In this document: positions 1 to 64,000 of the stretch, in pieces
Numbering within the stretch: position 1 is the first letter of the stretch
Layout: each line of letters begins with the position of its first letter
Origin: Pseudomonadota bacterium
Lineage (GTDB): Bacteria; Pseudomonadota; Gammaproteobacteria; Steroidobacterales; JBCBZW01
DNA length: 64,000 bases
Assembly: GCA_039193195.1 (NCBI GenBank)
Contig: JBCCWS010000009.1
Coordinates: 1-64,000, forward strand
Direction of reading: 5' to 3'
Made by a program: the position numbers and the translations under genes
Notes under the pieces: generated by a model
What the model saw: the letters and a program-made list of their open reading frames with translations, nothing else
What the model was told of the DNA's origin: nothing
The model's database searches: none

Positions 1-32
1 CTGAAGCCCTAAGGCAACTGGGCAACGCGGTT

Positions 33-137
33 CATCAACAGGCCGGATGTACGACTGCAGCCGCTTCTCTGTCTACGCCTAGATCCAAAAAGCTCGACTG
101 CCACTTGCGGGAGGAGTCCATGTACGCCGGGTTAGGC
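33..137 (-). other. Candidate attC recombination site of first integron cassette
   Basis: Read on the minus strand after the cassette gene's stop, this stretch opens with GCCTAAC (131-137), an exact RYYYAAC core. About 100 bases on it ends at GTTGATG (33-39), which keeps the invariant GTT but departs from GTTRRRY. Between them CCGG, GTAC and GACT pair with AGTC, GTAC and CCGG, with small bulges, as in folded attC hairpins. The core extends to a 12-base block (131-142) that is the exact reverse complement of 911-922 at the other end of the cassette, as expected when the R' half of a circular cassette sits at its 5' end after insertion. The imperfect distal core keeps confidence moderate. Confidence 0.45.
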
Positions 138-188
138 TGCAACGCGATGATCTTCAGGCACGTCACCTTCCGGGAACTGCCACCCTTG

Positions 189-911
189 CTACGCTTCATC
201 TCGGTACTTCCTGGCCGACTCGATCATATCCACGTAGGCCTTATCATTATCTGGGGATAGCGACCATTCCTCCTCCTCGTCCAGCGGCATCCGATATTCG
301 CTAAGGAGCGACTCGAGCGCCTCAATCACCGTCATGGGAGCGTCCGATACAAGCGCGTTCCTACAAGTCCACTTAGGATCCGCACCTCGGGACAGCAGAA
401 ACGCAAACATCTCGGTATCAAGGGCACGAAACGCCCCAAGAAGAAAAACACATCCATTTGCCGGACTGATCTCAGCCCCACGGTGCAGCATCCAGTCTAC
501 GGCCTTCTGGTTTGCTGTGCGGCAGTGGTTCCGTTGTGTAGGTGAGAAGTTGGGGTGCCTACACCAGCTGTGCCGGTCAACCAATCGGACCAGGGTCGGC
601 ATTTCCGAACCCTCGCCTATTATGAGAGCACGCTCCTCAAGAGCACTATCCTCGAATCGCTCGGCCGCTATACACGCAAGATACACCTCTAGCCTAGAGA
701 AAATCGGCTCGCTAACATCAATGCCGATTGGCCCGGATCTACGGGTGTATACCGGTGTCCCCGCAAAGCAAGTGAGCAGCAGATTGTCCACGTAGAGCGT
801 ATCCCCAACGTGGTACCAACTCACTCTAGTGCGGATATGCGAGGCCACAGCAAGGGCAATGACTGCCACCACGGCAATACACCCAACCAGAGCCACGTTG
901 CGACCGTTCAT
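189..911 (-). CDS. Ankyrin-like membrane-anchored hypothetical protein (integron cassette gene)
   Basis: This 240-aa protein starts with a short basic N-terminus and one hydrophobic segment (about residues 6-23), so it is probably anchored in or exported across the inner membrane. The body has two ankyrin-like helices: WMLHRGAEISPANG near residue 142 and FLLSRGADP near residue 170. No catalytic motif is visible and the function is unknown. The ATG follows a GTTAGGC core by only four bases with no Shine-Dalgarno sequence, typical of an integron cassette gene. The gene points away from the integrase, as cassette genes do. Its base composition is visibly more AT-rich than the rest of the window, which supports recent transfer. 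Confidence 0.75.
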   Translation of the reverse strand: MNGRNVALVGCIAVVAVIALAVASHIRTRVSWYHVGDTLYVDNLLLTCFAGTPVYTRRSGPIGIDVSEPIFSRLEVYLACIAAERFEDSALEERALIIGEGSEMPTLVRLVDRHSWCRHPNFSPTQRNHCRTANQKAVDWMLHRGAEISPANGCVFLLGAFRALDTEMFAFLLSRGADPKWTCRNALVSDAPMTVIEALESLLSEYRMPLDEEEEWSLSPDNDKAYVDMIESARKYRDEA

Positions 912-1228
912 TGCAGCCTAACAGCCAATTCTATCGACACCGCGACAATTTCCCACGCGACGTAATCCCAGGCTGGTTTTCCGCAAGTGAGCTACTAACA
1001 CTCTGACCTGCCGACAGCTTTGACCGACGAGGCCTCGGTTGCAGTCTCCGAAGTTTGGCGCAAGCGCATCAATTTCCCACGCGACCTTTCCACGTTCCTG
1101 GGCCACAACCTACCAATCGCAAATCCCTGCGAGGACAGCGAAAATTCCATCAGCATGCGGGTTATATCGCGTGGGAAAATGTCGCAACACGCGACACTCT
1201 CCATCCTCGACCCCAATCCCAGGACATC
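912..1228. other. attI-like region between cassette and integrase gene
   Basis: This 317-base stretch holds no convincing gene. It begins with GCCTAAC (916-922), the recombined core where the first cassette joins the integron; strand exchange is expected between G and TT on the minus strand, i.e. between 921 and 922. It also holds three copies of a repeat (listed separately). In known integrons this position carries the primary recombination site attI, integrase binding sites, the cassette promoter and the integrase promoter. I cannot place those promoters with confidence by eye. Confidence 0.55.
942..1185. repeat. Three copies of a 16-18 bp element upstream of intI
   Basis: CAATTTCCCACGCGAC occurs identically at 946-961 and 1070-1085 in direct orientation. 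The longer form GCGACAATTTCCCACGCG (942-959) recurs inverted at 1168-1185 with one mismatch. All three lie inside 245 bases between the cassette junction and the integrase start. Integrase-binding direct repeats in attI are one explanation and a repressor operator is another. Confidence 0.7.
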
Positions 1229-2218
1229 ATGCAGGACATCCGCCCAGCCGTACCCCAAAACCCTCCCCGCTTCATGGACCAGCTTCGCCTGACCATTCGC
1301 GCCAACGGCCTGAGCTACGAAACCGAGAAGACCTACGTCCACTGGACGCTTCGCTACATCCGCTTCCATTATCGCCGCCACCCGACAGAACTAGGTCCGG
1401 CCGAGGTTGAGCAGTTCCTCGGCGACCTTGCCGAGAACCAACAGTGCGCGGTAGCGACCCAGCGCCTAGCGCTCAACGCTATCGTATTCTTATACCACCG
1501 CCACCTACGAACCCCTTTGGGACACCTGGACTACCGCCCTGCCAAGCGCCAACGTCGCATGCCCACGGTCTTTACCCACGCCGAGGCCCAGGCAGTCATC
1601 GCCGAACTCACAGGCACCGGCAAAGTCATCGGATCCTTGCTCTACGGGTCGGGCCTACGCGTCTCGGAGGCACTACGCCTGCGCATCAAAGACCTGGATT
1701 TCGTCTCCCGCCAAATTACCGTCCGCGACGGAAAGGGGGGCAACGAACGGGCAACACTCTTGCCTACCTCGCTAGACGAGGTGCTGGAAGAGCAGATCCG
1801 AGAGGTCGAAGAGCTCCACGCCTACGATCTAAACCGCGGCTACGGCGAGGTCTGGATGCCGGATGCGCTTGCGCGGAAGTACCCGCGGGCGGCGAAGAGC
1901 ACGCCGTGGCAGTTCCTGTTCCCTGCTACTCAGCTAGCGCCGGACCCTCGCAGCGGCGTTGTCAGACGCCACCACGTCCACCGGTCGGCGGTCCAGCGCG
2001 CGGTCGCCAACGCCATCCGGGCGTCCGGATTTCGCCGCCGCGCGAGCTGCCACACGTTTCGCCATTCCTTCGCCACCCGCCTGGTGGAGACGGGCTACGA
2101 CATCAAACTCGTCCAATCCCTCCTTGGTCACCGGGACATCCGGACCACCGAAATCTACCTTCACGTGGTCCGCAATCGCGCGGGAGCCATCGAGAGTCCG
2201 GTAGATCGCGCGCCTTAG
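1229..2218 (+). CDS. intI: Integron integrase (tyrosine recombinase, IntI family)
   Basis: This 329-aa tyrosine recombinase catalyses attI x attC cassette insertion and excision. It has the N-terminal SAM-like domain (residues about 14-100) and the catalytic domain with R in GSGLRVSEALRLR, the box HTFRHSFATRL, a second H in LLGHRDIRTTEIY and the nucleophile Y of TEIYLHV. Between them lies the insertion unique to integron integrases, GEVWMPDALARKYPRAA followed by DPRSGVVRRHH, which separates it from XerC/XerD and phage integrases. The reading frame is open further upstream to 1055, but I chose the ATG at 1229 because it gives the usual IntI length and leaves room for attI. The cassette lies to its left in the divergent orientation normal for integrons. 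Confidence 0.93.
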   Translation: MQDIRPAVPQNPPRFMDQLRLTIRANGLSYETEKTYVHWTLRYIRFHYRRHPTELGPAEVEQFLGDLAENQQCAVATQRLALNAIVFLYHRHLRTPLGHLDYRPAKRQRRMPTVFTHAEAQAVIAELTGTGKVIGSLLYGSGLRVSEALRLRIKDLDFVSRQITVRDGKGGNERATLLPTSLDEVLEEQIREVEELHAYDLNRGYGEVWMPDALARKYPRAAKSTPWQFLFPATQLAPDPRSGVVRRHHVHRSAVQRAVANAIRASGFRRRASCHTFRHSFATRLVETGYDIKLVQSLLGHRDIRTTEIYLHVVRNRAGAIESPVDRAP

Positions 2219-2346
2219 CCGCACTTGCATCGCTTCACCAATGGCCCCAGGTCCCTCCAAACCCGTGACCTTGGAGCCCCCACCGCTCCACCAGTACCAT
2301 AGGCGGCTGCCCTTCCCAACACCCTGACCCCAAAGGCCCGCAGCGC

Positions 2347-5300
2347 ATGGCGCCATCCGATAACCAATCCGACGAGCAACCCCAAGACTCCGCCACCTTC
2401 TCCTTCGTCGAGATGGAGCACGCCATCCTGGCCTTCTGGGAGCGCACCGGCGCCTTCGAGCGCAGCCTCGAGCGGACCCGCGACGCGAAGCCGTACATCT
2501 TCTACGACGGCCCCCCGTTTGCCACCGGCCTGCCCCACCACGGCCACCTGGTGGCAAGCACCCTGAAGGACATCGTCCCGCGCTACTGGACGATGCAGGG
2601 TCGTTACGTCCAGCGCCGCTTCGGCTGGGACTGCCACGGCCTGCCCATCGAGCACGAGATCGACAAGCAGCTGGGCATGTCGGCCCACGAGGCGGTGGCG
2701 AAGCTGGGGATTGCGGGCTACAACGATGAGTGCCGGGCGATCGTTCAGCGCTACGTGAAGGAGTGGCGCCACACGATCACCCGCCTGGGGCGCTGGATCG
2801 ACTTCGACAACGACTACAAGACCATGGACCCCTGGTTCATGGAATCGGTGTGGTGGGCCTTTAAGCAGCTCTGGGACAAGGGCCTGATCTATCAGGGCGT
2901 GAAAGTCATGCCGGTGTCCACGGCGCTGGGCACGCCGCTGTCGAACTTCGAGGCCACCTCGAACTACCACGACGTGCAGGACCCAGCGGTCACGGTGCTG
3001 ATGCCCCTGCGCGACGAGCGGGCGAGCCTGGCCATCTGGACCACCACGCCCTGGACCCTGCCGTCCAACCTGGCGGTCTGCGTGGGCGCGGATATCGAGT
3101 ACGTGCTGGCGGAGGACAAGCAGACCCAGCAGCGCCTGTACCTGGCATCGGCGCGCCTTGAGGCCTACGGGGGCGAGGAGCGTCTAACGGTCCTTGAGCG
3201 CCTAAGCGGCGACGCTCTCGTCGGCAAGGCCTACGACCCGGTCTTCCCCTACTTCGCGGACCAGCGCGAGCAGGGTGCCTTCGTGGTGGTGAGCGATGAC
3301 TACGTGACCACCGACAGCGGCACGGGGCTGGTGCACCAGGCGCCGGCCTTCGGTGAGGACGACTACCGCGTGCTGCGCGCCCACGACATCTCGGCCTTCG
3401 CGGCGCCGGTCACGGTAAACGGCGAGTTCACGGCCCAGGTGCCGGACTACCAGGGTCAGCACGTGAAGGAAGCGGACAAGGGGATTATCCGCCGCCTGAA
3501 GGACACGGGCGCGCTCTACAAGCAGGACGTCATCGACCACAGCTATCCCTTCTGCCCGCGCTCGGACACGCCGCTCATCTACCTAGCGGTGCCGTCCTGG
3601 TTCGTGAGTGTCACCAGCATTCAGGAGAAGCTGGTCGACGCCAACGAGCAAATCCGCTGGGTGCCGGATCACATCAAGCACGGCCGCTTCGGCAAGTGGC
3701 TTGAGGGCGCCATCGACTGGGCGATTTCGCGCAACCGTGTGTGGGGCACGCCCCTGCCCATCTGGATCAACGATGAGACGGGCAGCATGAAGTGCTTCGG
3801 CTCCATCGCGGAGCTGGCCGAGGCGACGGGCGTCACGGTCACAGATCTGCACCGCGAACACGTCGATCCGTTGACCTTCACGGTCGACGGCGAGGCGGGC
3901 ACCTACGCGCGCATCAGCGAGGTGCTGGACTGCTGGTTCGAGTCGGGCTCGATGCCCTACGCGCAGCTGCATTACCCGTTCGAGAACGAGGAGCTCTTCC
4001 AGGAGGGCTTCCCGGCGGAATTTATCGCCGAGGGCCTGGACCAGACCCGCGGTTGGTTCTACACGCTCACGGTGTTGGCGGCGGCGATCTTCGATCAGCC
4101 GGCGTTCCAGAACGTGATCGTCAACGGCATGGTGATGGCGCAGGACGGCAAGAAGATGTCCAAGCGACTGCGCAACTACACGCCGCCCGACGACCTAATG
4201 GAAAAGTACGGTGCGGACGCCCTGCGCCTGTACCTGATCAACTCGGGGCTGGTGCGCGGCGAGGAGCAGCGCTTTGCGGACAGCGGCGTGCGCGACATGA
4301 CCCGTCGCGCGTTGCTGCCCTGGTACAACGCCTTCTCCTTCCTCAAGACCTACGCGGAGATCGACGGCTGGTCGCCGGGCACCACCCACGCGGGGAGCGA
4401 CAACGTCCTGGACGCCTGGCTCATCTCCCGCCTGCAGACCTTGAAGACTCGCATCGCCGAGGAGATGGAGGCCTACCGCCTCTACAACGTCGTGCCGCAG
4501 CTTTTCAACTTCATCGAAGATCTGACCAACTGGTACATACGCTTAAACCGCTCGCGCTACTGGGGCGAGGAGAACACGGCGGACAAGCAGGCGGCCTACG
4601 CGACGCTGTACACGGCCCTGATGGAACTATCCAAGGTAATGGCACCCTTCACGCCGTTCCTCTCGGAGCACCTGTACCGCCAGCTGGCGGGTCTTGCAGG
4701 CGCTGGCGCGGCGCCATCGCCGGAGTCGGTGCACCTATGCGACTACCCGAAGGCGGACGAGTCGCTCATTCGTTCGGACCTGGAGACGGCCGTCGACCGA
4801 ATGCAGCAGGTGATTCTGTTAGGTCGTCAGAAGCGCGAGGAGATGAAGATCGGCCTGCGCACGCCCCTAGTGAGCCTGACCGTCGTCAGTCGCGACACGC
4901 ACCTGCTGGACGACATGCGCGCGCTCGAGTCCTACCTGCGCGAGGAGCTGAACGTGCGCGAGGTAGGCTACGACAGCGATGAGTCGGCCTATATCGAGCT
5001 GGTGGCGAAGCCCAACTTCAAGCTGCTGGGTAAGCGCTTGGGTAAGCGCATGAAGACCTTCCAGCAAGCGATCCGATCCTTGAGCCACGAGCAGATCAGC
5101 AAGTTGCAGTCTGCGGGGGAAATCACCCTCGAAGATGAGACCTTTACAACGGAGGAGATCGAGGTTTTGCAGCAGGCGAAGCCGGGCACGAACACGGTGT
5201 CCAACGCGCGTATCGCCGTGGACCTCGACTGCAAGCTCACGCCGGAGCTGATCCGCGGCGGCTACGCCCGTGAGATCGTCAATCGCATCCAGCGTTCGCG

Positions 5301-5502
5301 CAAGGAGATGGGCCTGGAGGTGAGCGATCGCATCGAGGTGGTGTACGCGGCCGAGGGCGATTTAGCGACGGCAGCGATGGAGCATGCGCAGTACATCGCG
5401 GGCGAAGTGCTGGCGACGTCCTTCGCCAAAGGACAGCCGGATCAGCTGAGCGCGCAGATCGATGGGATGGACCTGCGCTTCTCGATCACGCGCGTCAGCT
5501 GA
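2347..5502 (+). CDS. ileS: Isoleucyl-tRNA synthetase, eukaryote-like (type 2)
   Basis: This 1051-aa class I aminoacyl-tRNA synthetase charges tRNA-Ile with isoleucine in the cytoplasm. The HIGH signature is HHGH (64-67), within a GPPFATGLPHHGHL context. The KMSKS loop is KMSKR (603-607). The CP1 editing domain occupies roughly 190-420 and includes an LAIWTTTPWTLPSNLA block. Length, the KMSKRLRNY loop and the extended C-terminus without the CxxC zinc ribbon of the common ~930-aa bacterial enzyme point to the IleS2 subgroup. That subgroup resembles eukaryotic cytosolic enzymes and is known for mupirocin resistance. It stands 128 bases downstream of the integrase and is probably its own transcription unit. 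Whether a second, type 1 ileS exists elsewhere cannot be seen here. Confidence 0.97.
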   Translation: MAPSDNQSDEQPQDSATFSFVEMEHAILAFWERTGAFERSLERTRDAKPYIFYDGPPFATGLPHHGHLVASTLKDIVPRYWTMQGRYVQRRFGWDCHGLPIEHEIDKQLGMSAHEAVAKLGIAGYNDECRAIVQRYVKEWRHTITRLGRWIDFDNDYKTMDPWFMESVWWAFKQLWDKGLIYQGVKVMPVSTALGTPLSNFEATSNYHDVQDPAVTVLMPLRDERASLAIWTTTPWTLPSNLAVCVGADIEYVLAEDKQTQQRLYLASARLEAYGGEERLTVLERLSGDALVGKAYDPVFPYFADQREQGAFVVVSDDYVTTDSGTGLVHQAPAFGEDDYRVLRAHDISAFAAPVTVNGEFTAQVPDYQGQHVKEADKGIIRRLKDTGALYKQDVIDHSYPFCPRSDTPLIYLAVPSWFVSVTSIQEKLVDANEQIRWVPDHIKHGRFGKWLEGAIDWAISRNRVWGTPLPIWINDETGSMKCFGSIAELAEATGVTVTDLHREHVDPLTFTVDGEAGTYARISEVLDCWFESGSMPYAQLHYPFENEELFQEGFPAEFIAEGLDQTRGWFYTLTVLAAAIFDQPAFQNVIVNGMVMAQDGKKMSKRLRNYTPPDDLMEKYGADALRLYLINSGLVRGEEQRFADSGVRDMTRRALLPWYNAFSFLKTYAEIDGWSPGTTHAGSDNVLDAWLISRLQTLKTRIAEEMEAYRLYNVVPQLFNFIEDLTNWYIRLNRSRYWGEENTADKQAAYATLYTALMELSKVMAPFTPFLSEHLYRQLAGLAGAGAAPSPESVHLCDYPKADESLIRSDLETAVDRMQQVILLGRQKREEMKIGLRTPLVSLTVVSRDTHLLDDMRALESYLREELNVREVGYDSDESAYIELVAKPNFKLLGKRLGKRMKTFQQAIRSLSHEQISKLQSAGEITLEDETFTTEEIEVLQQAKPGTNTVSNARIAVDLDCKLTPELIRGGYAREIVNRIQRSRKEMGLEVSDRIEVVYAAEGDLATAAMEHAQYIAGEVLATSFAKGQPDQLSAQIDGMDLRFSITRVS

Positions 5503-5602
5503 GCGGCCTCGCTGCCGCAACAGCAGAACACCTGCGGCCTCGGCGGGGAGAGGATGCAGCTAAGTGGGGGCGGCGGGCAGCAACTTGCGTCGCCGTCTCA
5601 CC

Positions 5603-6244
5603 CTACCACCGCGCTGTAGCACGCTCGTAGGCCAGCCGCTCCTCGCGCCGATCGAGTTCGATTAGCAACTCGGTGATCTCGCTCTCCAGCGCCCCCTGCT
5701 CCTCCGCCAGCGCCTTCACCTGCGCGAGCAATTCGGCGCGGCGATCGGCCGTCACGCCGTCCCGAATCAGCTCGGCCTCCGCCTCCTGCACATCTTCCTT
5801 CACCGAGGCCAAGCGCGACTCCCTACGCTGCAACTGCTGTTCCGCCTCACGCACGGCCGACGCGACCTCCCAGATCTGCCTCCCGGCGTTCCAGCCCATC
5901 AGGAAGTCCGCCTCCAGATCAGCCGGACAAGCGCCCCGGTAGGCATTTCCGGACTGGCCCTGATCGAAGCCGTTAGCTGGACGGCAGAACTGGCGTAAAC
6001 CCGCTTCTCGGCCATCCTGGTACGCGGCCAGGTCCGGCGATACCCCATGCCGGGCGCACACCTCGCGGTGCTTCGATATGCGGGACGCATCGAGCCCCCG
6101 GGCGCCGTCCTCGAAGCCAATCGTGCGCCAATCCGCGAGCTGGCACTGCTCTTCGTCCATGTGCGCACAACCGGCGAGCAGCCCTGCCAGCACGGCGAGG
6201 GTACCGAGCCGACGCGTGGGGGAAACGGGGTGAGAAAGAAGCAT
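5603..6244 (-). CDS. DUF2799 family lipoprotein with coiled-coil tail
   Basis: This 213-aa protein has a lipoprotein signal ending in LLAGC with the modified Cys at residue 26. The following residues (C-A-H-M-D) lack the +2 Asp retention signal, so an outer-membrane location is likely. Residues about 33-135 match the DUF2799 pattern: a WRTIGFEDGARG block, a CARHG segment, YQDGREAGLRQFC and a closing FLMGWNAGRQI. From about 140 to 205 the sequence is Glu/Arg/Leu-rich and reads as a coiled coil. Family function is not established. It converges on ileS with a 100-base gap in which I see no clear terminator. Confidence 0.82.
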   Translation of the reverse strand: MLLSHPVSPTRRLGTLAVLAGLLAGCAHMDEEQCQLADWRTIGFEDGARGLDASRISKHREVCARHGVSPDLAAYQDGREAGLRQFCRPANGFDQGQSGNAYRGACPADLEADFLMGWNAGRQIWEVASAVREAEQQLQRRESRLASVKEDVQEAEAELIRDGVTADRRAELLAQVKALAEEQGALESEITELLIELDRREERLAYERATARW

Positions 6245-6620
6245 GGAGGCACCTGAGAGCGACGGTAGTATGAGAGCGACTGTCCCGGGTGCGACGCTGA
6301 TCGCCCCGACTGCCGAACCCTACCTGCTCCACCGAGCGGCCTGCGTGCACTGACACACGTTTGCGTTATTGCAGCGCCCGACGGCGGGACATAATGCCCG
6401 TAGAAGGCTGCGGCACAGCTCAGCCTGATCATCGATGGCTTGCCCTCGACTAGCGCGCAGATCGCCCTGGCAGTGGAGCTGATGATCGCCTTCGCCTGCA
6501 CGTTGCGTTCCTAGTCCCACGCCCTCGTGCGCGGGACTGAGCAGGGGAAGACCCGGCGAGCCAAGCGCGGTATCAAGCTACACTCCCTTCACCCACCACG
6601 GCTCAAAAGGAGTGCTGCTG
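6245..6620. other. Intergenic region without recognisable features
   Basis: This divergent spacer lies between the DUF2799 lipoprotein gene and the SnoaL-like gene. Short open frames cross it but show no codon bias, signal peptide or ribosome binding site. The only clear element is the AAAAGGAG ribosome binding site at 6605-6612 that serves the downstream gene. Promoters for both flanking genes must lie here, but I cannot pick them out. Confidence 0.5.
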
Positions 6621-7208
6621 ATGCGCGCGCTAATCGTACTGATCATCACCACGGCAGCGGCGGCCTACGCCCAAGCCCCAACGGGGAACGCGGACGACGC
6701 CTCGATCACGCAAGCCAACAAGGCCCTGGCACGTGGCTTCTACGACGACCTGTGGTTCAACGACCGCACGGACCGCTACGAGCAGTACCTGGCGCCTAAC
6801 TACGTGGCCCACGACATCGGCGATCGCAAGGGCGTGACCGAGCCCGCCGCGGAGCAGAAGCTGATCGCCGATCAGTTCTGGGACAACGGCGACATGTCCG
6901 CATCTTCCCTCGACTACCAGATCGCCGAGGGCGACCTGGTCGCCACCCGCTGGACCTGGCGCTACGAGCCCGAGACCCTCTTCGGCAAGCTCCTGTTCGG
7001 CAGCACGGACATTCCCATCATCAATGTGTTCCGCGTTGAGGACGGGAAAATCGTCGAGCTGTGGAATCACCGCCACGATATCGATACGGGCATGACCAAG
7101 ATTTTCATGGCCAAGGGTCTGGGCGTCGGGTTACTGATCGCGCTGATTCCCACGCTTTACGCCTTCCGCCTGCGAGGCAAGTTGCGCGCGGCGCTGGCCG
7201 CCCACTGA
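6621..7208 (+). CDS. Exported SnoaL-like (NTF2-fold) protein with C-terminal membrane anchor
   Basis: This 195-aa protein has a signal peptide of about 20 residues ending in AYAQA, an NTF2/SnoaL-like domain (about 35-155) and a C-terminal hydrophobic segment with a basic tail (about 165-188). The domain shows the pattern of secreted SnoaL-like polyketide-cyclase relatives: YLAPNYVAHDIGDRKG, an ADQFWDNGDM helix, GDLVATRWTW and a closing FRVEDGKIVELWNHRH strand. Many such proteins have no known substrate. The ATG at 6621 sits eight bases after AAGGAG; an in-frame GTG at 6612 overlaps that site and is not the start. No operon partner is apparent. Confidence 0.8.
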   Translation: MRALIVLIITTAAAAYAQAPTGNADDASITQANKALARGFYDDLWFNDRTDRYEQYLAPNYVAHDIGDRKGVTEPAAEQKLIADQFWDNGDMSASSLDYQIAEGDLVATRWTWRYEPETLFGKLLFGSTDIPIINVFRVEDGKIVELWNHRHDIDTGMTKIFMAKGLGVGLLIALIPTLYAFRLRGKLRAALAAH

Positions 7209-7422
7209 AAGCCCAGGACTGCTAAAGCTGATCCCGGGCATGGAGTCCGTCGTTTAAAGCAGGATTGAGCGAAACAGGCGAACCCTCGAGCTGAACTCCC
7301 GACAAGACTCAACCTTGCGTTGGCAATTGGGTCTCCCTCCACTGCCCTCGATAGCCGCTGCCGGGCGGATGGCCGCACGTCGCGGCCATCCATAGTTAGG
7401 GAGAAAGCGCCCGGGCGCGCTG

Positions 7423-10400
7423 TTAGTCCTCAAGCGCGTCGACGAGTTGGCGCAGCATCGCCACTGACTCAAGCGACGGGGCCGCACGCAGGAACGGCGA
7501 CGATGAGGCGACCGGCGTCTGCCGTGGATCGCAGAGCACCTCCAGGCATCGCTGCAGCTGCTTCGGCTCGAGGCCGCAGCGCTCCAACCACGCCTTCGCC
7601 TTCGGCGACGACTCCACTTGCTTGAGCAAGCACTCCAGGAAGCGGCACCAACGCTCGGTGGCGCCATCGGGTTCGTCGCGGCCCGTGGGCGGCGGGTGGT
7701 TGCCCCCGTGCCAGGCGGCGCCGGTCACGATCTGCTCCCGCGTGAAGGGCCGCTGGCGCAGCGTGTTGCCCTTGGCCCGCAGGAGGAAGCGATAGACGCC
7801 GTTCGCCGTCGCCGTGGTGCTGGTGCGAAACACGCCGGGCTCCTCCTCCACCAGGGGCAGGCTCACCTGCGTACCGTCGGGTCGGGTGATTTCGGCGTGC
7901 ACGCTCGCCCGTTGCTCCACGGGTAGACCGTACTCGGTCAGCACCGCTTGCACGCTCATCTCGGCACCCGCCTCGTAGCCCGTCTGCGCCAAACTCGCGC
8001 GCATGCGCAGGTTGCTGTAGCTGTGCACGTTTAGGCTATAGCGGATCCCATGCTGCAGGGTTTGCTCGTAGAGGGCGAAGTTCTCCTTCTCGAGCCGACT
8101 GAGGTAGCGCTTGTAGGCGCGATCGTCAATCTCCAGCACCGCGCGCCATTGCCCCGCCGCCGCGCCGGCGCCGAGCGGTACCGGTAGGCTCATGCGGTAG
8201 TAGCTCGTGTTCTGGCCGGAGATGTACTCGGTGCCTGGCAGGGCGCTGGCGACGCTCGGGGTCAGCAGCTCGCCGTCGGGCGTGAGCAGGGAGAAGCAGA
8301 TCACCTCCGGCGCGGGCGTGAGCAGTATCACGTCGCTGGTGATATCGGTCTCCGTGAGGTTGAAGGGGATGCAGTGTTGCTGGCGCGCGCCGAGGAATCC
8401 CTGGGGGTCGAGCACGATGTCCTCGTTGGTGACGCCGGCGAGGATCTGCAGGTAGTACTTGGCCAACAGGAAGTAGTCGTCGCCGGCGAGATCGCCGGTC
8501 AACAGCAGGTAGCCGCCGGTGCCGTTGGTCAAGGCGGTCAGCGCCGTCGGCTGGATGACATCGGCGGTGCCGAGGCCGATCGCGTACACGCGGTCGTCGA
8601 TCATGTGATCGACGTCGGCGATGTAGTCGGCGGCGGTCTCGTGACCGTCGGTGAACACGATCATCGCGCGCACGTCGTAGCTCGTCTGCGGGGCGAGCGC
8701 GCCCTGCGCCTGCTGCACGCCGTCGCCGATGGCGGTGGCGCCAGCCGGGTTAGGCGTATGGCCCTCTACGGCGATCTTGGCGGCGGCGCGACCGGCACCG
8801 AACACGGGCACGCCGGCGACAGTGACGGGCATGACGTCGTAAGCGTCGTGGTCGAAGCTAACGATGCCGATCGCATTGTCCTCTTGAATCACCTCGAGCA
8901 GCGGTGGCACCGAGGCCTTGAGCACGTCCACGCGCTTCGGTAGATCCGAGAGGCCCGACGCCCAGCCCATGCTCTGGGACTGGTCCAGCACGAGCTCGAC
9001 GGCCACCGTGGGGCGCGTCACCGTATTGGCGCTGATCGGGATGGTCCATTGCTGGCCGGTCTCGACCCATTCGATGGTAACGCTGCCGTTCGCCGTGTCG
9101 CCGTCGTTGGTGGCCGTGTAGGCGAGCCAGAGCTTCGCGGGCCGTGGCCCGAGGTCCGCCGAGAAACCCAGCGTCTCGGTGATGCCGAGGGGCGTCGAGA
9201 ACGGACCGCTTGGCCCGGCGACGATCGTCAAGGTGACCGGCTCGCAGGACTGCACGGTGAAGTCAGCGGCACGCACCGTCGTCTCCCCTTCAGGCACGTC
9301 GTTGAAGTTGATGCTCAGCGAATCCAGGGTCACGGTGGGGTCGACGCCGCACACGGCACTGGCCGCATTGATGCGGCCGAAGCCGTACCACTGGCTGAAG
9401 CCGCCGATCCACTGCCCGACGGGGTCGGTGTTGGCCGCATCGATCTGCACGGCCGTGTTGCGCAGGCGGTCGCGCACGGCGGCACGCGACAGGGAGTCGT
9501 CGTTCGAGAGCATCAGCCCGGCCACGGCGGCCACCGTGGGCGCGGCGGCCGAGGTGCCGCCAAAGCTCTGTTCGCCACCGGACGCATCGAGCGAAGGCGC
9601 GCCGGCGCCCTGGGCACACACGTCGATCTCAGGTCCAAAGTTCGAGGTGCCCGCCTTGCGCTCGACACCGGTACCGTCTGGCTGCAGCGAGTTGGCCACG
9701 GCGATCGTGTCGGGGTGCGCGGCCCAGGTACGAAAGCCCGTGATCAACGTGTTGTCGTTCCCGGCGGAGTAGACCACGACCGTGCCGAGGCCGCCTCGAC
9801 CGTTGTTGGCGAGGTCCTGGAAGGTGTCGTCCATGATGCCGGAGAGGGCCAGCCCGTTGCTGCCGTGGGAGCAGCTGATGATGTCTGCGCCGTTCGGGAG
9901 TGGCTCCGCTGGCCAGCCGCTGCTGCTGTTGCCGGTGCTAAAGCCGGCGGCCCACAGCAGCACATCGGGGTAGTTGGCGTCGGTGAGGCTGGGGCGTTCC
10001 ATCACGATCTGATGGGTATTCGAGGCGATGCCTGCGACGCCCGTGTTGTTGTCCGTGCGGGCGGCGATGATCCCATAAACGCCCATGCCGTGATCGGTGT
10101 CCGGCGTATAGCCGGCCACCGTGCACTCGCGCAAGCCTGAGAAATCGTAGCAACGCGCCACCTGGTTGGTGCCATCGGTCAGGTTGCCGCCGATGTCAGG
10201 ATGATCCGTGTCGAGGCCGCGATCGAGGGAGGCAATGTAGATCTGAGGTCGGCCGAGCGTATGGTCGGGATCCGCACTGTTGAGGATCTGCCAGGCGATG
10301 TCGACGTTTTGCAACGTCAGGTTGGCCTGGGTGGCGTAGGTGGGATCGTCCGGTGCGTCCTGCGGGAAGGCATCGTCGGTGATCTCCGCCATGATGTCGG

Positions 10401-11247
10401 GCTCACCGTAGACCAGCAGGTCATCCTGGTACCATTGCTCGATGATCGCCAAATGCTGCCGATAGTCCCCTGGAGGAAGCTCGATCAACCAACCGTTGCG
10501 GGCCTGGCGGAAGCCGCGCAGGATCGTGCCACCGGCCTCAGCGACCAGCTTGTCGACCTGCGCTCGCTCCACCCCCTCGCGGAAGCGCACGACGAAGCGA
10601 TTGTCGATCACCTTGCAGCTGCCTGGCGTAAGATCGGTGGGGACGCCGATCCGTGCCTGATCTCCGGTTATCTTGCGAATGGCGTGATGAAGTTCGGCGC
10701 GCGCGGCGTCCGTGTCATCATCGGTGCAGCGGAAGGTCCAAACGGCGCCTTGCGCCTGGATGAACGCAGGTTGATCCTCCTCCCCGCTCTGCCCGTCCAG
10801 AGGCGCGGGATCGAGGGGAAGCGTCTTGAGGATCTTGGAGCAGATCCTATCCGCCTTCTTGGCGTCCGGCTGGCCCGCGGGGAAACAGACAGCGAGTAGA
10901 TCGCCCGGCGGCTCAAACGGCACGGTGTTTTGGCCGAGGCGGTAGAACGGCCAGTCCGGATCGCCCACATACGCCGAGGCGGTGGCCCCCGCCGCCCCGA
11001 CCTCTAGTGAACGTGCGGGCGAGAGCCCCGCTGCGCACGCGACGTGTAGGGTGTAGGTGCCTTCGGGCGCGTGTACTTCGTAGGCGGCGCTGGCGCCCAC
11101 TTGGTCGAGCGCATAGGTACGATCGTGTGCGCGTAGCTCGACCTTAGCGGCGGCGACGAGCGGCCTGCCGTGAACATCGTGGACGGTAACGCGCACCGGA
11201 ACGGCGCCGGGGACCTCATTCGGGTCAGTCTGTTTTTTCTTGCTCAT
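7423..11247 (-). CDS. Multidomain subtilase (S8) with von Willebrand A domain
   Basis: This is a 1274-aa protein. After a short Lys-rich start there is a carboxypeptidase-regulatory-like beta domain (about 15-85), then a fervidolysin-like pro-region (about 215-300) and an S8 peptidase domain. The triad is complete: Asp342 (SLDRGLDTDHPD), His386 (DTDHGMGVYG) and Ser566 (GGTSAAAPTVAAVAG). A beta-sandwich linker follows, then a VWA domain with the DxSxS metal site DQSQS starting at Asp755, and a C-terminal beta-rich region. The start ATG at 11247 has AGGAG seven bases upstream; the longer frame to 11334 lacks one. No signal peptide or Tat motif is visible, unusual for a subtilase, so it either acts in the cytoplasm or leaves by a dedicated route. 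It lies 162 bases behind a sigma-like gene on the same strand. Confidence 0.88.
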   Translation of the reverse strand: MSKKKQTDPNEVPGAVPVRVTVHDVHGRPLVAAAKVELRAHDRTYALDQVGASAAYEVHAPEGTYTLHVACAAGLSPARSLEVGAAGATASAYVGDPDWPFYRLGQNTVPFEPPGDLLAVCFPAGQPDAKKADRICSKILKTLPLDPAPLDGQSGEEDQPAFIQAQGAVWTFRCTDDDTDAARAELHHAIRKITGDQARIGVPTDLTPGSCKVIDNRFVVRFREGVERAQVDKLVAEAGGTILRGFRQARNGWLIELPPGDYRQHLAIIEQWYQDDLLVYGEPDIMAEITDDAFPQDAPDDPTYATQANLTLQNVDIAWQILNSADPDHTLGRPQIYIASLDRGLDTDHPDIGGNLTDGTNQVARCYDFSGLRECTVAGYTPDTDHGMGVYGIIAARTDNNTGVAGIASNTHQIVMERPSLTDANYPDVLLWAAGFSTGNSSSGWPAEPLPNGADIISCSHGSNGLALSGIMDDTFQDLANNGRGGLGTVVVYSAGNDNTLITGFRTWAAHPDTIAVANSLQPDGTGVERKAGTSNFGPEIDVCAQGAGAPSLDASGGEQSFGGTSAAAPTVAAVAGLMLSNDDSLSRAAVRDRLRNTAVQIDAANTDPVGQWIGGFSQWYGFGRINAASAVCGVDPTVTLDSLSINFNDVPEGETTVRAADFTVQSCEPVTLTIVAGPSGPFSTPLGITETLGFSADLGPRPAKLWLAYTATNDGDTANGSVTIEWVETGQQWTIPISANTVTRPTVAVELVLDQSQSMGWASGLSDLPKRVDVLKASVPPLLEVIQEDNAIGIVSFDHDAYDVMPVTVAGVPVFGAGRAAAKIAVEGHTPNPAGATAIGDGVQQAQGALAPQTSYDVRAMIVFTDGHETAADYIADVDHMIDDRVYAIGLGTADVIQPTALTALTNGTGGYLLLTGDLAGDDYFLLAKYYLQILAGVTNEDIVLDPQGFLGARQQHCIPFNLTETDITSDVILLTPAPEVICFSLLTPDGELLTPSVASALPGTEYISGQNTSYYRMSLPVPLGAGAAAGQWRAVLEIDDRAYKRYLSRLEKENFALYEQTLQHGIRYSLNVHSYSNLRMRASLAQTGYEAGAEMSVQAVLTEYGLPVEQRASVHAEITRPDGTQVSLPLVEEEPGVFRTSTTATANGVYRFLLRAKGNTLRQRPFTREQIVTGAAWHGGNHPPPTGRDEPDGATERWCRFLECLLKQVESSPKAKAWLERCGLEPKQLQRCLEVLCDPRQTPVASSSPFLRAAPSLESVAMLRQLVDALED

Positions 11248-11409
11248 TGTGTTGTCTCCTGTGGTGCTTATCCCGCCCATTCTTTTTCTTTGGCCTCTGT
11301 CAGCACAGCGATGGTCGAGTACTTGCTCCTTCACCGATCGCCGGGAGGCGCTCGCAAGATCGTGCGACGGTGTTAGCGAGCGCTGCCCTGAGGGCGCTCC
11401 CTACAGGCC

Positions 11410-12306
11410 TCAGGACTCCCTAGCGCCGTCGATGCCGCAGTCTCGCAAGGCGTCTTTAAGTTGCGTAATCAACGACTTAAAGCGCCGCTCAGCGACCCGT
11501 CGACCGCAGCCCAGGCGCTCGCCGATCACCCGAAAGGAAGACCCCTCCTGCACGCGCAGGGTGAGCAGATGCCGCTGGCTCTCGTCGAGGTGGACACGCG
11601 CGCATAGCGCGTCGAGCGCACGCTTGTATGCACGGGTGGACAGGGTGTCGTCGTCGCTGGACGGGTGATGGTGCCGGTTCGCGCTGCTGGCCAAGCGGCC
11701 GAGCGTCGACAACAGCAGCTCCCGCTCGTCTTCCAGCAAGCCTTTGTGCTGAACAGCAAGCTCTAGGGGAACGCCGAGCAGTACCTCCCCACAAGGCGGG
11801 CCAGCGCCCGCCCCGGCTGTCTTAAGTTCGCGAAGGATCGCGACCACCTCTGCCTGGATGACCTCATCGCCGCGGCTTACACGCTTGATGATCGCCTCGT
11901 CTGGCTCGTGCTGGACACGCGCGCTGAACACGCGAACCCACAGGGCGCCGCGCCGCTGCACCCAGGCCGGGGGACGGCGCCGCCCCATCTTTGCTCTGGC
12001 GTAGTTCTCTAGTAGCCTATAAAAACAGGTGGCCAAAAAAGCCTCGGGCGCGCCAACCTGCCGATAGCTGCTGCGCAAGATGGCCCAGCCATCTTCGCTG
12101 AGCGCACACAGCGCGTAGTCGAACGCGGCAGCACCGTCCGGACTCCACCGAAAGCGCCGCTCCGCGCGCGCATCGAGTTGCTCGTAAAGCGAAAAGAAAA
12201 CGCGGCCCCAATCGACCGAGTCACCCGGTTCAGCGTCGACAATCGGCGCGGCGATAGGCGGAGAAATAGGCGGATTGTTAACGGCTTGCGACGTACTTGC
12301 GGACAC
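11410..12306 (-). CDS. Divergent sigma-70/ECF-like regulator
   Basis: This 298-aa protein is probably a transcription regulator of the sigma-70 type. The C-terminal 60 residues look like sigma region 4: LDESQRHLLTLRVQEGSSF, then a helix-turn-helix GERLGCGRRVAERRFKSL. An N-terminal segment around residues 60-115 (a YRQVGAPEAFLATCFYRLLENYARAKMG-type stretch) may be a diverged region 2. A conventional DAED region 2.2 is absent. I chose the GTG at 12306 because AGGGAGG precedes it by eight bases; the frame extends to 12348 without a ribosome binding site. It lies directly upstream of the subtilase-VWA gene on the same strand and may control it. Confidence 0.65.
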   Translation of the reverse strand: MSASTSQAVNNPPISPPIAAPIVDAEPGDSVDWGRVFFSLYEQLDARAERRFRWSPDGAAAFDYALCALSEDGWAILRSSYRQVGAPEAFLATCFYRLLENYARAKMGRRRPPAWVQRRGALWVRVFSARVQHEPDEAIIKRVSRGDEVIQAEVVAILRELKTAGAGAGPPCGEVLLGVPLELAVQHKGLLEDERELLLSTLGRLASSANRHHHPSSDDDTLSTRAYKRALDALCARVHLDESQRHLLTLRVQEGSSFRVIGERLGCGRRVAERRFKSLITQLKDALRDCGIDGARES

Positions 12307-12392
12307 GGTCGTCACCTCCCTTAGGCGAGGACGACATACGGCCCTCACAAGGGAGAGCCCGCCCCCGTCCTATCAATCCGAATCCGGTAGCG

Positions 12393-12422
12393 AAAGCGGG
12401 ATCGGAGGGAAAATCCCGCTTT
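12393..12422. terminator. Strong hairpin upstream of the 12514 gene
   Basis: A perfect 10-bp stem (AAAGCGGGAT 12393-12402 with ATCCCGCTTT 12413-12422) encloses a 10-base purine-rich loop and is followed on the plus strand by one more T. It could terminate the minus-strand transcript of the kinase operon, or act as a leader hairpin for the downstream plus-strand gene. Confidence 0.5.
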
Positions 12423-12513
12423 TGGCGGCGACTTCGGATTTTCTGTAGAGGAGGACGTCGATCGGAGAATGAGGCGTCTACGGTCAGTCACACTTGACTT
12501 CAGGGAAATGAAA

Positions 12514-13041
12514 ATGAGCAGTGTTTTTGATCACCGCGATGCAACGATCTACTGCCACGTAACCCACGTGGTGAAGAACGACTATGGAGAGATCGTTGAA
12601 CTAGCCAACCCAGAGGCAGAGCCGTGCTGGAGTGTTCCCTTGAACATGGTGCGGGAACAGCTGACTGGGGGGTTCGCGCGCTACTTTACGCGGGAGACTG
12701 TAGGCAGCACGGAAAAGGTGTTCGAGATCAGCCAAACCGCCACGGGCGTGGAACTTGATCCAGACGCACCTACGCCGCTGCATGAGCTACCCGTGCTCAC
12801 TGAGCCGTGCGAGGAAGATACGGCGACCCTGATAGGAGCCGTGCAACAGGTCGCTCGTTTGCTTTACGCCTTGCCGGCGGACCTGCCCGCTGTGAGAGAG
12901 CTGCAGATCGCTTACGGGGACGTCACGCGAGCGACGGCAAGAACGGCAGCAATCCTACGGCTGGTGACGGACGGGGTTGGGAACAGCCGCGGCCACACCT
13001 CAGACCCTCCTAAGGAGAGGGAACTGGGCATCTCGCCATAG
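12514..13041 (+). CDS. Hypothetical protein
   Basis: I do not recognise this 175-aa protein. It has no signal peptide or membrane segment. The N-terminal half is mixed alpha/beta (FDHRDATIYCHVTHVVKNDY). The C-terminal half (about 105-160) is helical, with LIGAVQQVARLLYALP followed by an Ala/Arg-rich stretch. The ATG at 12514 has AGGGA seven bases upstream; in-frame ATGs at 12508 and 12469 are alternatives. Its end overlaps the convergent kinase gene by 32 bases. It is the only plus-strand gene in a 13-kb minus-strand block, and a strong hairpin stands about 90 bases upstream. It could be a partner of the flanking sigma or kinase genes, but nothing in the sequence proves that. Confidence 0.55.
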   Translation: MSSVFDHRDATIYCHVTHVVKNDYGEIVELANPEAEPCWSVPLNMVREQLTGGFARYFTRETVGSTEKVFEISQTATGVELDPDAPTPLHELPVLTEPCEEDTATLIGAVQQVARLLYALPADLPAVRELQIAYGDVTRATARTAAILRLVTDGVGNSRGHTSDPPKERELGISP

Positions 13042-15631
13042 CGCTGCGTACACGCTCGATCTGCTCGAAGATGGGATGATCTTCTGGCCAATGCACTCGC
13101 AGCATCCGTTCGGCCTGATGAAGGTGCATCACGCCTTCATCGGGCCGACCACCCTGAATGAGAGCGGTAGCGTAGCTCACGCGCGCCTGGTTGGCTGTGG
13201 TATTGGTATCGCCATAGCGTTTGCTCATGGACGAATACGCGCGTTCGGCAAGTACGAGGGCGCGTGGGGGATCCGTGCACCGCTCGTTCAGATACTCGGC
13301 ATAGTGTAGGCGGGCGTGGTTTTGTAGGAAGTCTGCCTGTCCCTTCTCAAGCGCTAAAGCCTGCTCGAACTTCGCACTCGCTCGCTGGTCATCAGCCGCT
13401 CCCATGGCGCGGGCGAGGCGGGCTTGCATGAAAGCCTGAGTCTCCACAGCAAACCGCCTACTCACAGCAAGACCTTCAGCTCGAGTCATCAGATCGACCG
13501 CTTGCTCCGCGCGATCGGTCGCCTCTAGGACAGACGCTAGGTAGGTAAGCGTCCAGGCGATCTCAAGGTGCTCCTCGCGGCCGATGGTACGCTCGAAGGT
13601 GGCGAGTGCATGACGATAGTGACGCTCGGCCAACGCGTAATCGAACATGCGAGCCGCCACCTCTCCGATATTTCGCGATAGGTAAGCGTGGTCGACATGG
13701 GTCTCGGGCAAAATCGCCTGCAGGATAGCCTGCGCTTGCCCGAACAGATCCAGCGCCTCCGTGAAGCGCCTGCGCTCGGCAAGAACGCCACCAAGGGAGA
13801 TGAGCGCGTTGGCGTATTCGGAGTGTTGATCCCCGTACACTCGCTGCGCGCAAGCGACCGTGGCGCGGCCCCACCGCTCGGCTTCCTCGAGCTCGCTAGC
13901 AATGCGTTCGATACCCGCCAAGCCCGCTTGTGCCCGACAACTTGCGGGCGAAGCATCGTCCAACCCCCGTAGGGCCTTTGAGAACTCTTGACGGCCGCGC
14001 TTGGTATCACGTCGTAGATACGCGACATTGCCGAGCACGTTGTGGGCCTGTGCGAGTAACACTAAGTCACTTCGCGAGCGATCGCTGGCGAGGGCGGCAC
14101 CTATACGAGCCTCGGCGTCGTCCAAGCGATCGAGCTCGACCATGCAGCGCGCCGCGTTGACGCGGGCACCAAAGCTCTCCACACGGCCTGAGAGGTTGAT
14201 GCAGGCTTCGAACAGGCCGAGGGAACGTGCCGCGCGCCCCAAGGCGTTGATGACCTCATCGGCCACCGCCAACGAGGGCCACTGACGGGTGGTCAGCTCC
14301 TGCTCCGCGCCGCTCAGGAGGGCGGCTGCGTCCACCACCACTCGCCCATCGGCGAGCGTGGAGACCGCGGCGTTGGGATCGCTCGCCTCGAACATTCCGC
14401 TGATCAGCTGCAACGTGGTGTCGCGAACGAGCTCGGCGCGCTGCGTCTCACGAGACTGCTGCATCACCGAGACCGCAGCACCTAAACCTACGGCAGCTAC
14501 TACAGCGGCGCTCACCACGGGCGCACGGTGGCGAGCCACCCACTTTCTAACCCGGTAGGCCGTGTTGCCCTGTCGCGCCGATACGGACCGTCCCATGAGG
14601 TACTGATCCAGGTTGGCTAGGAACTGCGCCATGCTTCGAAAGCGGGTCTCCGGCACGGGCCGCAGCGCCGTCAATAGGATCGCGTCCAGGTCCCCCCGCA
14701 ACGCGCGCGACCGTTCGCGCACGTCAAAGCTGGCCGAAGCCGATGACAGAGCCTTGGCGCTCGGCGCGGTTAGCCCACGCTGGACGTTCGCCAGCACCGT
14801 TGCGGCGCTTGGTTGCTCACCGTACGGCGCGGCGCCCGTGAGCAACTCGTAGAGCACCAGGGCAAGCTGGTACACGTCCGTCTCAACCCGCGACTGCGCC
14901 GAATCGAGCTGCTCCGGCGCCGCGTACGCGAGCGTGCAATACTGGCCGTAGCGCAGGCTGAGGGCCTCGTCGCCATCGACCGGTTGATGCAATGACTTGG
15001 CGATGCCGAAGTCCATCAGCTTCGCCTGGCCATCCTCGGTGATCAGCACGTTGCTGGGCTTGAGATCGCGATGGAGGACCGCGCGACTGTGCGCGTAGGC
15101 CACCGCTTCACCAACATCGCGAATCAAGCTCACGATGCCTGGCACGTCGAGTCGACGCTCTTGCACGTAACGGTCGATGGGCAGGCCCTGCACGTACTCC
15201 ATCACGTAGTAGGGCTGGCCATCCGCGCCGACACCACCGTCCAGGAACCGACACAGGTGCGGATGACTAAAGTCCGCGATTAGCTGGCGTTCACGTTCAA
15301 AGAGAGCCGTCAGCGCCTCATCGAAGGCGACGCGCGGCCGCTTGATCACCACCTGTTGCTCGAATTGGCCGTCGCCGCGCTCGGCGAGAAACACGTCGGC
15401 CATGCCGCCTTGATCCAGCCGTTCGAGCAACCGGTAAGGCCCCAGCATGGCCGGGGCATCCGTCACCTGCTCGAGCTGGACAATCCCCACGACGCAGTCG
15501 TCGAACAGCTTGCGCACCTCGTCAGCAAGATCCTGTGACCGCAGTGCGGCAAGCTTCTCCTCGGTGGGATCCTCGCGATACTCATCCAGGAGGGAGCAGA
15601 CCTGTTTCCAGGTGATCGGGGAGATATCCAT
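13010..15631 (-). CDS. Membrane Ser/Thr protein kinase with C-terminal TPR sensor
   Basis: This is an 873-aa Hanks-type kinase. After an N-terminal helical region, the kinase domain (about 64-345) shows the glycine loop LDQGGMADVFLAERG, catalytic Lys97 (VVIKRP), the HRDLKPSN catalytic loop (His187-Asp189) and DFGIAKS (Asp207-Gly209). A single membrane span lies at about 371-390, and the remaining ~480 residues, outside the membrane, are tetratricopeptide repeats. The ATG at 15631 follows AAAGGA; an upstream extension to 15703 overlaps the sigma gene and is unlikely. It is 23 bases downstream of an ECF sigma gene, the arrangement of PknT/EcfP pairs, in which the kinase phosphorylates the sigma factor. 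Confidence 0.93.
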   Translation of the reverse strand: MDISPITWKQVCSLLDEYREDPTEEKLAALRSQDLADEVRKLFDDCVVGIVQLEQVTDAPAMLGPYRLLERLDQGGMADVFLAERGDGQFEQQVVIKRPRVAFDEALTALFERERQLIADFSHPHLCRFLDGGVGADGQPYYVMEYVQGLPIDRYVQERRLDVPGIVSLIRDVGEAVAYAHSRAVLHRDLKPSNVLITEDGQAKLMDFGIAKSLHQPVDGDEALSLRYGQYCTLAYAAPEQLDSAQSRVETDVYQLALVLYELLTGAAPYGEQPSAATVLANVQRGLTAPSAKALSSASASFDVRERSRALRGDLDAILLTALRPVPETRFRSMAQFLANLDQYLMGRSVSARQGNTAYRVRKWVARHRAPVVSAAVVAAVGLGAAVSVMQQSRETQRAELVRDTTLQLISGMFEASDPNAAVSTLADGRVVVDAAALLSGAEQELTTRQWPSLAVADEVINALGRAARSLGLFEACINLSGRVESFGARVNAARCMVELDRLDDAEARIGAALASDRSRSDLVLLAQAHNVLGNVAYLRRDTKRGRQEFSKALRGLDDASPASCRAQAGLAGIERIASELEEAERWGRATVACAQRVYGDQHSEYANALISLGGVLAERRRFTEALDLFGQAQAILQAILPETHVDHAYLSRNIGEVAARMFDYALAERHYRHALATFERTIGREEHLEIAWTLTYLASVLEATDRAEQAVDLMTRAEGLAVSRRFAVETQAFMQARLARAMGAADDQRASAKFEQALALEKGQADFLQNHARLHYAEYLNERCTDPPRALVLAERAYSSMSKRYGDTNTTANQARVSYATALIQGGRPDEGVMHLHQAERMLRVHWPEDHPIFEQIERVRSAMARCPVPSP

Positions 15632-15654
15632 GAACCCGTCCTTTGCAAGGCCTC

Positions 15655-16269
15655 CTAGGCAGACCCTGTCCTCTGCGAGGCATCGCCCCCCCGCTGCTGA
15701 CATAGGGTGCGAATCAACAGCATGGCGTTGCTGAAGTCTGCCCGCGCCGTACTCTCATCGATGCCGAGATCCTGTCCAATCTGCTTCCAGGTGCGGTCGA
15801 ACCATAGGCGCTGGATGGCCACGGCATGCTGGCGCTCATCCAGGGCCTCTAGCCGTTGCCAGCACTGGGCGTGCAACACCAGCTCGTCCGTGCTGGGTGC
15901 GCTGGCGCCGTGGAGCTCTTCGCAGAACTCCTGCTGGTGCGCCGGGCCGCCCGAGGAGCGCAAGCTCTTCATCCGCTCGTACTCGCGCTTGAGCACCTTG
16001 TCGATCGCCCAGGAACACAGGGCGAGCAGATGGTTGGTGTTGTTCGGCCGCTTGCCGTACTGCTGCAGCTTAATAAACGCTTCGTGGAACAGCGCGGTGG
16101 TATCGAGATCTCTCGGCCGCAGATTTCGTTGGAGCGCGGCGTGGGCACGAGCGCGTACGATCGGCTGCAGCACTCGCCACAGGCGCTCCGTCGCCACCCG
16201 GTCCTCGGGCGACCACGTGGCGAGCACGCTTGCGACCTCGCCGATGATGGGATCTTCCGGATCAGACAT
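15655..16269 (-). CDS. ECF sigma factor, ECF43-like
   Basis: This 204-aa protein is an alternative sigma factor. Region 2 contains RDLDTTALFHEAFIKLQQYG (about residues 54-72), and region 4 ends the protein with WKQIGQDLGIDESTARADF. In ordinary ECF factors region 2.2 carries acidic DAED; here the equivalent reads DTTA (Thr57, Thr58). That replacement is typical of the ECF43 group, where a neighbouring Ser/Thr kinase phosphorylates a Thr to supply the missing charge. The ATG at 16269 has GGAG about ten bases upstream; the longer frame to 16380 looks spurious. The kinase gene follows 23 bases downstream. Targets are unknown, but the minus-strand exported-protein genes next door are candidates. 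Confidence 0.88.
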   Translation of the reverse strand: MSDPEDPIIGEVASVLATWSPEDRVATERLWRVLQPIVRARAHAALQRNLRPRDLDTTALFHEAFIKLQQYGKRPNNTNHLLALCSWAIDKVLKREYERMKSLRSSGGPAHQQEFCEELHGASAPSTDELVLHAQCWQRLEALDERQHAVAIQRLWFDRTWKQIGQDLGIDESTARADFSNAMLLIRTLCQQRGGDASQRTGSA

Positions 16270-16471
16270 GGACCGCTCCAGCACAGGGGAGACTGTTACG
16301 ATCCTAGCGACGGTTGCGGCCAACAGCGAACCTGCTAGGCACCTCGTCAGTAAGTGCGACGAGGCGCCTAAATTTCGCATGCTGGCGTCGGGGGTGTCTG
16401 CACCGGACCCGGTGCCGTTGTTCGCGTCGACGTACTCTCCTGCGCGTTGCAGCGATCAAGCAGCGCAGACC

Positions 16472-16496
16472 CTCCGCAGCCAACTCTGCTGCGGAG
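16472..16496 (-). terminator. Terminator-like hairpin
   Basis: CTCCGCAGC (16472-16480) pairs perfectly with GCTGCGGAG (16488-16496) around a 7-base loop. It starts 14 bases after the stop codon of the minus-strand exported-protein gene. There is no U-tract, so termination efficiency is uncertain. Confidence 0.5.
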
Positions 16497-16509
16497 AGCC
16501 CACTAGCGC

Positions 16510-17616
16510 TCAAAAGGTGTTGATGACCAAGTTGGACGTATCGCAGTCCGACAGATCGAGCGCTTGCAACAGGAGGGTCTGGTCCGATGCCGCTTCGGGA
16601 ACGTTGCGCGTGATGGTGACAACGCCGTCGAGATTCGCATCGCCGCCCAATCCCAACAGGCGCGCGTTGTCCATCAGCAAGTTCGTACTGCACGCACCAA
16701 CCACCACGGCGGACTCCCCTTCGCTGGTACCGAAGTAGAGCGCCACCTGGCTGCCCAAGCTGCCGTCGATCGTGGTGAAGTCATTGGCTTGGCCCGCCTC
16801 CCCGGGATTCGGTGGCAGCAGGGTGAAGCCCTCAGCCGTATCCCGAATATCGGCGGAGATCCGAAAATCCAGGCCATCGAAGCTCACGGTGACGCCCTTG
16901 GTGAACCCAGACACCAAGATGGCATCGCGGTTCTTCATGGTCACCAGGCCATCGAATAGCTTGCGCGTGGTTGCACCGTCATCCGTGCTCACGGTCAGGT
17001 CTCCCGCGGGGCGAATGGGCGCACCCGGCTCCCGCGTGGCGGGGAAGTCGATCACGCCGACCGTGGTGAAGTTCGGCGCCGCAGACTGGAAGCGGGCGTT
17101 GAACTGGTAGCTCACCACGCCCTCCTCGAACTGAAAGTCCGTGATGCCCAGGTGTACATCGCCGTTGTCGAAGCGAGCCACGAAAACCTCATCGATCCCC
17201 TCAGGCGAGTCGTTTGGGGTGGGGTTGACGCAGAACTGCGCGCACGGGTCCAGCTCGAGTGGATCCTGGCAGATGATGGCGCAGAAGATCGGTGGAATGT
17301 AGTCGAGCGGCGGCTGGATGATCCGCTGCACAAACTCCAAGGGGACGGATGCGCCCGGGAAGATCTGCTCCGGATCCGGCAGCGTACCGGTGACGATGAT
17401 GTCAGTGCCCGTATCGGGATCGCCGACATCGTCGATTCGTATCGGCACCCTAAACGGTGCCGACTGCAAGAACTCTCCGTTGAGGGTTCCGCTGATGCGA
17501 AAGGTGAGGTCCCGCTCTTGAGCCAACGCCTGCGATGCTCCCAACGCCACTCCCAGCAGCAGGGCGAGGCCAGCGCCGATCGAGCGCAGGCGCGGCAACT
17601 GATGATTGAGGTCCAT
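16510..17616 (-). CDS. Exported protein of unknown function
   Basis: This 368-aa protein has a clear signal peptide (basic start, hydrophobic run GAGLALLLGVALGASQALA, cleavage before QERD). The mature part is beta-rich and acidic. A Cys-rich insert, with CAIICQDPLELDPCAQFC near residue 130, probably makes disulphides. A single GDANLDGVV motif near the C-terminus resembles one calcium-binding loop of dockerin or EF-hand repeats, but no second copy is present. I do not recognise the family. The ATG at 17616 has AAGGAG eight bases upstream, and the longer frame to 17808 is rejected. It lies between the sigma-kinase pair and the FG-GAP gene, all on the minus strand. Confidence 0.78.
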   Translation of the reverse strand: MDLNHQLPRLRSIGAGLALLLGVALGASQALAQERDLTFRISGTLNGEFLQSAPFRVPIRIDDVGDPDTGTDIIVTGTLPDPEQIFPGASVPLEFVQRIIQPPLDYIPPIFCAIICQDPLELDPCAQFCVNPTPNDSPEGIDEVFVARFDNGDVHLGITDFQFEEGVVSYQFNARFQSAAPNFTTVGVIDFPATREPGAPIRPAGDLTVSTDDGATTRKLFDGLVTMKNRDAILVSGFTKGVTVSFDGLDFRISADIRDTAEGFTLLPPNPGEAGQANDFTTIDGSLGSQVALYFGTSEGESAVVVGACSTNLLMDNARLLGLGGDANLDGVVTITRNVPEAASDQTLLLQALDLSDCDTSNLVINTF

Positions 17617-17732
17617 AGCTGTCTCCTTGTGTTCTTCTGGTTGAACGCCAAGGTCGAGACAAGCCCCCTCGCTTAGCGCCCATCCTCTAGGAGGGACGGG
17701 CACGGCGGATTGGACATCATCGATCAGCCTCG

Positions 17733-17750
17733 TGTGTCCCCTTTGACACA
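17733..17750. promoter_or_regulatory. Dyad TGTGTC-N6-GACACA, possible operator
   Basis: This perfect 6+6 inverted repeat is 117 bases upstream of the exported-protein start at 17616, within a 374-base spacer (17617-17990) that has no gene. It fits a dimeric regulator site, but no regulator family can be named. Confidence 0.3.
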
Positions 17751-17893
17751 AGATCATCGGTGACGACGCCACTCTTGGTTGAAGGACCGCACGCGATGTC
17801 GGGTCCAAGCTGCGCCGCGGCTGAGCACCCGGCGGGCTCCACGGCTTGCCAGTAGCTCCCGCCGGCAGACAGGGATGTCGCCGAAGCCGCTGG

Positions 17894-17947
17894 CGAGAAG
17901 AACCCGGCGAGTGGTTATCGTGTCGCCACTCGCTGGGTTCGCTTCTC
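17894..17947 (-). terminator. Long hairpin after the FG-GAP gene
   Basis: CGAGAAG-AACCC-GCGAGTGG-type arms (17894-17914 and 17925-17947) pair over about 20 bp, with one 2-base bulge and one G-T wobble, around a 10-base loop. The hairpin begins 44 bases after the stop codon at 17991 on the minus strand. It lacks a U-tract; it may terminate transcription or protect the 3' end of the mRNA. Confidence 0.5.
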
Positions 17948-17990
17948 GACGACCCCGGGCGCCGCGGATCCGCGGCACGATGGCAACAAG

Positions 17991-20090
17991 CTAACGTCTA
18001 GTGCCCTGGATCCTCACCGCCACCGTGTCTCCCGGCGCAAACTCCAGAGCTGGCGCCGCGCACTGCCAACGCCCGCCCAGGTCCGTGACCGTAGTGAACA
18101 GGCGATCTGCCGTGCGATTGAGGCACAATACGCGCGCCCCTGCCTGCGCGCCGAGCACGCGACCGGATACGGCGGGTACGTCTATCCTCAAGGTGCCTTG
18201 CGCCAACAGGGTGAGGGCGTCTTCTGGATCGGCCGCTAGGCCGAGCGCTTCGCAATCCCAGCGTGCCGTGAACGTGTTCTCCGGGAACAGCTCGGACACG
18301 AGCTGACCGCTCGAGCGATTGAGACACACGCTGGTGGCCAAATCGAAGCCAGTGATCTCACCAGCAACGCTGGCGCGGCGACCGAACACGACGTAGGCCT
18401 CCCCTGACTCGGGTCGCTCCGCCTGCCCTGCGCCTGGGGCGCCGATGATGAGATCAGCAGTGCCGTCACCGTCGACGTCACCCGATCGAGCCAGGGAGCT
18501 GCCTGCCAGATCTCCCGCATCGGCACCGTTCATCACGAAACCGCGGCTGCCATCAGCGCCCTGTTCTTCCCTCAGGCTCAGCAGCTCTAGCACGGCCGCG
18601 AATGGACGCGTGGAACCGTAGAGAACATAGCCGCTGCCAGCGCGACTCCTCCCGCCGGGCGAGTACACCCCACTCACCAGCAGATCATCAAGCCCATCAC
18701 CATCGACGTCGCCCACGCCATCGATCGACGCCCCCACGGAGTCTCCAACATCACTGCCGCTGACGACGAAGCCGGCGCTACCGTCTCCACCGAATTCTGG
18801 CAATAGGTTGGCGAGCTCTACCTGGGGATCAAAGGGCTCCTGCTTGCCAAACAGCACGTAGACCTCTCCGGCGCCGTAGTTGGCGCCCTGCGCGCCAACC
18901 GCAACGTCATCTACGCCGTCGCCATTGAGGTCACCGATACCGGCGACAGCGCTGCCTGCGGCATCATTCGGCCGAGCACCGGTCAGTACGAACCCCTCCT
19001 CGCCCCCGCCGCCATTCTCTGGCAGGAGCTCTCCTACGTTCAGCTCCGCCGCCAACTCATCGCTACCGAACACGACGATCGCGCGACCGCCAGTCTCCCG
19101 CTCTGGATCCGGCGGACCTCCGCGAGAGCCGATGATCACATCGTTGGCGCCATCACCATTTACATCCCCAGCACCGGCACATCGGATGAAGCCTCCTTCG
19201 CCCGGCAGTTCGAAGTTGATCACCATACCGCGGGAGCCATCGCCGCCGTTGACGATGAGCAAGTCCGTAAGATCCACCTCAGGATCCATGCCGTCGATCT
19301 GCCCGAACAGCAGATAAGCGCGACCGGCGAACTCCCCGTAGGCAGTCGTGCTACCGTCTGCGCAGATCAAGACATCGTTGATATCGTCACCGTTAACATC
19401 ACGAATCAGCGCAACATCCGTGCCGGCGAGATCCTGCACTCCGCCCTTCAAGACCACGCCTGTGCTGCCATCGCCATCGTGTTCCTCACGCAGCGCGTTC
19501 AGATCGAGCGAGGCACCGAAACCATCGGCACGGCCGAACACCAGATAGCTGATCCCTGCAAGCGCCCGGCCATCGACATCGCTATATCCGTCGCCGAGGA
19601 TAAAATCCGCTACGCCATCGCCGTTCACATCGACACCCCCAGCGGCTGCCGATTGCCGCGAGGCGCTTAGCGGTGAGGCGACGAAGCCATCCTCCCCATC
19701 TCCTCCGTTCTCAGGTCTCAGGGCAGCCAAATCGATATCCGGCCCGCTGCCTGCCGCCGCCCCGAACACCACGTATGCGCTGCCCCTGGACGTCAGCACG
19801 ACGACGTCATCCTTACCGTCCCGATTGATGTCTCCGACACCCTCAACGCGGACACCGGCAAGGTCCTCGGTGTCACCGAACAGAAAGCCCCCCAGATCTC
19901 CGGTCGCACCGTTGACCCCTTGCAGGTCGGCGAGTTCGAGGGTTGTCGGGAACGGCTCGGCCGCATCAGCGGGCGCTAGCGGCAGCGCTACGCATGTCCC
20001 TGTTGCGCTAAGCGCTAGCCGCACGGCAAGCGCCAACGATCCGCACGTGGGCCGGTGGTCTCGACAGGTGGTGTGGTCTTGAACGCGCAC
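17991..20090 (-). CDS. Exported FG-GAP / integrin-type beta-propeller protein
   Basis: This ~699-aa exported protein carries about seven FG-GAP repeats from residue ~55 to ~555. Each contains a calcium-binding D-x-N/D-x-D-G loop such as DINRDGKDD, DVNGDGVAD, DLNGDGVDD or DVDGDGTAD, followed by VVFG or VLFG. These build a seven-bladed propeller like the integrin alpha head and usually bind proteins or polysaccharides at the surface. A C-terminal domain (about 555-699) has two related halves with CLNRSSGQ/CLNRTADR and WDC/WQC, probably a disulphide-bonded lectin-like module. The start is uncertain: GTG at 20090 follows AGGGAG by seven bases and gives a plausible signal peptide (LPLAPADAA cleavage); a TTG at 20141 has no binding site. 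Confidence 0.85.
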   Translation of the reverse strand: MRVQDHTTCRDHRPTCGSLALAVRLALSATGTCVALPLAPADAAEPFPTTLELADLQGVNGATGDLGGFLFGDTEDLAGVRVEGVGDINRDGKDDVVVLTSRGSAYVVFGAAAGSGPDIDLAALRPENGGDGEDGFVASPLSASRQSAAAGGVDVNGDGVADFILGDGYSDVDGRALAGISYLVFGRADGFGASLDLNALREEHDGDGSTGVVLKGGVQDLAGTDVALIRDVNGDDINDVLICADGSTTAYGEFAGRAYLLFGQIDGMDPEVDLTDLLIVNGGDGSRGMVINFELPGEGGFIRCAGAGDVNGDGANDVIIGSRGGPPDPERETGGRAIVVFGSDELAAELNVGELLPENGGGGEEGFVLTGARPNDAAGSAVAGIGDLNGDGVDDVAVGAQGANYGAGEVYVLFGKQEPFDPQVELANLLPEFGGDGSAGFVVSGSDVGDSVGASIDGVGDVDGDGLDDLLVSGVYSPGGRSRAGSGYVLYGSTRPFAAVLELLSLREEQGADGSRGFVMNGADAGDLAGSSLARSGDVDGDGTADLIIGAPGAGQAERPESGEAYVVFGRRASVAGEITGFDLATSVCLNRSSGQLVSELFPENTFTARWDCEALGLAADPEDALTLLAQGTLRIDVPAVSGRVLGAQAGARVLCLNRTADRLFTTVTDLGGRWQCAAPALEFAPGDTVAVRIQGTRR

Positions 20091-20212
20091 AGGGAAGCTC
20101 CCTCTCCCGCCGTTGGTAGTAGACGGCAGCAACAACGACAAGGTGATGATGTTCTTCGGCAGTACCGTCGATCGCTAACGCGCGTCGCGCATCTCGGGCG
20201 CGGAAACCGCTC

Positions 20213-20244
20213 TGCTCGGTGCCCTCATCGCTGGGCACCGAGCA
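20213..20244 (-). terminator. Perfect 12-bp terminator hairpin
   Basis: TGCTCGGTGCCC (20213-20224) pairs without mismatch with GGGCACCGAGCA (20233-20244) around an 8-base loop. It begins 17 bases after the stop codon of the DUF1579 gene on the minus strand and separates it from the FG-GAP gene. A short TTT lies beyond. Confidence 0.65.
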
Positions 20245-20260
20245 ACACCGGTCACCGCGC

Positions 20261-20872
20261 TCAGCGCGAACGCACGATCCGCGCGGCCATGGTCTTCATC
20301 TCCTGACCGCCCATCTCCTGGAACATGGTCATCGTCTCGGAGTTCTCATCCGGAAAGGTGGAGATCATGCGCGAGGGGATCTTGCCGCCGCCCACGGGGT
20401 CGATAGCATCGCCGTGGAACACGAACATGCCCTTCTCTTCGTTCCAGTCGCCATAGGAGACGAACAGGCCCGTTGAGTTGTTGTCGGTCCAGGTGCTCCA
20501 GTAGCGACCCGTCACGTTGTCGTAACCGGTACGGCCCATGCCGTGGAAGTCCATGCCCATGACCTGGCCAGTCCAGTGCTCCTCGAGCACGCGACCTCCC
20601 ATGGTCATCTCCCGGCGCACCTGAAGGGTGCTCTCCATCGGCGGGGCCTCGGGGTCGCCCCAGCTGTTCATGGTGGCCTCGTAAGTGCCCGCCATCTCGG
20701 CCAGGCGGCGGTGCGGCGCACTCACGGCTGCAGCGCGCTGCATGGCCTGCATCACGGCGGCTTCGGCGGCGCTCGACGCTTGCGCGTCCTCATGGTGATC
20801 CGCCAACGCGGGGGTCAGCGGCGCGAGCAGGGCGCCAACGCCGAGGGCGGCGAGGGTGTAACGCAACGACAT
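20261..20872 (-). CDS. Exported DUF1579 family protein
   Basis: This 203-aa protein has a signal peptide cleaved after LTPALA. A helical spacer (VMQAMQRAAAVSAPH) leads into a DUF1579 beta-barrel: GTYEATMNSW, MGGRVLEEHWTGQVMGMDFHG, GYDNVTGRYWSTWTDN and an MISTFPDENSETMTMF strand. The family is widespread in Proteobacteria and Bacteroidetes with no defined activity; a lipocalin-like ligand-binding fold is the usual prediction. The ATG has AAGGAGAAGG upstream. It is the first gene of the minus-strand block that runs to 7.4 kb and ends in its own terminator, so it is probably transcribed alone. Confidence 0.85.
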   Translation of the reverse strand: MSLRYTLAALGVGALLAPLTPALADHHEDAQASSAAEAAVMQAMQRAAAVSAPHRRLAEMAGTYEATMNSWGDPEAPPMESTLQVRREMTMGGRVLEEHWTGQVMGMDFHGMGRTGYDNVTGRYWSTWTDNNSTGLFVSYGDWNEEKGMFVFHGDAIDPVGGGKIPSRMISTFPDENSETMTMFQEMGGQEMKTMAARIVRSR

Positions 20873-20980
20873 GGTCCTTCTCCTTGACCGATGGAGGCCT
20901 ATGCTCCGGGGTCGCGATACTAACGCCTTAACTTGCCTGGACCGAGCCTAAACTACCCAGACGGTCCGCCGACCCGAGCG

Positions 20981-21388
20981 CTACCCCCCGGGCAGGAACG
21001 CCTGGCACCAGTGGGGCACCCGGATCGTGCGCACCCCTAGGGAACACTCCTTGCGCACATACTGCTCGAGCGTGTAGCACTCACGCTTGGCCAAGCGCGT
21101 ACCGATCTCGGGACGGCGTTCGCAGATCATCGGCACGCCCGTCTCGTCTGCCTCATCGATGGGTTTCGCCTCTAGCCGTCCTTCCTTCAGGTCCGGAATG
21201 AGCTCAGTCAGCTCCTCCCAGGTGTAGGTGCCGCCGTCGTGGCCGAATGAGCCGGCGTCGAACATAGCGTTGTGTGCATCACCCCCGATGGTAGCGGCGG
21301 CGGTGGGCAGGGCGTGGCTTAGCCCCAGGGCAGCGGCGAGGGGCCACAGCAGTCGGGAGCGGAATCGGATGTCGTGTCGAGCTTGCAT
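20981..21388 (-). CDS. Small exported protein, unknown
   Basis: This 135-aa protein has a signal peptide (basic MQARHDIRFRSR start, hydrophobic LLWPLAAALGLSHA, probable cleavage at PTAAA). The mature part is about 100 residues with four Cys (CERRP, RECYTLEQ, KECSLG, HWCQ), suggesting two periplasmic disulphides. A strong GGAGG precedes the ATG. I do not recognise the family. It lies 108 bases upstream of the DUF1579 gene on the same strand. Confidence 0.7.
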   Translation of the reverse strand: MQARHDIRFRSRLLWPLAAALGLSHALPTAAATIGGDAHNAMFDAGSFGHDGGTYTWEELTELIPDLKEGRLEAKPIDEADETGVPMICERRPEIGTRLAKRECYTLEQYVRKECSLGVRTIRVPHWCQAFLPGG

Positions 21389-21580
21389 CGTGCCCTCCTG
21401 TCGGGATTAGCAAATCGCAGGTCGCTGATCTGGGAACGTATTCGCGTAGGTATCTTCCACGGATCTTAGGCACGGCGATCATTGCTACCCTGCCGTGGCC
21501 CTCGTCCTAGGCACCCTTCCCGCCATGCCCGTGCCCTACCGACCCTACGACCCATCGCTGCCCTCCCAGGGAAACCGCCG

Positions 21581-22447
21581 ATGATGGAGTTCGGCCTGGT
21601 CGCGGCACTTCTGGTGGGCCTACTCGGCGCTGGCCACTGCTTGACTATGTGCGGTGCCATCGCCGCCGGCCCCAGCCTGGGCGCCCCACAACGCTGCGCA
21701 GGCTGCGCCACCTGGCGCCGCACCCTGGCCCCGCGCATCGCTTACAACGCAGGGCGCATCACCAGCTACGGCGTGGCCGGCGCGATCGCAGGCACGCTAG
21801 GCGCTGTCCTCGGCTACTCCACGGATCAACTGACGCCGCTGGTGGCCGCCGGCATGCCCGCGGGCCTGGCCTTGCGGGCCGTAAGCGCCATCTTGCTGAT
21901 ACTCGTGGGCCTGCGCCTGATGTTGCGCTGGCACTGGCTCAGCTGGCCGGAGCGCGCCGCCTTGCATCTGCTGCGCCGTGTTGCCCCCAACCTGCTGCAA
22001 CGGCTCGAGACCGGTCCACCGCGCGCTGGCGGTTCCAACCTGCCCCGCCACGCCACGCTCGGCTTGCTCTGGGGCTGGCTTCCCTGCGGCCAGTCCTACT
22101 CGATGCTGCTGGTAGCGGCCGCCACCGCCAAGGCGAGCGGTGGCGCCGCGATGATGCTGGCCTTCGGCATCGGCACCCTGCCCGCCATGCTGGGCGTGGG
22201 CGTCGCTGGCGGCCTCGCGACAGGCCTGCGCAAGGCGGGCCCCGTGGCTACGGCCACGGGATGGGTGATGGTGGTGCTCGGCAGTGCCGTGCTGGCGGGC
22301 ACCGCCGCCCCGCTGCTGTCACATACCCCCGCTGATCTCGCTCAGCCCCCTCAGCACGCACTCGCGCAGGGCCCGCCTGGCTGGCCGGCGCTCTCGCCGC
22401 TCGACGCGCCGATGTGCCACCCCCCGCGGTCGACGACACACCCCTGA
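21581..22447 (+). CDS. Sulfite exporter TauE/SafE-like (DsbD_2) membrane protein
   Basis: This 288-aa inner-membrane protein has six or seven hydrophobic segments. It carries the hallmark GHCLTMCG near the N-terminus and [11 protein letters not shown] halfway along, the paired Cys motifs of the UreH/DsbD_2-like subgroup often annotated as sulfite exporter or linked with cbb3-oxidase and metal trafficking. The last 45 residues are Pro-rich and outside the fold. The start is the ATG pair at 21581/21584, behind AGGGA; the longer frame to 21482 has no binding site. No cytochrome oxidase genes are near, so the substrate (metal, sulfite, other) is not fixed by context. Confidence 0.82.
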
Positions 22448-22541
22448 TTTCCGGTGCACGTCTGCGCTGCAGTACATTGGCGCCGATGGGGCCAGCGCGG
22501 CACAATACGCGCCCTCATGGGCGTTGCGGCAAGGGCAGCAG

Positions 22542-23633
22542 ATGACGAACAAGCGGGCGTTGATCACCGGCGTCACCGGACAGGACGGCGCCTACCTGGC
22601 CGAATTTCTGCTCGATAAGGGCTACGAAGTGCACGGCGTAAAGCGCCGCGCCTCGTCCTTCAACACCGAGCGCGTGGATCACCTCTACCAAGAGCCCCAT
22701 GAGTCGGACCGCCGCTTCATCCTTCACTACGGCGATCTCACGGACTCCACAAACCTCATCCGCGTGATGCAGCAGGTGCAGCCCGATGAGATCTACAACT
22801 TGGCGGCCCAGAGCCACGTCGCCGTGTCCTTCGAGACGCCCGAATACACGGCCAACGCCGACGCCATCGGCCCCCTGCGGATCCTAGAGGGCATTCGCAT
22901 CCTCGGCCTGCAGGAGAAGACGCGCTTCTACCAGGCCTCCACTTCCGAGCTCTACGGCAAAGTTCAGGAGATCCCGCAGACTGAGACCACGCCCTTCTAC
23001 CCACGCTCGCCCTACGCGGTCGCCAAGCTCTACGCCTACTGGATCACCGTAAACTACCGCGAGGCCTACGGCCTTTACGCATGCAACGGCATCCTCTTCA
23101 ACCACGAGTCACCGATCCGCGGCGAGACCTTCGTTACCCGCAAGATCACCCGCGCCCTAGCCCGCATCAAGCTCGGCCTCCAGGACCAGCTGCACCTAGG
23201 CAACCTAGACGCCAAGCGCGATTGGGGCCACGCCCGCGACTACGTGGAGATGCAGTGGTTAATGTTGCAACAGGAACAGGCCGAGGACTTCGTCATCGCC
23301 ACCGGCCACCAGTACTCCGTGCGCGAGTTTGTCGAGCGCGCAGCGGAGCGCCTGGGGATGAAAATCGCCTGGGAAGGCAGCGGCCTCGACGAGCAGGGCA
23401 TCGACGCCACTACAGGCACGCCGATCATCGCCATCGACCCGCGCTACTTCCGGCCAACCGAGGTGGAGACGCTCCTCGGCGACCCCTCCAAAGCTAAGGA
23501 GAAGCTTGGGTGGGCGCCGCGCTGCACCTTCGCCGAACTGGTGCAGGAGATGGTGGCCTCAGATCTTGAGCGCGCCGAACGGGACGAACTGATCAAGAAC
23601 CACGGTTACCGCCCCCTGGACTTCCGCGAGTAA
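22542..23633 (+). CDS. gmd: GDP-mannose 4,6-dehydratase
   Basis: This 363-aa short-chain dehydrogenase of the extended type converts GDP-D-mannose to GDP-4-keto-6-deoxy-D-mannose, the first step to GDP-L-fucose. It shows the NADP site [13 protein letters not shown], the [13 protein letters not shown] segment, the catalytic Ser/Thr in [12 protein letters not shown] and the YxxxK pair in [12 protein letters not shown]. Sugar-nucleotide contacts are visible in [17 protein letters not shown]. Length matches the family. The ATG at 22542 follows AAGGG by seven bases; an upstream frame to 22284 overlaps the preceding gene and is rejected. Only seven bases separate it from fcl, so the two form an operon. 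Confidence 0.97.
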
Positions 23634-23640
23634 CCCAACC

Positions 23641-24609
23641 ATGAGCACACCTCCCCCAGCTTCAGCGGCCACTGCCAAGTCGCGTATCTTTGTGGCCGGT
23701 CACCGAGGCTTGGTCGGTGGCGCCATCGTGAGGCGCCTGCAGCAGGCCGGCTGCGAGGCGTTGATCACCCGCACCCGCGCCGAGCTCGACCTCACCGATC
23801 AGCGCGCCGTGGACCTGTTCTTCGCCGGCGAGCAGCCCGAGTTTGTGATCCTGGCTGCCGCCAGGGTGGGCGGCATCCACGCCAACAACACCTACCCGGC
23901 CGATTTCATCCGCGACAACCTGGTGATCCAGAACAACGTGATCGACGCGGCCCACCGCCACGGTGCCACCAAACTCGTCTTCCTAGGCTCCTCGTGCATC
24001 TACCCGAAGTACGCACCGCAGCCGATGAAGGAAGAGTACCTGCTCACCGGTGAGCTTGAACCGACCAACGAGTGGTACGCCATCGCCAAAATCGCAGGTA
24101 TCAAGATGTGCCAGGCCTACCGTCGCCAGCACGGCTTCAACGCCATCTCCCTGATGCCCACCAACCTCTACGGCCCTGGCGACAACTTCAACCTGGCAAA
24201 CTCCCACGTGCTGCCTGCCCTGATTCGAAAGTTCCACGAGGCGCGCGAAGCGGGCGAGCGAACCGTAACCGTGTGGGGCACGGGCACGCCGCGCCGCGAG
24301 TTCCTCCACGTAGACGATCTGGCCGACGCTTGCGCTCACCTCATGCAGCAGTACAACGGCGAGGAGCTGGTGAACGTGGGCGTGGGTGAGGATGTCTCTA
24401 TCGGCGAGCTCGCCGCGCTGGTGCGTGAGGTGGTGGGCTTCGAGGGGGACATCTTCTACGACACGACCAAGCCGGACGGCACGCCGCGCAAACTCCTGGA
24501 CGTGAGCCGCCTGCACACGCTCGGCTGGCAGGCGAAGATCTCCCTGCGCGAGGGCGTGCGCAGCACTTACGCCTGGTTCTGCGAGCATCAATCGGACTTC
24601 CGCGACTGA
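23641..24609 (+). CDS. fcl: GDP-L-fucose synthase
   Basis: This 322-aa epimerase/reductase turns GDP-4-keto-6-deoxy-mannose into GDP-L-fucose. The nucleotide-binding motif is [14 protein letters not shown]. The catalytic residues are in [16 protein letters not shown] (Ser) and [11 protein letters not shown] (Tyr-x-x-x-Lys), and the substrate region is [12 protein letters not shown]. Length agrees with the family (E. coli enzyme 321 aa). It directly follows gmd and is followed after 15 bases by a glycosyltransferase gene, so the three make a fucose-donor synthesis and transfer unit for a surface polysaccharide. Confidence 0.97.
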
Positions 24610-24624
24610 CACGCGAGCCCGCCC

Positions 24625-25839
24625 TTGAGCGCTCAGGACACCCCGCCCGACGAGGACGTGCTCCTCCTATCGCCCTTCTTCGCTCCCGAGCCGATCTCCA
24701 CCGGCAGGTACAACGCACACCTCGCCCGCGGCCTGGTCGCGGCGGGTCACCGAGTGCGCGTCATCTGCTCCCACCCCCTCTACCCCGACTGGGTCGCCTC
24801 GCAGAGCGACGCGCAGGAAGTGGGGATGGTCATCGAGCGCGGCGGGGCGGGCCTGCGCTACCCCCGCTCGAACGTGCCTCGGCGACTCGTGCTGGAACTG
24901 TGGTACGCATGGCACACAACGCGGCGACTCCACGAGCGACGCACTCGCGCCCACCGCGTCATCCTCGTGCTGCCGCCCGTGCTGTTCGCCCTCCCGCTGC
25001 TCCTGGGTAAGCGCAGGGGGCAGGTGATCGCAGTGGTGCACGACCTGTACGGCATCATGGCCACTTCGGCCACGGGCCGCAGCCGGCGTTGGGTGGCGGC
25101 CCTGGTCGGGCGCATCGAGCGGGCAGTCCTGGGCCGGTGCGATCGACTAATCGCCCTGTCCAGCGCCATGCGCGAGGCCATCGTAGAACGCTACGGCGTG
25201 GGGCGCGAGCGCATCGAGGTGGCGTACCCCTTCGAGACCTTGAGTGAGCTGACCGCCTCCAACTCGGCCCTTGCCGGCGAGATGCCAACCGCGCAGCGCC
25301 ACGTGGTCTACTCGGGTGCCCTGGGCGAGAAACAGATGCCTGGCGTGCTGGTCGAGGTGTTCGAGCAATTGGCCGCCGCCGAGGCCGATGTGGTGTGCCA
25401 CATCTTCAGCGCGGGCCCCCAGTTCGAGGCGCTCCGTCGCCAACCCAGCCACCACGAGCGGCTACGCTTTCACGCCCTAGTGCCGGAGGCACAGCTGCTG
25501 GAGCTCTACGCGCGCTCGACCCTTCAGGTGCTCCCGCAAGCGCCGGGCACCGGTGCCGGGGCATTCCCCTCGAAGCTACCGAACCTCATCGCTGCCGGTG
25601 TGCCCGTGTTCAGCATCTGCGATGAGGACAGCGAGGTGGCGCAGGTGCTGCGAGAGGCTGAAGCAGGCGCATGGGTCGCCGGCGTCGATGCGGGCGAGAT
25701 CGCCCAGGCCATTCAGAACTACCTAGGGCAGCTGAACGATGAGCCGCGGGATGCGCGGCGCGCCCGCCTAGGGGCCTACGTCGATCAACACTTCCGCGTT
25801 ACGGGCCTGCTGGCCAAGCTGTCCTCAATGAAGAGCTAG
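24625..25839 (+). CDS. Glycosyltransferase family 4, WcaI-like
   Basis: This 404-aa GT-B glycosyltransferase probably adds a sugar, perhaps fucose, during polysaccharide assembly. The N-terminal Rossmann half begins with LLLSPFFAPEPISTGRY, like colanic-acid WcaI proteins. The C-terminal half has VVYSGALGEKQMPGVLVEVF and a donor-site region FPSKLPNLIAAGVPVFSI, similar to the PxKxxE-type region of GT4 enzymes. It is cytoplasmic, with one amphipathic stretch (VILVLPPVLFALPLLL) that may bind the membrane. The start is uncertain: TTG at 24625 has no clear binding site and an in-frame GTG follows at codon 12. It is the third gene of the gmd-fcl operon; no flippase or polymerase follows. Confidence 0.85.
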   Translation: MSAQDTPPDEDVLLLSPFFAPEPISTGRYNAHLARGLVAAGHRVRVICSHPLYPDWVASQSDAQEVGMVIERGGAGLRYPRSNVPRRLVLELWYAWHTTRRLHERRTRAHRVILVLPPVLFALPLLLGKRRGQVIAVVHDLYGIMATSATGRSRRWVAALVGRIERAVLGRCDRLIALSSAMREAIVERYGVGRERIEVAYPFETLSELTASNSALAGEMPTAQRHVVYSGALGEKQMPGVLVEVFEQLAAAEADVVCHIFSAGPQFEALRRQPSHHERLRFHALVPEAQLLELYARSTLQVLPQAPGTGAGAFPSKLPNLIAAGVPVFSICDEDSEVAQVLREAEAGAWVAGVDAGEIAQAIQNYLGQLNDEPRDARRARLGAYVDQHFRVTGLLAKLSSMKS

Positions 25840-25918
25840 CCGCAGGTGCCTGGCCTGGGTTGTGCGCGGGTGTCCGCGCGAGGGCGCCAAGAGCCGTAAA
25901 CCGCACCGACCGTGGGAG

Positions 25919-26347
25919 CTATGCACCGGTGGCGCTGAGTTCATGGAGGGCGGCGAGGGCGGCTTCGGCGCTACTCGTGGGCACGAACAGATGATCGTGG
26001 AAGTAGCCGGCGATCACATTCACGCTGATGCCCTTGGCGGCCAAGCGCTCGGTCACCACGGCCGTGAGCCCCACGGAGTCGAGGCTCGAGTGCACGCCGA
26101 AACTCACGGCCCGGTAGGTGCTGGCGTAGCGCAAGCCCTTCGCATCAGCAGCCTGGCGGGGCACCACCAGCGTAAGGCCCTCGCGCTCCCAGCAGGAGGC
26201 GATGGGCTCCATGTCGGCGTGGTCGCCGTAGGCCGCGCCGGGCAAGGTGCAGAACACGTATTCGCCGTGGCGAAGGGCAGGGTCCAGGCTCTGCAAGATC
26301 ACGGAGAGATTGTTCTCCCCGCGGTCGCTAAAGTCGGTGGGGGACAT
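25919..26347 (-). CDS. ACT domain protein (DUF2241-like)
   Basis: This 142-aa protein carries two ACT-like halves: ILQSLDPALRHGEYVFCTLP at the N-terminus and LTAVVTERLAAKGISVNVIAGYFHDHLFVP at the C-terminus. The YFHDHLFVP ending is characteristic of the small stand-alone ACT_3/ACT_7 family. These are thought to bind amino acids, but no reaction is known. It is convergent with the glycosyltransferase gene and divergent from the small membrane protein at 26415. Confidence 0.85.
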   Translation of the reverse strand: MSPTDFSDRGENNLSVILQSLDPALRHGEYVFCTLPGAAYGDHADMEPIASCWEREGLTLVVPRQAADAKGLRYASTYRAVSFGVHSSLDSVGLTAVVTERLAAKGISVNVIAGYFHDHLFVPTSSAEAALAALHELSATGA

Positions 26348-26414
26348 GGCGGCGTCGGTCTCCTCGGGAACGCTTGGGCACGGCGGATTATAACGATGAA
26401 AGGCGGATGAGCTG

Positions 26415-26687
26415 GTGACCTACACGTGGTTCGACTTCGTGGGCAACCTCGGCGTGATGCTGGTGCTGCTCACCTACGCTATGGTGCAGCTCGGGCGCCT
26501 CGGCGCGACCTCGGTCACCTACGGCAGCCTAAACGCCGTAGGGGCTGTTCTCATCCTCGTCTCCCTGAGCAACACCTTCAACCTCTCGTCCTTCGTGATC
26601 GAGATCTGTTGGCTCACGATCAGCTTGATCGGTGTTACGCGGACCCTGTGGCGACGCCATCGCGCTCGCCGCGAACACGCTCCTTAA
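26415..26687 (+). CDS. Small CBU_0592-like membrane protein
   Basis: This 90-aa protein has three hydrophobic segments (WFDFVGNLGVMLVLLTYAMV, VTYGSLNAVGAVLILVSL, FVIEICWLTISLIGVTRTL) and a basic C-terminal tail. The pattern matches the CBU_0592 group of small integral membrane proteins of unknown role. It starts at GTG (26415) with a weak binding site. Its 3' end overlaps the convergent malate synthase gene by 53 bases, so the two share an antisense region. Confidence 0.75.
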   Translation: MTYTWFDFVGNLGVMLVLLTYAMVQLGRLGATSVTYGSLNAVGAVLILVSLSNTFNLSSFVIEICWLTISLIGVTRTLWRRHRARREHAP

Positions 26688-28866
26688 AGGCGCGCCGGTA
26701 GCTGTGCAGGAGCGGTTCCGTATAGCCGTTAGGTTGCTCGCGGCCAAGCAGAATCAGATCGCTGGCCGCCTGGAAGGCCTCGCTCTCAATGGGCTCGGGC
26801 CCTAGCGGCACGTAGGTGCGGTCGCCGGCGTTTTGCTCATCCACCACAGCGGCCATGCGCCGGAGACTGTCGCGCACCTCGGCTTCGCTGAGCACCCCGT
26901 GGCGTAGCCAGTTGGCGAGCAGCTGGCTCGCTATGCGCAGGGTGGCGCGATCCTCCATCCGGCCGACGTTGTCGATATCCGGCACCTTCGAGCAGCCGAT
27001 ACCCTGGTGCACCCAACGCACGACGTAGCCGAGGATGCTCTGCACGTTGTCGTCAAGCTCGCGCTGGCGCCGGGCGTCACTCCACGAGGAGGGGTCTGCT
27101 AGCGGTAGCGTGAGCAGGCGATCGAGCGATGCGGGCGCCCGCTTAGCGAGCTGCGCCTGGCGAGCCCGCGCGTCGACCCGATGGTAGTGGAGCGTGTGCA
27201 GGGTAGCCGCCGTTGGGGAGGGCACCCAAGCCGTGCTGGCGCCCGCCTCCAGATGGCCTATCTTCTCCTTCAGCATCTGCGCCAACAGGTCGGGCATTGC
27301 CCACATGCCCTTGCCAATCTGCGCCCGGCCAGGTAACCCGCAGGCCAGACCCACATCCACATTAGAATCCTCGTAGGCCCCGATCCAGGGCTCGTGCTTC
27401 ATCGCCGCCTTGTCGACCACCGGCCCAGCTTCCATGCTGGTGTGGATCTCATCGCCCGTGCGATCGAGGAAGCCGGTGTTGATGAAGAACAGGCGATGGC
27501 GCGCTTCGTAGAGACAGGCCTTGAGGTTGGCGGAGGTGCGACGCTCCTCGTCCATGATGCCCATCTTGAGCGTGTACCGGTCGAGACCCAGCACATCCTC
27601 CACCCGATCGAACATGGTGTTGGCGAAGGCGACCTCTTGCGGGCCGTGCATCTTCGGCTTCACCAAGTAGATGCTGCCGGCGCGACTGTTGCGCAGGGCC
27701 TGATCCTGCGGTGCTCTTCGCAGGTCATGGATGCCGATGAGCGCGGTGACCAGCGCATCCAGCAGGCCCTCGGGGGCGGGCTCGCCGTGAGCGTCCAGCA
27801 CCGAGTCATCCAGCATGAGGTGACCGACATTGCGCACCAGGAGCAGGGCTCGGCCGGACAGGCTGAAGGCCTTGCCCTCGGCATCTCGGTAGTGGCGCGG
27901 GGCGGCGAGGCGGCGCTCGTAGGATCTACCGCCCTTGTGCAAGGTGGCAGTGAGGTCGCCGCGCATCAGCCCTAGCCAATGGCGGTAGGCGTGGACCTTG
28001 TCGTTCGCGTCCACGCAAGCTACCGAGTCCTCTAGGTCAAGGATCGTGGTGAGGGCAGCCTCCAGGTGCACGTCAGCGATGCCCGCTGGGTCGTCGCGAC
28101 CGATCGGATGGTCGCGATCGATCTTCAGGTGAACGTGCAGACCGTGGTGGCGCAGGAGCACCGCGTCGGGGTGGTCGGCCGGGCCCGCGATGCCGGCGAA
28201 CTGGGCGGGGTTCGTAAGGCCCGCCTGCGCCTTGTCAGCAAGGTGTATGGTGAGCGCACCGTCGCGCAGCGTGTAAGCGGTGGCGTCGCGGTGACTGCCG
28301 TCCGTGAGCGGGAAGGTTTGATCGAGAAACGCCCTCACGTAGGCGATCACCCGTTGACCGCGCACCGGGTTGTAGCTGCCGTCGCCGCGTTGCGCGCCCC
28401 CATCCTCGGGCAGGGCATCCGTGCCATGGAGGGCGTCGTAAAGCGAGCCCCAGCGAGCGTTGGCAGCGTTGAGGGCGTAGCGCGCGTTGGTGATGGGCAC
28501 CACCAGCTGCGGCGCGGGCACATCTCCCACTTCCGGGTCGATGTGGTGCGTACCCAGCGTGAATGGCGCCGGCGAGGGCACCAGGTAGCCGATCTGCTCG
28601 AGCAGCCGCCGGTAGGCGGTCGGGTCGGGCCGGCCAGGGTGCTGCCGATGCCAGCGATCGAGGCGCTCCTGCAGCTCATCACGTTGATCGAGGAGCGTCC
28701 TGTTGCGCGGCGCCAGCTCGGCGATGAGCTGCTCGAGCCCACGCCAAAACTCGGGGGCGGCGATGCCCGTGCCCGGTAGGGCCTCCCGGTCGATGAAATC
28801 GCGCCATTCGCTGACGACGGAAAGCTGACCGATGGCGACACGAGCAGCTGCATAGGGGGAAGTCAT
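26635..28866 (-). CDS. glcB: Malate synthase G
   Basis: This 743-aa cytoplasmic enzyme condenses glyoxylate and acetyl-CoA to malate, closing the glyoxylate cycle. Family blocks are clear: VVPITNARYALNAANARWGS, TILDLEDSVACVDANDK, LVKPKMHGPQEVAFANTMF, MGIMDEERRTSANLKAC and the C-terminal WVHQGIGCSKVPDI. Length is near the usual ~725 aa of the monomeric G isoform. The ATG has GAGGAG upstream. No isocitrate lyase gene is in the window, so control and pathway context must be sought elsewhere. It ends inside the convergent small membrane-protein gene. Confidence 0.97.
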   Translation of the reverse strand: MTSPYAAARVAIGQLSVVSEWRDFIDREALPGTGIAAPEFWRGLEQLIAELAPRNRTLLDQRDELQERLDRWHRQHPGRPDPTAYRRLLEQIGYLVPSPAPFTLGTHHIDPEVGDVPAPQLVVPITNARYALNAANARWGSLYDALHGTDALPEDGGAQRGDGSYNPVRGQRVIAYVRAFLDQTFPLTDGSHRDATAYTLRDGALTIHLADKAQAGLTNPAQFAGIAGPADHPDAVLLRHHGLHVHLKIDRDHPIGRDDPAGIADVHLEAALTTILDLEDSVACVDANDKVHAYRHWLGLMRGDLTATLHKGGRSYERRLAAPRHYRDAEGKAFSLSGRALLLVRNVGHLMLDDSVLDAHGEPAPEGLLDALVTALIGIHDLRRAPQDQALRNSRAGSIYLVKPKMHGPQEVAFANTMFDRVEDVLGLDRYTLKMGIMDEERRTSANLKACLYEARHRLFFINTGFLDRTGDEIHTSMEAGPVVDKAAMKHEPWIGAYEDSNVDVGLACGLPGRAQIGKGMWAMPDLLAQMLKEKIGHLEAGASTAWVPSPTAATLHTLHYHRVDARARQAQLAKRAPASLDRLLTLPLADPSSWSDARRQRELDDNVQSILGYVVRWVHQGIGCSKVPDIDNVGRMEDRATLRIASQLLANWLRHGVLSEAEVRDSLRRMAAVVDEQNAGDRTYVPLGPEPIESEAFQAASDLILLGREQPNGYTEPLLHSYRRAFKERVRGERDGVATGSA

Positions 28867-29003
28867 GGGATTGCACTCTCCTCAAGAACTCCAGAGCGCG
28901 CGTGTAGCGCCCACCAGATCCTATTGCACCGCAGCAAGAGATGGGAATCAAGTCGCTGGAAACCGCGGTCATTGCGACCGCATTTAGGGGCGTCAGGTAC
29001 GGA

Positions 29004-29033
29004 AAAGGCGCGCAGCTCACGCTGCGCGCCTTT
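29004..29033 (-). terminator. Rho-independent terminator of the VPLPA-CTERM gene
   Basis: AAAGGCGCGCAGC (29004-29016) pairs perfectly over 13 bp with GCTGCGCGCCTTT (29021-29033) around a TCAC loop; on the minus strand it ends in TTTT. It lies 26 bases after the stop codon of the minus-strand gene. Confidence 0.85.
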
Positions 29034-29058
29034 GAGAAAGGGTTTGAGGTGACTGGGC

Positions 29059-29658
29059 CTACGCGCGGCGGCGACGGGCAGCCCCGGTTAGCATCAAGGC
29101 GCCAGCGAACAGGGCGAGCGCCGGCGGCACGGGCACCGTGGCCGCCCGTAATGCCGTGACCCGGAAGCCCTCGTCACCGGATAGGCCCACGATCTGGAAG
29201 GTGGTGCCTACGCCAACGCTGCTCACGTCGAGGCTCACTATGTTCACGACGTCTTCAGTCAGGTCGAAGACCCCCGCTTGCACACCATCCACCAGGATCG
29301 CGAAGAACAGCGGGGTGGTGATGCTGATCTCGTCGAAGGCGATCAGCCGGTCGAGAGATACAGGCTGTGAGAAGGTGAACAGCAGCGACTCGCCTGGGCC
29401 GATACGATTGCCCTCAAATGCAGGCGTGTTGCCCACGACGCCGAGGCCCGTATCGCCGTTGATGTGAACAATCCGGGCTTCCTCGCCGGCGAAACCTTCT
29501 GCCGTCAGGATGATCCCACCGTCTGTATAGGTTACCGGTGCAGTGCCTTCGCGATTGCCAAGGCCGTCCGCGAAGTTGAATTCGACAGTGGTGGCGTGTG
29601 TAGCAGCGGCGCCGAGCAGCGCCGCGGCGGCGGCGAGTGTCTTGAGGTGCAGATTCAT
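29059..29658 (-). CDS. VPLPA-CTERM exported surface protein
   Basis: This 199-aa protein has an N-terminal signal peptide (LKTLAAAAALLGAAATHA cleavage) and a beta-rich middle. It ends with VPVPPALALFAGALMLTGAA followed by RRRR. That tripartite ending (VPxP motif, hydrophobic span, Arg cluster) is the VPLPA-CTERM class, related to PEP-CTERM, which an exosortase-like enzyme removes during surface sorting. AGGAG precedes the ATG and a strong terminator follows the stop. No exosortase is in the window. The mature domain is unassigned. Confidence 0.85.
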   Translation of the reverse strand: MNLHLKTLAAAAALLGAAATHATTVEFNFADGLGNREGTAPVTYTDGGIILTAEGFAGEEARIVHINGDTGLGVVGNTPAFEGNRIGPGESLLFTFSQPVSLDRLIAFDEISITTPLFFAILVDGVQAGVFDLTEDVVNIVSLDVSSVGVGTTFQIVGLSGDEGFRVTALRAATVPVPPALALFAGALMLTGAARRRRA

Positions 29659-29927
29659 GGAGATGAGCTCCTACGACGCCCGTCGAGGGGCGCCAGGTAA
29701 ACGAGTTCCGAGTGCTCCGATCCTGAGGATCGTGGTTATTTTTCAAACACATTGCGCAAAAGGCGCGCTAGGTGCAAGTGCTTCTTGCAATCGATTTAAC
29801 ATACTGAATTATTGGAACTATCGAGGATAGGCGGCTGGCGCTGCAGGCCGCGCTGCGAGCGGTGCACCGACGGCGCTCTCGTCCGTTGAAACCAAAGCGG
29901 CCGTGCGGAAACTTCTCCAGGAAGCTC

Positions 29928-30704
29928 ATGCCACTACTTCGCCTCCAATGCATCGCCCCGCGAAGGCGCCTGGCCAGCCGGAATCGCCTGCGCCAGGCCA
30001 GCCCGTGGGCATTCGTGCTCCTGGGGTTGATGAGCGCGAGCGCAGCGTCTGCCGCGGTGGGCGACGCCCTGCGCGCGGCCCTGCTACTGCAGGCGAGCAG
30101 TGACCAGGCAATCGAGCGCCAGATCGCAGCCCTCGATGCCCAGCTCGGCGTGGCACCCGTGGGCAGCGAGCTGGATCGGCGCTTGGCCCAGGTGGTGACC
30201 CACTTGGGCGAGGTCAATGGCTACCCGCTGAACTACCGCGTGTACCTTGCCCCCCAGGTCAACGCCCTCGCTTTCCCCAACGGGGAGGTGCGCGTGTTCG
30301 CCGGCCTGATGCAACTGCTCGATGATGATGAGCTGACGTTCGTCATCGGCCACGAGATCGCCCACGTGGTGAAGGAGCACGGCATGGCTTCGATGCGTCG
30401 CCAACAGACGCGGAATCTCGCCGGCATCGCCGCCAGCCTTCTCGGTCTTCCGGCGGCGGGCCCGGGCCTTAACTCCGGCCTTGGCGCCCTTGAACTTCAC
30501 TTTGGTCGCAGTGCGGAACTCGAAGCGGACCGCTTCGGTCAGAAGCTGCTGGAAGTGCTTCACTTGAACCCCAAGGCTGGGGTCAGCGCACTCACCAAAT
30601 TGGCACAAGCCAACGGCAGCGCCGGGCGATTTGCCAGCTGGTTCCAGACCCATCCGGATCCGCTCGTGCGCGCGGAGACGCTCGACCAGGCGACCAAGCC
30701 GTAG
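29928..30704 (+). CDS. Exported M48 family metalloprotease
   Basis: This 258-aa zinc protease of the BepA/LoiP type has a signal peptide with a long basic n-region, cleaved near SAASAA (about residue 43). The zinc site is HEIAH (His142, Glu143, His146) with the third ligand in ELEADRFG (about Glu197). The chain ends with the conserved FQTHPDPLVRAETL. Such proteases clear misfolded outer-membrane proteins. The ATG at 29928 follows AGGAAG; an upstream frame to 29862 lacks a binding site. It is 54 bases upstream of the stator operon on the same strand and may be cotranscribed with it. Confidence 0.9.
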   Translation: MPLLRLQCIAPRRRLASRNRLRQASPWAFVLLGLMSASAASAAVGDALRAALLLQASSDQAIERQIAALDAQLGVAPVGSELDRRLAQVVTHLGEVNGYPLNYRVYLAPQVNALAFPNGEVRVFAGLMQLLDDDELTFVIGHEIAHVVKEHGMASMRRQQTRNLAGIAASLLGLPAAGPGLNSGLGALELHFGRSAELEADRFGQKLLEVLHLNPKAGVSALTKLAQANGSAGRFASWFQTHPDPLVRAETLDQATKP

Positions 30705-30758
30705 GGGCGCCAAGTCACCTATGTTTCTCATTCGCTCTCTCGCCGAGAGGAGGTAAGC

Positions 30759-32027
30759 GTGAATCCCCTTGCTCCCCACCGCTGGATGCTCGGCCTGCTG
30801 CTCACCGCGGGCAGCACCGTGGCCCTCGCAGATGTCGGCCCGTCCCGCTCCTCCGCCTACGATCCGCAGACCGGTCAGGCGCGCTCGGAGCGCACGTCGA
30901 TTGCAACCAACACGCCGCTCAGCGTCGTGATCCCCGTGTTCGATCCCGGCCTCGACGGCGATCCGCCGAAGCCCTACCACAAGGACGAGAAGTGGGATCA
31001 GGTGTTCGATGAGATCCGACGCACGGAAGCCAACCTGATCGCCGCCGATCTGCGCGATGCCCTGCGCGATACGGGCCTGTTCGAGAAGGTGCGCGTGGCA
31101 CCGTCCTCGCAAGCGATCGGCGAGCTGTACGTGATTGGACGCATCATGCGCTCGAACAGCGAGGACTTTCACCTGCAGGTACAGGTGATGGACATCTCCC
31201 AGCGCGAGTGGTTGAACGACATCTACAAGATTCGCGTAGAGGAAGCTGACGTCTCGGAGACCGCCCGCCTGCGTCGGGTCGATCCCTACGAGGCACTGTA
31301 CACGCAGATCGTCGATGACGTAGTAGCCGCCCTCGCACGCCGGGACGAAGGCGACCTACGAGAGCTAAGAGGTATCGCCGATATGGTGTTCGCCAGCAGC
31401 TACTCGGAGGAGACCTTCGGCCGCTACCTAGGTGAAGATCGCGTGCGCGTGCGCACGGGCGAGCGCTCCACCCGCATCAGCGTGACCACCCTCGAGGGCC
31501 TACCGGCTGCGGGCGACGAACAGTACGCGCGCATCGCGGCCATCCGCACCAAGGAGGAGCTGTTCCTCGACGACCTGCAGCGCAACTACGACGAGTTTTC
31601 CGGCCGCGTCGAGCCCGTTTACGAAGAGTGGCAAACAGACGCCTACCCCTTGGCCGTAGACGCCCGCAAGGAGCGCGCTAAGTCCACTCGACGCAAGGTC
31701 TTCGCTGGCCTCGCTGCCGCTGCCGGCGTCGCCGCAGGCTCGGAAGCCGATGAGTTCAGGACTATCGCTCTGGCGGGCAGCGCGGCGCTCGCCTACACGG
31801 CCTATCGCTCTTCGCGCCAGTACAACGCCCTGCGCGAGTCGCTAGCCGAACTCGGCGAGTCCGTGGACATCCAACTGGCCCCGACCAACGTGGAGTTCGA
31901 AGGTCGTACGCAGACCCTAGAGGGCAATGCCGCCAAGCAGTACCAAGACATGCGCAATTTCCTACGCGAGGTATACGCGGAGGAAGCCACGCCCGATCGG
32001 TCTCTGGTGATCGACGAGGATCTCTGA
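30759..32027 (+). CDS. Exported protein, first gene of the stator-VWA operon
   Basis: This 422-aa protein has a signal peptide (WMLGLLLTAGSTVALA, cleavage before DVG). Residues about 75-150 (IAADLRDALRDTGLFEKVRV, then GELYVIGRIMRSNSEDFHLQ) resemble the mixed alpha/beta domain of exported proteins in which a strand pair follows a variable-length helix; this comparison is loose. Around 305-345 two small-residue-rich hydrophobic stretches (KVFAGLAAAAGVAAGS and TIALAGSAALAYTAY) could form a glycine-zipper-like membrane hairpin. It starts at GTG behind a strong GAGAGGAGGT. The next gene begins 109 bases on. The function is unknown; an outer-membrane-facing component of the operon's complex is my inference. 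Confidence 0.75.
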   Translation: MNPLAPHRWMLGLLLTAGSTVALADVGPSRSSAYDPQTGQARSERTSIATNTPLSVVIPVFDPGLDGDPPKPYHKDEKWDQVFDEIRRTEANLIAADLRDALRDTGLFEKVRVAPSSQAIGELYVIGRIMRSNSEDFHLQVQVMDISQREWLNDIYKIRVEEADVSETARLRRVDPYEALYTQIVDDVVAALARRDEGDLRELRGIADMVFASSYSEETFGRYLGEDRVRVRTGERSTRISVTTLEGLPAAGDEQYARIAAIRTKEELFLDDLQRNYDEFSGRVEPVYEEWQTDAYPLAVDARKERAKSTRRKVFAGLAAAAGVAAGSEADEFRTIALAGSAALAYTAYRSSRQYNALRESLAELGESVDIQLAPTNVEFEGRTQTLEGNAAKQYQDMRNFLREVYAEEATPDRSLVIDEDL

Positions 32028-32136
32028 CCGCAGTCTCCGTCCGCGCGGATGAGAAAACCTGCTTGCCCTAGCTTGCCCGGAGCTGGCGCTCAGCGACCCT
32101 CGCCCGCCGCTTGCCGCCTTGGAGCGTTAAAACGCC

Positions 32137-33600
32137 GTGACCGACGACACCATCCCTGCCAAGGAGAGCCCAGACCTCGAGGCGCTCGCCCAAGCGGCAC
32201 GCAAGCGGCGACGCCACCTTGGACTGTTGAGCGTGTCCCTACTCATTACCGCGGCCCTGGTGGTCGGCATCTTTCTGTGGGTGGAGGCGACCTTCACGCC
32301 CGCGGTGAGGACGCTCCCGCAGGCCGAGCAAGCGCGGGTTGAGATCTCTTGCGGCGAGAGCACCGGTGAGGAGTGCTCGCGCCAGGACTTTCTCGACGCC
32401 CTGCGCAAGTTCAACTTCGACTCGCGCCCTGCTCTCGATAAGGTATCGCTGGAGCGATGGGATGCTCCACGGGCAGAAGCGATCGATGCGCTGGAGCGGA
32501 CCGCGCTCGATGCCTTCGACGCAGGCAAGTACCTCGACGCAACCGTCGCCATCACACGGGCCATCGAGGCCGCGGATGAGGCAGTCAAGCACGCCCTGCA
32601 GACCTACCGCATTCTGCTGCGCACGGCCCAACGCGCCTTCGCCGACAACGATGCGCCCCTCGCCCAGCAAGCGATTGAGCGAGCGCGCCTGATCGACCCG
32701 AACGCCGCCGATGCGCGAGCCCTGAGTGAGCGCATCGCGGTACTGCCCGCGGTGCTGGACGCCCTCGAGGCCGCGCGCGTCGCCGCCGTTGAGAATCGCC
32801 CGGAGGAGGAGCTGCGCCAGCTGCGCGCCGCCCTCGTTCTCGACCCGCAACGAACAGCCCTCGGCGAGCGTATCGCCGCCCTTGAGGGTGACGCCCTCGC
32901 CGACCGCTATCGATCCGCCGTGAACACCGCCGAGCGCGCCCTCACCCGCGGTGAGCTCGAGCGGACACAGCGGGCGATCGATCAAGCCCGCGCCATCGAT
33001 CCCGCGCAAGACCTCAGCCTCCTGCAACACCGCCTCGACGCTGTTCGCACGCAGCGACGCCTGGACGAGGCCTTAGCCAGCGCCCAGCGCGCCCGCGACG
33101 CCGAGGACTGGCGCAGCGCGCTCGCTGCCTACGAGCGCGCCCTGACTCTGGATGCCGCCAACGCCCAGGCCGTGCGCGGCGCAGACGATGCTCGCGCTGT
33201 GGTAGAGGCCTTCGACGAGCTTGCGATCTACCTAAAGGATCCGTTGCGAATCGGCTCGGCGCGCGCCGGCGAAGCAGCCCGTCGCCTGGCCAGTGACCTC
33301 GCGCCACAGCGCGGTGTGAGCGCCATTCTCGACGGCCAACTCGATCAGCTCGATGCCTACTTGGCCCTCGCGACGCAACCGGTGAGGATTACCCTGATCT
33401 CCGACGGCATGACCGAGATCAGCGTGCGGCGCGTAGGCCAAGTGGGTAAGCGCAAGCGGGCCACGATCGAGCTCACCCCTGGGCGCTACGAGGTGGAAGG
33501 GCACCGCGCCGGCTACCGGTCCAAGCTCGTTGCGCTCGATGTGAACTTCGGCATCGAACAGATGCAGGTGGAGGTGGTGTGCGATGAACCCGCCGCTTGA
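32137..33600 (+). CDS. Single-span membrane protein with TPR-like repeats and PEGA-like end
   Basis: This 487-aa protein has a basic cytoplasmic N-terminus (ARKRRRH), one membrane span (about 29-47, LGLLSVSLLITAALVVGIFL) and a periplasmic body. Residues about 120-370 are tetratricopeptide-like helices rich in Ala, Arg and Asp (DALERTALDAFDAGKYLDAT, AYERALTLDAANAQA). The last ~70 residues form beta strands ending in ELTPGRYEVEGHRAGYRSK, the pattern of a PEGA-like domain. It starts at GTG. Its end overlaps the next gene by 17 bases, so the two are translationally coupled. It is probably a scaffold of the stator-VWA complex. Confidence 0.8.
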   Translation: MTDDTIPAKESPDLEALAQAARKRRRHLGLLSVSLLITAALVVGIFLWVEATFTPAVRTLPQAEQARVEISCGESTGEECSRQDFLDALRKFNFDSRPALDKVSLERWDAPRAEAIDALERTALDAFDAGKYLDATVAITRAIEAADEAVKHALQTYRILLRTAQRAFADNDAPLAQQAIERARLIDPNAADARALSERIAVLPAVLDALEAARVAAVENRPEEELRQLRAALVLDPQRTALGERIAALEGDALADRYRSAVNTAERALTRGELERTQRAIDQARAIDPAQDLSLLQHRLDAVRTQRRLDEALASAQRARDAEDWRSALAAYERALTLDAANAQAVRGADDARAVVEAFDELAIYLKDPLRIGSARAGEAARRLASDLAPQRGVSAILDGQLDQLDAYLALATQPVRITLISDGMTEISVRRVGQVGKRKRATIELTPGRYEVEGHRAGYRSKLVALDVNFGIEQMQVEVVCDEPAA

Positions 33601-35641
33601 CGGGGACTTAAGCGGCGAGACGCCCCTGGACCTCGCCCTGCGCAACGCCCGACGCCAGCGCACAAGACGCCTATTGCTAGGCCTAGGTGCTATCGTCCTT
33701 GCCCTGGCTGCCGTCGCCGTATTCGCCGGGCTGTCCCGCGGCGTACGCCTACTGATCACACCGCCGGACGCTGCAGCTACTCCTGCGGTGACCCTACGTG
33801 ACGGTCTTGGCCTCGTCGTCGGCGAGCGCGTATACACCTTCTCCTCACGCCTTCACGCGATCGTCGAAGCGCCGGGCTTCTTCGCTGAGGAGGTCGCCCT
33901 GACCCCAGCACCGGGCAGCAACTACGTCGAGGTGGCCTTACGCGAACGGCCCGCAGAGCTTGCCCTGTCCACAGCCCCTGCCAGCGTCGAAGCGCGGTGG
34001 CGCCTGGACGGCGAGATTCTCGGCGACGGCGAATCGCTGGCGCTCAGCATCGAACCGGGCACGCACACGGTGCAGGTAGACAGTCCCTTCCACGACCTCG
34101 CCGAACAGACACTCACCCTAACCCGCGCCGAGGAGCGCGCGCTTGCCATCGCGCTGGTGCCTGTTCAGGGGGGGCTGTCCATCAACTCCGAGCCCGCCGG
34201 CGCCGAAGTGCTCGTGGACGGCGAGGTGCGTGGCGTAACGCCCTTCAAGGGCGCAGTTTCCGGGGGTGAGTACGTGATCGCTGTGCGCCAGGCGGGCCAT
34301 GCGGACGTCGTTGAGCGCGCGCGCGTGACCCGAGACCGACCGACGCTAACCCGCAACTACCGCCTGCTGCCCAACCCCGCCACACTGGCGATCAGCGTGA
34401 GCCCTGCCGGCGGCACCCTGCTCATCGATGGCACGCGGCGTACGGTCGCCTCATCGCCCTTCCAGGTGGCCTCCAGCGTGGCGCACACGTTGGTCTACTC
34501 CTCACCGGGTTACAGCACGGAGGCGCACACGCTCACGCTTGAGGCCGACGAATCACGCCAGCTAGATCTCCGCCTAAGCGCGCAATTTGGTGAGGTCGAA
34601 ATCGTCGCAGAGCCGCCCGCGGAGGTGTTCGTCGACGGTCGTGCGGAGGGGGGAACGCCGCTGGTCCTAGACTTGCCCGCCCTAGCCCATCGGATCGAGC
34701 TCCGGCGCAGCGGCTACGCGACAGTGACCCGCGTGGTCCACCCAACGCCGACGGCGCCCCAGCGCATCGACGCCACGCTCCTCACGCAGGCACAGGCCCT
34801 CTCAGCCGAAGCCGCGCCACGCTATCGCACCGTGGGCGGCTTAGAGATGCGACGCTTCGACCCCAGCGCTACCTTCACCATGGGTGCGCCGGCCAGCGAA
34901 CGCGGTCAACGCGCCAACGAGTACCTGCGCGAAGTGAGGCTGACCCGCCCCTTTTACGTCTCCCGAACGGAACTCACCAATGCCCAGTTCGCTCAGTTCC
35001 GCAGCAGCGGTAAGCGCAACAACCTACCCGTGTCCGAGGTTACCTGGACCGACGCTGCCCGCTTCTGCAACTGGCTGAGCGAGCGCGAAGGCCTGCCTCC
35101 CGTGTACCGCTTCGCCGGCACGCGCTACCTTGGCGCCAACCTCGCTGCCGACGGCTACCGCCTGCCCACCGAGGCCGAATGGGAGTGGTTGGCACGAGCA
35201 GCAGGCCGACGCCAACCGGCGCGCTTTACCTGGGGCAGCGAGTATGAGGTCCCCGCCCAGGCGGGCAACTTCGCGGACGAGACCGCCGCCGCCGACAGCA
35301 CGGTGCGCGGCGATCTCAAGTTCTACCTGTCGCAGTACACGGACGGCTTCGCCCGCCTCGCCCCTGTCGGTAGCTTTGCGCCGCACCGTTCGGGGCTACA
35401 GGATCTCTCCGGCAACGTGCGCGAGTGGGTCCACGACTTCGACGATCTAAACCCACCGCGCGAGGGCATCGCCCTGGACCCTAGCGGCCCTACGCGCGCC
35501 GGCGGTGGCAGCCAGGGGCATGTCATCAAAGGCTCCGGGTGGCGTGACGGACGCGTAGAGACCCTACGCGCCGCCCACCGCAGCGCCGGCGGCGACGCGG
35601 CGGACGACCTGGGCTTTCGCATAGCCCGATACATCTACTGA
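33584..35641 (+). CDS. Membrane protein with PEGA repeats and a formylglycine-generating-enzyme fold
   Basis: This 685-aa protein has a basic start, one membrane span (about 30-50), and a periplasmic string of PEGA-type beta domains (about 105-405). Recurring patterns include INSEPAGAEVLVDGEVRG, TLLIDGTRRTVASSPF and EVFVDGRAEGGTPLVL. An FGE-sulfatase/SUMF1 domain (about 418-683) follows, with FTMGAPASERGQRANEY, YVSRTELTNAQFAQF, YRLPTEAEWEWLARAAG and GLQDLSGNVREWVHD. True FGE enzymes bind copper through two Cys in a CxxxxC stretch near the end; here that segment reads GSGWRDGRVETLRAAHRSA with no Cys, so the domain is probably a non-catalytic binding module. It overlaps the preceding gene by 17 bases. 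Confidence 0.87.
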   Translation: MNPPLDGDLSGETPLDLALRNARRQRTRRLLLGLGAIVLALAAVAVFAGLSRGVRLLITPPDAAATPAVTLRDGLGLVVGERVYTFSSRLHAIVEAPGFFAEEVALTPAPGSNYVEVALRERPAELALSTAPASVEARWRLDGEILGDGESLALSIEPGTHTVQVDSPFHDLAEQTLTLTRAEERALAIALVPVQGGLSINSEPAGAEVLVDGEVRGVTPFKGAVSGGEYVIAVRQAGHADVVERARVTRDRPTLTRNYRLLPNPATLAISVSPAGGTLLIDGTRRTVASSPFQVASSVAHTLVYSSPGYSTEAHTLTLEADESRQLDLRLSAQFGEVEIVAEPPAEVFVDGRAEGGTPLVLDLPALAHRIELRRSGYATVTRVVHPTPTAPQRIDATLLTQAQALSAEAAPRYRTVGGLEMRRFDPSATFTMGAPASERGQRANEYLREVRLTRPFYVSRTELTNAQFAQFRSSGKRNNLPVSEVTWTDAARFCNWLSEREGLPPVYRFAGTRYLGANLAADGYRLPTEAEWEWLARAAGRRQPARFTWGSEYEVPAQAGNFADETAAADSTVRGDLKFYLSQYTDGFARLAPVGSFAPHRSGLQDLSGNVREWVHDFDDLNPPREGIALDPSGPTRAGGGSQGHVIKGSGWRDGRVETLRAAHRSAGGDAADDLGFRIARYIY

Positions 35642-35651
35642 GGAGAGCGCC

Positions 35652-35792
35652 ATGGCGCCAGCGACACGACACCGACTGCTCTGGACCACGATGACCGCCC
35701 TCGGCGTGCTGTCCGTACTGATCGTCGGTTACGCCGTGGCCCAAAGCGGCGTCAGCCTCGACGCCCCAGCCACCCTACCGGCGGACATCTGA
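35652..35792 (+). CDS. 46-residue membrane or exported microprotein
   Basis: This short frame encodes 46 residues: a basic start (MAPATRHR), a hydrophobic stretch (about 13-31, MTALGVLSVLIVGYAVA) and a polar end QSGVSLDAPATLPADI. It has a good GAGGAGA binding site, begins 11 bases after the preceding stop and ends one base before the proton-channel start at 35794, so it is embedded in the operon. AVA-Q would suit signal peptidase, giving a secreted ~16-residue peptide; otherwise it is a single-span subunit. The family is unknown. Confidence 0.65.
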   Translation: MAPATRHRLLWTTMTALGVLSVLIVGYAVAQSGVSLDAPATLPADI

Positions 35793-35793
35793 C

Positions 35794-36573
35794 ATGGGCG
35801 ATGCGAAAGGACGCGGCACAGATTGGCGCCGCCTAGCGATTTACTTCGGCCTCCTAGTGGGTATTGGCTTGCTGGTGCACCTACTTTACATCGGTCATAT
35901 CCGTCCCACCGCGGATGCGCTCATCGATGCCGCGCGTGCCGCCGGCACCTCCGCACCACGCTCCCCCTACGTAGTGCTGCGCGACGGCGAGCAGGAGCTT
36001 TGCATCATCCTGTTCCTGTGGAGCTTCGTGCTCACGATCTGGCGCCTGGTGGAGCTGTCCGCCCAATGGGACTACTTCGATGCGCTTGCCACAACGGCCA
36101 GCGAGGCCCTGGCGCAGTCCGCTGCGACGGCCAACCACCCACTGATCAAGGCGGTGACGGACAGCATGGCCTTGGGCCAAGACGGCGACATTCACAAAGC
36201 GCGAGAGGCCGCGCACATGCACCTGGAGACCTTCGGTCGCACGCTGGAGGCCAGCAACTCCCTTTTCCGCTACGTGATCTGGGCCGTGCCCTCGATCGGC
36301 TTCGTCGGCACCGTGCGCGGCATCGGCTCCGCCCTCGGCGAGGCCGACAAGGCTCTGGCTGGCGATATCGCCTCAATGACGGCCAACTTGGGCGTCGCCT
36401 TCAACTCCACCCTCGTCGCCCTGGTGCTGAGCCTCGCTCTGATGCTGTTTATGCACGTGCTCGAGGGCACCCAGGACAAGCTGATCATCGATATCGAAGC
36501 GGAGTGTGAGGAGCGCATCCGGGCGGCCGCGCGCAAGGCAAAGCCAGCAGCGAGTGAGGTGGCCGCGGCGTGA
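35794..36573 (+). CDS. MotA/TolQ/ExbB-type proton channel subunit
   Basis: This 259-aa inner-membrane protein has four probable spans (about 13-33, 66-88, 158-180, 202-224) with a large cytoplasmic loop between spans 2 and 3. The signature of the family is in span 3: IGFVGTVRGIGSALGEAD, the counterpart of the GLLGTVxGM motif. Span 4 contains the conserved small/Thr face (NSTLVALVLSLAL). In known stators five such subunits surround two single-span D-subunits and move protons to do mechanical work. There is no exbD, tolR, motB or tonB gene here; instead two VWA proteins follow with 4-base overlaps and appear to take the D-subunit's place. Confidence 0.92.
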   Translation: MGDAKGRGTDWRRLAIYFGLLVGIGLLVHLLYIGHIRPTADALIDAARAAGTSAPRSPYVVLRDGEQELCIILFLWSFVLTIWRLVELSAQWDYFDALATTASEALAQSAATANHPLIKAVTDSMALGQDGDIHKAREAAHMHLETFGRTLEASNSLFRYVIWAVPSIGFVGTVRGIGSALGEADKALAGDIASMTANLGVAFNSTLVALVLSLALMLFMHVLEGTQDKLIIDIEAECEERIRAAARKAKPAASEVAAA

Positions 36574-37631
36574 ACGCCGTCGATCGCATGCGCAACCGAC
36601 GTCGTGGAGCGGGCTCGTCGCTCTCCTTCCTCGACGTCATGTCCTGTGGGCTTGGTGCGGCGATCCTCATTTTCCTGCTCATCAAGCACAATACAGACGC
36701 CGGGTCGGTGGAAACCGACCGCCTGCTCGAGCAGCTCGAAACCATGGAGCGGGAGACGGAGCAGTTCCGCGCCGAGATCGCCGACATCGCGCGCCTCAAC
36801 GCGCAAGAGGAGAAGCTCGGCAGCGAGCTCCTCACACAACGCGAACGATCGCTGGCGGCCCTGGCGGCCCTGGACGTACGCATGAGCGCCCAGCGCGAGG
36901 TGAACCAGCAGCTCCAACGCACGGTGCAAGAACGCGAGGATCAGCTGGCGGAGACGGACGTGATCGAGATCCTCGGCAGCGGCCAGGAAGACTACGTGAC
37001 AGGCCTGCAGGTGAAGGGCCGACGCATCGCGATCATGCTCGATCACAGCGCCTCGATGACCGACGAGATGCTCACGGATATCTTCCGCTACAAGGTGGCG
37101 CCGGCGCAGGAGCGCAAGAGCGCCCCGAAATGGGGGCGCGCCGTCAAAGCCTCCAAATGGCTGCTCGCCCGCACACCGCAGAGCAGCCTGGTCGCGGTGG
37201 TGAGCTTCGCCGAGTCGGCTGAGGTGCTCGGCTCGGGCAACTGGTTCACCACCTCCAGCGACGAACAGCTCGCCAGCGTACAGCGCGACCTCGAGGCGCT
37301 GACCCCTAACGGTGCCACTAACCTCGAGGAGGGCCTCGCAGCCCTCGCAGAGCTCGACCCGCCGCCGACGGACGTCTACCTCATCACCGACGGCCTGCCG
37401 ACGCGCGCCACCACGGGCGGTCGCTGCGCCCGCGGACCGCGGGTCACAGCGGACTGCCGCGACACGCTCTTTCGCAACGCCACCCGCAACGCCCGCGACA
37501 AGCTCGGGGCATTCACCATGAACGTAGTGTTGCTGCCCCTGGAAGGCGACTGGAATGCGGGCCCCGCCTACATGGCCTGGAGCGTCGGCAACGGCGGCAC
37601 GCTGATCAGCCCGCCGGCGAGCTGGCCATGA
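36570..37631 (+). CDS. Stator-linked VWA protein 1 (ExbD-like membrane segment)
   Basis: This 353-aa protein has a basic cytoplasmic start (RMRNRRR), one membrane span (about 19-38) containing FLDVMSCGLGAAILIF, a coiled coil (about 48-130) and a C-terminal VWA domain. The metal site is complete: DHSAS (Asp158-Ser162), a Thr in NGATNLEEGL and Asp in LITDGLP. The FxDVM stretch coincides with the FIDVM of ExbD, whose Asp carries the proton; Asp22 here sits at the same depth. By charge the VWA domain should be periplasmic. The GTG start overlaps the channel gene's stop (GTGA), and its own stop overlaps the next ATG. I infer a stator D-subunit with a VWA domain as its working arm. Confidence 0.88.
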   Translation: MNAVDRMRNRRRGAGSSLSFLDVMSCGLGAAILIFLLIKHNTDAGSVETDRLLEQLETMERETEQFRAEIADIARLNAQEEKLGSELLTQRERSLAALAALDVRMSAQREVNQQLQRTVQEREDQLAETDVIEILGSGQEDYVTGLQVKGRRIAIMLDHSASMTDEMLTDIFRYKVAPAQERKSAPKWGRAVKASKWLLARTPQSSLVAVVSFAESAEVLGSGNWFTTSSDEQLASVQRDLEALTPNGATNLEEGLAALAELDPPPTDVYLITDGLPTRATTGGRCARGPRVTADCRDTLFRNATRNARDKLGAFTMNVVLLPLEGDWNAGPAYMAWSVGNGGTLISPPASWP

Positions 37632-38584
37632 ACACCGTACGCCGCGCGCGCAGTCGAGACGTCTTCGGCCTCGCCCTGCTGGACGTGGTGTCCTGCGGCT
37701 TCGGCGCCATCGTGCTGCTGATTCTGATCTCACGCACAGGCCTGGTGCCGACACCGTCGCCCGCCGTCGACTCGGGCGCACTCCTCACCCGCACCTTCGC
37801 CCTCGAGCAGGAACAGCAGCAGCTGGATGACCTCCTCGAGCGTGAGCGCCTGAAGCTCGCCGAATCCCAGGGCAACAACGCCGATGCCCGCCTCGCCCTG
37901 CAGCGCCTCGCCGCCACCGAACAGTCACGTTTGGCCGACGCCGATGCTCTGTCCGCCTCCACGGACGTCCTCAAGCAGCGCGGCGAGGACCTGGAACGCA
38001 CGATCCAGCTCACCCGCAATGACACGGACGCCCAAGACGAGGAAGTCGGTGGCATCCCGGTGGACGGCGACTACGTGATCTTCGTGATCGACACCTCCGG
38101 CAGCATGCGCCAGATCTGGAGCTGGGTGGTGCGCGAGATGGACTCCCTGCTCACGATCCACCCGCAAGTGAAGGGCTTCCAGATCATGAACGACAACGGC
38201 ATCTATATGTACCCGGGCCAACGCGGCGGCTGGATCAAGGACACGCGCGGCAATCGCTTGCAGGCCTTCGCCAAGCTGAAGGCCTGGGGCGCGAACTCCA
38301 ATAGCAACCCCATGCAGGGCATCACCGAGGCCCTGCGCACCTATGGCGCGCAGATGAAACGCGGCGACAAGGTATCGATCTACGTGCTAGGCGACGACTA
38401 CACGGGCCCGTCCTACGAGCGCGACGTGACCATCGCCGGCCAGCTGAACGGCGCGCCCGGCGAACGCCTGGCGCGCATCCACGCCCTCGCCTTCTTCGTC
38501 GCCCGCACGGCGCCGAAGTTCGCCACCCTGATGCGCGAGATGGCGTATCGCAACGACGGCACCTTCATGGCGCTCACGCGCTAG
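37628..38584 (+). CDS. Stator-linked VWA protein 2 (paralogue)
   Basis: This 318-aa protein has the same plan as its neighbour: basic start (RRARSR), a span with LLDVVSCGFGAIVLLIL (Asp19), a coiled coil (about 52-132) and a VWA domain from about residue 148. The first metal-site motif is DTSGSM (Asp155-Ser159). The Thr-bearing motif is not recognisable (SNSNPMQGITEAL instead of GxTN), though an Asp pair is present in YVLGDDYTG, so metal binding may be altered. Both paralogues keep LDVxSCGxGA, but their VWA parts differ strongly, which suits a heterodimer. The ATG overlaps the preceding stop (ATGA). Confidence 0.88.
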   Translation: MNTVRRARSRDVFGLALLDVVSCGFGAIVLLILISRTGLVPTPSPAVDSGALLTRTFALEQEQQQLDDLLERERLKLAESQGNNADARLALQRLAATEQSRLADADALSASTDVLKQRGEDLERTIQLTRNDTDAQDEEVGGIPVDGDYVIFVIDTSGSMRQIWSWVVREMDSLLTIHPQVKGFQIMNDNGIYMYPGQRGGWIKDTRGNRLQAFAKLKAWGANSNSNPMQGITEALRTYGAQMKRGDKVSIYVLGDDYTGPSYERDVTIAGQLNGAPGERLARIHALAFFVARTAPKFATLMREMAYRNDGTFMALTR

Positions 38585-38613
38585 GGTCGCTCAAGCACCG
38601 AGGAGCTTTAGCC

Positions 38614-39249
38614 ATGCTCACCCACACCCAAGCATCGTTGACCCTCGCCCTTGGCCTTACCTTGGGCGCGTACCTAGCCCAGGCACAGCAAGCGGGCGAT
38701 GCCTACGAGTGCACAGACATCGAGCTCGAGTACTACGACCCGACCTACCCTTACACCGAGCAAGAGCTCATCGCCCTTCGCAGCCAAGAGCTGGACCGCA
38801 CGCTCGGCGAGCTCAGCTACTGCCGCGAGCAAGCGGGCGAAGGCGACGGTGGCGATGGGGGGGGCGCAGGCGGGGCGGGAGGCGGTGGCAGCGCGAGCGC
38901 AGGGGGCAGCAGCGGCGGGCCAATCCCTAGCAGTATCACGGGGACAGAGCCACGGATCCTACCCGCCCTGAGCGCACGACCGTCACGCCAGGGCCGCGAG
39001 ACCCGCCGAGCGATCGACCAGGAGCAGATCGAACTCACCAATCCTCCACCGCCCCGCGATCAGCAGCAGGCGCCTTCTTCTGGCGATAGCGGAGCGCCGC
39101 CCGAGCGGATCCGGCGCGTCGACAACGACGACGCGGTGGCCGCACAGATTCGTAAGGCCGCGGAGGCGGAGACGGACCCAGCTCGCAAGCAGGCCCTGTG
39201 GAATGAGTACTACCGCTACACCGGACGCCAACCACCGCAGTCGCCCTAG
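38614..39249 (+). CDS. Exported Gly-rich-linker protein, last gene of the stator operon
   Basis: This 211-aa protein has a signal peptide (LALGLTLGAYLAQA, cleavage before QQAG). A short acidic helical domain with two Cys (YECTDIELEYYD, LSYCREQ) follows, then a Gly/Ser linker of about 30 residues and a Pro/Gln-rich disordered stretch. A C-terminal helix (about 170-205) ends ARKQALWNEYYRYTG. There is no known family. GAGGAG precedes the ATG, 29 bases after the VWA-2 stop. It converges on the acylase gene with a gap of six bases and is probably a periplasmic or outer-membrane partner of the complex. Confidence 0.72.
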   Translation: MLTHTQASLTLALGLTLGAYLAQAQQAGDAYECTDIELEYYDPTYPYTEQELIALRSQELDRTLGELSYCREQAGEGDGGDGGGAGGAGGGGSASAGGSSGGPIPSSITGTEPRILPALSARPSRQGRETRRAIDQEQIELTNPPPPRDQQQAPSSGDSGAPPERIRRVDNDDAVAAQIRKAAEAETDPARKQALWNEYYRYTGRQPPQSP

Positions 39250-39255
39250 GGGCGG

Positions 39256-41520
39256 CTACTGGCCGGGGCGGTAGCGGCGCTCGATGTGCCCGGCAAGCTC
39301 GTCGGGCCAAAAGTACACGGGGCGCAAACGACCCTGCGCATAGCGCCTTGCCTGATCGTTGAAATGGGGCGAGGCTGGGTCGCGCGACAGGCCACCGGCG
39401 GTGACCGCCACGGCGCGCACGCGCTCGGCGAACTCCACCACAGCCACGAAGCTGTTGCCGCCCGTACCGTACCATCGCCGCGTGCCCTCCTTCGGCCCCG
39501 CACCAAACGAAGCCAAAGACCCCCACCGCCCGGAGACGAACCCAACTGGCGTGCTCGGCGCGTCGTCATCGTAGGGCGGTGCGATATCTCCCGTCAGGCG
39601 CTGGAAGCGATTGATCTCACCCCAAGGCGTTTGCCACGCGCCGAAATCTTCGCGCAGCTTGTCCACGGCAGCTTGTAACGCCGCTAGGTAAATATCCGAC
39701 TCCAGGGATTGCGCCATATAGGCGATCACCTCCTGGCGCGCCGCGCGGGCTGCCGCTCGCGCATCTCTCATAAGCGGGTCCGCCCAGAACATGGCCAGGG
39801 AGGTGGCAACGGAGTCCGTGCTCCAGCGCCGATCCCAGGCACGCAGCTCCTCGATCGGCGCGGCCAGGGCGCCGCGCCGCGCGTCCTGCGTGGCGAGCCC
39901 GTCGTACGCCTGAAAGAGGCCAGGCAGAAGTTGATCAAAGGCGGGCAGGGCGGGGTCATAGGCCAAAGCGACCAGGTCCTCCAAGGACAGCTCTTCCACT
40001 TGCGACAATAGCGCGAGGGCGTGCACGCCGCGCGGGTTCTCCGTGCCGATGTCCATGTAGGATGGGTAGTCGGCGTAGCGTGGGCTCGCACCAGGACCGG
40101 CGGCGGAGTAGGGCCAGTTGTTGGTGTTCTGTAGCCAACCCGTGGGCGGATTGATCGTGTTGGGGCTCTCCTCTATCGAGTGCAAGCCCTGCCAATCGCT
40201 CGCGGGATCCGCACCATCGACAGGCAGGCGGTAGTCGAGGTCCGGGTTGCGCACGGGCACGAAGTTAGAGTGCAAGTAAGCGATGTTGCCCTCGGCGTCG
40301 GCGAACACCGTGTTGTTTGACGAGTTGGTGTGCAGGGACATAATGCCGAGGTAATCGGCTAGGTTCATGGCCTTAGTGCGCAGGTACGACTGCATGAGCG
40401 CTCGCATGGGTTGCTCCATCAGTGCCACAGCCACCCAACGACCTTGCTCACTCCGCACAACAGGGCCGTGGTGCGTGCGGTAGGTGGTGAAGGTCCGCTC
40501 CGCCATACCCTGCTGCGTGCGGTAAGGCACGCTGATCCGGCGCACCTGTACCGGTAACTCGACGTCACCGTAACGATAGGCAAGCCCCTTCTCACCCGCC
40601 AGCACCTCCTCGGCGAACTCGTCGATGTTGTCGACGCTGCTTGAGGTGTGCATCCATCCGGCGGTCGGATTGAAGCCTTGGTAGACGAAGAACTGGCCCC
40701 AGGTGAGGGCGCCGTAGGCGTTTAAGCCCTCGGCACTGGTCACGTGGGCCTCGTGGCGGAAGAAGAAAGAAGTGTGGGGGTTGATCAGCAGGAGGGCCGC
40801 ATCGCTGGCGCTCCTCGCGGGAGCGATCGCGATGCCGTTGGAGCCGACCGGCTCGCCCTCGACGCCCGCGGCTTCGGCAGCGCTGGCCGCGAGGCGGATA
40901 CCGCTCGCAAGCGGGGCGGAAAGTGGGCTGCGCTCGACGCGATGGCGGGCGATCGACGGCGGCAGGTCGTAGAACTCGCGCAGGGCGTCCAGATCGATGC
41001 GTTCTATATCGCCGCCGATGCTGCCTTCGCTGAAGGTGAGCGCCATCCATGGCTCGAAGCGCTCGATCACGCGCGGAGTCACCTGTGGATGGGTGTGCAA
41101 GAAGAAGTTCAGGCCGTCGGCCCAGGCGTCCATAAGCGCGCGCAGGAACGGTGGACTCTCGGCGTAGAGCGCGCGCATCTCATCGGGGTCGATGAAGAGC
41201 CTCATGCGCAGGTCGCGCCAGATCTCCTGCTCTCCCTCGGCCTCCGCCAAGCGACCCTGGGATAGGAGAAAGTTGTGTTCGATGCGGGGGAAGTCGTCTT
41301 CGGCCTGCGCGTACATCAGAGCGAAGACCGCGTCCGCGTCCGTGGGCGCCGAGATATGCGGCACGCCGAAGTCATCGCGGGTGATCGTGGTTCGAGCGGC
41401 GCGGGCCCGCCAGCGCTCGATCTGCCCATCCACCACCTCGCCACCTTGCGCCGGCACCAGCCAGGCGATCGTCAAGGCCAGCACAGTGATGGCCCGCCCT
41501 CGTGTTTCCCTCAGCAACAT
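39256..41520 (-). CDS. Penicillin acylase / acyl-homoserine-lactone acylase family
   Basis: This 754-aa exported Ntn-hydrolase is made as a proenzyme that cuts itself into alpha and beta subunits. The signal peptide is short (ITVLALTIAWLVPAQGG). The alpha-chain region contains ITRDDFGVPHISAPTDADAV. The beta-chain nucleophile is Ser227 in VGSNGIAIAP. The oxyanion/binding segments NPHTSFFFRHEAHV and FNPTAGWMHTSSSVDN, and the catalytic Asn region MSLHTNSSNNTVF, follow in order. Family members hydrolyse amide bonds in penicillins, N-acyl-homoserine lactones or other acylated compounds; the substrate cannot be told from sequence. GGAGGAG precedes the ATG. Confidence 0.9.
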   Translation of the reverse strand: MLLRETRGRAITVLALTIAWLVPAQGGEVVDGQIERWRARAARTTITRDDFGVPHISAPTDADAVFALMYAQAEDDFPRIEHNFLLSQGRLAEAEGEQEIWRDLRMRLFIDPDEMRALYAESPPFLRALMDAWADGLNFFLHTHPQVTPRVIERFEPWMALTFSEGSIGGDIERIDLDALREFYDLPPSIARHRVERSPLSAPLASGIRLAASAAEAAGVEGEPVGSNGIAIAPARSASDAALLLINPHTSFFFRHEAHVTSAEGLNAYGALTWGQFFVYQGFNPTAGWMHTSSSVDNIDEFAEEVLAGEKGLAYRYGDVELPVQVRRISVPYRTQQGMAERTFTTYRTHHGPVVRSEQGRWVAVALMEQPMRALMQSYLRTKAMNLADYLGIMSLHTNSSNNTVFADAEGNIAYLHSNFVPVRNPDLDYRLPVDGADPASDWQGLHSIEESPNTINPPTGWLQNTNNWPYSAAGPGASPRYADYPSYMDIGTENPRGVHALALLSQVEELSLEDLVALAYDPALPAFDQLLPGLFQAYDGLATQDARRGALAAPIEELRAWDRRWSTDSVATSLAMFWADPLMRDARAAARAARQEVIAYMAQSLESDIYLAALQAAVDKLREDFGAWQTPWGEINRFQRLTGDIAPPYDDDAPSTPVGFVSGRWGSLASFGAGPKEGTRRWYGTGGNSFVAVVEFAERVRAVAVTAGGLSRDPASPHFNDQARRYAQGRLRPVYFWPDELAGHIERRYRPGQ

Positions 41521-41756
41521 CCGCGCGCTCCTCCACTGAAAACCGGGTGTACCTACTATGCCAAGCTACCTCGTGTCGCGCGCCTCGAATGCCCCGCGAA
41601 AACGCTTGGATCGACCTCGGGTGGATACGAACGGCGTCGAACGACGCGCGCTACCGGCGTTTCTTTGATACTTTCGCCCAGCAGGTGCCGCTAGGCCCGG
41701 CGAGCGTCGACCGCTGGCGCTGGACCCAACCCAAGAGATCGAAGGAACGCGAACGC

Positions 41757-43112
41757 ATGACGATTGGCACCCCAGCGCAAGAACAATGGTCGAACCGAGG
41801 CGCCTTCCTGATGGCGTCGATCGGCTTCGCCGTGGGCCTCGGTAACATCTGGCGCTTCCCCTACATCACCGGCGAGAACGGTGGCGCTGCCTTCGTGCTG
41901 ATCTACCTGGCCTGCGCCTTCGCCATCGGCGTGCCCATCCTGATCGCGGAATTGATGGTGGGCCGGCGAGGCCAATCGAGCCCCCCTGGGTCTATGAAGG
42001 CGGTGGCCACGCAAGAGGGGCGCTCTGGAAACTGGCGCCTGGTCGGCGACATGGGGGTACTCGCCGCCTACATGATCGTCATCACCTACGCCGCCGTTGT
42101 CGGCTGGGTGCTCTGGTACCTCTACAAGGCCGTCCTTACCGGCTTTGCCGGCTTCGATGCAGCCGCCGCGCAAGCCGAGTTCACCTCGGTCACGGCTGAT
42201 CCGCTCGGCATGATCGTTTGGACCATCGCGGGATTATTCGTCACGGGCGCGATCGTCTTCGCCGGTGTGAAGAACGGCATCGAGCGAGCCGTCACTATCC
42301 TGATGCCCCTCCTGTTCCTCCTATTGCTGGTGCTGGCAGGTTTCAACCTCGCGCTCGGCGGCATGAGCGAGGCGCTCACGTGGTTGTTCACGCCCGACTT
42401 CAGCAAGATCGACAGCTCCGTATTCCTCGTCGCCATCGGTCAGGCCTTTTTCTCCATCGGCGTGGCCATGGGTGGCATGATGACCTTCGGCTCCTACCTA
42501 CCGCGCTCGATCTCGATTCCCGGGTCCACCTTGATCGTGGTGGGAGCGGACACGCTGGTGGCGCTGCTCGCCGGTTTGGTGATCTTCCCCATTGTCTTCA
42601 ACAACGGCCTGTCACCGGACGCGGGCGCGGGTTTGATCTTCCAGACCCTACCGGTGGCCTTCGCGGAGATGCCCGCAGGCTACGTGTTCTCGATCCTGTT
42701 CTTCCTGCTCCTCGCCGTGGCCGGAATCACCTCGATGGTGGGCCTGATCGAAACCAACGTGAGCTGGGTGGAAGATCAATACGGCATGTCGCGGCACAAC
42801 AGCGTGTTCTTGGTGGTGGGCTCGGTCACCGCCTTCGCAGTGGTCAGTGTGCTCGGCTATAACGTGCTCGCCGACGTGACCCTGCTCGGCAGAGGCCTCA
42901 ACGGCTTGGCGGACTACATCTCCAACCAGATCCTGCTGCCCCTGGGTGGCCTGCTGATCGCTGTGTTCGTTGCGTGGCGCGTGTCTAGGCGCACCAGCGT
43001 GGAGGAGCTCGCCATCGGCGAGGGCGGCGCCTTCGGCGTGTGGAATTTCCTCCTGCGCTTCATCGTGCCGCCAGCGGTCGCCATCATCTTCATTACGGGC
43101 ATCGGCGGCTGA
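41757..43112 (+). CDS. Sodium-dependent transporter, NSS (SNF) family
   Basis: This 451-aa inner-membrane symporter of the LeuT fold has about twelve hydrophobic segments. The family signature is at the start: SNRGAFLMASIGFAVGLGNI followed by WRFPY. The unwound helix 6 region AIGQAFFSIGVAMGGMMTFG and the helix 8 GLIETNVSWVEDQ are also typical. It takes up an amino acid or amine with Na+; the substrate is unknown. I chose the ATG at 41757, preceded by GAAGGA; the frame to 41502 runs into the divergent acylase promoter region and lacks a binding site. It is probably monocistronic. Confidence 0.93.
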   Translation: MTIGTPAQEQWSNRGAFLMASIGFAVGLGNIWRFPYITGENGGAAFVLIYLACAFAIGVPILIAELMVGRRGQSSPPGSMKAVATQEGRSGNWRLVGDMGVLAAYMIVITYAAVVGWVLWYLYKAVLTGFAGFDAAAAQAEFTSVTADPLGMIVWTIAGLFVTGAIVFAGVKNGIERAVTILMPLLFLLLLVLAGFNLALGGMSEALTWLFTPDFSKIDSSVFLVAIGQAFFSIGVAMGGMMTFGSYLPRSISIPGSTLIVVGADTLVALLAGLVIFPIVFNNGLSPDAGAGLIFQTLPVAFAEMPAGYVFSILFFLLLAVAGITSMVGLIETNVSWVEDQYGMSRHNSVFLVVGSVTAFAVVSVLGYNVLADVTLLGRGLNGLADYISNQILLPLGGLLIAVFVAWRVSRRTSVEELAIGEGGAFGVWNFLLRFIVPPAVAIIFITGIGG

Positions 43113-43341
43113 GGCAGCTCTGCGCGAGGTGCTGACCCAGCCTCGCCCTACGCGAGCCTAAGGATACCGATAACATCGGCGTGTTCGGTCAAGCACTGTT
43201 GCGCACAGCCCACTCAGGTAAATGCCTGACCCCGCGGGGCATCGATTCCCCTCACCGCCCGTCGGATTAATTTACAAACGGCGATTTAGCGACACCCCGC
43301 TCTCCTCGCTGCGCCCTGCTACAACAGCACTCTCCGGGCCC

Positions 43342-43358
43342 TGGCGCAGTACTTGCTT
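43342..43358 (+). promoter_or_regulatory. Sigma-54 promoter of the PEP-CTERM gene
   Basis: TGGCGCAGTACTTGCTT has GG and GC separated by ten bases and matches the -24/-12 consensus TGGCAC-N5-TTGCW with one change. It would start transcription near 43368, about 45 bases before the ATG at 43413. PEP-CTERM genes are known to be controlled by the sigma-54 activator PrsR. The rest of the 300-base gap (43113-43412) shows nothing else clear. Confidence 0.75.
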
Positions 43359-43412
43359 ACCATAAGCCTGGTTTGCACACCCAAATAACAACGAGCATTG
43401 GAAGGATCATCG

Positions 43413-44003
43413 ATGTCCCGCACACCCACTTCAGTTGGCGCAACCATAGTCGCCACCTTTGCCCTGCTACTGGGCGCCCAAGTCACCCACGCCATGCCGG
43501 TGACCCTCACCTTTGACGAATTCAGTGTCGGCCAGCTGGACGGCACCACTGTGTACCAGCCGTTCGGTATCGATAACTTCGAGAACGTCTCGCAGACCTT
43601 GAGCGGCCTGTTCGACGACGGTGTCGGCATCACCAACTCGCCGGGCACCGTGGGCGCGATCGACTTCATCAGCGTCGTGACCGACCTCAGCTTCACCTGG
43701 GTGACCTCCGGACCCGGCGTCAACTTCATGGCCGAAGCCTTCGACACGGCCGGCAACCTGCTCGATACCTTCTTCTTCGATGGTTCGGGTACGCCGGACG
43801 CGACCGTGGGGGTTGGTTCACTGGCCGGCTTGGACATCGCGCGCATCGAGTTCCAGGACGGTGCCGCACAGGTGGCGATCGACACCCTGAACTACGTGAT
43901 CGTCGACAACCTCGCCGTGAGCGAACCCGCCGTCTTGGCGCTGTTCGGCTTTGGACTGGCAGGTGTTGCAACGGCCACCCGCCGGCGCCGCACAGCTCAG
44001 TAG
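43413..44003 (+). CDS. PEP-CTERM sorted exported protein
   Basis: This 196-aa protein has a signal peptide (VATFALLLGAQVTHA, cleavage before MPV). A beta-sandwich follows, beginning TLTFDEFSVGQLDGT, as in many exported beta-rich anchored proteins. The C-terminal sorting signal is SEPAVLALFGFGLAGVATA and an RRRR cluster, a PEP-CTERM variant with SEP for PEP. An exosortase would cleave there and move the protein to the surface or matrix. ATG at 43413 has GGAAGG upstream; a TTG at 43398 is rejected. It is expressed from its own sigma-54 promoter and followed by a hairpin. Confidence 0.87.
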   Translation: MSRTPTSVGATIVATFALLLGAQVTHAMPVTLTFDEFSVGQLDGTTVYQPFGIDNFENVSQTLSGLFDDGVGITNSPGTVGAIDFISVVTDLSFTWVTSGPGVNFMAEAFDTAGNLLDTFFFDGSGTPDATVGVGSLAGLDIARIEFQDGAAQVAIDTLNYVIVDNLAVSEPAVLALFGFGLAGVATATRRRRTAQ

Positions 44004-44013
44004 GAACCCCGAG

Positions 44014-44048
44014 CACCCCGCCGGCCCCATTGGCGGACCGGCGGGGTG
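44014..44048 (+). terminator. GC-rich hairpin after the PEP-CTERM gene
   Basis: CACCCCGCCGG (44014-44024) pairs perfectly with CCGGCGGGGTG (44038-44048) around a 13-base loop, starting eleven bases after the stop codon. There is no T-run, so it is a possible rather than a standard terminator. Confidence 0.55.
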
Positions 44049-44156
44049 AGAGAACGCCAGCACCTGCCGTTCTTCATCTCTCCTCCATCGGGAGGCCACG
44101 CGCACTACCGGTCGCTGCGCTGGGCAACGGCACGAGCGCTCCCACATAATCCGCCC

Positions 44157-44744
44157 ATGGCAGATACGCTGGGCGATCACATCGCGCGCATCGTTGACGG
44201 CGACCGCAAGGCCATCGCCTGGCTCTACGACACCTTTGCCCCGGTGTTGTTTCGACGTCTTCGCGCCCGCTACGGCTTCCCTGGCGGGCTAGACGCGCAG
44301 GAACTGCTGCACGACGCCTTTGTGTTCTTCCTTCAGCACGACGCACGGGTCCTGGGCCAATTCCTCGCCCGCACGGACGATGATGAGCGCACGCTCGACG
44401 CCCTTGAGCGACACCTGTGGGACCTGGCCTGCGGCGTGGCCAGCAACCGTCGACGCGAGCGGAGCAGGCGCCCGGAAGTCGCTCTAATCGATGCTGACGC
44501 GATAGGCGACAACGGCGATCCCGCTGAGTACTCACTCAAGGAAGACGTGCTCCTGCGCCTGGACGACTGCCTGCGCCAGCGCAACCCGCGCGTCTACCTC
44601 TACTTCACCCTGCGCTACCTGGACGGCCTGAGCCCCGAGCAGATCGCCCAAAGCACGGGCTGGTCGCGCAAAGCCACCTACAAGCTGCGCCAGGCCTTGA
44701 ACGACGCGGTTAGCGAGTGCGCCGAGCAGCTGCACCTGTCGTGA
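44157..44744 (+). CDS. ECF sigma factor of the CHAT-subtilase cluster
   Basis: This 195-aa alternative sigma factor has region 2 in GGLDAQELLHDAFVFFLQHD, where the acidic DAxE of region 2.2 is kept (unlike the ECF43-like factor at 16 kb). Region 4 reads YFTLRYLDGLSPEQIAQSTGWSRKATYKLRQAL. The ATG at 44157 has no strong binding site; the open frame extends to 44046 but the extension overlaps the upstream hairpin. Its stop overlaps the start of the CHAT gene (GTGA), so the two are coupled. The protein encoded at 47517 is the likely anti-sigma factor. Confidence 0.9.
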   Translation: MADTLGDHIARIVDGDRKAIAWLYDTFAPVLFRRLRARYGFPGGLDAQELLHDAFVFFLQHDARVLGQFLARTDDDERTLDALERHLWDLACGVASNRRRERSRRPEVALIDADAIGDNGDPAEYSLKEDVLLRLDDCLRQRNPRVYLYFTLRYLDGLSPEQIAQSTGWSRKATYKLRQALNDAVSECAEQLHLS

Positions 44745-47470
44745 GGTGGGCGCTGCTGGCTTTGGTGATCGCCGCCCTGAGCATCTCCTGCACTAAGGGG
44801 CCAACTGCACTCGTTGGCGACGACACCTCCATCACTCTGCGCGATCACACCGAGCTCCTCTTGGGCGAGGACGGTGCGGTGCTCCCCCTGCACATAGGCG
44901 GTGACAATCCGCCTCCCCTGACCCTATGTCTGGCACCACCGGCGAGCATCGACACCAGCCAGTGGCAGATCCGGCTGCACCTCAAAGGGCAGCTTGCCCC
45001 CGGCGAGTTCTCGCCGCCCACCACACGCTTGGGCGCCACCTTGTGCTTCAGCGCCGACCTCCAGCCTTGGGCGCGCGAGCGTAAGGCAGCCCTATGCGGG
45101 GAACTAGCCGATCGCTACGACGGCAGACGCCAGCGGCTGCCTTGCCAATCCGTGGTCCTTCGCGGCCATGACGCGCCCCGCCAAGCCGTGCTCGAAGCCT
45201 TGGTCGATGTGTTGTCCACCGTCGGCGATCGCGCGGACCCAGCGACGGTGGCACGGCTTCGCGAACTGCAACAGCGCGCCATCACCTATCCCCTGCTGCA
45301 CACGCGCCTGCGCCTGGTGGCAAGCTTCTTCGCCAGACGAAGCGGCGACCCCATGCTGCTCGACTGCGCTCGCCGCGACCTCGCCGATGCGCCTCCTTGG
45401 CTAGATGCCCCTCCCGCGCTGGCATGGAAAGCCCAATGGCGCTACGAGAGCGCAGCCCTAGCGCTGGAGGCACCGGCGGATTTGCAGCAGGCGTGGATCG
45501 CCCTGCGCGATTCCGAGCGCGCCTACCGCACCATTGCCCATCCCAAGACGATCGCCGCGGCCATGAAGCGCAGCGAGGTACTCACCCGTCTGGGCAACGC
45601 GACTGACGCCACCCACCGCCTCGATGCGGCCCTTAGAGACTGCGCCACCGCACGTTGCGACCCACTCCTGCTGCCCTATGTTCGCAACACGCTCGCCTGG
45701 GCCCTGCTGATGCAAGCCGACCCCGACACGCCAACGCTGGCCCACGCGAAGGAGATCCTCGAAGACGCGCTCATCACCCAAGGCGATGATGCCCCGCTGG
45801 AAAGAGCTAATATTATCATTAACTTGGCCCTGCATGCGGTACGCGACGGCGCCTCCCCAACGAAATTCTTAGCGAAAGCCGCGGCGCTACTGGACGCAGC
45901 CCCCAACGCCAGATCAGGGCGCGCGGGCGCGCTCAGCGAGTGGGCGACGTTAGTCAGCGCCGACTACGCGCTGTTGCGAGGCAATACCGAGCGTGTGCAA
46001 GCGCTCGCCCGGCCGCTCGCTGGGACCTCCAGGCAACCGCGGGTGGCCGCCTGGGCCTTCAGCCTGCTCGGTCGCGAGGCCCGCCAGCGCGGGGCACTAG
46101 ATGAAGCCGCCAGCGCCTTCGAAGCAGCGCTTATCCTCCACGCGCAACGCGATGCGAGTGGCGCCACGGCCAGCGCGAGCGCGCCCGGGCTATGGGCCGA
46201 CGACGTCTACCGAACGGCCCGCGTGGCCGTGGAGCGCGGACGGGCCGAGGACGCCTGGCAGCTGCTCGCTTCGCTGGATGACGTGCTCATCAGCACGCCT
46301 TGCCCAGCTGTAGACAACGGGTCCGATCAGGCCAGGTATACCTACCTGCTGGGGGAACTCGCCGCCTTGCAAGCGCCCGCATCGGGTCCGCGGCGCGCAC
46401 AGCAACGAAGCGCCCGGCGCATCCTCCTAGACGAACTCCTACAGCTATCGCGCGATCGCTGCCCCTCACCGCCAGCGGCATCCTCCTTAGGCACCGCGGC
46501 GCAGCTGCGGGCCTTTGCGCTGCCCGATGAGATCCTGCTCTTGCATCGCCAGGGTGACAGCGACGTGCAGCTCTACCGTCGCACGACCTACGCGCGAAGC
46601 ACCTTGAGAGCTGACCTAGCGAAACTCGAAAGCGCTATGGCACGCACGGTCGACGACCGCACCTGGCGCGCCTTGGCGAAACCACTGGCCGAGGCCTTAG
46701 CGCCCCGCGCCGAGGACTTCCCGGCCGATATCCCTCTGCACGTCGCCCTGCACGGACCCCTTCAGCGCGTACCGCTCGAAGCCCTGCCCACAGGCGACTC
46801 GCCGACCTCGGTTTGGGTGGCAGACGCGCTCACGGTGACCTTAGGCACTGGCGGCGTGCGCAGCATGGAGCCACGCCTCGTCGAGACCACGCGCACGCCC
46901 CTGTTCGTGGTCAACCCGAGCGCCGATCTTCGCGCTGCGGCCTCCGCCGCCCCACGCTACCGACGTTGGTTCCCCTCGGCCCTCGTGCTAAGTGAACAAG
47001 AGGCACGCTACGAGGCGGTCAAGCAGGCTCTGGCCCAGGCCGAGTTCATCCACGTAGATGCCCACGCGATCTACGATCCTGCGTTTCCCGGCCTGTCGCA
47101 GATTCGCCTGGCCGGTGAGCGTGGTCTGCTCGCACAAGATCTCGTGCGCGCGGATGCGCCCTACGCCTTCGTCAACCTGAGCGCCTGCGACTCCGGCCGC
47201 TGGCCCGAGTCCGCCGGCTCCGGCGTCTACGGCCTAGGCGGTGCCGTAGCTCGCGCCAGCGCGGCGTGGGTGATCGCCGCCCGCGCGCCCCTCGCCGACG
47301 AGGTTGCCGCCACCCTGAACAACAGCTTTTACCAGCGCCTACGCGACGGCGCAGACCCCGTGTCGGCCTATCGCTTCGCCCACGCGCAGGTTCGCCAGCA
47401 ACACCCCGCCTCGCGCTGGGGTCCGCTGATGTTGCTTGGTGGCGTGGGGGGCAAAGCATCGCAGCGCTGA
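44741..47470 (+). CDS. CHAT-domain protease lipoprotein with TPR-like repeats
   Basis: This 909-aa protein has a short signal (MRWALLALVIAALSISC) whose Cys could be lipidated. A beta domain (about 30-120) leads to a long helical, TPR-like middle (about 145-560) and a C-terminal CHAT caspase-like domain (about 600-905). The catalytic dyad is visible: His775 in FIHVDAHAIYD and Cys816 in VNLSACDSG. CHAT proteases are mostly cytosolic, so an exported one is unusual. GTG at 44741 overlaps the sigma stop; an upstream GTG at 44717 would place charged residues before the signal. Linkage to a sigma factor, an anti-sigma factor and a subtilase suggests a proteolytic signalling cascade, which is inference. 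Confidence 0.85.
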   Translation: MRWALLALVIAALSISCTKGPTALVGDDTSITLRDHTELLLGEDGAVLPLHIGGDNPPPLTLCLAPPASIDTSQWQIRLHLKGQLAPGEFSPPTTRLGATLCFSADLQPWARERKAALCGELADRYDGRRQRLPCQSVVLRGHDAPRQAVLEALVDVLSTVGDRADPATVARLRELQQRAITYPLLHTRLRLVASFFARRSGDPMLLDCARRDLADAPPWLDAPPALAWKAQWRYESAALALEAPADLQQAWIALRDSERAYRTIAHPKTIAAAMKRSEVLTRLGNATDATHRLDAALRDCATARCDPLLLPYVRNTLAWALLMQADPDTPTLAHAKEILEDALITQGDDAPLERANIIINLALHAVRDGASPTKFLAKAAALLDAAPNARSGRAGALSEWATLVSADYALLRGNTERVQALARPLAGTSRQPRVAAWAFSLLGREARQRGALDEAASAFEAALILHAQRDASGATASASAPGLWADDVYRTARVAVERGRAEDAWQLLASLDDVLISTPCPAVDNGSDQARYTYLLGELAALQAPASGPRRAQQRSARRILLDELLQLSRDRCPSPPAASSLGTAAQLRAFALPDEILLLHRQGDSDVQLYRRTTYARSTLRADLAKLESAMARTVDDRTWRALAKPLAEALAPRAEDFPADIPLHVALHGPLQRVPLEALPTGDSPTSVWVADALTVTLGTGGVRSMEPRLVETTRTPLFVVNPSADLRAAASAAPRYRRWFPSALVLSEQEARYEAVKQALAQAEFIHVDAHAIYDPAFPGLSQIRLAGERGLLAQDLVRADAPYAFVNLSACDSGRWPESAGSGVYGLGGAVARASAAWVIAARAPLADEVAATLNNSFYQRLRDGADPVSAYRFAHAQVRQQHPASRWGPLMLLGGVGGKASQR

Positions 47471-47516
47471 CTCCTCGTACTTCTAAAGGGGCGTGCAAAC
47501 GCCAGGAGATGGATAG

Positions 47517-48329
47517 ATGAAGCCGAACACGCTGCTATGGCAGCTCACCCGGAGGGTGAGGCGCCAGCGGGCCGAAGCTAGGCCGCTGGATGACGCCACG
47601 CTCATCGCCTTTCGTGAGGGTGCCCTCTCTAGCGCCGATCAAACCCAGGTCGAGCGTTGGCTCGCAGACAATCCGGCGGCGCGAGCCCGCCTAGCGGCCC
47701 TCAGCGGTGTGGTAGCCGACCCCGCACCCACCACCGTGCGCGAACGCCTGCTCAGCGCCGACCCCGCACCGCCCGCAACCCCCGCCGCCCAGCCACAAGC
47801 AAGCGCCACGCGTGGACGCTGGGCGCTGGCGGCGGCCGCACTCGGCATCGCCGTGTTGCTTCCCTTTTTGGCGCGTCAGGGGGCGATCGAACCCTGGGTG
47901 GGCGATAGCGCCTTCGACGTGAGCGTCGAGGCACTCGCTAGCACCCGCGCTGCGGATCGGCAGACCGCAGATGCGGCGACGCCGATCAGCGCCCACGCCG
48001 ACACCCAAGTCACCATCACCGTGCAAGCCCAGGGCGGCGCTCGTGAGGGGCTCGAGTACGCGGTGTTTCGACGGGACGAAGGCGGCCGACTCGCCCCCAT
48101 CAACAGGGGCGTGGAGATCACCCCTTACCGCGGCGCTGCCACCCTCAGTGCGCCCGCTCGCAACCTGGTCGGAGAGCAACCCGGCGTCCGTACGCTATGG
48201 GTGGTAATCGCGGAGGCGGGCGCCATGCCGAGCGCAGCGAGGGCCGCGGCGCCGGAAGAACACTTGAATGGCCCGCGCAGTCGCGCCTACCGCTTGCAAT
48301 TGCAACTGCTACCGCAGGAGGAGCGCTAG
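47517..48329 (+). CDS. Probable membrane anti-sigma factor
   Basis: This 270-aa protein has a cytoplasmic N-terminal helical domain (DDATLIAFREGALSSADQTQ, VERWLADNPAARARLAAL) like the anti-sigma domain of RskA/FecR-type proteins but without zinc ligands. A membrane span at about 101-119 (WALAAAALGIAVLLPFLA) follows. The periplasmic domain (about 125-270) is beta-rich, with TQVTITVQAQGG and YAVFRRDEGGRLAPI. AGGAGATGG precedes the ATG. It follows the CHAT gene by 46 bases and the sigma gene by 2.8 kb in the same direction. Sequestering the sigma factor at 44157 is its likely role. A substrate site for the CHAT protease or subtilase could lie in its periplasmic part, but none is recognisable. 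Confidence 0.72.
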   Translation: MKPNTLLWQLTRRVRRQRAEARPLDDATLIAFREGALSSADQTQVERWLADNPAARARLAALSGVVADPAPTTVRERLLSADPAPPATPAAQPQASATRGRWALAAAALGIAVLLPFLARQGAIEPWVGDSAFDVSVEALASTRAADRQTADAATPISAHADTQVTITVQAQGGAREGLEYAVFRRDEGGRLAPINRGVEITPYRGAATLSAPARNLVGEQPGVRTLWVVIAEAGAMPSAARAAAPEEHLNGPRSRAYRLQLQLLPQEER

Positions 48330-48523
48330 TGGTCACCAGCAGCTGATTCAGTCGCGATGGGGGGGATTTGCCGTCGCGCCGAGCCAGCCGAGCGCCAGCC
48401 TCGCGACACCCGGTCTGTCCCAAGATCCCGCCCCTTGCGCGATGAGCGATCCGCAACACGCGCTGGATCAGCTGCTGGAGCCCATCAACCCTCCTCGGTG
48501 CATTGGAGACAAGGAAGTTGACG

Positions 48524-50125
48524 ATGACAACTAAGACCGCTCACTCGCGAACCCCTCGCCCACGCACGCCATCGGCGATCGCCATCGCGGCGCTGATTGC
48601 CGGCATCTCCCCTGCATTCGCAGGCACACCCTGGGCGCTCTTCGAGCGGAGCTGCCCGCGTGGCACATCGACGCTGGAGGTACCGTGCGGCGACTTGGGG
48701 GTCTACCACTTCGTCGATGTGGTAGCGCCCGCCGGGTGTAGCGCCCTGGACTCGGGCGTGGACGAGAACACCGCCTACCCGGTTCCGCGCCAGAGCCAGG
48801 AGGCCGGTGGCCCGGGCGCATTCGGCGTGCGCGGCGCTCAGCAGCGCATGCATTTGCCAGGCCGTCTAGGCGACCCTTCCCCCATGGGGATCGACTGGAT
48901 AGCGGTCCTCGACTTCGACTCGGAACACGGCACTAGCACGCATTGGCTAGCGGACACGGTGGCGGGCCCCGGCGCCCGCGCTGAACTCCTCCTGCTCGAC
49001 GACCCTGCCCTGGCGAGCCTGGGGGAAGCCGTGACAGACCTGCACGTACTGGCGACGGCCTGCCGTGTGGCCGAGGCGGTCGACTACGAGGGCCGTCGCC
49101 CGCCGCTCGCCGTGAACATGAGCTTTGGCCGCACGACGATGGAGGACGATGCGCGCAGCGCGCAGAACTGCACCCGCGAACGGGCCTCATGCCAGCTCGC
49201 GCAGGTATTTGAGCACTTGCGCAACAAGGACGTGCATTTGGCGAGCGCCGCCGGCAATCACGGCAAGAAGACCCATCCCGCATCGCAGCTCGGCGTCATC
49301 GACGCTGGGATGCTCGAACTGAACCAGTTCTTCGCTAGCGCCACCACCACCGGTGCCTGGGAAAGCCCCTCGCCCACGCAGGCCCTGATACCGGGCAACG
49401 CCCTGTGCCTGCGCGGCGGATGGCCTGCCCCAGGCGGCTCGTCCTACTCGAGCGCCTTGCTCGCGGGTTGGCTCGCTCACCTAGCCTCTCAGGGGATAGA
49501 CGTCGACACCGACACGCCCACCGCCGCCCCCTTCGAGCCGCGCTACGACACCGAACACGCGTGCTACACGCTCGCTCGCGGCGAGGAGACCTACGGCACG
49601 TGCAACCATGCGGCGGGCGCCCTGTTCGACGGCATCGTGAACGACAGCTTCGGACGCTGCTGGTACGGCAACCGTCCGAACGTCATTCACAGCGACCCGC
49701 TCGGCGAGGCCGAGCAGGCCCTCGCGATCACGCCCTTCGACGAGTGGGTGGCGGGCAACGGCCCGCTGCCCGAGTCCGACCCCTGCGTGCCGTGCATAGG
49801 CAATCTCTTCGGTCCGCAAAGCGATCAAGACCTGTCGATCAACATGTCCCAGTCAGGCGCGATCCCCAAGCCCTTGCTCCTCGACAAGGTGTATCTGCGT
49901 GCCGATCAAGACTTCTTCCCCCTGCCCCTCGGGAGCACGCAGCTCGGGTGGATCGCCGAAGGTTTGGTGAGCGAACTCATTCTGCCTTCTTGGGGCACAG
50001 TAGCCGGCGATGCTGACTCCAGCTCCCTCGTGTTCATCCTGCGCACGTCGAACCAGAGCCACTGCGACGCCCCTCCCACGCCAGGGTGCCTGTGGACATC
50101 GAGCGCCCTGTTCATCGCCCCGTGA
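48524..50125 (+). CDS. Exported divergent subtilisin-like protease
   Basis: This 533-aa protein has a signal peptide (AIAIAALIAGISPAFA, cleavage before GTP). Subtilase landmarks are present though diverged: Asp130 and His135 lie close together in AVLDFDSEHGTSTHW, the structural strand LAVNMSFGR, the oxyanion Asn in ASAAGNHGK, and Ser307 in GGSSYSSALLAGWLAHLA (normally GTSxAxPxxAG). The small D-H spacing differs from standard S8 enzymes, so the true triad needs checking; His in HGTSTHW may be the second one (His139). Twelve or more Cys suggest disulphides. ATG at 48524 follows AAGGAAG. It is the fourth gene of the sigma/CHAT cluster. Confidence 0.75.
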   Translation: MTTKTAHSRTPRPRTPSAIAIAALIAGISPAFAGTPWALFERSCPRGTSTLEVPCGDLGVYHFVDVVAPAGCSALDSGVDENTAYPVPRQSQEAGGPGAFGVRGAQQRMHLPGRLGDPSPMGIDWIAVLDFDSEHGTSTHWLADTVAGPGARAELLLLDDPALASLGEAVTDLHVLATACRVAEAVDYEGRRPPLAVNMSFGRTTMEDDARSAQNCTRERASCQLAQVFEHLRNKDVHLASAAGNHGKKTHPASQLGVIDAGMLELNQFFASATTTGAWESPSPTQALIPGNALCLRGGWPAPGGSSYSSALLAGWLAHLASQGIDVDTDTPTAAPFEPRYDTEHACYTLARGEETYGTCNHAAGALFDGIVNDSFGRCWYGNRPNVIHSDPLGEAEQALAITPFDEWVAGNGPLPESDPCVPCIGNLFGPQSDQDLSINMSQSGAIPKPLLLDKVYLRADQDFFPLPLGSTQLGWIAEGLVSELILPSWGTVAGDADSSSLVFILRTSNQSHCDAPPTPGCLWTSSALFIAP

Positions 50126-50272
50126 GCGCGCGTGGGGTCAACTCGGCTCTTTCGCGACTCCCCCTACTAGTGGAGGCCAGCACAAGGCGATAAGCTAGTA
50201 AAAATCATCGCCTTTCAGGCCTCCATGTTCGGAACATCTATTCGTTCCGCTTACCTTATGAAGGGGGAGATC

Positions 50273-53200
50273 ATGAAGGGTAACTTCGCGCACCGCTTGG
50301 TGAGTGCCGGCGCAGCGCTCGCTGTTTGTCTGTCGCTCGCCACAGCACCGTCGGCCCACGGCCAAGGCCGGACGGGCTACTTCAACGTCGAAAGTCCACA
50401 AGTCCACCCGATCGAGCTCGTCACGATCGGCGCCCAAGACTTCCTGCTCATCGTCAACACGCCGGACAACTCCCTAGAGATCTGGCAAACAGATGAGTCC
50501 GTGCCGGTCGATCAACGCTTCGTCATGCGCCTGCCCGTGGGCTTGGAGCCCGTCTCTGTGCGCTGGCACAAGGGCCTCAAACGCGCCTACGTCGCTAACT
50601 TCCTCGGCGATTCGATCACCGCCATTTCCCTCTCGCGAGACCCCAGCAAGCTCGTGCGCGCCACCCTGATCACCACGCAACAGGTGACCGACGCGCCCCT
50701 CGATATGGCGTTCGCCACCATCGTCGACGAGGGCGCTCCGCGCGATATCGTCGTGGTTACCCACATGACCCTGGATGCGATCAGCAAGCTCAAGGCCACA
50801 GATCTGCTGCCCCTAGCCCCCGGCGATGAACGGCTCGACGCGGTGGTAAGCGCCGGCCTAGACCTCGACTTCGATTTGAACGGTGATATCGACGACATCG
50901 CCCTAAAGGAGCCACGCACGGCGCAGGTGGCCTGCGATCGCCTGTTCGTGATCGGCCACAAGGGTGGCAATACCGTGCGCTACGACTTCGATCTCTACAC
51001 CGAGTCGCTCACGGGCGGCGGGAAGAGCGCCCTCGGCGGGCTCGGCTCGCAGAACACCAACATGGCCCTGGGACCGAACGAGGAGCTGTTCGTAGTCGGC
51101 GCCATGGCCAGCAATGAGGTACAGGACGAAGACCAGGTAGCTGCGGTCCCGACCGGCTTCGTGCAGAGCATGTTCTACCTCGTGGAGAATCCGTGTGGCG
51201 ACGACCCGGTGGTGCACGCGCGGGATGTGAACGAGGAGGTCGCCGCGCTTCCGATCGGCAACCTCGCCCCAAACGGGCGCCCCATAGACCCCTTTATCGA
51301 CCCTAATCCGATCACCCAACCGGTGCCTAAGGCCGATGCCCTCGCCTATCTGACCGACGTAGTGCCCTACGTCGCGAACGACACCCTGAAAAAGGTGTTC
51401 TTCACCGCGTTCAGCAGCGATCGGATTGGGGTCATCGAGCCTAATCTAGCCGTGAATCCGCTAAGCTGGCCTCTGCGCCGTATCGATGTGAGTCCGCTCA
51501 TCGCCAGCCATGCGGGGCCGCGGGGCTTGGCCCTGCGTGGGGGGGATACGCCTCGCCTGTACGTGCTCAACCGCGTCGACAACTCTGTGACCATCATCGA
51601 CGCCAACGCCGAAACGGTGCTCGACGCCTTCGCCTTGGCTGCGGATCCGACGCCAAGCCACATCACACAAGGGCGCCGCTTCCTCTACGATGCGCGCCTG
51701 TCTGGCAACGGTTTCGTGAGCTGCGCGAGCTGCCACCACGACGGCCGCACGGACGGCCTCGCCTGGGATCTTGGCGATGGCATCGCCGTGGACATCCCGC
51801 CGGCACTGCTCCCGCCCGCAGAGAACTTCCCGACCGAGTTCGACGCAGACAAGGACTTCATGGTGACCCAATCCCTCGAGGGACTGCTGAACTTCGAAGT
51901 GGCGCCGGAGAGTCAGCAGCTGTTTACCAACGCGCCCTACCATTGGCGCGGCGACCGCGTCGACTTCCTCGCCTTTCAAGGCGCATTCACTTCCCTTTTG
52001 GGAGGCGACGGGGTCTCAGACGAGGATATGGTGCTGTTCCAGGAGTTCGTGAACTCGATCCAGTACGCACCGAACCCGAAGCAGCCTCGCGACCGCATCC
52101 CCTCGGGCGAGCTTGGCGACCCTGACAACGCCAACACGTTTATCGTGGACGGGAGCGGGGCCATGCTGGGATTGAAGTTCTACCACATCGTGGTCGCATC
52201 CGGTAACAGCTGCGCAGGCTGCCACGCGTTGCCGGAGGGCAGCGACAACGTCATCACGGAGAACATCGGCGCGGTCAATCCGCACCCGTTGCAGGATCCT
52301 CCCTTCGCCGTTTTCGGCGACGCCAAGGTGATGGAGACCGCCGCCATGCGCATGCTCTTCCAGAAGGAAGCGCGCCTGGATCGCAATGGCTCCTCTCAGT
52401 TCGAGGACTCACCGATCACCGGCTACGAAGGGGTGATGCACACGGGCCTGCTGAACCCCACGCTGTCCGACGTGTACAACGGCGTGGCGTCGATGAACGC
52501 GTTCAACACCACATTCTTCAGCGGTCGTTTCTGCCTGGGCACGCAGTACTGCGAGAGCCTGGAGGCCCTGATGGAGTTCGTCCATCAGTTCGACAGCGGC
52601 GTGGGGCCGATGGTGGGGCGCGCGCTGACTGTGACGCCGAGCAATGGCACGGATCCAGACCTGCTCGGCGAGCTCGATGATCTGCAGGAGCAGGCAGCCC
52701 GCGCCAATGCGGGCGTGAGCGCTCAGCTATGGGCTGGCGGCACTGTGCGCGGCTTCTGGTACGACCTAACAAGCTCGCCCCCGGCCTACCGCGAAGAGCC
52801 CACCGGCCTCACCGTGGACCGAATGACGTTACTAGGTTTCCTAAGTAGCACGCGAGATCGCCTGGTGTTCCAGGGCGTTCCCCTCGGCACGGAGCGCCGC
52901 GCGGCTGATCCGAGCGGTCTTCCCGGCCCGTTGACCGGCCCTACCCCAGCCAATGTCCGTTTACAGCCAATGGTCACCAACACGGGCTACGCCGAGGTGC
53001 CGAGGTTCACCGCCTTGTGGGATGGCCCGCCCGCCTTCAACGGCACCCACGGTCACTCCGTGCGCGTGTACCAATGGGGGCTGTTGAACGACGCGCCCAA
53101 TGGCTACGGCCTGTGCACCTTACGCCACGAGGCGCCCAGGCGCTTTCGCGTGAGCGGCGAGCACATTCGCCACGGCGCGGCCCTGGAGCTGTTCGTGCAC

Positions 53201-53587
53201 GACAGCGAGACAGCCGGGCCGCCGATCGTGAGCTTGCGCCCTGACGACCCTGGGCAAGTTCCCCTGCTGCCGATCGTGTTGCCGTTGCACCCCACGGACG
53301 AGCGGGACGACGAGGGCGCGCTGATCTGGGAGACAGCAGCCGAGATGGAACCGTTGCTGTTCTACCGCCTGATGGTCGGCCGCCCGGACCAGTCCCTGTT
53401 CCCGGACACGATGAAGGCTCTCACGGATCTCGACTACCAGCTGAACATCCAGGTCGAGAATACCCCCGGGCTGTTCGATCCGCCGAGCTGGAATCAGCAC
53501 TACTTGCGGGTGGTGAACGCGGACGGCACTCGAATCGACGGCGGCTGGCAGCGCCTGACCATCGAACCGGGCCCACTGTGCCCGTAG
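50273..53587 (+). CDS. Exported beta-propeller / di-haem cytochrome c protein
   Basis: This 1104-aa periplasmic or surface protein has a signal peptide (LVSAGAALAVCLSLATAPSAHG). The N-terminal half (about 30-465) reads as a YVTN/YncE-like propeller: LLIVNTPDNSLEIW, KRAYVANFLGDSITAI and LYVLNRVDNSVTIIDANAE. Two haem c sites follow, CASCH at 484-488 and CAGCH at 647-651, in a region like the di-haem peroxidase/MauG family (ITGYEGVMHTGLLNPT). The C-terminal ~250 residues are beta-rich. It may oxidise or modify a partner using periplasmic electron transfer; no reaction can be assigned. AAGGGGGAG precedes the ATG at 50273. It follows the subtilase gene by 147 bases and may belong to the same regulon. 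Confidence 0.83.
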   Translation: MKGNFAHRLVSAGAALAVCLSLATAPSAHGQGRTGYFNVESPQVHPIELVTIGAQDFLLIVNTPDNSLEIWQTDESVPVDQRFVMRLPVGLEPVSVRWHKGLKRAYVANFLGDSITAISLSRDPSKLVRATLITTQQVTDAPLDMAFATIVDEGAPRDIVVVTHMTLDAISKLKATDLLPLAPGDERLDAVVSAGLDLDFDLNGDIDDIALKEPRTAQVACDRLFVIGHKGGNTVRYDFDLYTESLTGGGKSALGGLGSQNTNMALGPNEELFVVGAMASNEVQDEDQVAAVPTGFVQSMFYLVENPCGDDPVVHARDVNEEVAALPIGNLAPNGRPIDPFIDPNPITQPVPKADALAYLTDVVPYVANDTLKKVFFTAFSSDRIGVIEPNLAVNPLSWPLRRIDVSPLIASHAGPRGLALRGGDTPRLYVLNRVDNSVTIIDANAETVLDAFALAADPTPSHITQGRRFLYDARLSGNGFVSCASCHHDGRTDGLAWDLGDGIAVDIPPALLPPAENFPTEFDADKDFMVTQSLEGLLNFEVAPESQQLFTNAPYHWRGDRVDFLAFQGAFTSLLGGDGVSDEDMVLFQEFVNSIQYAPNPKQPRDRIPSGELGDPDNANTFIVDGSGAMLGLKFYHIVVASGNSCAGCHALPEGSDNVITENIGAVNPHPLQDPPFAVFGDAKVMETAAMRMLFQKEARLDRNGSSQFEDSPITGYEGVMHTGLLNPTLSDVYNGVASMNAFNTTFFSGRFCLGTQYCESLEALMEFVHQFDSGVGPMVGRALTVTPSNGTDPDLLGELDDLQEQAARANAGVSAQLWAGGTVRGFWYDLTSSPPAYREEPTGLTVDRMTLLGFLSSTRDRLVFQGVPLGTERRAADPSGLPGPLTGPTPANVRLQPMVTNTGYAEVPRFTALWDGPPAFNGTHGHSVRVYQWGLLNDAPNGYGLCTLRHEAPRRFRVSGEHIRHGAALELFVHDSETAGPPIVSLRPDDPGQVPLLPIVLPLHPTDERDDEGALIWETAAEMEPLLFYRLMVGRPDQSLFPDTMKALTDLDYQLNIQVENTPGLFDPPSWNQHYLRVVNADGTRIDGGWQRLTIEPGPLCP

Positions 53588-53737
53588 GTCACTAACCGTA
53601 CTCATGATGCCGGGATGCGGGGCAGGCCCCACGGGAGGAGGAGCAACGTGCCCAGGGGCAAAAAGCACCCGCGAATTCTTCAACGAACTTGCGGGACAGG
53701 ACACTAGATGCGCAGGGAAGGCAATGCGCGCGCCAAT

Positions 53738-53767
53738 CCCAGGGGAGCTGCGGCTGGCTCCCCTGGG
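53738..53767. terminator. Shared hairpin between convergent genes
   Basis: CCCAGGGGAGC (53738-53748) pairs perfectly over 11 bp with GCTCCCCTGGG (53757-53767) around an 8-base loop. It lies between the convergent cytochrome and hydrolase genes and may serve both. No T-run is present on either side. Confidence 0.6.
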
Positions 53768-53793
53768 TCAACGAATGAAAGAGCGAGGAGGCC

Positions 53794-55026
53794 TTAGAAC
53801 GGCGACCCCACATCGACCGTATCCCAGCCCTCGACACCGAAGGTGATCATTGCTTGATTCCAGTCGCGCACGGAGATCCCCGATGCGCCAGGCAAATAGT
53901 ACTCGTCGCTCACCGTGATCGTGTGGAAGGTACCGTCCTCGATGAAGGTCCGGTAGTTACGCAGCCCCTCCGTGGCGTTGGTGATAGCCTGCATCTTCAG
54001 GTACCACTCGAGGGGAATAGCCGGATCGTCCAGCGGTCTACCATCTAGCGCTTCCATGAGCGCGTAGAAGTCCACCTGAGTGTCGTCGAGATTGCTAGTG
54101 AACATCGCCAGCTTCGCACGCGGTCGATACTGGGCGAGCGCCGCAAACCAGCCCGGCACAAGCCCCAACGGCTGAGTTACGTAGGTAGCCAAGAAGTTCT
54201 CATCGAGCCCCATGAAGTTGGGCAAAGCGTTGGCGATACCCCAGTTGGCCGCCTCGGGGGCCTGCGGATCGAACAGCGCCGTGGTGTAGAAGGGCTCATT
54301 TAGTACGCCGATGCCAGCATCAGCGAGCAGGCGAAGACGAGCCCTAGGTGCCAGCTCAGCCACGTAAGGGAAGGCGATCATCGTGCCGTAGGCGCCCGCG
54401 CTGGCGCCCATTACGGTCAGGTTGCGCACGGCCTCGAAATCTACGCCCACCTCATCGCCCTGGGTGCGCAGCCAATGAAGCACGGAAAGGAAGTTATCCG
54501 TACCGCGATGGCGCACGGTCCACTCGAGGGGCGGGAAGGCGAGCGTATAGGTCGTGTCGCGGCTGCCCCAGTGCACATCTCCACTGCAGTAGGGGACGGC
54601 CACCTTGGTGTAGTCCGCGTAGGGGTTGTCCGGGTTGTCGGCGGCGAAGACGCCGCCGCTCGCAGCGAGCTCCTCCGGCGTCTCGTCCACCGTAAGGTTG
54701 TAGGTGGAGGCGTTCAGCAAAGGCGTCCCGACGCAGGTCTGCGCGTCCCAACAGGCACCGCCCCCATCGAGGAAGATCAGCAGGCGTCGCGAGCTGCCAG
54801 GCTGCACGAAGAAGGAATACTGGGTATCGGCGGCGACGATCTCGCCATCGACCAGAATGGGGCCGCCGGAGCAGCTGGGATCGATGGTCTTGAACTCACC
54901 GTTCGGCAGCTCGTACTGCATCTCCCCGGACACCGGAATCTGAATCCACTCCTCAGCGGCCACGGCGCTGAGACTGATGGCGCTCAGGGCGACGACGCTC
55001 AGTGTTCTCATTTTTCGCAACATCAT
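53794..55026 (-). CDS. Exported pectin-acetylesterase/Notum-like hydrolase
   Basis: This 410-aa alpha/beta hydrolase has a signal peptide (TLSVVALSAISLSAVAA). The family blocks of pectinacetylesterases are present: LLIFLDGGGACWDAQTC (oxyanion Gly-Gly-Gly and first disulphide Cys), VAVPYCSGDVHWGS and the nucleophile elbow in LTVMGASAGAYGTMIA. A likely late His is in DGTFHTITVSDEYY. Family members remove acetyl or fatty acyl groups from polysaccharides or proteins. The ATG at 55026 follows GAGGAGA; a longer frame to 55194 is rejected. It is divergent from the EamA transporter gene. Confidence 0.87.
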   Translation of the reverse strand: MMLRKMRTLSVVALSAISLSAVAAEEWIQIPVSGEMQYELPNGEFKTIDPSCSGGPILVDGEIVAADTQYSFFVQPGSSRRLLIFLDGGGACWDAQTCVGTPLLNASTYNLTVDETPEELAASGGVFAADNPDNPYADYTKVAVPYCSGDVHWGSRDTTYTLAFPPLEWTVRHRGTDNFLSVLHWLRTQGDEVGVDFEAVRNLTVMGASAGAYGTMIAFPYVAELAPRARLRLLADAGIGVLNEPFYTTALFDPQAPEAANWGIANALPNFMGLDENFLATYVTQPLGLVPGWFAALAQYRPRAKLAMFTSNLDDTQVDFYALMEALDGRPLDDPAIPLEWYLKMQAITNATEGLRNYRTFIEDGTFHTITVSDEYYLPGASGISVRDWNQAMITFGVEGWDTVDVGSPF

Positions 55027-55175
55027 CGATGCTCTCCTCGGGTAGGCCAGAACCGCAAAGAACATAGCACGCACGTTGCTGCGGGCGGTGCAGCGCCGAT
55101 GCCGTGGGCCCGCCGCACTGCGACAATTCACCGCCGTTGGGAATACAATGGCGACGCTGGCAAAGTACCGAATCG

Positions 55176-56117
55176 ATGGCCACCGCGACACCAACTCGCC
55201 AGTTCACGAGTTACGCAGCGAAGGCGGCGAGGAATGCGCGTGTGAGCAATGACAACCTCCGAGCCATCATCTTCATGGTGGTGTCGATGGCCGCCTTCGC
55301 CCTGGAGGATCTCTTCATCAAGAAGGCCTCCGGGAGTCTGCCGATTGGGGAGATCGTGATGATCCTCTCCATCGGCGGCGCGATCGTCTTTGGCTCCCGC
55401 TGCTATCTGCGCGGTGCGCCCCTGCTCTCGGCAGACTTCCTCCACCCGCTGGTGGTGGCGCGCAACGTAGCAGAAGTGTTAGCCACCGTGTGCTACGTGA
55501 GCAGCCTCGCCCTCATTCCCCTCTCCCTGCTCGCCGCCATCCTTCAGGCTACCCCGCTGGTGGTGACGGTGGGGGCTGCCCTGTGGCTGAAGGAAGATGT
55601 CGGCTGGCGACGATGGCTAGCGGTGCTGGTCGGCCTCGTCGGCGTGATGATTATCCTTCGCCCAGGCTTCGCGGGCTTTCGCCCCGAGGCGCTGCTGGCG
55701 CTCCTCGCCACCTTTGGTCTCGCGGCCCGCGATCTCGCCTCGAGGCGCATCCCCAGTAAGATCCGCTCGGAACAGCTGGCCTGGTGGGCCTACCTCTGCA
55801 TGCTGCCCGCCGCGGCCTTGCTCAGCGTAGCCACTGGTCGCTACGTGGCGGCGAGCCTCGAAGCATGGGCGTTTCTCGGGCTTGCGATCGCTATTGGTGC
55901 GGTCGCCTACGCCAGCCTCATCGCGGCCACGCGAATCGGCGATGTCTCGGCGGTTATTCCCTTCCGCTACTCCCGCTTGATCTTCGCCCTGGCCTTGGGG
56001 GTGCTGCTGCTCGGCGAACGCCCCGATACCCCCACGCTCCTCGGCGCCGGCATTGTCGTGGGCAGCGGTCTCTACGCTTGGGTACGTGAGCGCCAACGCG
56101 CCGCCCTGCGCGCGTAA
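55176..56117 (+). CDS. EamA/DMT family transporter
   Basis: This inner-membrane protein has ten hydrophobic segments in two EamA repeats: one opening with AIIFMVVSMAAFALEDLFIKK, the other near LLALLATFGLAARDLASRRI. The end of each repeat is typical: PLVVTVGAALWLKEDVGWRRW and RYSRLIFALALGVLLLGERP. It probably exports or takes up a small metabolite such as an amino acid; the substrate is unknown. Start uncertain: ATG at 55176 (313 aa) has no binding site, while GTG at 55242 with AGGA upstream gives 291 aa, closer to the usual length. It is divergent from the hydrolase gene. Confidence 0.88.
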   Translation: MATATPTRQFTSYAAKAARNARVSNDNLRAIIFMVVSMAAFALEDLFIKKASGSLPIGEIVMILSIGGAIVFGSRCYLRGAPLLSADFLHPLVVARNVAEVLATVCYVSSLALIPLSLLAAILQATPLVVTVGAALWLKEDVGWRRWLAVLVGLVGVMIILRPGFAGFRPEALLALLATFGLAARDLASRRIPSKIRSEQLAWWAYLCMLPAAALLSVATGRYVAASLEAWAFLGLAIAIGAVAYASLIAATRIGDVSAVIPFRYSRLIFALALGVLLLGERPDTPTLLGAGIVVGSGLYAWVRERQRAALRA

Positions 56118-56304
56118 CGCGCCACAAGGAAGCCCGGCAAGAAAGCCGGCACCTGCCAGCCAGCCTACCTATCTTTTTCGATAGCTCATGCGGGAACGCA
56201 TCACCCTCGCGCGCGTCGCCCTGAGCACCGCGGCGCATTGCGCAGTCGCACAATGAAACGCCGTTGCAATTTCATGAAAATAATCGCAATGTAAGATCTC
56301 TTTA

Positions 56305-56357
56305 GCATTGGGCCAATGCATATTTTGAAGATTGCAGTAATGAAACTTTTTGCAATC
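56305..56357. promoter_or_regulatory. AT-rich operator-like dyads upstream of the pullulanase gene
   Basis: Two perfect dyads lie in an AT-rich 130-base leader: GCATTGG-G-CCAATGC (56305-56319) and GATTGCA-N14-TGCAATC (56330-56357). A TTTCATGAAA palindrome and more copies of GCAAT occur just upstream (about 56250-56290). The position, 29-80 bases before the ATG, suits a repressor or activator of the alpha-glucan regulon, but I cannot name the regulator. Confidence 0.45.
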
Positions 56358-56385
56358 ATCTGAAAGCAAACGAGGGGTCAGGGAG

Positions 56386-60624
<4,239 letters not shown>

Positions 60625-60648
60625 CGGTTCCCCTCAACCGCTGGGCAA

Positions 60649-60680
60649 GGGCCGGCAGTCTCCCCCCGGACTGTCGGCCC
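60649..60680. terminator. Bidirectional terminator hairpin
   Basis: GGGCCGGCAGTC (60649-60660) pairs with GACTGTCGGCCC (60669-60680) over 12 bp with one G-T wobble, around a C-rich 8-base loop. It lies in the 87-base gap between the convergent pullulanase and YdeI-like genes. Confidence 0.7.
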
Positions 60681-60711
60681 GCGTCCATCCAAGCGCCAGC
60701 GCGGTGACCGC

Positions 60712-61224
60712 TCAGCTTTTCGGCGCTACGGGCTTGCCTCGTAGGTCGAGCTCACCGCGCAAGATGGCGAACACCTCACGGATTCGTTTCTCCTGCGTGG
60801 GCGCTGTCTTCGCACTCGCCACACGATAGGCCAGGGCGCGCTGCTTACCTGCGCTAGACGCTGCCCACAAGGCCTCGAGTTCTGCGTCACCCGCCAGCGC
60901 CTGGCGCAATGATGCAGGCACCTCCACCGCATCCTGATCGGCGACACGAAAGCGCACTGCCACCGTATCGCCTACCGTCGAGTCAATCGCCTTCAGGAGG
61001 CTCTTCGATAACAGCACGTACCACTCACCGCGTACGGGAGTGAGCGAGGCTTCCAGGGGGTGATCGTTCACCTCGCCACTGATGCGCAAGCGCGGAAACT
61101 CCTCGAGCGGCAGCACCGTCTTCAGCGCGTCAGGCAAGAAGACCACCGTGTAGCGGTAACGGGTGCTACCGACGTCGTGGTGGCAGATCGGCGCTTCAAA
61201 CTCGTGATCGAAAAACAGCGACAT
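60712..61224 (-). CDS. YdeI/OmdA-like DUF1905 protein
   Basis: This 170-aa cytoplasmic protein has a DUF1905 beta-barrel (about 20-100: YRYTVVFLPDALKTVLPLEE, then FPRLRISGEVNDHP). A C-terminal OmdA/bacteriocin-resistance-like helix region (about 105-165: VPASLRQALAGDAELEALW, LAYRVASAKTAPTQEKRI) follows. Relatives are annotated as YdeI/OmpD-associated and have no proven biochemical role. It converges on the pullulanase gene, with a shared terminator between, and is divergent from the DUF3127 gene. Confidence 0.83.
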   Translation of the reverse strand: MSLFFDHEFEAPICHHDVGSTRYRYTVVFLPDALKTVLPLEEFPRLRISGEVNDHPLEASLTPVRGEWYVLLSKSLLKAIDSTVGDTVAVRFRVADQDAVEVPASLRQALAGDAELEALWAASSAGKQRALAYRVASAKTAPTQEKRIREVFAILRGELDLRGKPVAPKS

Positions 61225-61352
61225 GATTCGGTGACTCGCCTGGGGCGCGGCTCGCCGCCATCACGAGGACGCCGGCAAGGGCCACGTAGGGTGACGGGTC
61301 GGGTACTATGCAGCTCACGCTAACGCCCATCATCTCAGGAAGAGCACGCCCC

Positions 61353-61706
61353 GTGGAACTGACAGGCAAAATCACCCATGCACTGCCGGAAGTCTCCGGC
61401 AACTCCGCCCGCGGCCCCTGGCGCAAGCGGGAGTACGTGATCGAAATCCCCGGCGACTACCCGAAGCAGGTGTGCTTCATGGTGTGGGGCGACAAGATCG
61501 ATCAGTTTCAAATCCAGGAGGGGCAGGAACTGACCGTGTACTTCGATCTGGAGAGTCGTGAGTATAACGGCCGCTGGTACACGGACGTGAAGGCTTGGCG
61601 AATTCAGCAGGGCGAAGCGAGCGCCCAGGCCGCCGGCGGACCCGCCGCCGCAGAGCCGCCACCGGCAGCGTCATCCTCGATCATCGACGACGACGTCCCG
61701 TTCTAG
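61353..61706 (+). CDS. DUF3127 protein with SSB-like acidic tail
   Basis: This 117-aa protein has an OB-like DUF3127 domain (about 1-88): LTGKITHALPEVSG, REYVIEIPGDYPKQVCFMVW, TVYFDLESREYNGRWYTDVK. A disordered Ala/Pro stretch follows, ending in SSSIIDDDVPF. That last segment closely resembles the DDDIPF tip of single-stranded DNA-binding protein, which recruits repair enzymes. DUF3127 is common in Bacteroidetes and found elsewhere; DNA binding is suspected but not proven. GTG at 61353 with AGGAAGAG upstream is my preferred start; ATG at 61308 would add 15 residues. Confidence 0.8.
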   Translation: MELTGKITHALPEVSGNSARGPWRKREYVIEIPGDYPKQVCFMVWGDKIDQFQIQEGQELTVYFDLESREYNGRWYTDVKAWRIQQGEASAQAAGGPAAAEPPPAASSSIIDDDVPF

Positions 61707-61735
61707 GGCATCCCTAGGCGAGACTGCGCCGGCGC

Positions 61736-62884
61736 CTACACCTCCATGGCGTCGAACAGAGCCTTGTGATCAGCCACGATCTGCTCCGCGAGCCCCACGT
61801 CCGTCGCCAGGCTGAACTCCCCGCGCTCCCAGGAGCCACCGAGCACCAGCTCGCCGGTGCGCGGGAACATGTAGCGCACCCCGCGACCGCCGCCGATCGT
61901 CGCAAAGTCGACCTGCTGGTCCGGCAACACGAACACGAGCTGCCCCTTGGCTGGCGTTAGCTCCACATCGTTGAATAGCTCTCGCGACCCAAGCCCTGTG
62001 CAATTGAAGAGTGTCTGCTCGGGCAGGGCGAGCAACTCCTGCGGTGACTCGAACGCTCGTACCACGAAGCGACCTCCAGCCAGGCGAATGTCGGCCTCCA
62101 GCTGGCGCAGGAATATCGCGGGCTCGATCTGCATGGTCACCGTGCGATGGACATGAGGGACAGGGAAGGGATGCTCACCGGGCAGCAGATCCGACATCTC
62201 GGCAAAAAGCTCCGGCAGCTCACGCGCGTAGTAGCTCGGCTCGTGGGGGCGATCGCCTAGGTAGTAGTTCTCCAAAAAGCGCACGCCGTAGCGCGGACCC
62301 ACCAGATTCTGAAAGGCGTGGTGGGAGATGCGCGCCGCCCACTGGTAGCGCGCCTCGAAGGCGGGATCGACGCGCGTGAGTTCGAACACGCTAGTCGGCC
62401 CCCACTGTCCGGCAGCGATATTGGACGTGGTGTGCCTAGGCATCTGGGCGGTGTAAAGCGTTACCTGCCAGCCCGCATCCTGCAGCAAGCGCGCGGTGGT
62501 AAGGCCCATGACCCCGGCGCCGATCACCGCTGCCTGTGCAGGCGCCTCGCCCCGTACCTCCCGCACAGCCAGGGCAGAACTGCCCCATGAGAGGGAGATT
62601 CCCCCGCCGCCGTGACCGTAATTGTGAACTAGGATCTTGTGGTCGAGGCGCTCGCGACGCACCACGAAGCCCGACGGCCGATAGGGGCGCAGGCCGGCGA
62701 TGACACGCACGATACGCTCGGCGCTCACCCGCGGTGCGACGAAGGGTCGGCGAGAATGAGCGCGCACATAGTGGGCTCGCCCTCGTTGACCCGCGCCCGT
62801 GCACGCCCCGAGCAGCTGGAGCGCCGCGCCGCCCGTCATCGCTTCGACTAGGCGACGACGTGTCGCCCGAGATACTCCGCCCAA
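61736..62884 (-). CDS. FAD-dependent oxidoreductase (DAO family), probable Tat lipoprotein
   Basis: This 382-aa flavoprotein has the FAD-binding motif VIGAGVMGLTTARLLQDAGW and the DAO-type C-terminal GVRYMFPRTGELVLGGSWE. Family members oxidise amino acids, sarcosine or similar amines. The start is unusual: TTG at 62884 behind GAGGAG gives an N-terminus with SRATRRRLVEAM, a hydrophobic stretch and LQLLGAC. That reads as a twin-arginine signal followed by a lipobox (Cys28), so the folded flavoprotein would be exported and lipid-anchored. The open frame to 63232 upstream has no coding character. It converges on the DUF3127 gene with a 29-base gap. Confidence 0.82.
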   Translation of the reverse strand: MGGVSRATRRRLVEAMTGGAALQLLGACTGAGQRGRAHYVRAHSRRPFVAPRVSAERIVRVIAGLRPYRPSGFVVRRERLDHKILVHNYGHGGGGISLSWGSSALAVREVRGEAPAQAAVIGAGVMGLTTARLLQDAGWQVTLYTAQMPRHTTSNIAAGQWGPTSVFELTRVDPAFEARYQWAARISHHAFQNLVGPRYGVRFLENYYLGDRPHEPSYYARELPELFAEMSDLLPGEHPFPVPHVHRTVTMQIEPAIFLRQLEADIRLAGGRFVVRAFESPQELLALPEQTLFNCTGLGSRELFNDVELTPAKGQLVFVLPDQQVDFATIGGGRGVRYMFPRTGELVLGGSWERGEFSLATDVGLAEQIVADHKALFDAMEV

Positions 62885-63123
62885 GGCCGCTCCTCGCCTA
62901 GTAAACGTCTCCTCGAGAGGAGAATAGCAGCCCTCGCAACGCCCTCGACCCCTCAGGGGAACACCTGAGCTTGCGAGATCTGGGTCGGGGATCTGTAGCC
63001 CTACCTGCCGTGCAGCGGGCGAAACCTGAGTCAGATCGCAGGCTTGATGACAACGCATCCCTAGGATCAGTACAACGCGCAGGCCCGCCCGGCCTTCGCC
63101 AGCCTGAACCCGGAGATTCAGAA

Positions 63124-64000
63124 TGGCCAGCAATATCTTCCGCCTCCTGCGCCGATTGGGCGTGCGCGGGACGCTGCTTGGGCTCGCGGTATTGGTGATC
63201 ACCCCCACCCTGCTCGCTAGCGTCCAGAGCATTCGAGGCGATCAGCACCGACTCGAGCGCATCCGCGCCGCCGCCGAATGGAATGAAGCACTGCAACCGC
63301 TACGCGACTTGACGCGTCTGATGGCCCTGCATCGCGGTCTTACCTCCCGCGTCCTGAACGGCGACGACAGCGCCCGCCCAACACGGCTCGAGGCGCGGTC
63401 CAAGATCAAAGCCCTCTTCGCCGGCAGCAGAGCGCAGATCCCGTCGAACTCGAGCACCGGCGAAGCGCTCCAGCGCTTTGAGTCACGTTGGGCGCAGGTG
63501 CGGAGAATGACCGACACGCCGGGACTTGCGCCCCGCGCGGTGTTCGGTGCTCACACGCTGCTGATCGCACGGATTCAGGCGGCGGTGCGCTCGGCGCAGA
63601 GCCGCGATCTCAACGCCCTTCCGCCACGCGTGCTGTCGCTCAGCGAGCTGCAGATGGACTTGGGGCAGGCCGCCGAGTACACGGGGCAGATTCGCGGGCT
63701 GGGCGCCGGCTACGTGAGCAGCGCGGGCGCCGACGCCTCCGTGCGCGGCGACGTGCGCGTGCTTGGCGAGCTGGCGAGCGCGCTGGTCAGCGGCATCGAG
63801 GAGAATGCAGCCGTTGGCGAGCGTGAAGCCTTGGGCAAAGCCGTGCGTGGCGCCATCCAGGCGCTGGGCGCATACACCGATCACGCCAGCGAGGTAATGG
63901 CAGCCCCCGAGAGCACCACCGGCGGAGCCTACTTCGATCGAGGCACTCAGGTGATCAAGGGTCTGAGCGCCGCCAACACCACCGTGCGCGAAGTGCTCCT
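63124..64000 (+). CDS. Membrane sensor protein, N-terminal part (cut by window edge)
   Basis: An open frame runs from the ATG at 63124 to the window edge (292 codons) without a stop. It begins with a basic segment (FRLLRRLGVRG), a membrane span (about 18-36, LLGLAVLVITPTLLASV) and then a long helical periplasmic domain with an LMALHRGLTSRVLNGD motif like the nitrate-sensing/4HB sensor helices of chemotaxis receptors, histidine kinases and diguanylate cyclases. No second span or output domain is reached. The preceding 239-base gap holds no clear element. Type of output domain unknown. Confidence 0.8.

Follow-up and report, generated by a model that had tools for sequence, protein, structure and literature searches.

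A TolQ/ExbB/MotA-type channel and two single-span VWA proteins at the core of a conserved operon for a candidate trans-envelope motor

In the window, the 64,000-nucleotide stretch of DNA analysed here, a TolQ/ExbB/MotA-type channel gene (MOT) runs directly into two genes for single-span VWA proteins (VA and VB; Table 1), which raises the question of what serves as the D-subunits of this channel and on what a motor built in this way might act. Direct reading, Pfam and the fold of VB bear out the arrangement given in a preliminary description of this DNA: MOT and VA overlap by four bases, with the GTG start of VA inside GTGA, as do VA and VB, with the ATG start of VB inside ATGA. The upstream PEGA-FGE and TPR-like genes and the downstream exported gene are likewise real. 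Between two species of the window's genus, dN/dS is 0.059 for MOT, 0.067 for VA and 0.077 for VB; these genes are under purifying selection and are therefore not chance frames. Against the sister species, CSG, FGE, EXP and TPR have values of 0.11–0.23 with intact frames, and the microprotein MIC is less constrained (0.37 over 46 codons). A scan for promoters and terminators gave nothing usable (no promoters, and one terminator-like site against 3.9 expected).

Table 1 Genes, motifs and residues of the locus, in window coordinates
Feature	Position	Strand	Description
CSG	30759-32027	+	periplasmic or outer-membrane; predicted TolB-D1/CsgG/PelC-like fold, residues ~48-195, then long helices
TPR	32137-33600	+	N-terminal span 28-46, then helical repeat region
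FGE	33584-35641	+	N-terminal span 30-48, PEGA repeats, C-terminal FGE-like domain
MIC	35652-35792	+	microprotein, 46 aa; read directly from sequence
MIC C-terminal tail	35751-35789	+	VSLDAPATLPADI; conserved; family consensus ISxxxxVSFPVDI, ending SFPVDI-COOH
MOT	35794-36573	+	channel, 259 aa; TolQ/ExbB/MotA-type
MOT Thr173	36310-36312	+	GTVRGIG, aligned to TolQ GTVWGIM; Thr in 94/94 rows
MOT Thr206	36409-36411	+	FNST, aligned to TolQ Thr of last pore helix; Thr in 94/94 rows
VA	36570-37631	+	first single-span VWA gene; span 20-38, coiled-coil-like linker, VWA domain
VA Asp22	36633-36635	+	motif SFLDxMSCGxGA
VA MIDAS DxSxS	37041-37055	+	D158, S160, S162
VA MIDAS T250	37317-37319	+	
VA MIDAS D274	37389-37391	+	
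VB	37628-38584	+	second single-span VWA gene; span 16-34, long helix 49-129, VWA domain 144-318
VB Asp19	37682-37684	+	motif LLDVVSCGFGA (family SFLDxxSCGFGA)
VB MIDAS DxSxS	38090-38104	+	D155, S157, S159
VB MIDAS S226	38303-38305	+	
VB MIDAS D256	38393-38395	+	
EXP	38614-39249	+	exported Gly/Ser-rich protein

The channel assignment is supported by a Pfam match of MOT to PF01618 (MotA_ExbB, E=6.4e-12), and VA matches PF13519 (VWA_2, E=3.9e-7) over the cut-off. VB falls under the cut-off for the same family (E=0.017). When VA and VB were run as profiles against solved structures, most matches were coiled-coil proteins hit through the linker, with no VWA-named chain among the matches listed. The identity of VB was settled by a fold search: its predicted structure (AF2; pLDDT 83.9, pTM 0.57) has a clear VWA fold, the best match reaching Z 18.1 and 2.4 Å over 160 residues. 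VWA_2 is the only credible Pfam match of either protein; a UPF0242 match lies under the cut-off (E=0.048), and no PF02472 or MotB/OmpA domain was found by Pfam in VA or VB.

Each VWA protein has one hydrophobic span, and Asp22 of VA and Asp19 of VB lie within it. By profile, MOT matches TolQ structures weakly (E=0.02), with an alignment that spans the two pore helices and pairs two threonines of MOT with TolQ (Table 1). Asp22 is conserved in all 97 VA rows with a locatable motif, one cut row being left aside; in the full alignment eight VA rows are gapped at this position, consistent with late-called starts, and their extended frames all have the Asp. Asp19 is present in 93 of 93 motif-located VB rows, a count that leaves aside six rows in which no motif was found within 160 residues of the start of the stop-to-stop frame, and in 99 of 99 rows of the full alignment; these VB counts are partly so by construction, one of the two peptide search patterns including the Asp itself. 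The VB Asp is free of this bias in 18 relatives fetched with the channel as query (alignment A1). VA was never the query, and the search pattern could fit some VA genes too. The metal-site (MIDAS) residues follow suit: D158, S160, S162 and D274 of VA are kept in 96 of 96 rows and T250 in 92 of 96, with Ser in the other four, and all five positions of VB are kept in 99 of 99. Over about 95 aligned rows, the span Asp, the channel Thr pair and both MIDAS are thus essentially invariant. No His occurs in residues 20–38 of VA or 16–34 of VB in the window, so that the SHLS/His motor-binding motif is missing.

The source genome contains a second full operon (contig G000:C8) and nine channel-family matches in all. 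The preliminary description had exbD, tolR, motB and tonB absent; this holds near the locus but not genome-wide, since six PF02472, one MotB_plug and six TonB_C matches exceed the cut-offs on other contigs and none lies on the window's. Neither the window's contig nor C8 has an ExbD- or MotB-family match (PF02472, PF13677). Among the seven channel-family matches elsewhere in the genome, six adjoin an ExbD or MotB match, and each ExbD match adjoins a channel match of its own (contigs C3, C11, C12 and C16).

Of 398 genomes of the phylum, 16 carry VB and the same 16 carry the channel, the source genome included; 13 of the 16 come from one family (f55), so that they are far from independent cases, and in two (G182 and G294, both fragmented assemblies) the VB and channel matches fall on separate contigs. 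The named loci are the best 80 VB matches of at least 569 relatives (at least 594 matched stretches), with genes labelled by profiles built on an initial set. Among these best 80, VA is present in 77 of 77 loci with room for it, MOT in 71 of 71, FGE in 65 of 66, TPR in 58 of 60 and CSG in 52 of 54, and the best matches lie on one strand in one order. A mainly channel-less occurrence of the VWA genes, which the preliminary description had named as its refutation, is therefore not the pattern found. EXP is present in 31 of 32 loci under a room rule that omits L074, L076 and L077, which have room but no EXP. A verrucomicrobial locus (L121) has MOT-ACT-VA-VB with the other parts missing, and L124 lacks TPR and CSG despite room; not every part is therefore obligatory. 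The whole order, usually kept, is EXP - CSG - TPR - FGE - MIC - MOT - (ACT) - VA - VB, about eight genes. In other mapped relatives EXP opens the operon at its 5' end; in the window it lies at the 3' end. An ACT clade carries ACT, the gene for an HSP70-like protein, between MOT and VA, with FHA in two of the three tested; operons without ACT are the rule in the window's clade (34 of 34 rows), in which the window pair sits on a long branch of 1.97 changes per site. An M48 protease gene lies just 5' of the window operon (nearest NCBIfam families LoiP and BepA, both below cut-offs), and another M48 gene lies 1.1–1.8 kb 3' of VB in 33 mapped loci, on the same strand in 31. Because these positions differ, the M48 genes were left outside the proposed machine; they may reflect ordinary synteny.

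The remaining operon products suggest what lies at the periplasmic and outer-membrane end. CSG has no Pfam match over the cut-off and no NCBIfam match. Its AF2 model (pLDDT 83.4, pTM 0.79) has TolB 4r40 as best Foldseek match, a weak one (E=2.4e-3), and VIA-align gives Z 12.0 for an LPHT ring chain (8z5n_0), 11.1 for PelC, 10.5 for TolB and 10.3 for the curli complex. These names are those of the PDB titles; the LPHT ring chain is presumably FlgT. This predicted likeness, to families of periplasmic or outer-membrane rings and lipoproteins, concerns one domain (Z 9–12); unlike CsgG, PelC, TolB-D1 and the LPHT ring chain, CSG continues into long C-terminal helices, which past residue ~200 are hardly covered by the fold search. 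A lipobox Cys column is kept in at least 90% of 57 CSG rows and is missing in the window and its sister species. The window's TPR protein, like that of L057, has no Pfam match over the cut-off; its orthologues in L037 and L084 match TPR_2, and that of L037 also carries a Ser/Thr kinase domain (Pkinase, E=1.1e-24), a type found in nine mapped loci, all from the window's order or its own genome. EXP has a conserved C-terminus, AAQIRxAAxxExDPxxKxxLWNEYRKYKG (alignment A7).

FGE matches PEGA (E=4.6e-30) and FGE-sulfatase (E=1.5e-34) in Pfam. By sequence, its FGE domain appears related to PorK, PvdO and FGE enzymes, with PorK narrowly ahead (phmmer against PDB: PorK-type lipoprotein chains 1e-10 to 1.4e-10, PvdO 6e-10, FGE enzyme 6.7e-10). 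Against NCBIfam GldK it reaches E=8.3e-20 but 71.5 bits of the 350 needed, and the architecture differs. Its C-terminal stretch VIKGSGW..RAAHRS, which we take to be the place of the two active-site Cys of catalytic FGE, has no Cys in 15 of 15 aligned rows. MIC begins with a hydrophobic N-terminus and, by eye, a signal-peptidase-like AVA-Q end, followed by the tail, its most conserved part. A frame ending [FLIVM]Px[DN]I was found in 86 of 90 loci with FGE and MOT, and a near form in three, the exception being L042; these counts come from a pattern that loosely fixes the last five residues. Columns outside the pattern are also conserved (I at -13 in 66/85, S at -12 in 69/85, D or N at -10 in 82/85).

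Although the machine looked undescribed in the preliminary description, its core is not new: a study of June 2025 (Mol Biol Evol, PMC12204202, section 8 and Fig. 4 legend) reports tolQ genes with two different vWA proteins and without tolR/exbD, modelled as a pore-inserted dimer. What is already published, as a prediction, thus includes the pairing itself, insertion into the pore, the geometry of Asp and Thr and the use of two different VWA proteins. The operon resembles the TPH-vWA/tolQ pairs of its second family (Fig. 4c-d, Idiomarina) in the tolQ-like channel, the two different single-span vWA proteins, the lack of tolR/exbD/motB nearby, the span Asp opposite a Thr ring, and Proteobacteria and Verrucomicrobia as hosts. 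In contrast to the window, section 8 of that study makes no mention for this family of PEGA-FGE, CSG, EXP, ACT or microprotein genes, and names a TPR gene for the other vWA family only. What is added here to the published motor core is thus the conserved set of about eight genes, including MIC with its conserved tail. The window shares the MotA/TolQ/ExbB-family channel of 5:2 ion-driven motors. With the type IX secretion system (PorKLMN/GldKLMN) it shares an expected 5:2-type motor, a protein with a probable FGE fold and without the catalytic Cys, and a likely outer-membrane end; unlike there, FGE carries PEGA repeats and, in place of the lipid anchor, a span near its N-terminus, the axle heads are VWA domains, and no NCBIfam match to GldL/PorL or GldM/PorM at E≤0.1 was found among the eight operon proteins. 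With Tol-Pal (TolQRA-TolB-Pal-CpoB) it has in common a TolQ-like channel, a TPR protein and a predicted TolB-D1-like domain, on a lipoprotein in relatives; no Pfam match to TolR, TolA, Pal or the TolB propeller was found among the operon proteins. The words VWA and von Willebrand do not occur in the main text of PMC12505986 or PMC9389320 (word search). In the open-access journal literature we found no account of the whole operon and no report of a complex, force, rotation, proton flux or phenotype for any member.

The lack of an ExbD or MotB match on the contig, the invariant span Asp, the channel Thr pair and the co-occurrence support VA and VB as the best candidates for the D-subunit pair, the role first proposed for them. 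Whereas the gene set, the residue conservation, the VWA fold of VB, a predicted fold for part of CSG and the co-occurrence come directly from the data, we infer complex formation, stoichiometry, rotation, partners, force direction and biological role. MOT, VA and VB, with their operon partners, probably make up a proton-driven trans-envelope motor. A MOT pentamer would surround a VA-VB heterodimer (5:2 type), as the invariant residues and the published models of relatives suggest, AF3 models of family members in PMC12204202 putting the VWA spans in the pore, and the span Asp residues would carry protons past the MOT Thr ring. Axle coiled coils would raise the two metal-binding VWA heads into the periplasm, where their targets may be other products of the operon: FGE, anchored in the membrane and serving as a docking hub, TPR, CSG as an outer-membrane ring-fold lipoprotein and MIC as a secreted microprotein. 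An assembly at the outer membrane would then be moved or put under tension by proton flow, in the manner of Tol-Pal and the type IX secretion system. In favour of this stand the kinship of the FGE domain with PorK, a ring protein driven by a motor, although kinship with PvdO and FGE enzymes is nearly as close, and the missing catalytic Cys; the FGE fold of PorK, also without them, is described as a non-enzymatic docking hub in PMC12421860. A force-transducing periplasmic machine, as first suggested, is plausible and is strengthened by these operon parts.

Other readings assign the VWA proteins different work. They might signal instead of drive, their heads and the tail peptide gating the channel or signalling to the cytoplasm, where kinase, FHA and HSP70-like parts would read its state. 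The nine loci with a kinase-type TPR protein and the HSP70-like and FHA parts of the ACT clade would suit this, but the window's clade keeps both motor residues and heads invariant without kinase or ACT; cytoplasmic signalling parts are therefore optional, and we regard a motorless sensor as unlikely. VA and VB might also sit on the exterior of the channel as transducers, like TolA and TonB, around a pore dimer of ExbD/TolR encoded elsewhere. Such an arrangement is modelled for the first vWA family of PMC12204202, and the genome offers six ExbD-family matches. However, all six adjoin channel matches of their own, and the VA and VB spans have an invariant Asp where a pore helix would have one and lack the His; side-binding is thus very unlikely.

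That the window's locus is a decaying extra copy, with the complete operon on C8 as the working system, would fit its long branch, lost lipobox, displaced EXP and absent ACT beside a second full operon. The low dN/dS of all seven larger genes and their intact frames speak against decay, as does the usual absence of ACT in this clade, and we consider it exceedingly improbable. Returning to the proton-driven motor, a bolder version, drawn by analogy with integrins and rather unlikely in this full form, is an independent rotary trans-envelope machine of Pseudomonadota and some other phyla, whose VWA heads would hold the acidic tail of MIC (xPxDI-COOH) through their MIDAS and transmit the proton-driven movement to an FGE-fold hub and a ring at the outer membrane.

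The published proposal, in section 8 of PMC12204202, covers the motor only; the operon set and the tail peptide add small, concrete and testable parts. If the motor reading is true, bacteria outside Bacteroidota would have one more machine that is driven by protons and extends to the outer membrane, in which adhesion-type heads would replace the peptidoglycan- or TonB-binding domains of known stators.

Direct reading of the window confirmed each gene that a preliminary description had named, at the position assigned to it, including a TolQ/ExbB/MotA-type channel (MOT) and two VWA proteins (VA and VB) in overlapping frames. VB, the weaker of the two by sequence profile, is predicted by AlphaFold2 (pLDDT 83.9) to combine two helices, one forming the span and the other 81 residues long, with a globular domain whose modeled fold is that of VWA proteins (Foldseek E down to 2.8e-7; best Z 18.1, r.m.s.d. 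2.4 over 160 residues).

Coordinates of the channel and VWA genes, of other genes near the operon and of features on contig C8 of the same genome (G000)
Feature	Position	Strand	Remarks
MOT	35794-36573		MotA/TolQ/ExbB-family channel; PF01618, E=6.4e-12
VA	36570-37631		4-base overlap with MOT; VWA_2 match above cut-off
VB	37628-38584		4-base overlap with VA; VWA_2 at E=0.017 only
M48 protease gene	29862-30704		directly upstream of operon; nearest NCBIfam LoiP, BepA
Exported protein	43398-44003	+	PEP-CTERM-like sorting tail; NCBIfam PEP-CTERM matches below cut-off
Exported protein	29059-29658	-	PEP-CTERM-like sorting tail, by eye only
ECF-sigma-like protein, then CHAT-domain protein	44046-47470		outside operon; sigma matches below cut-off; CHAT E=4.7e-24
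Second complete operon of same kind (L037)	G000:C8:1402-15140		other clade
TonB_C match	G000:C8:16518-16700		E=1.6e-8; ~1.4 kb beyond EXP gene of C8 operon

Both VA and VB have a single hydrophobic span with an aspartate inside it, VA Asp22 being kept in 97/97 aligned rows and VB Asp19 in 93/93, the latter figure partly biased by a locus-selection peptide pattern that contains this residue. MOT has Thr at positions 173 and 206 in 94/94 rows, and a profile comparison, though weak (E=0.02), aligns them with Thr in the pore helices of TolQ. The residues that we take, from the VWA family, to be the MIDAS are likewise conserved: D158, S160, S162 and D274 of VA in 96/96 rows and T250 in 92/96 (Ser in the remainder), and D155, S157, S159, S226 and D256 of VB, all in 99/99. 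In nine loci whose record titles name alphaproteobacteria (L059, L062, L063, L066, L067, L068, L070, L073 and L082) the VA frame contains no ATG, GTG or TTG before the span, and each has a CTG ~15 codons ahead of the span Asp, which suggests from sequence that VA starts at CTG there.

The channel was matched in 49 of 59 genomes (own plus 58 relatives; E ≤ 1e-8). In a phylum sample of 398 genomes, own included, VB and MOT (E ≤ 1e-15) occur in the identical 16 genomes, so the VWA genes are not found mostly without the channel; independent cases are fewer than this count implies, 13 of the 16 belonging to one family and two having their VB and MOT matches on different contigs. Gene content was mapped with profiles built from 20 fetched regions, among them the genome's own second operon and the sister species (L038), onto the best 80 of 569 relatives found when the VB alignment served as query. 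In loci of this set with room on the contig, VA was present in 77/77, MOT in 71/71, FGE (a PEGA/FGE protein) in 65/66, TPR (a TPR protein) in 58/60 and CSG (a protein with a TolB-D1/CsgG/PelC-like fold) in 52/54. By best match per family, all 80 keep the order EXP-CSG-TPR-FGE-MOT-(ACT)-VA-VB on one strand, EXP being an exported protein and ACT an HSP70-like/FHA protein encoded between MOT and VA in some relatives. EXP was found in 18 of the 21 loci in which the CSG start lies at or beyond base 2000, with no match in L074, L076 and L077; in the window it lies at the 3′ end, an order identical in the sister species. Exceptions in content are the Verrucomicrobia record L121 (MOT-ACT-VA-VB only) and L124, which lacks TPR and CSG. 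In 33 of the mapped loci another M48 gene follows VB at a distance of 1.1-1.8 kb.

The preliminary description had also held exbD, tolR, motB and tonB to be absent. This stands for the neighborhood, with no ExbD or MotB match on the window's contig (C9) or on C8, where the second copy resides, but not for the genome, which holds six ExbD-family matches, six TonB_C matches over cut-off and one MotB_plug match adjoining a channel gene on contig C28. There are nine channel-family matches genome-wide; of the seven outside the two copies of this system, six adjoin an ExbD or MotB match, the exception being one on C60.

In a channel tree of 92 rows, the window falls in a 34-row clade (support 100/100) that is rich in alphaproteobacteria and lacks ACT in every row, whereas the C8 copy belongs to the other clade, with ACT in 55/58 rows. 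A long branch (1.97) leads to the window and its sister species together, and the tree program flags the grouping of this pair with three gammaproteobacterial rows as a possible artefact. Between these two species dN/dS was 0.059 for MOT, 0.067 for VA and 0.077 for VB, and within 0.11-0.23 for CSG, FGE, EXP and TPR; the microprotein MIC, of 46 residues, had 0.37. The channel of L084 (CAMDWI010000021.1), titled as a Klebsiella pneumoniae MAG, groups with marine Cellvibrionaceae/Colwelliaceae; this record is probably a mislabelled bin.

MIC is encoded by a short gene between FGE and MOT; by eye its N-terminus resembles a signal peptide, and its conserved part is the C-terminus. The C-terminal pattern [FLIVM]Px[DN]I closes a frame in 86 of the 90 loci with both FGE and MOT (85 from the first search plus L107); of the remaining four, L039 and L118 end SYPVDI, L095 ends SLHADI and L042 differs. 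A count over both strands of these loci, in 38,182 frames at least 25 residues long, gave 88 occurrences of the pattern, 86 being MIC and two lying in L088, one per strand. The L088 copies sit near the same end of the record (plus strand, base 1; minus strand, 14275 of the reverse complement), perhaps an assembly artefact. Columns outside the pattern are also kept: Ile at -13 (66/85), Ser at -12 (69/85) and Asp/Asn at -10 (82/85). Judged by eye, MIC of the ACT-less clade consists of hardly more than its signal-like N-terminus and this tail, and MIC of the ACT clade has an acidic, often proline-rich linker ahead of the tail. MIDAS ligand chemistry makes the acidic tail a conceivable, if rather unlikely, ligand of the VWA MIDAS.

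The domain at about 48-195 of the predicted CSG model (pLDDT 83.4) resembles an LPHT-ring chain (8z5n_0; Z 12.0, r.m.s.d. 5.2, 178 aligned), PelC (Z 11.1), TolB (10.5), a curli complex (10.3) and CsgG (10.1), against a background of Z 7.5 from prolyl-tRNA synthetases; Foldseek gave a weak match to TolB (E 2.4e-3). At least 90% of the 57 aligned CSG rows have a lipobox Cys, which the window copy and the sister species lack. ACT, absent from the window, gives an HSP70-type profile match (SSZ1, E=2.1e-4); of three ACT proteins tested for FHA, two carry the domain (E=3.7e-11 and 4.1e-14) and the one of L084 has none. The C8 operon has an HSP70-like/FHA gene between channel and VA and a TPR protein that starts with a Ser/Thr kinase (E=1.1e-24), one of nine loci with this kind of start by motif and length.

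The novelty of the stator, previously called undescribed, is not borne out. Its core idea is stated in PMC12204202 (Mol Biol Evol 2025), where TMH-tethered vWA proteins form heterologous pairs in tight co-occurrence with tolQ homologues, with no tolR/exbD, and AF3 models place an Asp-bearing transpore helix within a ring of Thr. As that predicted family is set out in section 8 and the Fig. 4 legend, the window is a member by every feature testable here. Neither that section nor the legend names, for the vWA-pair family, the microprotein or the remaining genes of the operon, and further searches of open-access literature, preprints apart, yielded no description of these. The claim of a stator holds up and had been proposed before; what we firmly add, as facts of sequence, is the architecture of the whole operon and the tail peptide.

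In our judgement, MOT-VA-VB is probably a motor driven by protons, in which the VWA proteins form the axle. FGE combines PEGA repeats with an FGE-like domain, and 15/15 rows have no Cys in the active-site stretch; among solved structures its best matches are the T9SS ring protein PorK (1e-10 to 1.4e-10), PvdO (6e-10) and an FGE enzyme (6.7e-10). The part of PMC12421860 concerned with PorK describes its FGE fold as a docking hub without the catalytic Cys. Although the narrowness of PorK's lead over FGE enzymes slightly lowers our confidence, we lean towards the view that the putative motor would drive an outer-membrane assembly through its operon partners.
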